The notes under the pieces: model-generated
The model's input: only the letters and a program-made list of their open reading frames with translations
What the model was told of the DNA's origin: nothing
Database searches by the model: none
Shown: piece by piece, positions 1 through 33,343 of the stretch
Layout: the number at the start of each line of letters is the position of its first letter
Numbering within the stretch: the first letter of the stretch is position 1
DNA from: an archaeon
GTDB taxonomy: Archaea; Hydrothermarchaeota; Hydrothermarchaeia; Hydrothermarchaeales; BMS3B
Direction: 5' to 3'
Assembly: GCA_026989875.1 (NCBI GenBank)
Contig: JALSIP010000012.1
Span: forward strand, 1 to 33,343
Length of the DNA: 33,343 nt
Position numbers and translations under genes: made by a program

Positions 1-596
1 GTTCCTGCCAGGTAGCCGGTGGCAAACGCCACGAGCATGGGGAACCAGAGAGATACAGTTATCCCTGCAACCTCGTAGTGAACCACCGGGGGTATGCGTA
101 TTCTGCGTATGAACTCGGCAGCCCTGCTGTTCTGCCTCTCCTCTCTGCCGTTGCCCGAGAGCAGGTCTCTCAGGATTATCAGGGTAATTGCGGTGAGTAT
201 CACTATGAACATCACACTTATATAGAGGTCAGACGCTGCCTTGCCCATGGTCTCAAAGATGTGCTCGTTTATCTTCACCGCTGCCTGCACACCCGCAATA
301 AGCGCGACGAACATGGTTATAGCGAGCTTCTTGTCCACGTGCCCGAGCTCGCCGTGCGCCCTGGAGCCCACGATAGCCTTGCCGAACTTGTGCGTGATGT
401 TTGAGCCCACCGCAAGTATTCCCGGCACACCCAGGTTCATCATGCCAGGAGTCATGATGAAGGCGCCGCCGCTGCCTAAGAAGCCGCTCAGCGTACCGCC
501 TATAAAGCCCAGCAGCACCACCAGCAGCGCTTTCGTAAGTGGCAGGTCAATAAAGGTAACCTCTATGCCAGATGGCGGGGGTACGAATCCACCCAT
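1..596 (-). CDS. TauE/SafE-family membrane permease, C-terminus cut by window edge
   Basis: This open reading frame runs off the left edge and is therefore missing from the ORF track. Read on the minus strand it begins MGGFVPPPSGIEV and continues with a hydrophobic segment and the glycine-rich turn GGTLSGFLGSGGAFIMTPG, which is typical of the N-terminal repeat of TauE/SafE (DUF81) anion exporters. At least three membrane segments are visible in the 198 residues present. The start ATG at 596 has a strong ribosome site (GGAGGTGA). Family members export sulfite, sulfoacetate or other organosulfur anions, but the substrate here is unknown. It is the third gene of a minus operon behind two Usp-type genes, 13 bases after the preceding stop. 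Its GSNITHKFGKAIVG segment differs from the second TauE at 27935-28855, so the two are distant relatives, not a recent duplication. Confidence 0.82.
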   Translation of the reverse strand, partial: MGGFVPPPSGIEVTFIDLPLTKALLVVLLGFIGGTLSGFLGSGGAFIMTPGMMNLGVPGILAVGSNITHKFGKAIVGSRAHGELGHVDKKLAITMFVALIAGVQAAVKINEHIFETMGKAASDLYISVMFIVILTAITLIILRDLLSGNGREERQNSRAAEFIRRIRIPPVVHYEVAGITVSLWFPMLVAFATGYLAG

Positions 597-609
597 CTCT
601 TCACCTCCT

Positions 610-1194
610 TCAGTGCGCCTTTGGCTTTATGCCCAGGTACCTGAGGATGTGCGAAACGGTGTTGCCGTAAAAGAACGCCACCGCAAGCACCGTGCCCAGC
701 ACCAGAGCCACCGAGACCAGACCCCTGTGGGTGAGCACTCCCTTTATCATCCCGAAGGACGTGAATATCACCGCATACAGTGCCAGTGCCGCAGCTCCGT
801 ACATCAGTGAGCTCCTGAGCTCGCTCCGTCGGGGATCCGGAAAGACCACCTGCAGTCCGAGCAGCGACTTCCCCAGCCTCTTCGCCAGCTTTGACTCCGC
901 AAGAAACACAACCTCCGGCTTGAGCGCGTTTATATCCTCTGCCGGGTCACCGTTCACCTTCACCAGCGGCACAACCTCAGCGCCAAGACGCTCAAAAGCA
1001 TCCGCGAGCCTGCTGAGAAGTGCCTCAGCACTCTCCTTCTCCTTCTCCGAGTGCACCCGGTAGAACAGGACCACTCTGTTTCTGATACCTTTTCGGGAAT
1101 TACGGGAAAGCCAGCCTGCGCTAAAAGCTGCCAGCTCCTCAGCATTTCCGCTTTCAACTGCAGTGTTGACCACAACAACAGCATTTCTGTCCAT
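610..1194 (-). CDS. Usp-like domain fused to two C-terminal membrane segments
   Basis: The 194-residue protein opens with a Rossmann-like region (MDRNAVVVVNTAVESG, then VVLFYRVHS) that resembles a divergent universal stress protein, but it lacks the C-terminal Usp ATP-binding signature G-x2-G-x9-G(S/T). From about residue 130 it has two hydrophobic stretches (LMYGAAALALYAVIFTSFGMI and LVSVALVLGTVLAVAFFYG) that should anchor it in the membrane. It lies between a soluble UspA-type gene 14 bases upstream and a TauE/SafE permease 13 bases downstream, so the three are probably co-transcribed. I infer a membrane-tethered regulatory or sensory partner of the permease. The Usp assignment is from overall pattern only, and the membrane segments are the firmer observation. 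Confidence 0.7.
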   Translation of the reverse strand: MDRNAVVVVNTAVESGNAEELAAFSAGWLSRNSRKGIRNRVVLFYRVHSEKEKESAEALLSRLADAFERLGAEVVPLVKVNGDPAEDINALKPEVVFLAESKLAKRLGKSLLGLQVVFPDPRRSELRSSLMYGAAALALYAVIFTSFGMIKGVLTHRGLVSVALVLGTVLAVAFFYGNTVSHILRYLGIKPKAH

Positions 1195-1208
1195 TTATAT
1201 CGCCTCCT

Positions 1209-1712
1209 TCAGCTCTGGTCCAGCGCGGCTGCCGCGCTGAGCCTCTTGATCCTGGAAGACAAGGAAAGCGCTATCCTGTCTGTGAACTTCAGCAGCTTTG
1301 GCTTGAACACCACTACAGGGCACGGAGAGTTCCTGATAATCTCCTCAATCACGCTGCCTGAGAACAGCCTTGAGAGTCCCGCTCTGCCATCTGTGCTCAG
1401 CAGGATTGCAAAGCTCCTGAGCTTCTTCGCCTCCCTGACCACCTCCTCGGGGAACCTGCCGGCTCTGATGCTGTAATCAGCATCAACCCCGTGAGATTCA
1501 AACAGCTCTGCAACCTCCCTCAGCTGCGTCTCCTTTATTCTCATGTCCTCAAGCACAGGCGTTGCCGCGTCCAGGTTGTAAACATCCTCAACATAAAGCA
1601 GCGTAACCCTGCCACCCCCGTTCAGCCTCCCCATCCACTCCACCATGCTGGGGACAGCCTTCTTCAGCACCTCCACATCCGTTACCGCAACCACAACATT
1701 TTTGTGCGGCAT
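1209..1712 (-). CDS. Universal stress protein (UspA family)
   Basis: The 167-residue protein has a Usp fold pattern: an N-terminal strand (KNVVVAVTDVEVLKKAVPSM), a central strand near residue 37 (VTLLYVEDVY), and the C-terminal region LFSGSVIEEIIRNSPCPVVVFKP, which matches the Usp phosphate-binding loop and last strand. About 30 residues follow the Usp core (KLLKFTDRIALSLSSRIKRL), a basic and partly amphipathic tail that standard UspA proteins of about 140 residues lack. The ATG has the ribosome site GGAGGAATTAAT. It is the first gene of the minus operon leading into the membrane-anchored Usp and TauE/SafE genes. The AT-rich region upstream (1713-1870) carries a plausible TATA element and repeats. 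Confidence 0.85.
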   Translation of the reverse strand: MPHKNVVVAVTDVEVLKKAVPSMVEWMGRLNGGGRVTLLYVEDVYNLDAATPVLEDMRIKETQLREVAELFESHGVDADYSIRAGRFPEEVVREAKKLRSFAILLSTDGRAGLSRLFSGSVIEEIIRNSPCPVVVFKPKLLKFTDRIALSLSSRIKRLSAAAALDQS

Positions 1713-1759
1713 ATTAATTCCTCCTTAGCAAACTTATTGTATCACTCTAAAAGCGCAGA

Positions 1760-1843
1760 ATATTTATTTATTTCCCAAATAATTTGCATAAAATCTTCAA
1801 AATGTCTTCAAAAATCTGGCAAAAGATTTACTACAAATCTTTT
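1760..1843. promoter_or_regulatory. AT-rich control region with TATA-like element, direct repeats and a 9-bp inverted repeat
   Basis: Upstream of the minus-strand usp operon is an AT-rich stretch with a TATA-like run (AAATAAATAAATATT on the minus strand, about 1760-1780). Beyond it are two TCTTCAAAA direct repeats (within 1790-1816) and a perfect 9-bp inverted repeat, AAAAGATTT-ACTAC-AAATCTTTT (1821-1843). The inverted repeat could be a regulator site for the usp operon, or a weak terminator for the minus-strand membrane-protein gene that ends at 1871. The motif AAAATC..TTCAAAATG here recurs in the control region of the other usp operon near 29433-29449. Confidence 0.5.
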
Positions 1844-1870
1844 AAACTATTCCAAAATTTCTCCTGAACA

Positions 1871-2164
1871 TCATCTGGTGCTCAGGTAAACAAGTATGGA
1901 CAGTGCGATGGTCTCAAACACATCCGCCACCAAGCGGTAGTGGTCAACAACGCTTGAGACATCCACTCCGAAGACAAACACCTTGACTATGGGGGCTGCG
2001 AGCAGCGTTCTGAAGAACAGTGCCAGAGCGAAGAGCAGAAAACCCAGGGTAAAGGTTGATTTCAGCTCTATGTATCGTCTGAAGAATATCCAGACCAGCA
2101 CGCTGAGCAGTAGCAGGTTTATCACGCTGAAGAAGAGCCTGGCTGTCAGAACCGGGTCATCCAT
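1871..2164 (-). CDS. Small membrane protein, paralogue of 2978-3274
   Basis: About 97 residues with three predicted membrane helices: LFFSVINLLLLSVLVWIFF, TLGFLLFALALFFRTLLAAP and VADVFETIALSILVYLS. I chose the ATG at 2164 (MDDPVLTARL) over the TTG at 2173 because GAGG lies just before it. The protein is clearly paralogous to the gene at 2978-3274, sharing RYxEx(K/R)SxFTLGFLLFALALFFRTL and the C-terminal pattern D(H/P)YRL(V/I)ADVFE. It is divergent from a winged-helix regulator gene 67 bases away. From memory, small archaeal membrane proteins of this kind are often found beside ArsR-like winged-helix genes, so it may belong with that regulator as sensor or effector. No enzymatic motif is visible and the function is unknown. 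Confidence 0.75.
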   Translation of the reverse strand: MDDPVLTARLFFSVINLLLLSVLVWIFFRRYIELKSTFTLGFLLFALALFFRTLLAAPIVKVFVFGVDVSSVVDHYRLVADVFETIALSILVYLSTR

Positions 2165-2190
2165 GTGCCTCAAAAAAGAGTGCTGGGGAT

Positions 2191-2224
2191 TAATATATAA
2201 GTTTTATTGTACATAGTGTGCACA
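2191..2224. promoter_or_regulatory. Divergent promoter with TATA element and paired palindromes
   Basis: Between the divergent membrane-protein and winged-helix genes lies an AT-rich element (TTAATATATAAG, about 2190-2201), followed by two small palindromes: TGTACA (2208-2213) and TGTGCACA (2217-2224). The palindromes lie about where transcription of the plus-strand regulator should start, a good position for autorepression. The assignment is by pattern only. Confidence 0.4.
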
Positions 2225-2231
2225 GGTAACC

Positions 2232-2525
2232 ATGAACCGGAAACTGCTGTGGTGGATTTTCGGAGTTACAAGAGGCGGAGTGGTAAGAGCGAAGATAGTC
2301 AAGATGCTTCATGAGCGTCCGAGCAACGCCAACCAGCTCGCTCAGAAGCTGAAGATGGACTACACCACCGTACGCTACCACCTCAACATCCTGCTGAAGC
2401 ACGGCATCGTGGAAACCTCGGAGCACACCTACATAGTCATGTACTTCCTTACCGACAGGATGCTGGAGCACTGGGATGAGTTTCTGAAGATTTACGAAAA
2501 GGTTACAGGAGGTGGGAAGGATTGA
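2232..2525 (+). CDS. ArsR-like winged-helix transcriptional regulator
   Basis: A 97-residue single-domain DNA-binding protein. It opens with the distinctive MNRKLLWWIF, then GGVVRAKIVKMLHERPSNANQLAQKL and the recognition helix region DYTTVRYHLNIL, which is the classic archaeal ArsR-type winged helix. A wing (GIVETSEHTYIVMYFLTD) and a C-terminal helix follow. No cysteine metal site is seen, so it is probably not a metal sensor. Its TGA overlaps the TTG start of the downstream uspA gene by 4 bases (ATTGA), indicating translational coupling. A close paralogue, identical at roughly half of its positions, sits at 29612-29896 beside the other usp/TauE operon. Likely targets are its own promoter and the neighbouring usp genes (inference). 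Confidence 0.88.
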   Translation: MNRKLLWWIFGVTRGGVVRAKIVKMLHERPSNANQLAQKLKMDYTTVRYHLNILLKHGIVETSEHTYIVMYFLTDRMLEHWDEFLKIYEKVTGGGKD

Positions 2526-2977
2526 AGGTGCTTGTGCCCACTGACGGCTCCTGGGCGGCATACTCTGCCGAGAGGTATGCGGTTGAGCTGTGCAGGAAGT
2601 ACGGAGGCAAGGTTATTGCGCTGCACGTTTATGACCCCGAGCTCAGCCTTGAAACCTGGAAAGCCAAGCTCATGCGGGAGCTTCTCAAGCGGGTGCAGAC
2701 AGACTCAGATGCCCTTGAGATAGTTGACCGGGTTAAGAAGCTCGGGGAGGATGCTGGCATTGAGGTTGAGAGTGTTATAATCAAGGGGAAGGCAAAACCA
2801 TCGGATGAGATAATAAAGTACGTGAGGCAGCGCGGCGATATTGACCTGATAGTCATAGCCCCCACGGGCAAGAGCCACCTGTTCAAGCTTTTTCTTGGCA
2901 GCACCACCGAAGCTTTAATACGGGAGCTTGGAAAGCTTCTAAGCGTGCCCGTGGTTATAGTGCCCAAGCGGGACTGA
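2522..2977 (+). CDS. Universal stress protein (UspA family), TTG start
   Basis: A 151-residue single-domain Usp. It has an N-terminal strand and loop (KVLVPTDGSWAAYSAERYA), a middle strand (KVIALHVYDPE), DLIVIAPTGK, and the ATP-binding region GKSHLFKLFLGSTTEALI before the last strand (VPVVIVPKRD). This is close to the G-x2-G-x9-G-S/T signature of ATP-binding Usps, with the first glycine spacing altered. The TTG start is supported by the ribosome site AGGAGGTGGGAAGG and by the 4-base overlap with the winged-helix gene. Its stop abuts the stop of the convergent membrane-protein gene with no gap. It is probably co-regulated with its upstream partner. Confidence 0.87.
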   Translation: MKVLVPTDGSWAAYSAERYAVELCRKYGGKVIALHVYDPELSLETWKAKLMRELLKRVQTDSDALEIVDRVKKLGEDAGIEVESVIIKGKAKPSDEIIKYVRQRGDIDLIVIAPTGKSHLFKLFLGSTTEALIRELGKLLSVPVVIVPKRD

Positions 2978-3274
2978 CTACCTGGTGCTTATGTACAGAA
3001 AGATGGATAGCGCCACCAGCTCAAACACATCCGCAATTAAGCGGTAGGGGTCAACTATCGTGTGGGTTTCCTGGGACAGGAAGACCAGGCGCAGAATGGG
3101 AGAGGCAAACAGCGTTCTGAAGAACAGTGCCAGAGCGAAGAGCAGAAAACCCAGGGTGAACTCTGACCTCACCTCCAGGTACCTTTTTGTGAATATGTAG
3201 ATGAGGAAGGTGAGAATCCCGAGATTTGCAATGCTGAGAATCATTCTTGCCGCCCATATAACATCCACCGCCAT
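2978..3274 (-). CDS. Small membrane protein, paralogue of 1871-2164
   Basis: About 98 residues with three hydrophobic helices: MILSIANLGILTFLIYIF, FTLGFLLFALALFFRTLFASP and IADVFELVALSIFLYIS. The ATG at 3274 is preferred; the track uses an upstream GTG at 3283. It is paralogous to 1871-2164, and within the FTLGFLLFALALFFRTL segment the two genes are identical over 48 consecutive bases (3110-3157 versus 2003-2050), silent positions included, while the rest has diverged. The two copies lie in the same orientation on either side of the winged-helix/UspA pair. No catalytic motif is seen and the function is unknown. Confidence 0.75.
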   Translation of the reverse strand: MAVDVIWAARMILSIANLGILTFLIYIFTKRYLEVRSEFTLGFLLFALALFFRTLFASPILRLVFLSQETHTIVDPYRLIADVFELVALSIFLYISTR

Positions 3275-3342
3275 GCCTTCCACCCTGCATCTGCTTTTTG
3301 TCGGCGGTGTAACTTAAACTTTTCTCCAGAACTGGCAGCAAA

Positions 3343-3384
3343 TCTATTTATGCAATGAGCGACACAGTCTTCACGGGAGGTGAG
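3343..3384 (+). promoter_or_regulatory. Promoter and ribosome site of the CODH gene
   Basis: A TATA-like element (CTATTTAT, about 3344-3351) predicts transcription starting near 3370-3375. That is downstream of the upstream in-frame ATG (3355) and upstream of the ATG at 3388, which is preceded by GGGAGGTGAGG. Together these choose 3388 as the cooS start. Confidence 0.55.
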
Positions 3385-3387
3385 GAT

Positions 3388-5331
3388 ATGGGAGAGAATT
3401 TAGTTCTAAGAGAAAAGCGTGAGATAGAAGGTAGAAGCGACTCTGACAAAACCATAGACCCGGCAAATCTGGAGATGTTTGAAATCGCCAGAAAGGCGGG
3501 CATGGAAACAGCCTTTGACCGCCTGCTAAGGCAGGAGCCCAAGTGTCCCTACTGCTTCACCGGCGTGAGCTGCAGGAACTGCGCCATGGGTCCGTGCAGG
3601 ATAACTGCAAAGGCTGACAGGGGGGTTTGCGGTGCAACCGCGGACGTGATGGTGGCGAGGGGGCTGCTCAGGAACACCTTAGCTGGCACAGCATCGCATG
3701 TTGACCACGCCAGACATGTGGCGCTTGCGCTGCTGCATGCAGCAAGGGGTGAGGCACCCTACAGGATAAGGGACGAGGCGAAGCTGCGCCGCCTCGGAGA
3801 GACGCTGGGCATAGAGGGCGCCGGCAGCATGCCTGTGGAAAAGCTTGCAGAGGCTGTGGCTGTACTGGCGCTGCAGGAGATAGGTGCCACACACGCCAAC
3901 GGCGGCAGGTGGCTCAGGATGCACGCAACAGAGGAGCGTTTAGAGACCTGGAGCAGGCTGGACGTGCTTCCGGAGGGTGGCATGCTGCCTGTGCTGGAGG
4001 GGATGCACAGGACCAGCATGGGCAATGACGCAGACCCCGTCAATCTGGTGCTGGGCTGCATAAAGGCAGGCATAGCCGACGGCTTTTACGGGCTGCACAT
4101 GAGCACCGACCTGCAGGACGTGCTCTTCGGCACACCGAAGCCAAAGCTCAGCCAGGCTGGAATGGGCGTGCTCAGGGAGGACTGCGTGAACATCGCCTGC
4201 CACGGGCACGTGCCGGTGCTGAGTGAGAAGATAGTGGAGGCAGCAGAGGCTCTTGAGGAGGAGGCGAAAAAGGCTGGAGCAGCGGGCATAAACGTTGTGG
4301 GTATATGCTGCACGGGGAATGAGATTCTTGAGAGGCAGGGCATCCCTGCGGTGGGCAACGAGCTTAACTCTGAGCTGGTTATAGCCACAGGCGCCCTGGA
4401 TGCGGTGGTTGTGGACTATCAGTGCATCTTCCCGGCTCTGGTACCTGCTGCAAAGTGCTTCCACACGAAGATAATAACCACCGCCCCCACGGTGAAGATT
4501 CCCGGAGCTGAGCACGTGGAGTTTGATGAGCGCAGGGCAGATGAGGTGGCGAGGGAAATCGTGCGGAGAGCGATTGAAAACTTCAGGAGCAGGGACAGGA
4601 GCAGGGTTCACATCCCCGAATTCAGGACCCGGGTGCTTGCCGGCTTCAGCGTTGAGGCTCTGCTGGAGGTGCTCTCAAAGCTCAACAGCAGCGACCCCCT
4701 TGCCCCGCTGGTGGAGGCGATATCCTCCGGGGACGTAAAGGGGGCAGTGGCGATAGTTGGATGCAGCAACCCCCGGGTGCCTCATGACATGATGCATGTG
4801 GAGCTTGCAAAAGAGCTGGTGAAGCGTGATATACTGGTGCTCGCCACAGGCTGTGCCGCCCATGCTCACGCAAAGACGGGGCTGATGAAGCCTGAAGGTG
4901 CAGAAATGGCAGGAGAGCGTCTCAGAAGGGTGCTGAAAGTGCTGGGCGAAGCCGCCGGCATGGGAAGCCTGCCCCCCGTGCTCCACTTCGGCTCCTGCGT
5001 TGACAACTCCAGAATCAGCCAGCTCCTGAAGGCTCTCGCTGAGAGGCTGGGAGTGGCAATAAAGGACCTGCCCGTCGCGGCAAGCGCGCCCGAGTACAAC
5101 ACCGAGAAGGCTCTGAGCATAGGCACCTGGGCGGTGGCGCTAGGCATAACCACCCACGTAAATCCGCTGCCCCGAATCACGGGAAGCGAGGTGGTCACGA
5201 GCTTGCTGACCGAGAAGGCAGAGGAGCTGCTGGGTGCGAGATTTCTGCACAGCCCTGATCCCGTGGAAGCTGCTGACATGCTTGAGGAGGTTATACTGGA
5301 GAAGCGCAGAAAGCTCGGGCTGGAGGGATGA
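3388..5331 (+). CDS. cooS: Anaerobic Ni-containing carbon monoxide dehydrogenase catalytic subunit
   Basis: CooS oxidises CO to CO2 (or the reverse) at a Ni-Fe-S C-cluster. The start at 3388 gives 647 residues, normal for the family; positions below use the 658-residue track numbering. Near the N-terminus are C64-P-Y-C67 (D-cluster) and C73, C76, C81 and C92 (B-cluster). C-cluster ligands are visible in order: ACHGHVP (His), GICCTGNE, DYQCIFP, VGCSNPR, ATGCAAHAH and FGSCVDNSR. The catalytic lysine region PEYNTEKA and the histidine-rich SHVDHARH are also present. The D-cluster cysteines form CX2C instead of the common CX7-8C, as in the Desulfovibrio vulgaris enzyme with a [2Fe-2S] D-cluster. 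No cooF, cooC, ACS/CdhC or hydrogenase gene is adjacent, so its electron partner is unknown. It is single-gene and convergent with the iron permease gene. Confidence 0.95.
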   Translation: MGENLVLREKREIEGRSDSDKTIDPANLEMFEIARKAGMETAFDRLLRQEPKCPYCFTGVSCRNCAMGPCRITAKADRGVCGATADVMVARGLLRNTLAGTASHVDHARHVALALLHAARGEAPYRIRDEAKLRRLGETLGIEGAGSMPVEKLAEAVAVLALQEIGATHANGGRWLRMHATEERLETWSRLDVLPEGGMLPVLEGMHRTSMGNDADPVNLVLGCIKAGIADGFYGLHMSTDLQDVLFGTPKPKLSQAGMGVLREDCVNIACHGHVPVLSEKIVEAAEALEEEAKKAGAAGINVVGICCTGNEILERQGIPAVGNELNSELVIATGALDAVVVDYQCIFPALVPAAKCFHTKIITTAPTVKIPGAEHVEFDERRADEVAREIVRRAIENFRSRDRSRVHIPEFRTRVLAGFSVEALLEVLSKLNSSDPLAPLVEAISSGDVKGAVAIVGCSNPRVPHDMMHVELAKELVKRDILVLATGCAAHAHAKTGLMKPEGAEMAGERLRRVLKVLGEAAGMGSLPPVLHFGSCVDNSRISQLLKALAERLGVAIKDLPVAASAPEYNTEKALSIGTWAVALGITTHVNPLPRITGSEVVTSLLTEKAEELLGARFLHSPDPVEAADMLEEVILEKRRKLGLEG

Positions 5332-5341
5332 GGTGGCGGAG

Positions 5342-6190
5342 CTAAGCTGGCGCCGCCTCCCTCACAGCCCTCCTTCTTGAAGTGTATGCTAAGTGCACCG
5401 CCGGCAGAGCCACTGCTAAGTAGGCTGCATGCACCAGCACCCTGAGCCACTCTGCCTTGACAGTATAGCCGAAGAGCACCGCAAAGATGCTGCCGACGAT
5501 TCCCTTGTGGTGCAGGGGTGAAGTGCTGCTTATGCCCAGATCATAAGCGGGCTCTCCCAGCCAGCCGAGCTCGTACCCCTGCTCCTCCGCATACTCAACC
5601 AGCTCATGCGTACCATAACCCGCGAGTCCGCCTGCAATCAGCACCAGCATTATGCTTGAGTAGTAGAAGAACCTCCTCAGCGGGAACTTCATTCCGAGAG
5701 AGAAGATGCCGTAGCTCAGCAGCAGCGCGAGAGCAACTCCTGCGGCGGCACCTGCGCTGGTGGCTGCGAAATCTCTCGCTGCAAAGGGGGTCAGGAAGAG
5801 CACCGTTTCTATCACCTCTCTGACGACGAAGATGTAGGCTACCAGCGCAATTGCCAGCCTGCTTCTGCTGCTTCTCACCTTCTCCTCAACATCACGGTGA
5901 ATCTCGCTTCCCTTAGTCGCCATCCAGTAAACCATGTAGGTGAGCACTGCCACCGCAAGCAGGGAGGCAACACCCTCAAAGAGTGCCTTGCTGCCTTCTT
6001 CCAGACCGCCATATATCAGCGCCACCATTAGCGCTATTGCCGCTCCCGACGTCAGAGCAGCAGCGCTGCCATATGCAACGCTCTTAACATGCCCCTCTCT
6101 GCCGGTTCGGCGAAGGTACATCACCAGTATGGACACCAGGAGAAATGCTTCAAAGGCTTCCCGGAAGGTTATCACGAACTGCCCGAGCAT
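5342..6190 (-). CDS. FTR1-family high-affinity iron permease
   Basis: An integral membrane protein of about 282 residues with around seven hydrophobic helices. Two REXXE-type motifs, the hallmark of FTR1/EfeU iron permeases, are visible: REAFE in the first helix (residues 10-14) and REVIE in the fourth (residues 124-128). The usual glycine after RE is replaced by Ala and Val. The start is taken at the ATG at 6190 (MLGQFVITF) because GGTGA lies 5 bases upstream; the track uses a GTG three codons earlier. No EfeO, EfeB or multicopper oxidase gene is next to it, so it may work alone or with distant partners. Its promoter carries two metal-repressor-like boxes, which supports an iron role. It could supply iron for the neighbouring Fe-S-rich CODH (inference). 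Confidence 0.88.
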   Translation of the reverse strand: MLGQFVITFREAFEAFLLVSILVMYLRRTGREGHVKSVAYGSAAALTSGAAIALMVALIYGGLEEGSKALFEGVASLLAVAVLTYMVYWMATKGSEIHRDVEEKVRSSRSRLAIALVAYIFVVREVIETVLFLTPFAARDFAATSAGAAAGVALALLLSYGIFSLGMKFPLRRFFYYSSIMLVLIAGGLAGYGTHELVEYAEEQGYELGWLGEPAYDLGISSTSPLHHKGIVGSIFAVLFGYTVKAEWLRVLVHAAYLAVALPAVHLAYTSRRRAVREAAPA

Positions 6191-6204
6191 CTTCATCACC
6201 TATC

Positions 6205-6218
6205 TTAGGGTAACCTAA
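6205..6218. promoter_or_regulatory. TTAGGNNNNCCTAA operator-like box, promoter-proximal
   Basis: TTAGGGTAACCTAA is a perfect 5-4-5 inverted repeat between the predicted TATA element and the FTR1 start codon, placed where a bound repressor would block transcription initiation. It resembles the TTAGG..CCTAA boxes of DtxR/IdeR-family metal-dependent repressors. Confidence 0.6.
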
Positions 6219-6225
6219 TTAGGAG

Positions 6226-6232
6226 TATATTT
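6226..6232 (-). promoter_or_regulatory. TATA element of the FTR1 gene
   Basis: On the minus strand the sequence CTAAATATACTCC gives an archaeal TATA-like element lying between the two TTAGGNNNNCCTAA boxes. It would place the transcription start about 25 bases downstream, near 6203, giving a short leader before the ATG at 6190. Confidence 0.45.
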
Positions 6233-6244
6233 AGGTTTCCCTAA
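6231..6244. promoter_or_regulatory. TTAGGNNNNCCTAA operator-like box, promoter-distal
   Basis: TTAGGTTTCCCTAA is a second perfect 5-4-5 inverted repeat of the same type, 26 bases centre to centre from the first and overlapping the upstream (BRE) side of the TATA element. A further half-site TTAGG (6219-6223) makes CCTAATTAGG with the first box. Confidence 0.6.
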
Positions 6245-6275
6245 CAAAGCAGCGTATCCTCCCAGGTGAGACCCG

Positions 6276-6575
6276 TCACCACATCCTCACCATCTGTGCA
6301 TGCGGCACTCCCTGCACCTCAAGCACATTCTTCCTGTCAATCACCCCCGCCCTTATACCCACTCTCACCGCCTCTCTGCCCGTCAGGTTTGCGATGGTGG
6401 CTTCTCTGAGCACCTCCAGCACCTCGCTCTCGGTGAGCCTCTCACCTCCGTAGAACTCCTCACGCACATCCAGCACCACCTCTCCCTCCTCAAACACCTG
6501 TCCGAGAAGCTCCTCATCGCACACTGCCACGAGCACCTCCATCTCCACCCGGTACACCTTTGCCCAGTACCTCAC
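6276..6575 (-). CDS. DUF424 family protein
   Basis: A 99-residue archaeal protein beginning VRYWAKVYRVEMEVLVAVCDEELLGQVF, the recognisable start of DUF424, and ending with GIRAGVIDRKNVLEVQGVPHAQ. The track ORF extends further upstream, but that extension lies inside the preceding gene. The GTG at 6575 is chosen because the preceding stop ends at 6577, GAAGGGTG provides a ribosome site, and the family N-terminus fits. DUF424 is widespread in archaea and has no role I can state with confidence. It is last in a run with the RPA-like and MCM genes, one base after the RPA-like stop. Confidence 0.85.
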   Translation of the reverse strand: MRYWAKVYRVEMEVLVAVCDEELLGQVFEEGEVVLDVREEFYGGERLTESEVLEVLREATIANLTGREAVRVGIRAGVIDRKNVLEVQGVPHAQMVRMW

Positions 6576-6576
6576 G

Positions 6577-7263
6577 CTACACCCTTCTGAACCTTCCGAT
6601 CTTCGGCTCATATATCTCGCCATCCCCCAGCAGCTCATTCAGCACGCTCTCCAGCACGCTCTCCTCAAGTCCGCTCTCCTGCAGCAGGGTTATGTACTTA
6701 ACTCCCTCGCCGTCATCCAGCTCCTCTATGAGGTTGAGCACCAGCATTTTCGGGTCAGCCTCTCCATTCTCCGGCACCTCCTCCTCCACCACCTCTATGC
6801 TCTCCTCCACCGGCTCCTCCGTAGCCTCCTGCTCCATCACCGTGCTCTCCTCTGCCTGCTCCGGGAGGCTGTGCTTCTGAATAGCTATCTCCAGCTTCCT
6901 CACCAGCTCCCAGTTCGGGTCATCCACCCTCCACACGCACTCGGCGAGCACGTAAACCTCGCCCTCGTACTCCCTGGGCTTTCCTATTACATCTGCGGTA
7001 TCTCCGACGCTGAGCTTCATAAGCGGCTCAACCTCCCTGAAGGCACGCACCGCTATGGTTGCGGTTCCATCATCTACGGTAACGCTTGCGAACTTGCCGT
7101 CCTCGCTCACAAACTTGCTCACCACCAGCCCCATCAGTCTCACCCTCCCCGCTCTCACGCCCTGCTTAGTGAGCACGTAATTGGCTTCCTTTGAGCCGCT
7201 GCGCACGAAGCTGCCCTCAACCACATCCCTGACCTCAAGCTTAACCGCGGTCTCTCGCTCCAT
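6577..7263 (-). CDS. OB-fold, RPA-like single-stranded DNA-binding protein (COG3390 type)
   Basis: A 228-residue protein. Residues about 35-120 form an OB-fold (RVRLMGLVVSKF, ASVTVDDGTATIAVRAF, VGDTADVIGKP), as in RPA32-like and RPA-associated archaeal proteins. An acidic linker (about 135-170, rich in Glu) follows, then a winged-helix-like domain ending LNELLGDGEIYEPKIGRFRRV. This tail matches the end of the adjacent MCM protein (LKKLHDSGDIFEPKHEHF) in pattern. No zinc finger is present. The likely role is binding single-stranded DNA during replication or repair. It is 9 bases downstream of the mcm stop, so the two are probably co-expressed. Confidence 0.82.
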   Translation of the reverse strand: MERETAVKLEVRDVVEGSFVRSGSKEANYVLTKQGVRAGRVRLMGLVVSKFVSEDGKFASVTVDDGTATIAVRAFREVEPLMKLSVGDTADVIGKPREYEGEVYVLAECVWRVDDPNWELVRKLEIAIQKHSLPEQAEESTVMEQEATEEPVEESIEVVEEEVPENGEADPKMLVLNLIEELDDGEGVKYITLLQESGLEESVLESVLNELLGDGEIYEPKIGRFRRV

Positions 7264-7272
7264 CCCATCACC

Positions 7273-9309
7273 TCACGCGGTCTTGAAGTGCTCATGCTTG
7301 GGCTCAAAAATATCCCCGCTGTCGTGCAGCTTCTTCAGTATCTCATCAACCTCACCCCTGGATATGCCCCTCCTCTCAGCCTCCTCCAGAATCTCAGAGC
7401 GCTTTGCCGTGCCGTACTCCTCCTCCAGCTCCCTTACTATGCTCAGAACCTCGCGAATCTTGTCCCGCTGGGACTTGGTAACCCCCACGTATATCTTGTC
7501 AATATCCACCCTGCCGGTCTCAAAGTCCAGCCCCGCCTGGGAGAGGCTGAACTTTATCAGCTCAATCGCACGCTCCGCATCCTCAGCGGTAACCACCCTG
7601 CTGAGCCTCACCCTCGCCCTTGCCCTGGCAAGCCTCACAATCGCCCAGAGCTGTCTGGCTGTAAGCGGAATCGGCACATCCTCGCTCTGCTGCGCCACCT
7701 CCCGCATCTCCACATAGAAGTCCTCAATCACCTGCCTTGCCTCCTGGCTAAGCTCCGGGAAGACGTTCTGTCTGGCATAGGCGATGTACTTCCGCAGCAT
7801 CTCCGGGGGTATAGGCGGCTGGAGCGACTCTGGAGAAGAGGCGGTGTCCAGGATGTGCCTGGCAACCTCCCTGGTCTTTGACAGGTCATCCCTCACGAAG
7901 AAAATCAGGTCAAATCTTGACAGGATGGTTGGCGGGAGGTTAACCTGCTCGGAAATCGGGCGATACTCATCAAACCTGCCGTACTTTGGATTGGCAGCCG
8001 CAAGAATTGCGCACCGTGAGCGGAAGGTTGCAAGAATTCCTGCCTTAGCGATGCTCACGCTCTGCTGCTCCATTGCCTCGTGCATAGCCGACCTGTCCCC
8101 CGGCTCCATCTTGTCAAACTCGTCAATGCAGGCTATTCCCCTGTCAGCCAGCACCAAGGCGCCTGCCTCAAGGCTCCAGCCCCCATCGCCGAACTCATCC
8201 TTAACGGCGGCAGCCGTCAAGCCCGCGCCGCTGGTGCCCTTTCCGCTTGCGTAAACTCCTCTCGGTGCGAGCTCCTTGGCAACGTACTGCAGGATTTCGC
8301 TCTTACCCGTGGCGGGCTCGCCCATGATTATTATGTGCGAATCCCCTCTTATCCTGCCCCCGTCAGGCAGCTCAATAGCCGGGGATGAGAACAGCTGGTA
8401 CATTATCGCCTCCTTAATCTCCTCGTAGCCGTAGATGTGCGGGGCGATGCTCCTTATAATCTTGCTGTAAATCTCGGGGTCACCTGCCAGCTCAAGGATT
8501 TGCCTCTCATCCTCCTTTGTTATCTGCACCTCCTCAAACTCTATCTCCACGGGGTTGAAGTTGTTTGCCTCAATAAATATCTCAACCACCCTGGACTTGG
8601 CGCCGCCGCTCTTTCTCAGGCCTGCTCTCAGCACCCCTATAATCTCCACCGAGTCACCCGGCGTCAGCCTGCCCGTCAGGTCGTCCTCAAGCATCACGAT
8701 AATCTGCTTCGGGTGCTCGCCACCCCGCAGGTCCTCCAGGTTCTCCTGCACCAGAATCTTCTGGGAGTCAACAAACTCCGAAGCTTCAACATCAAGCTTG
8801 AAGGGTCCGCGGTTCTCGCATCCCGCGCATAGGTACGGCTCCCTCAGGCTCTCATCCCTCTGCTTTATCCTGTTCACCTCCCCGCACTTCCTGCACTCAA
8901 ACGCCGCCACCACCAGCTTCGGGCGCACATCCGTTGCCTTTCGCACGATTCCCTCCACCGAAATCAGCTTGCCCACATTCTCGCTCCTTATATCCCTTAT
9001 GGGCAGCCTGCAGGTGCTGGGCAGGTTGGTGAAGCGCACATTCAGCACCGCTCTCCCCCTGCCCACGGGCTGCTCAATTCTTGAGCATGCCCTCTGGGCA
9101 GCAGGCATGGCGATGTCAGGTGAGTTTATCACCAGGTCTGCCAGCTCTATGTCATACCTGTCAAGCACCTCAAAATCAACCACCACGCTTCTGGTTTCTG
9201 GGTAGCCGTGCACCACCTCCAGTATCCGGGAGTGGTAGTATGCCCTGAAGAACCTCTCAAACCTGTCCTCAAGCTCCTCCGCCGCCTCAACCACTCGCTC
9301 CATTGTCAT
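7273..9309 (-). CDS. mcm: Replicative DNA helicase MCM
   Basis: A full-length archaeal MCM of 678 residues. The N-terminal domain carries a zinc-binding site (C139, C142, C161, C164) and OB-fold segments. The AAA+ core shows Walker A GEPATGKS (330-337), Walker B CIDEFDKM (394-401), sensor 1 AAAN (437-440) and the arginine finger in LSRFDL (463-468). The C-terminal winged helix (about 600-678) ends DSGDIFEPKHEHFKTA. No intein is present. Two ATGs (9309 and 9303) are possible; GAGGAT lies upstream of both. It follows the rhomboid gene by 19 bases and precedes the RPA-like gene by 9 bases. As a hexamer it unwinds DNA at the replication fork, and the neighbouring OB-fold protein fits that job. 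Confidence 0.97.
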   Translation of the reverse strand: MTMERVVEAAEELEDRFERFFRAYYHSRILEVVHGYPETRSVVVDFEVLDRYDIELADLVINSPDIAMPAAQRACSRIEQPVGRGRAVLNVRFTNLPSTCRLPIRDIRSENVGKLISVEGIVRKATDVRPKLVVAAFECRKCGEVNRIKQRDESLREPYLCAGCENRGPFKLDVEASEFVDSQKILVQENLEDLRGGEHPKQIIVMLEDDLTGRLTPGDSVEIIGVLRAGLRKSGGAKSRVVEIFIEANNFNPVEIEFEEVQITKEDERQILELAGDPEIYSKIIRSIAPHIYGYEEIKEAIMYQLFSSPAIELPDGGRIRGDSHIIIMGEPATGKSEILQYVAKELAPRGVYASGKGTSGAGLTAAAVKDEFGDGGWSLEAGALVLADRGIACIDEFDKMEPGDRSAMHEAMEQQSVSIAKAGILATFRSRCAILAAANPKYGRFDEYRPISEQVNLPPTILSRFDLIFFVRDDLSKTREVARHILDTASSPESLQPPIPPEMLRKYIAYARQNVFPELSQEARQVIEDFYVEMREVAQQSEDVPIPLTARQLWAIVRLARARARVRLSRVVTAEDAERAIELIKFSLSQAGLDFETGRVDIDKIYVGVTKSQRDKIREVLSIVRELEEEYGTAKRSEILEEAERRGISRGEVDEILKKLHDSGDIFEPKHEHFKTA

Positions 9310-9328
9310 ACTTCTGACATCCTCGCTA

Positions 9329-9973
9329 TTAACGTTTCCTCAGCAGGGGTGTGAGAAGGATGCCGGCGGCAAAGCCACCTGCATGGGCGAAGTAGGCAAC
9401 GCCGCCCTCGCTCACCTGCTCTAAGCTCACGAACCCCGCCAGCACCTGCAGCAGGAACCAGAAGCCCAGCACCAGTGCCGCAGGGAGGTAGACCACCCTT
9501 ATTATCACCCCCAGGAAGAGCAGCGTTTTCACCCTCGCTCCCGGGTAGGTGATGAAGTATGCTCCAAGCACCCCTGCAATTGCGCCGCTTGCCCCCACTC
9601 CCGGAATCTCCGAGTCCGGATTAGCCGCAATCTGGGCAAGCATGGCGGCAATGCCCGAGGTGAAGTAGAAGAGCACGTACCTTCGCCTTCCCATTGCATC
9701 CTCCACATTGTCCCCGAAGACGTACAGGTAGAGCATGTTTCCGAGGAGGTGCAGGAAGCCCGCGTGGATGAACATGGAGGTTAGCAGCGTGTGCACCGCC
9801 TCCCCTCTGCTCAGCCTTGCCGGCACCGCTCCGTAGGTGTAAACAAACTCCTCAAGCCTGCCCTGGCTCCACAGGCTGAGCTCATATACGAACACCGCCA
9901 GGTTCGCAAGTATCAGCAGCCACGTTACAACAGGCTTGCTTCTTGCGGGGTTGCGGTCGCCTATGGGTATCAT
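9329..9973 (-). CDS. Rhomboid-family intramembrane serine protease
   Basis: A 214-residue polytopic protein with about six membrane segments. The catalytic dyad is visible: Ser129 in GVGASGAIAG (GxSG) and His197 in YFAHAGGFAAG. The HxxxN oxyanion element is H75 and N79 in FLHLLGNM. The N-terminus MIPIGDRNPARSKPVVTWLLI is typical for prokaryotic rhomboids, and the length is normal. Its ATG overlaps the TGA of the upstream M50-like gene by 4 bases, indicating translational coupling. Rhomboids cleave membrane-helix substrates within the bilayer; the substrate is unknown here. Its place directly before mcm may reflect operon packing only. Confidence 0.93.
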   Translation of the reverse strand: MIPIGDRNPARSKPVVTWLLILANLAVFVYELSLWSQGRLEEFVYTYGAVPARLSRGEAVHTLLTSMFIHAGFLHLLGNMLYLYVFGDNVEDAMGRRRYVLFYFTSGIAAMLAQIAANPDSEIPGVGASGAIAGVLGAYFITYPGARVKTLLFLGVIIRVVYLPAALVLGFWFLLQVLAGFVSLEQVSEGGVAYFAHAGGFAAGILLTPLLRKR

Positions 9974-10635
9974 CTGCGCACCTGCCTGAGCTCTCTGAAG
10001 GCACGGTATGCGTCGCTCTTCCTGAAGCTCTTCAGCCCCAGCCTCACCAGAAGCGGGGGTGCGAACTCAAAGGGTATGTTGAGCAGGAAGAGCAGTGCAA
10101 GCACGAGCGCCGCTTCCCCTCCACCCGTGCGCAGCGCAGCCACCAGCCCCAGGAAGCTCCCCAGCACACTTCCCGCGATACCCGAGAGGTGCAGGGCTGC
10201 CCTTCTTGCGGGTGTTGCCCGCAGGTAGGTGCCGTAGTGTATCTTCAGCGTTGGCTCAATCCTTGCGGGACCGTTAAGGAAGTAGTAAAGAAAGCCTATG
10301 CCGAGCAGCCTGCCGGCGAGGATGTGGAAGAGGGTGTGCATCGTGCTCATGAGCATGAGCGTGGCGAGCAGGAACAGCGCCACCTGTGCGGCGCCCTCAA
10401 GCTCCGCAGCCAGCCTGAAGAGTGGGATGGAGAGCATCAGGGGCAGCAGCATCATCGCGGTGCCAGCTCTCAGGCTCATGCTGCGCCTCCTGAACCTTCT
10501 TGCATCTATTTCCGCAATCCTGTCCCCGTAAATCCGTGCAAGCTCCGGCTCAGCCTTCACCCGCTCCACCAGCCTCCAGAAGCGTGCCGCGCTGAAGTTC
10601 CTCTCAAGCTCCTCCAGCTCCCCTTCCAGATGCAT
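9970..10635 (-). CDS. Multi-pass membrane protein resembling a degenerate M50 (site-2) metallopeptidase
   Basis: About 221 residues: a soluble, charged N-terminal helix region of about 60 residues, then about five hydrophobic segments. The segment HTLFHILAGRLLGIGFL (His106 and His110 in track numbering) lines up with the M50 zinc motif HExxHxxxxxxxG but has Thr for the catalytic Glu. The following ARRAALHLSGIAGSVLGSFL resembles the second M50 signature (AGPxxN). The third ligand motif (usually N-x-P-x-P-x-DG) appears as NIPFEFAPP without the Asp. It may be an inactive relative with a chaperone-like or substrate-presenting role for the overlapping rhomboid gene (inference). The start may be the ATG at 10635 or a GTG at 10653. 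The similarity is by eye and is not certain. Confidence 0.6.
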   Translation of the reverse strand: MHLEGELEELERNFSAARFWRLVERVKAEPELARIYGDRIAEIDARRFRRRSMSLRAGTAMMLLPLMLSIPLFRLAAELEGAAQVALFLLATLMLMSTMHTLFHILAGRLLGIGFLYYFLNGPARIEPTLKIHYGTYLRATPARRAALHLSGIAGSVLGSFLGLVAALRTGGGEAALVLALLFLLNIPFEFAPPLLVRLGLKSFRKSDAYRAFRELRQVRR

Positions 10636-10673
10636 GCATGAGTATTTCTTCACGGCAGGTTATTAAGTTGAGC

Positions 10674-11258
10674 ATGGAAGAAGCGGCACTCACCCCACTG
10701 CAGGTTTACGTGCTGCTGCACCTCAGGCGTGCGAACACAGACTATGCAAAGGGTATAGCCAGAAAGCTCGGTCTCAGACAGGAAGAGGTTGTGCCCGTGC
10801 TGGCGCAGCTTGAGCGTATGCATCTGGTGGAGCGCTCTCCCGGGTCTGCGATAAAGAGGAGCGAGGCAAGGTTCAAGCTGGCGCATGAGGTCAGGAAGCA
10901 CCACCTGTACTACACCCTCACCCGCGGGGGCAGGCACAAGGTGCGCTCGTTGCTCGGGGCTGGAATCCAGCGCTACCTGCGGGAGCGCTACTCTGCGGAA
11001 GCTCCGGACGTGCTGGAGGTGCTCCGGCGCTCTGGCTGCGAGAATCACCTCGTGACAGCCAGGCTGGTGTCCATGCCGGGTGAGCAGGCAAAAGAGCTGC
11101 TTGAGCGCATGAGGCGGGAGAAGCTGGTGGAGGCGTGCACCGCAAAGGTTCTGAAGCGCAAGCACAGGAAAGCCAAGGCAAAGAAGGAGACCAGAACCCA
11201 CCACACCTACTACAGGCTGAGCAGGATGGGCGAGCTTCTGCTGCGGGGCGTGCTTTAG
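10674..11258 (+). CDS. Tandem DUF2250-type winged-helix protein
   Basis: About 194 residues made of two related halves. The first (about 1-95) starts LTPLQVYVLLHLRRANTDYAKGIARKLGL and ends with HHLYYTLTRGG. The second (about 100-194) has VLEVLRRSGCENHLVTARLV and closes with HHTYYRLSRMGELLLRG. Both share the basic stretch KRxxARxK/KRKHRKAK before HHxYYxL(T/S)R, a pattern I associate with DUF2250 in archaea. Both halves look like winged helices, so the protein probably binds nucleic acid. The second half is very Lys/Arg rich (KVLKRKHRKAKAKKETR). The ATG at 10674 is preferred because the homology begins there; the track start at 10638 is upstream. It is divergent from the membrane protein gene with only about 38 bases between starts, and convergent with gltX. 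Confidence 0.7.
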   Translation: MEEAALTPLQVYVLLHLRRANTDYAKGIARKLGLRQEEVVPVLAQLERMHLVERSPGSAIKRSEARFKLAHEVRKHHLYYTLTRGGRHKVRSLLGAGIQRYLRERYSAEAPDVLEVLRRSGCENHLVTARLVSMPGEQAKELLERMRREKLVEACTAKVLKRKHRKAKAKKETRTHHTYYRLSRMGELLLRGVL

Positions 11259-11260
11259 CC

Positions 11261-12943
11261 TTACGGGTGGGCATAGCATGCCACGATTCGCTCTCCAGTG
11301 GCGTCTATGCGCACGAACCCGTACCTCTCAAACTGCACCACGCTGCCAGCCGCAACCTCCCGTAGCCCTGGCTCAGCGGCGCCTCTGCGTCTCCCCTCCG
11401 CCCTGAGCACCTCCACCTCCACATTCTCCCCAGCCGGCACCCAGTGAATCAGCCTGGCTCCGAGCCTCTTCGCCTCCTCCAGCTCATAGCTGTGGAACTC
11501 AGCCAGCACGGGCTCTCCGGGCTCGGCAACCCTGATGTTGAAACCCTCCATAAGCCTCACCACCTCCCCCTGGCGAAGAGCCCCGGCATCCCTCTTAGCT
11601 ATCAGCACCTCCACCCGGTTTTCGCTGCCCTTAAGCACCAGCTCCCTGTGCCCCCTCTCGGGGTAGTCCGGGTGGAGCCTCACCTTAGCGCTGAAGCTCT
11701 CAATCCCCTCCACCCACACCCTCACAGGGGACTCCACAAAGAAGTAGCGATTCGCCTCCGGCTCAACCAGCTGCCTGTTGTATGCGAAGAGCACCTTCCA
11801 GCTAAAGCTTATATCGCTCTGCTTCACCCCCGCCTCAAGCACCGCCCTGCGCACCGCCTCTGCCCTGAAGCCCCTCCTCGCAAGCGCCCTCAGCGTTCCG
11901 AGACGCACATCATCCCAGCCAGAGTACATTCCTGCCTCAATACCCCGCCTGATTTCCGAGGTGCTCAGCCTCACCCCCTCAATCTTCATTCTGCCGTAGT
12001 GAATGAACTCCGGCATTTTCCACCCGAAAAACCTGTAGATGTAAGCCTGCTTGCGGGTGTTCACGATGTGGTCCTTGCCCCGCAGCACGTGGGTGATGCC
12101 GAGCAGGTGGTCATCCACCGCCACAGAGAAGTTCATCAGCGGGTAAACCCTTGCCCTGACCCTGGGGTGGGGTGCCTCGGAGATGCGCATTATCGGAAAA
12201 TCCCTCATCGCCGGGTCGCTGAGCTGCATGCCCGTTTTCAGCCTCACCACCGCCTCACCCTCGTGCAGCTCAGAAAACATCCTGCGGTACTCCCTCAGGT
12301 TGTCCTGCACGCTGCTCTGCCTGTGCTCGCACTCCTCCCCCCTGCGCCGCAGCTTCCTGAAGTGCTCCGCATCGCACGAGCACACGTAGGCGTTGCCCAT
12401 CTCTATCAGCCTCTGCGCATGCTCGTAGTAAACTTCAAGACGCGAGCTCTGCACCACCAGGCGGTGCACCTCAACCCCCAGCCAGTTCAGGTCCTGCGGT
12501 ATCATCTCGTAAGCCGGCGGGTACACCCTTGCGGGGTCTGTGTCCTCTATGCGCAGTATCAGCTCTCCCGAGTACCTTCTCACGTACTCATCATTCAGCA
12601 CCGCCGCCCTGGCATGCCCCAGGTGCAGCGGTCCGCTGGGGTTGGGGGCGAAGCGCATCACCACCCTTCCCTGCGCCGCTCCCGGGAGCTCCGGCAGCCC
12701 CTGCGTGCGCCTCTCAGCTACCCGTACCTCCTCCAGCCCCTCCGTCTCCCTGGCGAGCTCCTCCCTGCTCAGGGCATTCACCTCCTCCACCACCCTCTTC
12801 ACCACCTCCACCACCTCTCTCCCCCTGCTCCTGAGCTCCGGGTGCTCAGCCATCACCTTTCCCAGCACAGCCTTCCAGTCAGCCTTTCCGTACTTCCTTG
12901 CATTCAGCAAGGCGTGCCTTCTGGCAGCCTCAAGGTAGCTCAC
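11261..12943 (-). CDS. gltX: Glutamyl-tRNA synthetase, archaeal (GluQ-like class) type
   Basis: A 560-residue class Ib synthetase that charges tRNA-Glu, and probably tRNA-Gln as a non-discriminating enzyme. The signature HLGH sits at 107-110 in RFAPNPSGPLHLGHARA, and the KMSKS counterpart is LSTSE at 326-330 (GVRLSTSEIRRGIEAG). An N-terminal helical extension of about 95 residues precedes the Rossmann fold, as in archaeal and eukaryotic GluRS, and the C-terminal half is a beta-barrel anticodon-binding region (NRVEVLIAKRDAGALRQGEVVRL). Its ATG overlaps the RNase J stop by 4 bases. It is the last gene of the long minus-strand run. In several archaea gltX follows idsA in this cluster; idsA is absent here. 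Confidence 0.96.
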   Translation of the reverse strand: MSYLEAARRHALLNARKYGKADWKAVLGKVMAEHPELRSRGREVVEVVKRVVEEVNALSREELARETEGLEEVRVAERRTQGLPELPGAAQGRVVMRFAPNPSGPLHLGHARAAVLNDEYVRRYSGELILRIEDTDPARVYPPAYEMIPQDLNWLGVEVHRLVVQSSRLEVYYEHAQRLIEMGNAYVCSCDAEHFRKLRRRGEECEHRQSSVQDNLREYRRMFSELHEGEAVVRLKTGMQLSDPAMRDFPIMRISEAPHPRVRARVYPLMNFSVAVDDHLLGITHVLRGKDHIVNTRKQAYIYRFFGWKMPEFIHYGRMKIEGVRLSTSEIRRGIEAGMYSGWDDVRLGTLRALARRGFRAEAVRRAVLEAGVKQSDISFSWKVLFAYNRQLVEPEANRYFFVESPVRVWVEGIESFSAKVRLHPDYPERGHRELVLKGSENRVEVLIAKRDAGALRQGEVVRLMEGFNIRVAEPGEPVLAEFHSYELEEAKRLGARLIHWVPAGENVEVEVLRAEGRRRGAAEPGLREVAAGSVVQFERYGFVRIDATGERIVACYAHP

Positions 12944-14244
12944 ACCCTCACCCTCTGTCCGTTCCTCAGCAGGAAGACCTCGCGATTTATCGTGTATCCC
13001 AGAGACTCGGCGAGCTCCGCGTAGCTCGCCTGCATCTCCAGGGTGCCGTGGGTGGGTATGACCTTCTCCGGCTGCAGCATCTTCAGCAGGTCGTAGTGGT
13101 CCTCTTTTGAGGCGTGCCCCGAGACGTGCAGACCTTTGAACAGCCTTGCTCCCTGCAGCTTCAGCTTGGTCTCCACCGCATACCTCTGCGCCACATTTAT
13201 GGGGTTGGGTATTATGTCGGCTGAGAACAGCACCTCATCCCCCTCCTCAATCCTGTAGTCCACCTTCTGGTTTGCTATGCGGGTCAGGAGGGCATCCGGC
13301 TCGCCCTGGTGTCCTGTCACTATCAGCAGGTACCTGTGCTTCTCCTTCGCCACCCTGCGCAGCACCTTCTTTATTGCATTCTTGCTGCCGTAGATGTGGG
13401 TGTTCTCCGGCAGGTCCACGATGCCCTTGCGCTCCGCTATTCCCACGTACTTCTCCATGCTCCTGCCCAGCAGCACGGGCTCACGGTCCAGCTTCGTTGC
13501 TATGTCCACCACGCTTTTAAGCCTGGCTATGTGGGAGGAGAAGGTGGTCACGATAAGCCCCTTCTCACCGCTGCTCTTCAGCAGCGTATCCTCCAGCAGC
13601 GTTCTCGCCACCTGCTCCGAGGGTGTTCGTCCATCGTTGGAAACCCGGGTGGTCTCTATTATGAGTGCCTTCAGCCCCTCCCTGCCAAGCTCGCGTATTC
13701 GCCTGTAGTCCGGCTTCTCCCCTATCACCGGGTTGTCATCCAGCTTGAAGTCATTCAGGTAGGCTACGCTGCCCTCGCGGGTGTGCACCACCAGAAACAC
13801 GGTGTCGGGGATGCTGTGGGTTATGCGCACGAACTCTATGCTCATCTCCGGTATAAGCTGCAGCACCTCCCCCGCCTCAAGCACGTACAGCGGGTTCTGC
13901 GCCCTCCCACGGAGCTCACGCCTCACCAGCTCAATGGTGTAGGGCGTGCCTATTATAGGCGCCTCAGGAAACTTGCCCGCCAGCAGCGGCACCGCTCCAA
14001 TGTGGTCAAGATGTCCGTGGGTGAGCACTATTGCGCGGACGTTGCCGTATTCGCCGTTCATAGCTGGAATAATGCCACGCTGGGCGAGTTCCTCGTGGGA
14101 CAGCTTGGATATGTCCGTGTCCTCGTGAATAAGCACCCTGTCCAGGCGTATGCCCATATCCACCACAATAGAATCATCACCGCAGGTTATTACCGTCATG
14201 TTCCTGCCCACTTCCTCGTAGCCGCCAACCGCATGAATCTCCAT
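12940..14244 (-). CDS. rnj: Archaeal ribonuclease J (beta-CASP metallo-beta-lactamase nuclease)
   Basis: With the start at ATG 14244 (MEIHAVGGYEEVGRNM) the protein has 434 residues, normal for aRNase J. The track ORF starts 29 codons upstream, inside the neighbouring gene, and is rejected because GGGGTGATTGG before 14244 is a good ribosome site and the family N-terminus starts there. Zinc motifs visible are HGHLDH (76-81), THSIPD (about 142) and NDFKLDD (about 164), with the beta-CASP elements VTGHQGEP, HVSGHASKED and PTHG toward the C-terminus. aRNase J is a 5'-3' exonuclease in RNA turnover. It begins 4 bases after the IPP isomerase stop and overlaps gltX by 4 bases. Confidence 0.95.
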   Translation of the reverse strand: MEIHAVGGYEEVGRNMTVITCGDDSIVVDMGIRLDRVLIHEDTDISKLSHEELAQRGIIPAMNGEYGNVRAIVLTHGHLDHIGAVPLLAGKFPEAPIIGTPYTIELVRRELRGRAQNPLYVLEAGEVLQLIPEMSIEFVRITHSIPDTVFLVVHTREGSVAYLNDFKLDDNPVIGEKPDYRRIRELGREGLKALIIETTRVSNDGRTPSEQVARTLLEDTLLKSSGEKGLIVTTFSSHIARLKSVVDIATKLDREPVLLGRSMEKYVGIAERKGIVDLPENTHIYGSKNAIKKVLRRVAKEKHRYLLIVTGHQGEPDALLTRIANQKVDYRIEEGDEVLFSADIIPNPINVAQRYAVETKLKLQGARLFKGLHVSGHASKEDHYDLLKMLQPEKVIPTHGTLEMQASYAELAESLGYTINREVFLLRNGQRVRV

Positions 14245-14248
14245 CCAA

Positions 14249-15295
14249 TCACCCCAGCATGCCTCTTGCGCTGAGCCACTCCCTGCACCTGCCCAGCACC
14301 ACCGCCTTTGAGCGGCTGAGCTCTTCAACATCCCGTGAGCCGCTCAGAAACATGGCTATCCTCAGCTCCCTCTCGTAGGTGCGCAGCACCTCCATCACGC
14401 CCTCCGCCCCCTTCACCGCCTGTCTGAGCAGGGGCAGCGCAACCCCGCAGGCACGGGCACCCAAGGCAAGCGCCTTGGCTATGTCAACACCGCTTCTCAC
14501 GCCGCCCGTGGCGAAGACGGGTATAGCTACGGAGCGTGCGCACTCCACTAAGCTAACCACCGTCGGGATGCCCCAGCTCAGGAAGTTCTTAGCGAGCTGC
14601 TCTGTTCCGCGGTAGCTCTCCACCACAGCAAAGCTCGTCCCTCCTGCGCCTCCCACATCTATGGCAGAGACGCCCGCCTCCTGCAGCCGCAGGGCATCCT
14701 CGGCGCATATTCCCGAGCCCGTCTCCTTGACTATGACAGGCACATCAAGAGCCTCGCACACCTCCGAGATGCGCTCAAGCACGCCCGCAAACTGGGTGTC
14801 GCCCTCCCGCTGCACCGCCTCCTGCAGCGGGTTCAGGTGCAGGGCTATGGCATCAGCCTCAATCATCTCCACCGCGCGCTGCGCCTCCTTGGGGGTGAAC
14901 CCCCTGCAGAACTGCACGGCGCCAAGATTTGCTATGAGAAAGGCATCCGGAGCATGCTTCCTCGCCACCGTGAAGCTCCTCACAAGCTCCCTCTTCTCAA
15001 TCCCCGCACGCTGGCTGCCCACGCCCAGCGGGATGTTCAGCTCCTGCGCAGCTATGGCGAGGTTGCGGTTGATTTTCTCAGCCTCCGGATGACCGCCGGT
15101 CATTGCGGCTATGAAGAGGGGCATGCTGACCTCCCTGCCCATAAAAGAGGTTCGCAGGTCTATGCTCTCTGCATCAACCTCCGGCAGTGCCCGGTGCACC
15201 AGCACAACATCCTCAAATCCCGCGCTGACCGCAGCCTCAACACTTTCATTCAGGCATATACGTATGTGGTCAAGCTTCCTTTCTGATATGCTCAT
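14249..15295 (-). CDS. fni: Type 2 isopentenyl-diphosphate delta-isomerase (FMN dependent)
   Basis: A 348-residue enzyme that interconverts isopentenyl and dimethylallyl diphosphate. Typical features are the N-terminal [23 protein letters not shown], the Gly/Ser-rich [37 protein letters not shown], the FMN phosphate-binding [12 protein letters not shown], and [22 protein letters not shown]. Length and motif order match the family. It starts 5 bases after the isopentenyl phosphate kinase stop with ribosome site AGAGGTAG. Together with the two upstream kinases it carries out the late archaeal mevalonate route to the precursors of ether lipids. Confidence 0.97.
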
Positions 15296-15300
15296 CCAAT

Positions 15301-16074
15301 CTACCTCTTCACAATTGTTCCTCTAACGCTCTCCCCTGATAAAGCTTTCCTAAGCCTCCCCTCTTCAAGCGCATTTATTATCAGCGAGGTGTATCCGTGT
15401 TTTGCGAGCTCCAGGAGCTCCTCCAGCTTTCTGCGCATCCCTCCCGTGGCATCCCCGCCCTCCAGGCTCAGCTTCAGCCTGTGCGCCTCACGGGGTGTTA
15501 TTTCCGGCACCAGCTCAGCCCCTGGCTTATCCGGACGGGCAGTGTACACCCCGTCAACATCGGTGGCGAGCACGATTCTCTCCGGCTTCAGCTCAAGAGC
15601 GAGCACCCGCAGCAGCGTGTCTCCCGAGAGGATGCAGGCGCCGAGCTCCGAGTCCTGCGCCACATCTCCGCACAGCACCGGCACGAGCCCGTGCTTCAGC
15701 AGCCATCTCACGGTGCTGAGCTCCAGCCCCTCCAGCCTGCCACCAGAGCACTTGGCAATTGCCGACGTCTGGACACCGAAGGCGCTGACGCCGGCATCAA
15801 GCAGGCACCCCACCACCAGGCGGTTTAGCTCTGCCATCGCATGCCGTGTAAGCGCAACCCCTCTGAGCTGGTGCTCCGAACTGAGCCCCCTGTGCAGGCT
15901 GTATTCCAGGGCAAGCGGATGACCGAAGCTGCCTCCGCCGTGCACCACCACCAGCCCTTCCCTCTCAGCCGCCGGCAGAATCTCACTGGCAAGCCTGCGC
16001 ATCACCCTGTGCCTGAAGCTGAAGGGCACCTCCTTGCGGGTTATCAGGCTGCCGCCGAGCTTTAGCAGAATCAT
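15301..16074 (-). CDS. Isopentenyl phosphate kinase
   Basis: A 257-residue member of the amino acid kinase superfamily. It phosphorylates isopentenyl phosphate to IPP in the archaeal variant of the mevalonate pathway. Visible motifs are the N-terminal MILLKLGGSLITRKE, VVHGGGSFGHPLALEY with the catalytic histidine after GGGSFG, LCGDVAQDSELGACILSGD, and the nucleotide-binding VLATDVDGVYTARPDKPGA followed by DATGGMRRKLEE. The length is normal. The ATG at 16074 overlaps the mevalonate kinase stop by 4 bases, so translation of the two kinases is coupled. Confidence 0.96.
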   Translation of the reverse strand: MILLKLGGSLITRKEVPFSFRHRVMRRLASEILPAAEREGLVVVHGGGSFGHPLALEYSLHRGLSSEHQLRGVALTRHAMAELNRLVVGCLLDAGVSAFGVQTSAIAKCSGGRLEGLELSTVRWLLKHGLVPVLCGDVAQDSELGACILSGDTLLRVLALELKPERIVLATDVDGVYTARPDKPGAELVPEITPREAHRLKLSLEGGDATGGMRRKLEELLELAKHGYTSLIINALEEGRLRKALSGESVRGTIVKR

Positions 16075-16988
16075 TCCAGTACCACACCTTCACTGCTTAT
16101 CTCGGTGCTGAAGGCACCGGAGACAGAAGAAAGCGCCTCCAGCACCTCTGAATGTCTCGTCTGCGCAAGAGCCACCATGCATCCTCCTCCGCCGGCGCCC
16201 GTGAGCTTTGCACCCTCCGCTCCAGCAGCTCTCGCCGCACTTACTAAGCGGTTGAGCTCCGGGGTTGAGACCCCGAGAGCCTCTAAGAGGTGGTGGTTGA
16301 TGTTCATGAGCTCGCCTATGCGTGCCACCCTGCCTGCACTCATTTCCCGCCTCGCCGCAACGGTTGTGAGCCCTATTGCCTCAAGCAACCCCCCCACCAC
16401 CTCCGGATACCTCCCGTAGAGCTCCCTCACCCTGCGAATCTGCTCTGCTGTCCGCCTCTTCCTGCGGGTATCGCCCACCACCAGCCTCAGCGGCGGTGCG
16501 TCAATCCTCTCGTAGCCTTCAGGCTGAATGTAGAGCACTCCGCCGTGGGTGGCGACTGCGGTGTCGGTTGGCGATGCTGCACCCTGCACCCTGAGCTCAA
16601 CCCTGTGCCCCAGCTCTGCCAGCTTTTCCTGCGAGACCTCCACGCCGAGCATGGAGAGAACCGCCAGCAGCGTGGCAACACTCACCGCGGCGCTTGAGCC
16701 CAGCCCCGCTGCCTCGGGCAGCTCCGAGGTGATGCGAAGCTCCACACCAGCACGCTCGCCCGCCTCCCTGAAGGCGAGCTCCACAGCCTCAGCCACGTAC
16801 CTGAACCTGCCGCTGCCACGGGTGAGGCGGTGCTTCCTGCCCCTCTCCACCACCGTTATGCCCTCACCCCGCCGCTCGGCGCTCACCCTCACACGCCTGC
16901 CTATGGCGCACACTATGGCGGGCTTGCGGTAAACCACGGCATGCTCGCCGAACAGTATAACCTTCCCCGGGGCGGATGCGGTTGGCAT
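16071..16988 (-). CDS. mvk: Mevalonate kinase (GHMP family)
   Basis: About 305 residues. The N-terminal MPTASAPGKVILFGEHAVVYRKPAI is characteristic of mevalonate kinases. The ATP loop is AAGLGSSAAVSVATLLA, the third GHMP motif is KLTGAGGGGCMVALA, and a catalytic Asp lies in ASPTDTAVATHGG. The ATG at 16988 matches the usual family N-terminus; the track start is a GTG at 17006. It phosphorylates mevalonate in the cytoplasm for isoprenoid synthesis. It follows the methanogenesis marker 12-like gene by about 26 bases and overlaps the isopentenyl phosphate kinase gene. Confidence 0.96.
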   Translation of the reverse strand: MPTASAPGKVILFGEHAVVYRKPAIVCAIGRRVRVSAERRGEGITVVERGRKHRLTRGSGRFRYVAEAVELAFREAGERAGVELRITSELPEAAGLGSSAAVSVATLLAVLSMLGVEVSQEKLAELGHRVELRVQGAASPTDTAVATHGGVLYIQPEGYERIDAPPLRLVVGDTRRKRRTAEQIRRVRELYGRYPEVVGGLLEAIGLTTVAARREMSAGRVARIGELMNINHHLLEALGVSTPELNRLVSAARAAGAEGAKLTGAGGGGCMVALAQTRHSEVLEALSSVSGAFSTEISSEGVVLE

Positions 16989-17014
16989 ACCTCTAATAAC
17001 TCGCACGCTCCCGT

Positions 17015-17968
17015 TTATAAATCCACCCTTATTCCGAGTATTTCCCTCGCACCCCCGTGCACAGCCTCTGCAATCTCCGCGCTCCCCCTGGCTGCGCTGT
17101 AGGCGTCTATCCTGAGCACGGGCGCCACTTCCCTGAGCCTCTTCCTGAGCATGGTGAAAACCGCCTCATGAGCACCCGCGGCACCTGTGAGCACCACCGC
17201 CTCCGGCTCCACAAGAGCCGTGAGCGAGCGAATCTCCATCTCAACGCTCAGCAGCAGCGCCTCAAGCGCAAGCTTCGCCCTCTCATCCCCGGGCACGAGA
17301 ATCTCATCAAAGTCTGAAAAACTCCGTATCTTCACCACACCTGCCTGAGAGAACGCCTCATTTGCGCTGAGCTCGCCCCTGTCAATTCTCCGCATAGCCT
17401 CCAAGTCAAGGGGTCCGTGCAGCATTCCAATCGCCCCCAGGCAGGCGTCAATTGCTCCGGTGATTCTCCCCCTGTCAACCGCCACGCTCACCGTATTTGA
17501 GCTCACATCGCTCACTATAAAGCTCTCAGCCCCCATCTTCCGCCTGACCTTCAGGTATGCATCGTAGGCGATGCTCACCTTCTCCGCGCTTGCCATGTGC
17601 GAGTAAAGCGCCCGCATGCGTGCGTCCAGGCACTCCAGGTTTCTGTGCAGCCCCGGTATGACCACCGCCCTCAGCCTGGAGGTCAGCTCATCGTAGGCGC
17701 GCTCACCGCCGCCCGTGCGCTCGCCCGCATCACCCGGAGCCACACCCCTGTTCCTGACCTTCTCCGCGGGCATTATTGAGGTGAGCGCATCCCCCATGCC
17801 GTGGGTGATGCCCGCAAGCACGATTTGCGAGAGCTCCACGTGGCGCTCAATCTCCCGCAGCACACCCCTCTCCGCAGCCACCCTGCGAGGCACGGCAAAG
17901 CCTGTTTTTTCGGGAATCAGGTAGAAGCGAATCTCCCTGGTGCCGTGGTCCATTCCCAGGAAGCTCAT
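17015..17968 (-). CDS. Methanogenesis marker protein 12-like (actin/acetate-kinase fold)
   Basis: About 317 residues. The N-terminus MSFLGMDHGTREIRFYLI has the phosphate-1 loop (DHGT) of the ASKHA ATPase superfamily. Other segments fit what I recall of methanogenesis marker protein 12: ITHGMGDALTSI, GVAPGDAGERTGGGERAYDEL, AVVIPGLHRNLECLD, LYSHMASAEKVSIAYDAY, FIVSDVSSNTVSVAVDRGRITGAIDACLGAIGMLHGPLDL, and VLTGAAGA near the C-terminus. The biochemical role of marker 12 is unknown. The ATG at 17968 is preferred; it overlaps the pheA stop (17970-17972) closely. Its presence suggests an organism with, or descended from, methanogenic (MCR-type) metabolism. An alternative name would be an uncharacterised DUF1464-like ATPase. 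Confidence 0.75.
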   Translation of the reverse strand: MSFLGMDHGTREIRFYLIPEKTGFAVPRRVAAERGVLREIERHVELSQIVLAGITHGMGDALTSIMPAEKVRNRGVAPGDAGERTGGGERAYDELTSRLRAVVIPGLHRNLECLDARMRALYSHMASAEKVSIAYDAYLKVRRKMGAESFIVSDVSSNTVSVAVDRGRITGAIDACLGAIGMLHGPLDLEAMRRIDRGELSANEAFSQAGVVKIRSFSDFDEILVPGDERAKLALEALLLSVEMEIRSLTALVEPEAVVLTGAAGAHEAVFTMLRKRLREVAPVLRIDAYSAARGSAEIAEAVHGGAREILGIRVDL

Positions 17969-17969
17969 C

Positions 17970-19031
17970 CTATGCACCAGCCGGGTAGCTTCCCAGCACC
18001 CTGAGCATTGCCACCCTCCCCCTCAGCACCTCCAGCAGCTCCTCAATCTCCCTGCTGCTCCGGTGTCCCTCAAAATCAATGAAGAACAGGTAGTCCCCCA
18101 GCGCTTTCCTGGAGGGTCTTGACTCTATTCTCGTGAGGTTTACGCCCCTCTCTGCAAACACCTCCAGCACCCTGTAAAGCGCACCGGGTCTGTCCCTGAG
18201 CGCCAGCACCACCGACGTCTTATCCCTCCCCGTGGGCGGATGATCGCTTTCCGAGACTATGAAGAACCTGGTCTGGTTTCCGCCGACATCCTGCACATTC
18301 TCCCTCAGCACCTCCAGCCCGTATATCTCGGCAGCCCTCTTAGGAGCTATGGCGGCGGCGTCTCTGAGCTGCCTCTCCCGGATTTCCCTGCACGCATCGG
18401 CGGTGCTGGCGGTGTTAACCGTGCCTGCGCCCATGCTGGATATAAAGCTGCGGCACTGGGCAAGTGCCTGGGGATGTGACATAACCCTGCGCACCTGCTC
18501 CATTCTCACCCCCGGCAGAGCCAGCAGGCAGTGCCTCACATCCAGCACCACCTCAGAGTATATCCTAACGCTGCTCTTCATCAGCATCTCCAAGGTCAGT
18601 GCCACGCTGCCCTCTACCGAATTCTCCACCGGCACCACCCCGTACTCCACCTCCCCCCGCTCCACCAGCTCAATCACATCCTGAATCGTCGGCACAGCCA
18701 CCAGCTCCGGAGAGCGCATGAACCTCAGCGCAGCCTCCTCCGAGAAAGTCCCCCTCGGTCCGAGTATCGCCACCTTCCCCTGCCTCTGGGCACGCTTGCT
18801 CTCCAGTATAATCCTCCCAAAGATGTCCCGCACGAAATCCCGGCTGAGCTCGCCAGCATTCTCCAGCGCACGCTCAATAACCCTGCGCTCCCTCTCCGCA
18901 TCCTCTATGCCCATGCCCAGCGCAGCCTTCTGCCTGCCGAGCTCCTTAGCTATCCTGAGCCTCTCCTGCAGAAGCCTGAGAATCTCCCGGTCAATGCGGT
19001 CTATCTCCCTTCTCAGCTCCTCAATGCCCAT
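17970..19031 (-). CDS. pheA: Bifunctional chorismate mutase / prephenate dehydratase
   Basis: About 353 residues with three domains: an AroQ chorismate mutase (residues about 1-80, GIEELRREIDRIDREILRLLQERLRIAKELGRQK), a prephenate dehydratase (about 88-265, AILGPRGTFSEEAALRFM, GVVPVENSVEGSVALTL, SHPQALAQCRSFI, VGGNQTRFFIVS), and a C-terminal ACT domain (about 275-350, TSVVLALRDRPGALYRVLEVFAERGVNLTRIESRPSR) for feedback control by phenylalanine. The TRF motif needed for dehydratase activity is present. The ATG at 19031 is chosen over the GTG at 19040. It makes phenylpyruvate from chorismate for phenylalanine synthesis. It sits 27 bases after the ATP-grasp gene and next to the marker 12-like gene. 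Confidence 0.96.
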   Translation of the reverse strand: MGIEELRREIDRIDREILRLLQERLRIAKELGRQKAALGMGIEDAERERRVIERALENAGELSRDFVRDIFGRIILESKRAQRQGKVAILGPRGTFSEEAALRFMRSPELVAVPTIQDVIELVERGEVEYGVVPVENSVEGSVALTLEMLMKSSVRIYSEVVLDVRHCLLALPGVRMEQVRRVMSHPQALAQCRSFISSMGAGTVNTASTADACREIRERQLRDAAAIAPKRAAEIYGLEVLRENVQDVGGNQTRFFIVSESDHPPTGRDKTSVVLALRDRPGALYRVLEVFAERGVNLTRIESRPSRKALGDYLFFIDFEGHRSSREIEELLEVLRGRVAMLRVLGSYPAGA

Positions 19032-19057
19032 TTCAACCACTTTTCTGCGGATGTCGC

Positions 19058-20191
19058 TTAAAAATTTTGGGGCACTGGATACGTGCCACGCATCACCAGC
19101 CTCCTGAGCCAGCCGAGCTTCTTCATGACCTCTGCCCTGCTTCTGCCGCTGGCAACTAAGGTGGCGAGGGGCTCACCCCTCTCAATCACCGCGTTCCTCA
19201 CGGGCACATCCCTGCAGACGCCAAGCAGGCAGCTGCGCAGCAGCAGCCTCCGCGGGGCGAAGAGCGTCAGCCTGGCGCACACCCTCTCAGGCTCGGGCAT
19301 TCTTTCAGGAATCTCCCCCTCGGTGGCTGCTATGTGCGCCTCAACGATGTTTATGCCGTAGGCACCCTCCACGGCGTCTAAGCTGCCCTGGAAGCGGGGG
19401 TTCAGCTCCAGGAAGTGGTATCTGCCGCTGCCCTCAACCAGGTCAACGCCGCACCACCCTCTGAGCCTGAAGGTGCACACCACCTCAGCCGCCATATCAA
19501 GCGCCTTTTCTGAGCATGCATGCGGGGCGATGTTTCCTGCATACCCGAACCTTCCCGAGCCTGCTATGCTGTGCAGGTTCTGGGTAACAGACACGGGGAT
19601 GCACTCGTCCCCCTTTGCAAGCAGCGAGACGCTCACCACCCTGCCCGGAATGTACCTCTGGATGATGTGCTCCCCCCGCACCGGCGGAATGTCCTCCGGT
19701 TTCCTGAGCAGCACCACTCCCGCACCCCCCGCCCCGGTGGAGGGCTTGAGCACCAGGGGATACCCCATCTCCTCAGCCACGGCTGCTGCCTCCTCCCTGC
19801 TCCTCACCACCCTGCTCTCAGGCACCTCAACATCCCTGCGCCGCAGCACCTCAATCTGGCGGCGCTTGCTGCTCAGCTCAATCATCCTGAAACCGCTCAT
19901 GCCGGCAAGCTTTCTGTCCCTGAAGGGCAGGGGGCTGGTGAGGATTATCCTCTCACCCTCCAGCCTCTTCAGCAGCTCCACCAGCTTCTCCCCGGAGTAG
20001 AGCTCCGCCACCCTGCCGCAGCTCCTGTAGGGTCTCTGCCTGACTATGGAAAGGTGCTCCTCTGCCATAAGCCTGGTGTCGCAGTCACCGAAGTGCTCGG
20101 CTGTTGAAACCCTGTAGCCGGAGCGCCTGGCAGAGGCGACCGCCGGGCGGGTGTGCACCCCGGCTATTAGCAGCTTCTCACCTCTCCTCAA
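19058..20191 (-). CDS. ATP-grasp family carboxylate-amine ligase-like protein (COG2232 type)
   Basis: About 377 residues. The N-terminus KLLIAGVHTRPAVASARRSGYRVSTAEHFGDCDT matches the COG2232 group of archaeal ATP-grasp proteins. The ATP-grasp core shows the lysine strand YPLVLKPSTGAGGAGVVLL, the adenine loop HIIQRYIPGRVVSVSLLA, and the metal-binding FLELNPRFQGSLDAVEGAYG. It should join a carboxylate to an amine or thiol with ATP; the substrate is unknown. Tyramine-glutamate ligase (MfnD) is a related methanogen enzyme worth comparing. No ATG is available before the conserved first strand. A TTG at 20191 preceded by GGAGGGG (8-base spacing) is the best start and overlaps the Trm56 gene by 14 bases. 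Confidence 0.8.
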   Translation of the reverse strand: MRRGEKLLIAGVHTRPAVASARRSGYRVSTAEHFGDCDTRLMAEEHLSIVRQRPYRSCGRVAELYSGEKLVELLKRLEGERIILTSPLPFRDRKLAGMSGFRMIELSSKRRQIEVLRRRDVEVPESRVVRSREEAAAVAEEMGYPLVLKPSTGAGGAGVVLLRKPEDIPPVRGEHIIQRYIPGRVVSVSLLAKGDECIPVSVTQNLHSIAGSGRFGYAGNIAPHACSEKALDMAAEVVCTFRLRGWCGVDLVEGSGRYHFLELNPRFQGSLDAVEGAYGINIVEAHIAATEGEIPERMPEPERVCARLTLFAPRRLLLRSCLLGVCRDVPVRNAVIERGEPLATLVASGRSRAEVMKKLGWLRRLVMRGTYPVPQNF

Positions 20192-20687
20192 CCCTTTTGC
20201 CCCTCCGCATCGGCACAACCCTCAGCCTGCCGCCGAAGTCCCTGTGAAGCTCCCTGCCCTCAAAGTACCTGTCCAGAAACACGGCGAGAGCCGCAACCTC
20301 GCTGTGGGGCTGGTGTCCTATGGCGATGTTGTAGTCAACCAGCTCAAAAACCTCCGCCGGCACCTTCTCAGCTCCAACCACCACCAGCACATCGCCCCCA
20401 GCCGAGCGTATCTCCTCAATCCTGTCGTCAATGTGCTCCCCGTACATGGTGAGATGCACCTTTACCCCGTTCCACCTCCTGAGGTAGCCGCGCCAGTTCT
20501 CCTCCACCTCTATGCTGAAGCTCCCGCCCCAGGCTCTGCAGACCCCGGCGATGCTGCTCTGAAGCCGCTCGTCCCTGCAGGTTAGCACCATCCTGCTGGC
20601 TCCGAAGGCTCTGGCAACTAAGGCTAAGTGCGTGCTCACCCTCCTGTCCCTGCTCAGCCTGTGACCCAGCCTGAGAACAGCTATCAT
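20178..20687 (-). CDS. tRNA (cytidine(56)-2'-O)-methyltransferase, SPOUT family
   Basis: A 169-residue protein matching archaeal aTrm56, which methylates the ribose of C56 in the T-loop of tRNAs. Recognisable segments are VLRLGHRLSRDRRVSTHLALVARAFGA at the N-terminus, VHLTMYGEHIDD in the middle, and LVVVGAEKVPAEVFELVDYNIAIGHQPHSEVAALAVFLDR, the knotted SAM-binding region of the SPOUT fold. The length is typical for the short form without an extra C-terminal domain. It is the first gene of the nine-gene minus run and is divergent from the DUF2095 gene. Confidence 0.93.
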   Translation of the reverse strand: MIAVLRLGHRLSRDRRVSTHLALVARAFGASRMVLTCRDERLQSSIAGVCRAWGGSFSIEVEENWRGYLRRWNGVKVHLTMYGEHIDDRIEEIRSAGGDVLVVVGAEKVPAEVFELVDYNIAIGHQPHSEVAALAVFLDRYFEGRELHRDFGGRLRVVPMRRGKRVEER

Positions 20688-20720
20688 CCCCCTGTAGCTG
20701 CTGCCTCACCTCATCCAAGA

Positions 20721-20729
20721 ATTTATATT
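20721..20729 (+). promoter_or_regulatory. TATA element for DUF2095 gene, leaderless spacing
   Basis: The element ATTTATATTC (20721-20730) is centred about 25 bases before the ATG at 20751, and no good ribosome site directly precedes the ATG. Transcription would start at or next to the start codon, so the mRNA is probably leaderless. Confidence 0.45.
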
Positions 20730-20750
20730 CTCCGGGAGCAAGTTTGAGTT

Positions 20751-21041
20751 ATGGAGTATGATGAGAACTTCAGGCGCAGGTTTCCGCACCTCTCAAAGGA
20801 GATTGAGGAGTGCGCGTGGGTTACGGTGAAGCACCGTGAGCAGGGGTTCAGCGGCTATGAGCCGGGGGTTATGGACTTTCTCAGCAGATGCTCCACCGAT
20901 GAGGAGGCGCTTGAGGTGGTGCGCTACTTAGAGAAGAGGGGTGAAATCACCGAGAAGCTGGCACTGAGCCTCAGAGTGAAAATAATAAAGAATGGTGTCA
21001 GAAGCCTGTGTCCGAAGCGTGAGTGGGGTTTTTACAAATAA
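20751..21041 (+). CDS. DUF2095 family protein
   Basis: A 96-residue soluble protein (MEYDENFRRRFPHLSKEIE, then GYEPGVMDFLSRCSTDEEALEVVRYLEKRGEIT and NGVRSLCPKREWGFYK). This organisation, with FLxRCxTDEEALEVVxYLEKRGEI and a C-terminal G-x-RS-x-G/C motif, is that of the archaeal DUF2095 family. It is mostly alpha-helical, with no catalytic motif seen and an unknown role. It is transcribed alone, divergent from the aTrm56 operon. Confidence 0.78.
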   Translation: MEYDENFRRRFPHLSKEIEECAWVTVKHREQGFSGYEPGVMDFLSRCSTDEEALEVVRYLEKRGEITEKLALSLRVKIIKNGVRSLCPKREWGFYK

Positions 21042-21155
21042 ACCGCAGCATTCATCGTGAGTGGACGCGTTAGAAAACGTCATAAACTTTCTCACCTGTA
21101 TGGATGGTTCGGAATGCCACCGCATGGCGGCGCATGAAATGGTTGCATCAGAAAG

Positions 21156-21170
21156 GTTAATATATGCATA
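21156..21170 (+). promoter_or_regulatory. TATA element for the nucleotide-sugar dehydrogenase gene
   Basis: GGTTAATATATGCAT contains a strong archaeal TATA-like element (about 21157-21166). Its distance to the ATG at 21190 (about 28 bases) and the absence of a ribosome site suggest a leaderless mRNA. It rules out the track start at 21061, which lies upstream of the promoter. Confidence 0.55.
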
Positions 21171-21189
21171 CCGCCCTCATCTCTGTGTG

Positions 21190-22512
21190 ATGCACACCGA
21201 AGAGCTGATTTGCAGAATCAGAAGCAGAAGTGCCAGAGTTGCCGTGGTGGGGCTGGGTTACGTTGGTCTTCCCACCGCTGCCGTGCTTGCGGATGCCGGC
21301 TTCAGGGTGGTGGGGGCGGATGTCAAGAGGGAGGTGGTTGAGGCAGTAAATGCCGGGCGCCCGCACATCTCTGAGCCCGGGCTTGAAGAGCTGGTGCGCA
21401 GATGCAGGAAGGCGGGCAGGCTCAGTGCGGTAACCTCTGCCAGGAAGGCGTGCGATGGTGCTGATATTGCTGCTGTGGTGGTGCAGACCCCCTTAGACGA
21501 TAGGGGTGAGCCGGAGATGCAGCCCCTGCGCAGCGCTCTTAGGGAAGTGGCGGAGGCTCTGAGGAGGGGGATGCTGGTGGTGGTTGAGAGCACGCTGCCG
21601 CCGGGGGGGATGAGGGAGGTGGTGGTGCCCGAGCTTGAGGGCTGCAGCGGACTGCGTGCGGGCAGAGACTTCCTGCTCGCCTACTCGCCAGAGAGGGCGA
21701 TACCCACCAGAACGCTGCAGGAGATACGCACCAACTCCAGGCTCGTGGGAGGCGTGAATCAGGAGAGCGCCAGAGCTGCTGCGGAGCTGTACTCCTGCAT
21801 AACCTCGGGGGAGGTGCACACAGAGCACATGGATGTGGTGGAGATCGTGAAGCTGGTTGAGAACACCTTCAGGGACGTTAACATAGCCCTGGCGAACGAG
21901 CTTGCGGTGTTCTGCGAGGCTCTGGGCGTGGATGTGGGCAGGGTGATTGAGCTTGCAAACAGGCATCCCAGGGTTAATCTGCACATGCCGGGTGCTGGCG
22001 TGGGGGGTCACTGCCTGCCCAAGGACCCCGTGTTTCTCATAGGGAAAGCCAGAAAGCACGGGCTCAGGCTGGAGCTGATTGAGGCTGCCAGACGGAGGAA
22101 TGAGAGCATGCCCGTGCATGTGCTTCAGAAGGTTGAGAAGGCGCTGGAGGGCAGGTCAAAACCCAAGGTTGCGGTGCTGGGGGTGGCTTACAAGGGCAAC
22201 ACCGACGATACCAGGCACAGCCCGGCTGAGAAGGTTATAAAGGCTCTGCTGCGCAGGGGTGTGGAGGTTCACTCCCATGACCCCTTTGCAAAGCAGGACT
22301 TCGGCGGCAGGTTCACCAACAGCATGGAGGAGGCGGTTAGAGGTGCGGATGTGGTGGTCATAATGACCGACCACGATGACTACAGGAGGATGAGCACCGC
22401 GGAGCTTAAGAGGTACCTGAAGCGGGATGCGGTGATAGTGGACGCCAGAAGGGTGCTTGACAGGAGCGAGGTGGAGAGGGAGGGTCTCAGGTACTCTGGA
22501 GTGGGATGCTGA
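21190..22512 (+). CDS. UDP-glucose/GDP-mannose dehydrogenase family, probably UDP-N-acetyl-D-mannosamine dehydrogenase
   Basis: The start at 21190 gives 440 residues, normal for the family. The Rossmann NAD site is VAVVGLGYVGLPTAAVLADAGF (GLGYVGLP at 21-28). Conserved regions follow: VVQTPLDDRGEPEM, VVESTLPPGGMREVV, AYSPERA, KLVENTFRDVNIALANELAVFCE with the catalytic lysine, and the catalytic cysteine C275 in GAGVGGHCLPKDP. The C-terminal domain has VAVLGVAYKGNTDDTRHSPAEKVI. These enzymes oxidise the C6 hydroxyl of a UDP-sugar to a carboxylate in two steps, for surface glycans or N-glycans. The PERA and HCLPKDP forms favour the WecC-like subgroup. No glycosyltransferase is adjacent. Confidence 0.93.
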   Translation: MHTEELICRIRSRSARVAVVGLGYVGLPTAAVLADAGFRVVGADVKREVVEAVNAGRPHISEPGLEELVRRCRKAGRLSAVTSARKACDGADIAAVVVQTPLDDRGEPEMQPLRSALREVAEALRRGMLVVVESTLPPGGMREVVVPELEGCSGLRAGRDFLLAYSPERAIPTRTLQEIRTNSRLVGGVNQESARAAAELYSCITSGEVHTEHMDVVEIVKLVENTFRDVNIALANELAVFCEALGVDVGRVIELANRHPRVNLHMPGAGVGGHCLPKDPVFLIGKARKHGLRLELIEAARRRNESMPVHVLQKVEKALEGRSKPKVAVLGVAYKGNTDDTRHSPAEKVIKALLRRGVEVHSHDPFAKQDFGGRFTNSMEEAVRGADVVVIMTDHDDYRRMSTAELKRYLKRDAVIVDARRVLDRSEVEREGLRYSGVGC

Positions 22513-22553
22513 TTTAATAATCTTTGCAGATGTAATACTCCCGGATTCTACTG

Positions 22554-22583
22554 AACCCATGAGCAGGCTGATGCTCGTGGGTT
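22554..22583 (+). terminator. Stem-loop after the dehydrogenase gene, candidate terminator
   Basis: AACCCATGAGCA (22554-22565) pairs with TGCTCGTGGGTT (22572-22583) over 12 bases with one G-T wobble, leaving a 6-base loop GGCTGA. It lies 41 bases after the dehydrogenase stop and before the next promoter, and is followed by a pyrimidine-rich run. A terminator or 3'-end structure is likely, but the classic archaeal T-run is missing. Confidence 0.5.
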
Positions 22584-22648
22584 TCCCCTCCCCCCACCTC
22601 CTCCCTACCTGAAAGTATTTATTTCTGCCACGTCTAAGGTTGTGTGGG

Positions 22649-23593
22649 ATGAGGCTGATACTGCTGCTGCTCGGGCTGCTGCTGTTCTCCGGCTGTGCAG
22701 GCGGAAAAAGCGCTGAGCTCATGGATTATCCCGATGCCCACAGCTACGCTGCGGTTGTAACCATAGACACCGAGGTGGCGGGGGCTGAGGAGATTTCGGG
22801 AGTTGCGGAGGCGCTGCGGGATATGGGCATGAACGCCACCTTTTTTGTGGTTGCTGGATACTACACATCCGGGGAGAAGGCTCTTGAGCCTCTTCGTCAG
22901 TTTGAGGTTGCGAACATGGGATGGAATCAGAGGGAGTGGCAGAATGCAAGCCATGAGGAGCGCAGGCAGCAGGTGCTCAGGGCGCACGAGTGGTTCTCTG
23001 AGAGGAACTTCAGCGTGCGGGGCTTCAGGGCGCCCTACTACAACACCAGCGGCGAGGTGCTGCAGGTGCTCCGCAGGCTGGGATACGTGTATGACTCCTC
23101 CTTCTACTACGGGATTAAACCCTACATGGTGGACGGCATACTTGAGCTGCCTCCCAGCACCAACTACGACATATTCTGGGACCGGGACAAGCTGAGAATC
23201 GCAGGGATGGCAGCCTACCTGACCTTAGAGCGCGCCGGGGATGAGGGCGGCGTGTTTGTGTTCACCACCCACGCTGCAACCGCCTACAGGAGCCTGCAGG
23301 ACTTCAGGAGCTTCCTGCTTTACCTGAAGGAAAGTGGCGCCTGGGTGACCAGCGCGGGAGAGCTTGCGGAGTGGTACCTTGCCAGACAGAAGCTGGAGCT
23401 CAGCTTGGAGGGTGACGAGCTGGTGCTCAGGAATCGTGGCTCAAAGCCTGTCAGGGGTGCCACGGCGGCTGTGACGGGTGCCTCTGACGCGGTGGGGGCG
23501 GAGTACAGGGTGCTCAGAGATGGCAGGCTGTACGTGGTCTTCCCGGAGGTGCCTCCCGGAGGGGAGCGCAGGGTTAAGGTGGTGTGGAGATGA
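22649..23593 (+). CDS. Lipoprotein with a degenerate NodB/polysaccharide deacetylase-like domain
   Basis: About 314 residues. The ATG at 22649 begins MRLILLLLGLLLFSGCAGG, a lipoprotein signal with lipobox LFSGC (C16), so the protein should be anchored on the outer face of the membrane. A NodB-like barrel follows: AVVTIDTEVAGAEE (motif 1), ALRDMGMNATFFVVAGYY, then FEVANMGWNQREWQN where the two metal-binding histidines of motif 2 (HxxxH) are expected but are Asn and Trp, RGFRAPYYNTSG (motif 3), and VFVFTTHAAT (motif 5). The last 60 residues look like a beta domain. Loss of the motif 2 histidines argues against normal metal-dependent deacetylation; it may be a glycan-binding relative. Its TGA overlaps the trpA ATG by 4 bases. 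Confidence 0.78.
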   Translation: MRLILLLLGLLLFSGCAGGKSAELMDYPDAHSYAAVVTIDTEVAGAEEISGVAEALRDMGMNATFFVVAGYYTSGEKALEPLRQFEVANMGWNQREWQNASHEERRQQVLRAHEWFSERNFSVRGFRAPYYNTSGEVLQVLRRLGYVYDSSFYYGIKPYMVDGILELPPSTNYDIFWDRDKLRIAGMAAYLTLERAGDEGGVFVFTTHAATAYRSLQDFRSFLLYLKESGAWVTSAGELAEWYLARQKLELSLEGDELVLRNRGSKPVRGATAAVTGASDAVGAEYRVLRDGRLYVVFPEVPPGGERRVKVVWR

Positions 23594-24423
23594 GCAGGAT
23601 TGGTGAAAGGTTTGAGATGCTCAGGGAGAGGGGTGAGGGGGCGCTGGTGGGCTACCTCACCCTTGGCGACCCAACGCCGGAGGATTCGCTGAAGCTCGCC
23701 AGAGCGCTTGCTGAAGAGGTGGACGTGCTTGAGCTGGGGATACCCTTCTCAGACCCCATCGCCGACGGAAAAACCATTCAGGGTGCCACCGACAGGGCGC
23801 TGCGCGCGGGCACAACACCGGAGCACTGCTTCAGAATCGCAGAGGCTCTCAGGGCAGAAGGCACAGAGATACCGCTGGTGTTCATGACCTACTACAACAT
23901 AGTGCTTCAGTACGGAGAGGAGAGGTTCGTGGAGAGGTGCCGCAGGGTGGGGGTTGACGGGATTCTGGTCACTGACCTGCCGGTGGAGGAGGCGGAGGGA
24001 CTGCGCAGAATCTGCAGGAGGCACGGGGTGGACATGATTTTCCTCATCGCTCCGACGACCACGGAGAAGAGGGTGCAGAGAATAGTGAGGAAAGCCTCTG
24101 GCTTCCTGTACTTAGTGTCGCTGCTGGGCACAACAGGCGCAAGAGACAGGCTCAGCGAGCTTACCATAGAGAAAACGCGCTGGGCAAGGCGGTTTGCTGA
24201 CAGAATCCCTCTTGCCGTGGGCTTCGGAATATCAAAGCCTGAGCACGTGAGGGCGGTGCTGGATGCGGGTGCGGATGGCGTGGTGGTGGGGAGCGCCTTT
24301 GTCAGGCTGGTGGAGAGGTACGGTGCAGAGGCAGCACCCCATCTGGTGAGGCTTGCACGGGAGCTTAAGGGCGGCACGCTTTTGGACGTTAGGCTTGCGG
24401 GTGCAGAGAAGCAGGGGCTGTAG
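23590..24423 (+). CDS. trpA: Tryptophan synthase alpha subunit
   Basis: A 277-residue TIM barrel. The catalytic Glu48 and Asp59 lie in LELGIPFSDPIADGKTIQ, and the rest of the signature is visible: FMTYYNIVLQYGEERF, GILVTDLPVEEAEGL, IFLIAPTTTEKR, FLYLVSLLGTTGAR, VGFGISKPEHVRAV, and GVVVGSAFVRLVE. The ATG at 23590 overlaps the preceding lipoprotein stop (ATGA) with GGTGG upstream. TrpA cleaves indole-glycerol phosphate to indole for TrpB. No trpB or other trp gene is in the window, which is unusual since trpA normally follows trpB. The last three codons (GGG CTG TAG) are also the first ten bases of the tRNA-Pro gene. Confidence 0.96.
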   Translation: MSRIGERFEMLRERGEGALVGYLTLGDPTPEDSLKLARALAEEVDVLELGIPFSDPIADGKTIQGATDRALRAGTTPEHCFRIAEALRAEGTEIPLVFMTYYNIVLQYGEERFVERCRRVGVDGILVTDLPVEEAEGLRRICRRHGVDMIFLIAPTTTEKRVQRIVRKASGFLYLVSLLGTTGARDRLSELTIEKTRWARRFADRIPLAVGFGISKPEHVRAVLDAGADGVVVGSAFVRLVERYGAEAAPHLVRLARELKGGTLLDVRLAGAEKQGL

Positions 24424-24487
24424 GGTAGCCTGGTCATCCTCGCGGCTTTGGGAGCCGTGGACTCCGGTTCAAATCCGGGCAGCCCCA
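24414..24487 (+). tRNA. tRNA-Pro (anticodon UGG)
   Basis: A 74-base cloverleaf can be folded by hand. The acceptor GGGGCTG pairs perfectly with CAGCCCC (24480-24486), with discriminator A at 24487. The D-arm contains GGGTAGCCTGGTCATCCT with the usual A14, G15 and GG. The anticodon stem is GCGGC/GCCGT around the loop TTTGGGA (24447-24453), giving anticodon TGG. The variable region is GGAC, and the T-arm is TCCGG-TTCAAAT-CCGGG. There is no intron and no encoded CCA. Its first ten bases are within the trpA coding sequence, and no clear TATA element is seen upstream inside trpA, so it may be processed from a trpA transcript. Confidence 0.93.
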
Positions 24488-24497
24488 TAGCAAACAC

Positions 24498-25556
24498 TCA
24501 TACACCAAATCTGAGCAGCGCTGCAAGCCCGCCAATCGCCTCAAGCCGCTCACCCGCCTCGTGCTCTGTGCTCACTATGAGCACCTTTGCCCTCACCCCC
24601 TTAGCCCGCTCAATCAGCGAGTCGCTTTCTGGGCTCCTCCTCAGGAAGGCATCGCTTATGAGCAGCACCTCCACCGCGCCGTAGTCTATGGCTCTGCTCA
24701 CCTCCTCGGTGCCGTAGGCTGCCAGCCCATCCCTGGCAAGCTCCGCATAGAAGCGCTCCACCAGCGCCGTCTCTTCCGAGATTCTGCTCTCCTCTAAGAT
24801 GCGCTCTATCACGCGGCGCTTCAGAACCTCCTGCACGGCACTTCTGCCGCTGCAGCCCGTGCCCTCGGTGTGGCAGCGCTTCGCCAGCTCGGGATGGCGC
24901 TCTTTAATCACTTCCAGAAGCGAATCCTTCCAGAACCCTGGACCAGCGAGCACAACCGCCTCAACAGCCTCCTTTTTCACCACCTCTGCAATCTTATCTG
25001 CGGCTTCCGCATAGAACCTCCTCACACCTGCCTCGTGCTCCTTCGCATACCGCTTGCCAGAAATGCTTGCCGAGACCCTTGCCACGTAGTCTACGCCGTA
25101 CCTCCGCACTATGGCGAGCTCTGCCTCACCCTCCTCCACCGCCACTATTAGCACCTTAGCCTCCCTTGAGGCTTTCTCAGCTTCTGCCAGGCGCTCCAGG
25201 TGCCACCTCCTCCACACCTTCTTCTGAACAGTTACGACATCACCCGGCTTGAGCTCAATGGTCTGGTGGGAGCCGAAGGAGACCAGCTCCTCAGGGCCTG
25301 AAATGATTTCACCCGTAATCCTGAGACGCATCGCATAGCTCGTGAACTCCACCTGCTTCACCCGTATCCCGAGAAACATGCGCACCCTCTCCCCCCTGTC
25401 CGCACGGGTGCGCTCCTCATCTCTGATCCTGCGATAGGCGGTGCCGTACACCGCATCCCCCTCCTCTATTATGCTCTTCAGATACCAAAGGTCATCTACG
25501 CTCTCAGGACGGAGCTTTATCCTGCCATCCCTGAGGTCCCGGTGGAGGATTTTCAT
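24498..25556 (-). CDS. pelA: Pelota (Dom34) mRNA surveillance protein
   Basis: The start at 25556 (MKILHRDLRDGRIKLRPESVDDLWYL) gives 352 residues, the usual length; the track start 30 codons upstream has no homology support. Domain order is an N-terminal Sm-like domain (to about residue 130, including QTIELKPGDVVTVQKKVW), a central RNase H-like domain (about 135-265, VLIVAVEEGEAELAIVRRYGV, VVLAGPGFWKDSLLEVIKE), and a C-terminal L7Ae-like domain (about 270-352, AIDYGAVEVLLISDAFLR, VLIVSTEHEAGERLEAIGGLAALLRF). It resembles release factor aRF1 but lacks a GGQ motif. With aEF1A/ABCE1 it rescues stalled ribosomes. It is convergent with tRNA-Pro, with a 10-base gap. Confidence 0.96.
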   Translation of the reverse strand: MKILHRDLRDGRIKLRPESVDDLWYLKSIIEEGDAVYGTAYRRIRDEERTRADRGERVRMFLGIRVKQVEFTSYAMRLRITGEIISGPEELVSFGSHQTIELKPGDVVTVQKKVWRRWHLERLAEAEKASREAKVLIVAVEEGEAELAIVRRYGVDYVARVSASISGKRYAKEHEAGVRRFYAEAADKIAEVVKKEAVEAVVLAGPGFWKDSLLEVIKERHPELAKRCHTEGTGCSGRSAVQEVLKRRVIERILEESRISEETALVERFYAELARDGLAAYGTEEVSRAIDYGAVEVLLISDAFLRRSPESDSLIERAKGVRAKVLIVSTEHEAGERLEAIGGLAALLRFGV

Positions 25557-25662
25557 GCCTTTAATTAGCGGGTGGGAGAAGATAAAGCTTAGCGGTTCGC
25601 TGTGGTATGGGCACAGGCAGGCACATATATGCTTTCCAATGCTCACATCCTGTTAAAAGGCA

Positions 25663-27012
25663 ATGGTGCTGCTATACTACCTCGGCACCATCCTGCTGAG
25701 CACGGGGGTGCTCCTCCTGCTTCCCGCAGCTTCAGCACCGCTCCTCGGCGAACCCCGTGCGCTGCCCGTGTTCCTGGCTCCTGCCCTGCTCTGCATCTTC
25801 TCCGGCTGTTTTCTGCGTGGGCTCTCATCTGCAGGGGTGCCAGAGCGTCTTACTGCATTTAAAGTGGCAGCACTCGGCTGGCTTCTGGCAGCGTTTGCGG
25901 GCAGCCTGCCCTACCTGCTATTCCTGCATTCAGGGGTTGTGGACGCCTACTTTGAGGCTATGTCGGGCTTCACCACCACAGGCATTAGCGTGCTGAATCC
26001 CGGGCAGATGCCCAGGAGTCTGGTATTCTGGCGTAGCCTGACAGAGTGGGCAGGGGGCGTGGGCATTGTGGTGCTGATGCTCGCCTTCTTTCAGCCTGTG
26101 GGGGCTGCGGTCAGGCTGTATCCAGCCGAGGCAAGAAGCGAGCGGCTTGAGCCGAGTATGCTGAGAACCACCTGGAAGATACTGTACATCTACGTCACCC
26201 TCACCCTGGCAGCGATTCTGGTGCTGTACCTGAGCGGTGATGGCGTTTTCAGGGCGGTGAACCATGCCCTCACAGCGGTATCCACGGGAGGGTTCTCAAT
26301 CACTTCAGGAGGATTCGCAGATTCTCCATATGCCACGAGGCTTGCGATTATACCCTTCATGCTGGCAGGGGGCATGAGCTTTGCGCTTCACAGCCGGGTG
26401 ATGGGAGGGGAGTTCAGGAGGTTTATCACCGACCAGGAGGTGCTGGGGATTCTTCTGGTGGTGCTCCTGCTCTCGGGTGCCCTGCACCTTCTGGGCGTGA
26501 GTCTGCTGGATGCTGTGTTCACAGCGGTCTCTGCCATAACCACCACAGGCTTCACCACCCTGGACATCTCAGGCATGAGCGACACCGCAAAGTATCTGCT
26601 GCTTCTCGTGATGCTTGTGGGCGGCTGCACAGGCTCAACCGCAGGCGGAATAAAGATGTTCAGGGCGCTGGTGGTTTTGAAGAGCGCTGAATGGCACCTC
26701 CGCAGGTTTGTGGCACCCAGAGGCGAGCTGCTTCCCCTGAGGCTGAGGGGAAGGAAGACAGAAGAGGAGGTGCTCGCAAGCCTAACCTTCGTGCTCCTGT
26801 ACTTAGGCACGGCTGCTGCCGGGGTGCTTGTTTTCATGCTGCAGGGGCACAGCATGATGGAGGCTGCCTTCACCGTGCTCTCCGCCCAGGGAAATAACGG
26901 ACTCACCGTGCTCTCAGATTACACTGCGCCTGAAGAGGTGCTCATGATACTGCACATGTGGATGGGCAGACTTGAGCTCATCCCCGTGCTTGCCCTTCTG
27001 ATGCGGGAGTAG
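25663..27012 (+). CDS. TrkH/KtrB-type potassium uptake membrane protein
   Basis: A 449-residue polytopic protein with the four pore-loop repeats of the Trk/Ktr/HKT family: MSGFTTTGISVLNPG, TAVSTGGFSITSGGFADS, SAITTTGFTTLDISGMS and SAQGNNGLTVLSD. GGCTGSTAGGIKMFRALVVLK lies in the third linker, as in TrkH. The number and order of repeats match a full-length protein. It moves K+ (or Na+) across the cell membrane. It usually works with a cytosolic TrkA/KtrA nucleotide-binding subunit, which is not in this window. The ATG has AAAAGG just before it. It is divergent from pelota with about 106 bases between them and convergent with the tandem Usp gene, ending 3 bases from its stop. Confidence 0.93.
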   Translation: MVLLYYLGTILLSTGVLLLLPAASAPLLGEPRALPVFLAPALLCIFSGCFLRGLSSAGVPERLTAFKVAALGWLLAAFAGSLPYLLFLHSGVVDAYFEAMSGFTTTGISVLNPGQMPRSLVFWRSLTEWAGGVGIVVLMLAFFQPVGAAVRLYPAEARSERLEPSMLRTTWKILYIYVTLTLAAILVLYLSGDGVFRAVNHALTAVSTGGFSITSGGFADSPYATRLAIIPFMLAGGMSFALHSRVMGGEFRRFITDQEVLGILLVVLLLSGALHLLGVSLLDAVFTAVSAITTTGFTTLDISGMSDTAKYLLLLVMLVGGCTGSTAGGIKMFRALVVLKSAEWHLRRFVAPRGELLPLRLRGRKTEEEVLASLTFVLLYLGTAAAGVLVFMLQGHSMMEAAFTVLSAQGNNGLTVLSDYTAPEEVLMILHMWMGRLELIPVLALLMRE

Positions 27013-27014
27013 CG

Positions 27015-27935
27015 CTACCCCCTCACCACAACCACCGGCTTGGTAGCCTGGCATATCACCCCGCCGGTGACGCTGCCTATGAGAAACCTGCTGATGTGCC
27101 CCATGCCCCTGGTGCCCATGACCACCATCCCGTACCCCCCGCGCTCCATCTCGCCCAGAATCTCCTTCACCGGGTCGCCTGAAACCACCCTCACATCGTG
27201 CTGGCTTTCAGCGGGTAGAAGGGTCCTCAGGTGCTCCTCAGCAGCGGCTGCATACTCGGAAATCAGCCTGCGCTTCTCCTCATCACCCAGACCGCTGAGC
27301 GATGAGAAGTACCTCACTGCGGGCTCGTTGACCACGTGGAAGAGCTGCAGGCTGGCGCCGAGGCGGGATGCCAGGCTGGAGGCTGCCTCTATAACCGCCT
27401 TTGAAGCACCTGAGTGGTCCAGGGGGACGAGGATGCGCTTTACCTCCCCGGGGAACTCGGAGCGAGGGCCGACCACCATGACAGGCATGCGGGCGCTCCT
27501 CATCACCTTGTCCGCGGTGCTCCCGAGCGCAACCCTGCTGCCCAGGCGCAGCGAGCCCATTATTATCATCTCCGCCCCCCAGCTCTCCGCCTCCCTGACG
27601 ATCTCCACAGCAGGTTCGCCCTTGCGCACCGCGAAGCCCACCCTGAGCCCCTCGTGGGGAATGTTGTCCACCTCCTCTCTGATGTGCTCCAGAGTCTCCG
27701 CGGCGCTGCGGTCTATCTGCTTTTCAAGCCGCCTCGCCAGCTCACCGACCTCGCAGGCGCCCTTCCTGCAGGAGAGCACCTCGTCCATCTTGGTGAACTC
27801 CTCAAGCTCTGTGGTGTCAGCAACGTAGAGCACCCTGAGCTCTTCGGCGCCGAGGCGTGCCGCAAGCCCCACGGCATGCGCAATAACCCGCCTGGAGTGC
27901 TCGGAGCCGTCGGTGCTCACGAGAAGCCTCCTCAT
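27015..27935 (-). CDS. Tandem-domain universal stress protein
   Basis: 306 residues with two Usp domains. The first (about 1-155) begins RRLLVSTDGSEHSRRVIAHAV and contains EMIIMGSLRLGSRVALGSTADKVMRSARMPVMVVGP. The second (about 165-306) begins KRILVPLDHSGASKAVIEAAS and ends MVVMGTRGMGHISRFLIGSVTGGVICQATKPVVVVRG, carrying the full ATP-binding signature G-x2-G-x9-G-S. The insert EVLSCRKGACEVGELARR in domain 1 contains a C-x5-C pair that could be redox sensitive. The ATG at 27935 overlaps the TauE stop by one base (TGATG), with ribosome site GGAGG. It is the last gene of the usp-TauE-usp operon. I infer a stress-response role, possibly linked to the adjacent transporters. Confidence 0.92.
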   Translation of the reverse strand: MRRLLVSTDGSEHSRRVIAHAVGLAARLGAEELRVLYVADTTELEEFTKMDEVLSCRKGACEVGELARRLEKQIDRSAAETLEHIREEVDNIPHEGLRVGFAVRKGEPAVEIVREAESWGAEMIIMGSLRLGSRVALGSTADKVMRSARMPVMVVGPRSEFPGEVKRILVPLDHSGASKAVIEAASSLASRLGASLQLFHVVNEPAVRYFSSLSGLGDEEKRRLISEYAAAAEEHLRTLLPAESQHDVRVVSGDPVKEILGEMERGGYGMVVMGTRGMGHISRFLIGSVTGGVICQATKPVVVVRG

Positions 27936-28855
27936 CACGCACCTCCGAGAGCGCCCCCTGTAAGGGCGTTCTTTATCATGAGCGCACCCACGAAGAGCAT
28001 GAGCACCCCGAAGACCTTCTTGAGGGTGGAGGTGGGTAGATGCCTGTTCAGCCTGGCGCCTATGAAGGTGCCCGCTATGCCGCCTGCCATCAGGAGACCG
28101 CCTATAACCGGGTCAACGTAACCACCCATGAAATAGGTTGCGGTGCCAACGGTGGCTGAGGCGATTATCTGGGTGAGGTCTGTGCCCACTGCCACCTTCA
28201 TGGGAATGCCCAAGAACACCAAACCTGGAACCAGCAGGAAGCCGCCGCCCACGCCCAGAAGCCCGGAGGAGAAGCCCACCGCACCGCCCAGCATGAAGAC
28301 CTGGGGCAGGTTGATGGTGTACTCGGCTATCTTTGTCTTCCTGTATATCTTCATGGGCACAGGCAGCACCATGCCAACATGCAGAAATCTGGCGAGGTGA
28401 TGGAGGGTGCGCCCGATGCGGGTTTCACGGGCTGCAGAAGCTGCGTGCTCGCTGGTTTCGGAGCCTGAGCGCATGAACTTGAGGGCTATGAGGATTACAA
28501 AAACACCAAACACCACCTTGAGCACGGTATTGGGCACGTGCTGCGCAAACCTGGCACCCACAAAAGCCATGGAGGAGCCCGAGACCATGAGTATGAGCGC
28601 CAGCTTCAGGTCAGAGGAGCCGTACCTGTAGTGCTGCAGTGCACCGGAGGCTGCTATGCCTGTGACCTGAAAGAGGCTGGTGCCTATTGCCATCTTTATG
28701 GGCAGCCTGAGGTAGAGGGTGAGAAAGGGCACGATGAGCGTGCCTCCTCCAGCCCCGAGCATGCCGGTGATGCAGCCCACAAGCACGCCGTAAAGCAGCA
28801 CCAGCAGCACATTCACGTCTATGTTTGAGAAGGCAGAGTGAATCACAAAGACCAT
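27935..28855 (-). CDS. TauE/SafE-family membrane permease
   Basis: About 306 residues with eight hydrophobic segments in two repeats. Each repeat has the TauE/SafE glycine-rich signature: GVLVGCITGMLGAGGGTLIVPFLTLYLRLPIKMAIGTSLF and GAVGFSSGLLGVGGGFLLVPGLVFLGIPMKVAVGTDLTQ. A cytoplasmic linker (about 120-170, GSETSEHAASAARETRIGRTL) separates them. The start at 28855 (MVFVIHSAF) has GAGGTGGTGAG upstream; the track start is 10 codons earlier. These proteins export sulfite, thiosulfate-related or organosulfonate anions, and the substrate is unknown here. It sits between two Usp genes in one operon, 10 bases after the upstream stop. Confidence 0.92.
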   Translation of the reverse strand: MVFVIHSAFSNIDVNVLLVLLYGVLVGCITGMLGAGGGTLIVPFLTLYLRLPIKMAIGTSLFQVTGIAASGALQHYRYGSSDLKLALILMVSGSSMAFVGARFAQHVPNTVLKVVFGVFVILIALKFMRSGSETSEHAASAARETRIGRTLHHLARFLHVGMVLPVPMKIYRKTKIAEYTINLPQVFMLGGAVGFSSGLLGVGGGFLLVPGLVFLGIPMKVAVGTDLTQIIASATVGTATYFMGGYVDPVIGGLLMAGGIAGTFIGARLNRHLPTSTLKKVFGVLMLFVGALMIKNALTGGALGGA

Positions 28856-28865
28856 GCTCACCACC

Positions 28866-29369
28866 TCATCGCAGCAGCGCTGCACTCAGAAGAGACTTCA
28901 CGGGCATTCTGTCAATTATCATGCTGTAAAGGCTGCTTCTGGTGTTGTAGGGCATTAAAATCACGGGAGCATCACACTTTTTAGCCAGTCTGCTTGCAGG
29001 AATGCCAAAGGGCACAACACCCACCGCGTTCGTCTCCCTCACAGCCTTAGATGCCTCAAGAACAGGGTCACCTATGCCGGCAATGCCAGTGCACCTGACA
29101 CCCTGCTTCCTGCAGAGCTCCCTGAGAGCGTCAACAACCGCCTGCGCCCTCTCAATGCAGCCTTCGGTGATGAATTTCTTCCTTTCATGCACTGTGAAGA
29201 ACTCATCATCAGCGAGACAGGCATTCTTTACAGTTTTCCTGTTCGCAACACATACCGCATAAATATCTGCTCTGAATCGCTTGACCCAATCAACCGCATA
29301 TTTTGAAATTGAATTCACCGTATCATACGCTTTTAAATCAATTGCAAATACGACAGTGGGGGTTCCCAT
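28866..29369 (-). CDS. Divergent universal stress protein-like protein
   Basis: About 167 residues. The N-terminal strand TVVFAIDLKAYDTVNSISKYAVDWVKRF, the middle strand ADIYAVCVANR, and the closing AVGVVPFGIPASRLAKKCDAPVILMPYNTRSS follow a Usp-like alternating fold, but the ATP-binding glycine signature is replaced (PFGIPASRLAKKC). About 20 residues follow the core. Five cysteines are present, more than in the other Usp proteins here. The ATG at 29369 has the ribosome site GAGGTGG, 7 bases away. It is the first gene of the minus operon usp-TauE-usp and is more AT-rich than its neighbours downstream. The Usp assignment is moderate. Confidence 0.72.
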   Translation of the reverse strand: MGTPTVVFAIDLKAYDTVNSISKYAVDWVKRFRADIYAVCVANRKTVKNACLADDEFFTVHERKKFITEGCIERAQAVVDALRELCRKQGVRCTGIAGIGDPVLEASKAVRETNAVGVVPFGIPASRLAKKCDAPVILMPYNTRSSLYSMIIDRMPVKSLLSAALLR

Positions 29370-29412
29370 GTTATCCACCTCGTTCAGTGTATGATGGTGG
29401 ATAAAACACGCA

Positions 29413-29545
29413 TAATACTTATTTTTTATCCGAAAATCATTTCAAAATGATTTAAAAGTCAGATAAACGTCATTTACATGATTTTTACATCTCTTTTCAC
29501 ACATTTCCCAAACTAATCCAGTTACAGTTAAATTTTTATTTGCAA
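29413..29545. promoter_or_regulatory. Divergent control region of the right-hand usp operon and winged-helix gene
   Basis: The 242 bases between the divergent genes are AT-rich. On minus, ATAAAAAATAAG (about 29415-29427) is a likely TATA element for the usp operon. Immediately upstream of it is a perfect 9-2-9 palindrome, AAATCATTTCAAAATGATTT (29434-29453), a good candidate binding site for the adjacent winged-helix protein. On plus, TTAAATTTTTATTTG (about 29528-29542) is a candidate TATA element for the regulator gene. A further half-site, ATGATTTTTAC, lies at about 29478. Confidence 0.55.
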
Positions 29546-29611
29546 TCTTTTAGTGTTAGCTGTGTAAAACTGGCAGGCAATAGTGGTAATTCCATGGAGA
29601 TTTAAGGGGAT

Positions 29612-29896
29612 ATGAACAAAAAGCTGCTATGGTGGATATTTGCAGTAACCAAGGGTGGCACGGTCAGAGCAAAAATCGTGAAGAGGCTCAGAGACAGGCC
29701 ATCCACCACAAGCCAGCTTGCAAGAGAGTTCAATCTGACATATCAGGACATAAGGTATCATCTCAGAATTCTGAAGGAGCACAATCTGGTTGAATCAAGC
29801 AACACTTCCATTGCGGTTTACTTTGTGACAGATGAAATGGAGAGGAACTGGGATGAGTTCATGAGAATCCTGAAGGCTATCAGGGGCTCTGAGTGA
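29612..29896 (+). CDS. ArsR-like winged-helix transcriptional regulator, paralogue of 2232-2525
   Basis: A 94-residue single-domain protein, MNKKLLWWIFAVTKGGTVRAKIVKRLRDRPSTTSQLAREF, with the recognition region TYQDIRYHLRILKEHNLVES and wing SIAVYFVTDEMERNWDEFM. It aligns end to end with the regulator at 2232-2525, about half of the residues being identical, including the LLWWIF start and the WDEF near the C-terminus. Silent positions have diverged, so the duplication is not recent. No metal-binding cysteines are present. The ATG has AAGGGG at a good distance. It is divergent from the usp-TauE-usp operon, which it probably controls through the palindrome at 29434-29453 (inference). Confidence 0.87.
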   Translation: MNKKLLWWIFAVTKGGTVRAKIVKRLRDRPSTTSQLAREFNLTYQDIRYHLRILKEHNLVESSNTSIAVYFVTDEMERNWDEFMRILKAIRGSE

Positions 29897-29967
29897 GGTG
29901 TCCTGCAGGCTCTGCATATTCACCTGCCACTGGATGCTCAGAATTACGCGTGGGTTTTCTAACCTTT

Positions 29968-29993
29968 CGTTATAAAAACTTTAATCTCGTTAT
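29968..29993 (+). promoter_or_regulatory. Promoter of the grpE-dnaK-dnaJ operon
   Basis: TTATAAAAACTTTAA (about 29970-29984) is a strong archaeal TATA-like element, predicting a start near 29998 and a leader of about 43 bases before grpE. It is bracketed by two CGTTAT direct repeats (29968-29973 and 29988-29993), 20 bases apart, which could bind a heat-shock regulator on one face of the helix. Confidence 0.5.
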
Positions 29994-30040
29994 GCCGGGT
30001 TCAGGAGTTAGCTTACGTTGTTTCTTGTCCCGGTGGTGGT

Positions 30041-30559
30041 ATGAGCGAGGGCTCGGAGTGTGAGGCAAGGGTTAAGGAGCTGGAGGAGGAGCTTGCCAGA
30101 ACAAGGGAAGAGCTGGAGAAAGCGAGGGGTGAGGCTGAGAGCTACCTGAACCGGCTGCGCTACCTGCAGGCAGACTTTGAAAACTACCGCAAACGCATGC
30201 AGCGGGAGCGCGAGGAGCTTGTGCGCACCGCCTCGGAGCGGGTGGTTACCAGGCTCCTGGAGGTGCTGGACAGCTTTGAGCTTGCCCTTGAGAGTGCAAA
30301 GCGCACCAGAGGTAAGAGGGCTCTGGTGGAGGGTATGCAGCTCATCTACACCCAGCTTCGCGGGATTCTTGAGAAGGAGGGCTTAAAGGAAATCCCCTGC
30401 GAGGGTTGCTTAGACCCCTACTACCACGAGGCTGTGGCGGTGGAGGAGAAGGAGGACTGCGAAGATGGCGAGATTCTTGAGGTGCTGCAGAAGGGCTACA
30501 CCTTAAACGGCAAGGTTATCCGCTACGCCAAGGTTAAGGTGGCTAAGAGAGGTGGTTGA
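30041..30559 (+). CDS. grpE: GrpE nucleotide exchange factor for DnaK
   Basis: A 172-residue protein with the GrpE layout. It has a long N-terminal coiled coil ([52 protein letters not shown]), a four-helix middle region ([46 protein letters not shown]), and the C-terminal beta domain ([47 protein letters not shown]) with the signature ending. It releases ADP from DnaK. The length is normal. The ATG is preceded by GGTGGTGG. It is the first gene of the operon; its stop lies one base before the dnaK ATG. Confidence 0.96.
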
Positions 30560-30560
30560 C

Positions 30561-32486
30561 ATGGCTAAGGAGCGCATCCTCGGTATAGACCTGGGCACAA
30601 CCAACTCCTGCATGGCGATTATAGAGGGGGGCGAGCCCACGGTAATCCCCAACGCAGAAGGCGGGCGCACCACCCCCAGCATGGTGGCTTTTACCACCAA
30701 GGGCGAGCGCTTAGTGGGCATGGCGGCGAAGAAGCAGGCAATCGCCAACCCGGAGCGCACGGTCTTCTCAATAAAGCGCTTCATGGGCAAGACCTACGAC
30801 GAGGCAATAGAGGATGTGAAGCGCATGCCCTACAGGGTTGTGCGCGGACCAAAAAACGACTGCAGGGTCAGGATAGACGACAGAGAGTACACCCCGCAGG
30901 AAATCTCGGCGATGATTCTGAAGAAGCTTAAAGAAGACGCGGAGAACTACCTGGGTGAGAAGATAACCAAGGCTGTTATAACAGTGCCAGCCTACTTCAA
31001 TGACTCCCAGAGGCAGGCGACCAAGGACGCTGGCAGAATCGCTGGCTTAGAGGTGCTCAGGATAATCAACGAGCCCACCGCTTCCACGCTTGCCTACGGC
31101 TTCAACAAGGACGAGGAGAACCGCATCCTCGTGTACGATTTAGGCGGGGGAACCTTTGACGTGAGCATTCTTGAGACGGGTGAGGGGGTGTTTGAGGTCA
31201 AAGCCACCGCTGGAGACACCCACTTAGGCGGGGACGACTGGGACCAGAGGATTATAGACTGGCTGATTCAGGAGTTTAAAGAGCAGGAGGGCATTGACCT
31301 GAGCAAGGACAGGATGGCGATGCAGCGCCTGAAGGATGCGGCAGAGCGCGCAAAGATTGAGCTTTCAGGGCTCAAGGAGACGGAAATCAACCTGCCCTTC
31401 ATAGCTGCCGGCGAGGACGGGCAGCCCAGGCATCTCAGCGTCACTCTGACGAGGGCGAAGTTTGAGGCTATGACCAAAGACCTGCTGGAGCGCACCGTTC
31501 AGCCAATGAAGCAGGCTCTCAGCGATGCCAAGCTCTCGCCAGAGGACATTGACAAGGTCATTCTTGTCGGGGGAGCTACGAGAATGCCCATGGTGCAGCA
31601 GCTGGTGAAGGACTTCTTCGGCAAGGAGGCGTACAAGAACATTAACCCCGATGAATGCGTTGCCATAGGCGCGGCGGTGCAGGCGGGCGTGTTAGCCGGC
31701 GAGGTGCGAGACCTCCTGCTGCTGGACGTGATTCCGCTTTCGCTGGGTATTGAGACTCTTGGAGGAGTGTTCACCAAGCTCATAGAGCGCAACACCACCA
31801 TACCCACCCGCAGGAGCAAGGTCTTCACCACTGCAGCAGACAACCAGACAAGCGTTGAAATCCACGTGCTCCAGGGCGAGCGTCCAATGGCGCAGGACAA
31901 CCACAGCCTCGGGCGTTTCATCTTAGATGGCATTCCTCCAGCTCCGCGCGGCGTGCCCCAGATTGAGGTCACCTTTGACATAGATGCCAACGGCATCCTT
32001 CACGTCTCTGCGAAGGATTTGGGAACAGGAAAGGAGCAGAGCATCAGGGTTACAGCTACCACCAACCTGAGCGAGGAGGAGATTCAGCGCATCCTAAGGG
32101 AAGCCAAGGAGCACGAGGAGGAGGACCGCAGGCGGAAGGAGCTGGTGGAGGCGAAGAACGAGGCTGACTCGCTGCTCTACACCTCCGAAAAGACCATAGA
32201 GGAGTTCAGGGATAAGGTGCCGCAGGAGAAGGTTGAGGCGGTGAGGAAGGCGATTGAGGAGCTTAAGGAGGCGGTGAAGGGCGACAACATCCAGGAGATT
32301 AAGAGCAAAACCGAGGCTCTGCGAAAGGCGGTGAGCGAGATAGGAGCTGTGATATACCAGCAGGCGGCTCAGCAGGCACAGGCGCAGCAGGCGCAGGGGG
32401 AGCAGGCGCAGGCGGCGGGCAGCGGTAACGGGCAGGGCGAGAAGGTTATAAACGCGGAGTATGAGGATGCAGAGAAGAAGAGCTGA
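30561..32486 (+). CDS. dnaK: Molecular chaperone DnaK (Hsp70)
   Basis: A 641-residue Hsp70. The ATPase domain has [21 protein letters not shown] (phosphate 1), [48 protein letters not shown] (phosphate 2) and [17 protein letters not shown]. The linker is [16 protein letters not shown]. The substrate-binding domain and helical lid follow, ending in an Ala/Gln-rich tail ([18 protein letters not shown]) and [10 protein letters not shown]. The ATG at 30561 is chosen over the track GTG at 30552 because GAGGTGGT precedes it. DnaK is found in only some archaea, and its sequence here is very bacteria-like, which fits the accepted view of ancient acquisition from bacteria. It lies 5 bases before dnaJ. 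Confidence 0.98.
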
Positions 32487-32491
32487 GCTGC

Positions 32492-33343
32492 ATGGCTAAG
32501 AGGGACTACTACGAGGTTCTCGGGGTGCCGAGGAATGCAAGCCAGGAGGAGATTAAGAAAGCCTACCGCAGGCTGGCGCTGAAGTACCATCCCGACAGGA
32601 ACAAGAGCAGGGAGGCGGAGGAGAAGTTCAAGGAGATCAGCGAAGCCTACGCGGTGCTCTCTGACCCGGAGAAGCGCAGGCTCTATGATATGTATGGGCA
32701 CGCTGGTATAGATGAGCGCTACTCGCAGGAGGACATCTTCCGCTCGGCACGCTTTGATGACATCTTCGCGGACCTGGGCTTCGGTGGCATAGACAGGCTC
32801 TTTGACCTCTTTTTTGGCGGTGCTAAGCATGCTCCAAGGCGCGGCGCTGACCTGCGCTTTGACATGGAGATTACCCTTGAGGAAGCTGCAAAGGGCGCGG
32901 AGAAGGTGGTGAGCTACCGCCGCCTTGAGACCTGCTCGCACTGCGGCGGCAGCGGCGCAGAGCCAGGGAGCGGTCTCAGAACCTGCCCCGCCTGCGGGGG
33001 TGCCGGGAGAGTGGGTTTCACCCAGCGCACGCCCTTCGGCACCTACTCGCAGTTCACCACCTGCTCGCAGTGCGGCGGCTCCGGAAGCGTCATCGCCAAG
33101 CCGTGCAGCACCTGCGGCGGCTCTGGCAGGGTGGAGAGGCTGCGCAGGCTCAGTGTTAAGATTCCTCCGGGCGTTGACTCGGGGGCAAGGCTGCGCTTGG
33201 CTGGGGAGGGTGAGGCAGGGGAGAGGGGGGCACCTCCGGGGGATCTGTACATCGTAATTCACGTGAAGGAGCACGAGCTCTTTAAGCGTGCCGGTAAGGA
33301 CCTTTACATAGAGGTGCCGATAACCTTCTCCCAGGCGGCGCTG
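32492..33343 (+). CDS. dnaJ: Molecular chaperone DnaJ (Hsp40), C-terminus cut by window end
   Basis: The reading frame stays open to the window end (284 codons present) and so is missing from the ORF track. The J domain ([37 protein letters not shown]) has the HPD motif that stimulates DnaK ATPase. A short G/F region ([23 protein letters not shown]) follows, then the zinc-finger region with four CxxCxGxG repeats: [24 protein letters not shown] and CSTCGGSG, so this is a type I DnaJ. The substrate-binding beta domain begins at [24 protein letters not shown]. The ATG starts 5 bases after the dnaK stop, within the same operon. Confidence 0.97.

Follow-up and report, generated by a model that had tools for sequence, protein, structure and literature searches.

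The window, the whole stretch of 33,343 nucleotides that was analysed, belongs to a draft MAG of a deep-sea Hydrothermarchaeota archaeon (G000; 1.44 Mb in 120 contigs). Within it, the 3' end of trpA runs into the 5' end of a gene for tRNA-Pro(UGG) on the same strand, and the two genes have bases 24414-24423 in common (Table 1). The overlap of ten bases, which the earlier note had described, was borne out by ARAGORN, by the Rfam model RF00005 and by the trpA open reading frame. The predicted trpA product matched PF00290 with 281.5 bits (E 5.8e-84, residues 8-254), a full-length domain match above the cut-off. Its frame closes with a TAG codon at 24421-24423 and has no earlier in-frame stop. The tRNA gene scored 53.7 bits against a gathering score of 29 and covered model positions 1-71 without being cut; its cloverleaf is intact and its predicted fold is stable (z -2.8). 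Among the proline tRNA genes found in the source genome it is the single one with a UGG anticodon; the CGG and GGG copies lie elsewhere.

Table 1 Features at the trpA and tRNA-Pro(UGG) junction (positions in the window)
Feature	Position	Strand	Basis or remark
Polysaccharide deacetylase-like gene, 5' of trpA	22640..23593	+	PF01522, E 3e-10; ATGA overlap with trpA
trpA, tryptophan synthase alpha chain	23590..24423	+	277 aa; ORF and PF00290
Candidate tRNA promoter element CGCTTTTGGACGTTA	24377..24391 (-37 to -23 from tRNA 5' end)	+	Motif model
TrpA C-terminal tail, genus-specific, codons 264-277	24379..24420	+	Absent in sister genera; outside PF00290 domain
20-base run identical to G002 in otherwise variable trpA 3' end	24380..24399	+	
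tRNA-Pro(UGG), anticodon TGG, CCA not encoded	24414..24487	+	ARAGORN and Rfam RF00005
Pelota/eRF1-like gene, convergent	24498..25646	-	PF03463, PF03464, PF03465

The 3' end of trpA reads ...CAG GGG CTG TAG, and the third base of CAG serves as position 1 of the tRNA. The codons GGG CTG TAG thus make up tRNA positions 2-10, with the stop at U8-A9-G10. The placement of the stop at positions 8-10 in the earlier note was correct; its tRNA start at 24411 lay three bases too early, and the three codons do not begin at the first base of the acceptor stem as it had proposed.

On the 5' side, the ATG of trpA overlaps the stop codon of the preceding polysaccharide deacetylase-like gene (ATGA, 23590-23593), and the two genes are likely cotranscribed. 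On the 3' side, only ten bases (24488-24497) separate the end of the tRNA from the stop codon of the convergent Pelota-like gene, and no T-run terminator was present in these ten bases.

Conservation of the overlap and a candidate promoter in the trpA tail

Relatives found by way of TrpA were Candidatus Hydrothermarchaeota MAGs. They included a sister species of the same genus (G002, a separate MAG matched to WANG01000048.1), Ca. Pyrohabitans jungbluthii JdFR-16 (matched to G004) and Ca. Hydrothermarchaeum profundi JdFR-18 (matched to G012). The TrpA proteins of G000 and G002 are 83% identical. In G002 both genes are intact, the ten shared bases and the reading frame are identical to those of G000, and the tRNA is identical at 74 of 74 bases. 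A further member of the genus (G001, 62% complete) was uninformative, as both trpA and tRNA-Pro(UGG) are missing from its assembly, which left two informative genomes of the genus. The earlier note had asked whether the overlap is kept in sister genomes: it is kept in the sister species but missing from the sister genera, in which tRNA-Pro(UGG) lies elsewhere without an overlapping coding sequence that ends in TAG at positions 8-10. The overlap thus dates back at least to the divergence of the two species and, on the present sample, is confined to the genus.

The gene 3' of tRNA-Pro(UGG) differs in G002, and because the Pelota-like neighbour is not conserved there its position appears coincidental. 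The idea that it serves as a linked rescue factor was rejected on the same ground.

TrpA of the sister genera ends in ...LK(S/A)(G/A)T(R/K)L(G/R), which makes it about 11 residues shorter than in G000 and G002, and the PF00290 domain stops at residue 254, before the tail. Four of the five codon changes between G000 and G002 in the tail are non-synonymous, compared with 43 of 118 in the body of trpA, a difference that is not significant (Fisher P 0.07) but agrees with a tail made of translated promoter and leader. The tail is probably a former tRNA promoter and leader that is now translated. The 20-base run identical to G002 is the seventh-longest in trpA and is suggestive only. Conservation at synonymous sites, which spans six codons, was dropped as proof of a promoter because it and the rank of this run were too weak.

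Some 23-40 bases before most tRNA genes of G000 and G002 lies a shared motif of the approximate form TTTTA-N4/5-GTTA. Base counts at fixed positions upstream of tRNA genes gave weak GTTA peaks only, because the distance between motif and tRNA varies by several bases. A motif model with variable position was trained on the DNA that precedes the remaining tRNA genes in both genomes, with tRNA-Pro(UGG) excluded, and its consensus was tgTTTTAtaatGTTA. Within trpA, a sequence resembling this lineage tRNA promoter, TTTTGGACGTTA, spans -34 to -23, the usual position for tRNA genes of these genomes. The P values of the best hit, taken as the chance of an equal match in 45-base stretches of the same sequence, were about 0.012 for G000 and 0.007 for G002 with the 15-base model, the two genomes not being independent, and 0.13 with a 12-base model. 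The score is moderate: among 78 tRNA upstream regions, the G000 copy ranks 50 and the G002 copy 43 (15-base model).

Two further observations bear on the region upstream of the tRNA. Every one of the family's nine tRNA-Pro(UGG) genes, including the intergenic copies of the sister genera, has GTTA at -25/-26 (distances counted by hand). The DNA upstream of tRNA-Pro(UGG) in G002 also aligns over 39 bases with the non-coding DNA upstream of the paralogous tRNA-Pro(CGG) of the same genome. Among 5997 non-orthologous pairs this alignment ranks fifth, and that of the G000 trpA 3' end with the same G002 tRNA-Pro(CGG) region ranks seventh. The region upstream of tRNA-Pro(CGG) in G000 is a poor match (rank 1261); since the G002 match is strong and the G000 match weak, a recent gene conversion in G002 may lie behind the resemblance.

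The motif at -37 to -23, the placement of GTTA and the tRNA-Pro(CGG) alignment together suggest that the tRNA likely has a promoter of its own inside the trpA tail, and that the earlier note was probably wrong to find no clear TATA upstream of it. In T. kodakarensis, dRNA-seq mapped transcription starts that lie, with their BRE-TATA elements, inside upstream ORFs, and cotranscribed tRNAs are documented as well (PMC4247193). The arrangement resembles the present one in that the BRE-TATA of a downstream gene lies within the upstream ORF; it differs in that the T. kodakarensis promoters were mapped by dRNA-seq whereas ours is inferred, and in that here the element would serve a tRNA that itself overlaps the ORF (PMC4247193).

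Stop codons within tRNA genes and the rpoN overlap

U8 is universal in tRNAs and G10 nearly so. The survey of tRNA genes covered 44 of the 45 RF00005 matches in G000, 34 of 37 in G002 and 33 of 47 in G004. In G000, a stop codon (TAG, TAA or TGA) occupies positions 8-10 in 29 of 44 tRNA genes, and TAG occupies positions 13-15 in 24 of 44; of random stretches of the window, 15.5% hold a stop within 18 bases in any given frame. Because of these built-in stops, a coding frame that loses its stop codon ahead of a tRNA gene on the same strand would, for two frames out of three, usually be caught within 15 bases. Whether the trpA overlap exceeds chance is accordingly the weaker point, since tRNA genes often hold stops and overlaps have arisen repeatedly.

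TAG was read as a true stop in G000 and G002 because no pyrrolysyl-tRNA synthetase (PylS) passed the family cut-off in either genome. Decoding of UAG as pyrrolysine was rejected on this basis and because no conserved protein continues in frame past the trpA TAG. At the same cut-off none was found in G004 or G016, and one is present in Ca. Hydrothermarchaeum profundi JdFR-18 (G012:C9:1320440-1321159, 294.5 bits).

A second overlap of this kind was found in the source genome, where tRNA-Pro(GGG) begins inside rpoN (PF01194; G000:C34, L135:3260-3454 and 3445-3519). The overlap is of ten bases, with TAG at positions 8-10, in G000, G001, G002, G004, G006, G007, G009, G011, G012, G015, G016 and G020. 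It is of 15 bases, with TAG at positions 13-15, in G003, G005 and G021. In G018 and G019 the two genes share a single base, and in G014 they abut with no overlap. In a wider archaeal sample, a tRNA lay within 200 bases of 46 of the 81 rpoN genes parsed, and all 15 rpoN-tRNA overlaps used TAG; two of the overlaps lay outside the class (G108, -10, and G028, -15).

The rpoN/tRNA-Pro(GGG) pair resembles the trpA pair in its shared strand, its ten-base overlap, its TAG at positions 8-10 and a nearly identical tRNA 5' end. It differs in that it is found in several families rather than one genus, and in that the motif model found no promoter motif before tRNA-Pro(GGG) in G000 and G002, where these regions took the bottom ranks. 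From the sequences, the rpoN overlap is older than the trpA overlap, having been kept across the class and in several families.

Other cases were seen. In G016, tRNA-Pro(UGG) begins inside a QueF-like coding sequence with a ten-base overlap and TAG at positions 8-10 (L085:1136-1510, G016:C260), an overlap apparently of separate origin. In G000 and G002, a conserved ORF upstream of tRNA-Gln(UUG) has two bases of its stop codon in common with that tRNA (L118, G000:C20; L161, G002:C118); by eye, we take this ORF to encode a DtxR-like regulator. ORFs ending in TAG at position 8 also precede tRNA-Glu(CUC), tRNA-Val(GAC) and tRNA-Lys(CUU) in G000 and tRNA-Met in G002. These were set aside as they look like chance frames: those before tRNA-Val(GAC) and tRNA-Lys(CUU) are not kept in G002, and no known protein was recognised by eye in any of the four translations.

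Origin and consequences of the trpA overlap

The trpA overlap is probably a packing overlap of two working genes, in which most of the tRNA comes from a promoter of its own in the trpA tail, and not a regulatory switch. We infer the following order of events. In an ancestor of the genus, the tRNA-Pro(UGG) gene and its promoter would have come to lie directly behind trpA. Loss of the trpA stop codon would then have let the frame continue across the promoter and 5' leader of the tRNA, so that TrpA gained about 11 residues, until it ended at the U8-A9-G10 stop of the tRNA. The tRNA would still be transcribed mainly from the promoter in the trpA tail, with RNase P trimming its leader. A transcript that starts upstream of trpA and reads through could give rise to the trpA message in intact form or to a tRNA but not to both, as a by-product of the arrangement.

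The earlier note had reasoned that RNase P would remove the trpA stop codon from any joint transcript. The logic is sound: the TAG is a real stop, the genome encodes an RNase P RNA (G000:C95, 184 bits), and a cut at the tRNA 5' end would leave a trpA message that ends inside CAG without a stop codon. Its conclusion, that tRNA maturation and trpA translation exclude each other on each molecule, would hold for read-through RNA; given the candidate promoter, the simplest reading is that the tRNA is transcribed independently. If the tRNA has its own promoter, its supply would be independent of the destruction of trpA mRNA, and exclusion would arise only incidentally, on RNA that reads through.

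An alternative is joint transcription of trpA and the tRNA, after which RNase P cleavage gives either tRNA or TrpA per molecule, this being the main route to the tRNA and possibly a form of control. The shared strand, the ten-base overlap, the RNase P RNA and the moderate score of the motif in trpA are consistent with a joint transcript, and the promoter-less rpoN/tRNA-Pro(GGG) overlap kept across the class suggests that joint transcripts may exist in the lineage. We nevertheless consider it unlikely: a candidate promoter is found at the expected position and is common to sister genera with an intergenic tRNA, the trpA overlap is limited to one genus, and it would be risky to make the supply of the sole UGG proline tRNA found in G000 depend on losing a biosynthetic message.

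Joint transcription could also proceed without competition, with ribosomes or the folded tRNA deciding the outcome kinetically; the tRNA might be cut out only after trpA had been translated, or the cut trpA message might be translated and its ribosomes rescued by Pelota. The adjoining Pelota-like gene and the stable tRNA fold fit such a scheme, but the neighbour is not conserved in G002 and the sequence carries no sign of such timing, and we regard it as very doubtful. That a misassembly, a frameshift or a tRNA pseudogene gave rise to the apparent overlap, as might be suspected of a draft MAG in 120 contigs, is extremely improbable and largely refuted by the identical junction in the separate MAG G002, the full-length trpA and the intact cloverleaf.

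In mitochondria, the whole strand is transcribed and stop codons can be completed by polyadenylation. We know of no stop-codon repair in the same-strand archaeal case. In tRNA punctuation of the mitochondrial type, excision of the tRNA produces the 3' end of the mRNA and polyadenylation completes the stop; trpA holds a complete TAG, so that completion of its stop is not required.

We found no report of this archaeal overlap between a coding sequence and a tRNA in the literature, which is weak evidence as most subscription journals lay outside the coverage. The nearest described cases that we found are mitochondrial. In metazoan mitochondria, complete stop codons have likewise been predicted inside adjoining tRNA genes, with variable C-terminal tails (PMC3471875). 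The stop codon of tick nad1 was predicted inside a tRNA gene and proved by transcript data to be a misannotation; that tRNA lies on the opposite strand, whereas the trpA case is same-strand and archaeal (PMC3471875). Where mitochondrial tRNA genes overlap, the shared bases can serve one product only and only one is released complete, as would hold for the bases shared here (PMC4284800). The nad1 case warns that an overlap seen in silico does not prove that a frame is used to its end. For trpA, we argue that it is, because the frame is conserved in the sister species and has no earlier in-frame stop.

The overlap is real, is conserved in the genus and appears mechanistically mostly ordinary, with an older and broader companion case in rpoN. 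The either/or idea has more force at rpoN/tRNA-Pro(GGG), because no promoter is visible there, and this pair is the better place to test it: what follows when processing by RNase P and the translation of an essential mRNA both depend on a single set of ten bases is a general question that this pair makes testable. That coding-sequence stops at tRNA positions 8-10, in trpA and above all in the promoter-less rpoN, form an either/or RNA device in Hydrothermarchaeota is a highly speculative proposal; if true, the demand for tRNA would set the amount of RNA polymerase subunit N or of TrpA. More generally, overlaps between coding sequences and tRNA genes should not be treated as annotation errors by default. 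Genes for tRNAs offer ready-made stops (U8-A9-G10 and, in many, T13-A14-G15) to adjoining frames, and adoption of these stops would be a simple route for same-strand overlaps to arise and persist.

Follow-up and report, generated by a model that had tools for sequence, protein, structure and literature searches.

Paralogous regulator and Usp genes beside distantly related TauE/SafE permeases in a Hydrothermarchaeota contig

Introduction

A contig of a hydrothermal-vent archaeon carries two groups of genes in which a small helix-turn-helix regulator, universal stress proteins (Usps) and a TauE/SafE (TSUP) permease are encoded together. The locus raises the question of whether the two groups were duplicated as one module or assembled separately, and of whether the Usps control the permease. 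Usps are ubiquitous in archaea and their function is mostly unknown. Several of them are linked to transport: the Usp TeaD of Halomonas elongata regulates the ectoine TRAP transporter TeaABC (as cited in PMC3673472), KdpD carries a Usp domain and is an example of a Usp linked to transporter regulation (PMC8214093), and archaeal transporter-Usp fusions of the amino-acid permease-Usp-Usp, Na+/H+ exchanger-Usp and CLC-Usp types have been described (PMC3673472, PMC12159084). TauE is not mentioned in the main text of either of the two papers on fusions, and our literature search on TauE-Usp coupling found none.

Results

The window, by which we mean the whole stretch of DNA analysed, is a complete 33,343-base contig of a 1.44-Mb metagenome-assembled genome (MAG) of Hydrothermarchaeota. 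The closest named relatives of its genes were found in MAGs of Candidatus Hydrothermarchaeota, Pyrohabitans and Hydrothermarchaeum, and our search within the phylum covered 23 genomes, all of them MAGs. In module A (Table 1), the regulator gene regA on the plus strand is divergent from an operon that encodes a degenerate leading Usp, the permease TauE_A and a tandem Usp (Usp2x). The initial annotation had described a regulator divergent from a usp-TauE-tandem usp operon here, and all four genes lie where it had placed them. It had also ascribed the same gene classes to the left patch, our module B. The classes are indeed the same; the order differs, and the TauE gene is cut by the contig end. 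Module B contains RegB with a coupled Usp (Usp_2522) and, divergent from these, the small membrane protein sTM, a leading Usp, a membrane-anchored protein, TauE_B and, in the orthologous loci, a trailing Usp. Two paralogous small membrane proteins (sTM and its second copy) and the membrane-anchored protein had been passed over in the annotation. We suspect that the N-terminus of the membrane-anchored protein is Usp-like, its homology to Usps being unproven.

Table 1. Features of modules A and B and their positions in the window
Feature	Position	Strand	Description	Basis
TauE_B	3..596	-	TauE/SafE permease, cut by contig end	PF01925 (partial), tree
Membrane-anchored protein	610..1194	-	Module B	Two C-terminal TM segments
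Leading Usp, module B	1209..1712	-	Usp	Pfam PF00582, tree
TTTGGGAAAT element	1770..1779	-	At putative BRE/TATA upstream of module B operon	10-mer count
sTM	1871..2173	-	100-aa three-helix membrane protein, divergent from RegB	Homologue of the regulator family's usual archaeal partner
RegB	2232..2525	+	RegA paralogue	Pfam, alignment, tree
Usp_2522	2522..2977	+	Usp coupled translationally to RegB; kept in six sister genomes	Pfam PF00582
Second sTM copy	2978..3283	-	Between Usp_2522 and cooS; kept in sister genome G002	Sequence comparison
Usp2x	27015..27938	-	Tandem Usp, two domains	Usp Pfam match, 4.9e-48
TauE_A	27935..28885	-	TauE/SafE (TSUP) permease, eight TM-like segments	PF01925, hydropathy, trees
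Leading Usp, module A	28866..29378	-	Degenerate, divergent from RegA; likely ATG start 29369	Predicted fold, tree
Palindrome AAATCATTT-CA-AAATGATTT	29434..29453	.	Perfect 9+9 palindrome between RegA and usp, candidate operator	Shuffle test
TTTGGGAAAT element	29503..29512	-	Upstream of module A operon, candidate operator	10-mer count
RegA	29612..29896	+	94-aa winged-helix regulator, ArsR-like HTH_20/HTH_5	Pfam, alignment, tree

In both modules, the Usps are encoded in the transporter operon by overlapping or adjacent genes on the same strand, as in the TeaD case. The tauE_A stop overlaps the GTGATG start of usp2x, and RegB and its Usp overlap by 4 bp, so that translational coupling is likely. 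Module A adjoins trkH and grpE-dnaK, with GrpE-DnaK following RegA. Module B abuts cooS, and the end of a cooS gene occurs at the same place in the sister genome G002; no cooS was found near module A.

We analyzed the two regulators by domain search, alignment and tree. RegA and RegB both exceeded the Pfam cut-offs for HTH_20 and HTH_5 (HTH_5 scores of 38.0 and 41.1 bits, respectively, against a cut-off of 22), and the ArsR-type winged-helix protein of PDB entry 2p4w was matched at 4.9e-7. The two regulators are 52% identical (alignment A1), form the sole close pair in the genome and share the conserved N-terminus MNxKLLWWIF. Inspection of both sequences found no cysteine and hence no cysteine-based metal or persulfide site of the ArsR/SmtB kind, which rules out thiol or metal sensing through regulator cysteines. 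In an 86-row regulator tree (97 columns), RegA and RegB were sisters with a support of 95/79, and the earlier view that the regulators of the two modules are paralogous is thereby upheld. Both fell inside a 99/89 clade that comprised the TauE-linked regulators, one regulator of G019, whose 10-kb contig carries no TauE, and one fragment of G012; the haloarchaeal, ANME, Thorarchaeota and RegC homologues lay outside it. An alternative order of the regulators was not rejected by the regulator data (p-AU 0.39), so that the exact order is not firm.

Usp2x, Usp_2522 and the leading Usp of module B exceeded the PF00582 cut-off. The leading Usp of module A did not, and relaxing the Pfam search to E 0.1 gave no match for it either. 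Its AlphaFold model (pLDDT 75) had Halomonas TeaD as the best Foldseek match (E 1.6e-6), and the top matches were nearly all Usps. Because the model matches Usp structures despite the lack of a Pfam match, we take the protein to be a predicted divergent Usp without the nucleotide motif. The motif, G-2X-G-9X-G(S/T), was strict only in the second (C-terminal) domain of Usp2x, where it reads G-2X-G-9X-G-S; one-residue variants occurred in Usp_2522 and the leading Usp of module B, and the motif was absent from the leading Usp of module A. In the Usp trees, both leading Usps fell into a single clade (98/96), while the trailing Usps were not sisters.

TauE_A matched PF01925 at 6e-55 (186.9 bits against a cut-off of 32.6) over positions 2-237 of the model, which is nearly its full length, and hydropathy gave eight hydrophobic segments, in line with the approximately eight transmembrane segments expected. 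A sequence search found no PDB relative of TauE_A. Its true start is most likely the ATG at 28855, which matches the starts of the orthologues. The partial TauE_B scored 59.9 bits against PF01925 and a full-length orthologue 128 bits; at locus L028, the full TauE_B orthologue is followed by a single Usp. In a 46-row TauE tree, TauE_B was sister to a groundwater TauE, next to a clade of TauE-Usp fusions, and TauE_A formed a separate long branch. A clade of TauE_A and TauE_B was rejected (p-AU 0.0007; with the groundwater TauE, 0.0034). When other archaeal TauEs were added, some of them fell inside the clade of TauE_B and the fusions, and TauE_A remained outside (100/99). The rejection rules out a recent duplication of the whole module, and it agrees with the annotation in that the two TauEs are only distant relatives and not a duplicated pair.

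Since the regulators are sisters and the leading Usps form one clade, with the permeases apart, we conclude that regulator and leading Usp were duplicated head to head as one unit, and that TauE and trailing Usp, the tail, have a different history and were probably recruited separately. The trees thus gave a divided answer on joint duplication: regulators and leading Usps were duplicated together, TauEs and trailing Usps were not. The proposal that the module was assembled twice around duplicated regulators comes close, because the TauEs are not a duplicated pair; it falls short in that the duplicated unit also includes the leading Usp, as the single clade of the leading Usps indicates. It is possible, though in our judgement unlikely, that the whole module was instead duplicated once, anciently, with TauE_A and TauE_B as true deep paralogues and the fusions as descendants of the B side after loss of the regulator. 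That regulator and leading Usp were duplicated together is consistent with such a history, the phylum TauE tree alone permits it if the root lies between TauE_A and the rest, and the TauE order is not rejected by the regulator data. However, several losses of the regulator would be required, TauE_B is closer to the fusions and some other archaeal TauEs than to TauE_A in the tree with added sequences, and the trailing Usps were not sisters. We retain the reading of a duplicated head with separately recruited tails.

To place the two permeases among their relatives, we counted the TauE genes of the phylum (n=53, of which 51 came from the fetched loci and two from the window). Usp coupling was found for 27 of the 53: nine were fused to two Usp domains and 18 touched a usp gene, that is, one on the same strand within 150 bases or less. 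One of the fusions occurs in the genome of the window (L183) and was confirmed by Pfam (TauE at 41-302, best Usp stretch at 477-614). In the 46-row phylum tree, a 100/99 branch split all 30 Usp-linked TauEs from all 16 Usp-free ones. Usps may control TauE transport, as the annotation had suggested, and the TauE-Usp-Usp fusions lend this support. A regulator homologue lay within 4 kb of 13 of the 53 TauE genes, including the two in the window, against about 0.3 such neighbourhoods expected by chance according to our own estimate (25 regulator places in 23 genomes, the loci being non-independent). Comparison of gene neighbourhoods, which the annotation had proposed, thus indicated that the regulator-TauE linkage recurs.

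The modules were also found in sister genomes. G003 (L023) has RegA, TauE_A and the tandem Usp together, and module A of the groundwater archaeon G014 (L150) comprises these three, the leading Usp and also an sTM gene. Module A of G009 is split, with each half at the end of a separate contig, and only parts of the module occur in G004 and G002. Module B is complete or almost so in G002, G005, G007, G008 and G010, with genes missing in G003. Other regulator-TauE loci contain different TauEs (L078, and L151 with the regulator between two TauEs). Such conservation in sister genomes means that the genes of the module do not stand together by chance alone.

sTM and its second copy are paralogous proteins of 100 aa. 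Of 67 loci outside the phylum, 64 had an sTM homologue directly 3' of the regulator homologue, and the regulator-sTM loci extended over haloarchaea, Methanosarcinales, ANME-2, Methanoperedens, ANME-1, Thermoplasmatota, Thorarchaeota and others. The sTM model (pLDDT 86) consisted of three long helices and one short helix. A scan of 38 sTM members against Pfam and NCBIfam gave chance-level matches of single members only, and searches for a PDB sequence match and for a fold match at E <1 found neither. In the record of a haloarchaeal plasmid, the regulator is annotated as a winged helix-turn-helix protein and its partner as hypothetical; among the haloarchaea, Haloarcula, Halorubrum and Natrinema carry regulator homologues. 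A literature search on the pair found none. TauE was present in only 9 of 80 regulator loci, all but one of them from Hydrothermarchaeota or groundwater archaea. Because so few loci contain TauE, we conclude that its linkage was added later to a regulator-sTM pair that is older, and that sTM, not TauE, is the ancestral partner of the regulator. RegA had no sTM neighbour in three of the four module A loci, the window included.

We examined the regions before the two operons for shared elements. TTTGGGAAA occurs twice in the window, in the same orientation and once before each operon, against 0.07 occurrences expected. The genome contains three copies of TTTGGGAAAT, one ahead of each operon and the third inside a coding frame. 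The shared 10-mer was first noticed by inspection and then counted; among shuffled region pairs, 26 of 1000 shared a 10-mer with at least three G/C. A search with a 15-base degenerate motif was dropped as near-circular, being built on the two sites, and the exact 10-mer count was used instead. Across the promoters of seven module B orthologues, a looser motif had 14 matches against 2.0 in shuffles (0/1000 shuffles), with one copy at the putative BRE/TATA and another approximately 45-80 bases upstream; no copy of the motif preceded the module A operon in G014. We consider TTTGGGAAAT only a candidate operator or promoter element. A palindrome as good as the one between RegA and usp was obtained in 11 of 1000 shuffles. 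A perfect palindrome precedes each operon, but the one of module B is not kept among the module B orthologues, and a conserved palindromic operator was rejected.

Discussion

The two modules bring known protein classes into a new combination that is conserved and recurrent. We are inclined, with modest confidence, to read them as two paralogous regulator-controlled transport modules, in which the head is a regulator facing a leading usp, the tail is a separately recruited TauE with its trailing Usp domain or domains, and the permease is regulated by Usps. The regulator would set the level of the usp-tauE-usp operon by binding in the intergenic region that they share, with TTTGGGAAAT or the AT-rich palindrome as the probable site. 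The Usps would serve the permease as its regulatory part on the cytoplasmic side. By analogy with TeaD and TeaABC, a nucleotide-binding trailing domain could inform TauE of the energy or second-messenger status; the likely sensor is the C-terminal domain of Usp2x, because the nucleotide motif is kept there, and the degenerate leading Usp may act as an adaptor. The arrangement suggests that stress proteins switch the transporters.

The likeness to TeaD-TeaABC lies in a Usp encoded beside a transporter and in TeaD being the best structural match of the leading Usp. In contrast to that system, the permease here is of the TauE/SafE family, Usps are encoded on both sides of it, the leading Usp lacks the nucleotide motif, and we infer regulation from the genes. 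The archaeal transporter-Usp fusions likewise differ from our case in permease family. TauE_A resembles the TauE/SafE sulfite exporters in its nearly full-length PF01925 match, whereas the TauEs of the modules are set apart by their coupling to Usps and an archaeal regulator. RegA and RegB share the HTH domain and small size of ArsR-type regulators such as 2p4w but differ from them in the lack of metal- or sulfur-sensing cysteines, the special LLWW N-terminus and the membrane-protein partner.

The least explained part, and potentially the most interesting, is the regulator-sTM pair. In Hyphomicrobium denitrificans, the repressor SoxR is paired with the membrane protein SoxT1B, which passes on a sulfur-related signal (PMC11582611), and we used this as a working analogy for the regulator and sTM. 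The analogy has its limits: SoxT1B is a YeeE-like transporter and SoxR senses via two cysteines, whereas RegA and RegB are free of cysteine and sTM is an unrelated three-helix protein. The most natural guess is that the signal to the regulators is passed by sTM rather than sensed by cysteines. In the ancestral set-up, the regulator would have been signalled by the three-helix membrane protein; RegB is still beside sTM, and RegA, having lost the neighbouring copy, may use the RegB-side sTM or none. A bolder reading, which we put forward tentatively and at less than even odds, is that regulator and sTM form an unrecognised archaea-wide membrane signalling pair. sTM would sense a membrane or external cue and hold or release the regulator via its LLWW N-terminus, and the pair would have been hooked repeatedly to Usp-gated TauEs of different origin in Hydrothermarchaeota.

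The permease may move a small sulfur oxyanion such as sulfite. Characterised TauE/SafE members handle sulfur compounds, and sulfite reductase family genes were found in 22 of the 23 phylum genomes, with a tandem pair and a third member in this genome. Sulfite reduction has been proposed for the phylum (PMC6775978, PMC6759336). The sulfite reductase genes and the sulfur compounds handled by characterised members weigh against a cargo that has nothing to do with sulfur, such as an organic acid that is exported or imported, with the module tied to carbon metabolism via cooS. That alternative, which we hold doubtful, draws on the cooS gene at module B and in G002 and on the substrates of TSUP proteins being poorly known and not predictable from sequence (PMC5840216), and it is further weakened by module A, which lacks a nearby cooS. 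A loose stress-gene cluster, with regulator, Usps, TauE, TrkH and GrpE-DnaK transcribed independently and the Usps unrelated to TauE, would accord with the abundance of Usps and the genes adjoining module A, but is very improbable in view of the overlap of the tauE_A stop with the usp2x start, the gene order kept across genera, the existence of TauE-Usp-Usp fusion proteins and the coincidence of a TauE clade with Usp linkage.

A permease clade that matches Usp linkage, in operon as well as fusion form, offers a clean system for testing the gating of transporters by Usps. The regulator-sTM pair, which reaches from haloarchaea and ANME to Thorarchaeota and has no family name, is a target for work in genetically tractable haloarchaea, and the module illustrates how a regulatory head can be kept while the permease is exchanged. 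In Hydrothermarchaeum profundi (L149), the regulator and sTM have as their neighbour a TauE of half length, with one repeat and 132 aa.

Additional observations on module A and related loci

RegA, the winged-helix regulator of module A, is followed in the window by grpE and then dnaK (29612-32486). In G009, another genome of the phylum, module A was broken in the regulator/usp intergenic region and its halves lay at the starts of contigs C41 and C46 (L022, L158), a split that is probably an assembly break.

The window carries a second copy of the gene for the small membrane protein sTM (2978-3283) beside cooS (3355-5331), which encodes a monofunctional CO dehydrogenase, and this neighbourhood is also present in the sister genome G002. 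Natronobiforma (L080:6977-8529) has two regulator-sTM pairs arranged tail-to-tail. Another pair was found in a record labelled Proteobacteria (L107:6998-7550); the pair was either transferred there or lies on an archaeal contig that was misbinned. In Hydrothermarchaeum profundi a regulator-sTM pair adjoins an apparently intact half TauE of 132 aa with one repeat only (L149:8098-8496, minus strand), which might work as a dimer. Two different TauE genes, one of them extremely divergent, flank a single regulator in the groundwater archaeon G014 (L151), with tandem Usps on one side.

A TauE permease and two Usp domains form a single protein of 610-680 aa in nine genomes. In G010 (L170), a member of the same clade as these fusions has the TauE and Usp parts as two overlapping genes.

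Locations of the TauE-Usp-Usp fusion and of a tRNA gene
Feature	Location	Remarks
TauE-Usp-Usp fusion	Window's own genome (G000), contig C120, about 27900-29890 (L162:5900-7888, L183)	Further loci L040-L044, L171
tRNA-Pro (TGG)	Window 24414-24487	Flanked by trpA-like gene and eRF1-like gene
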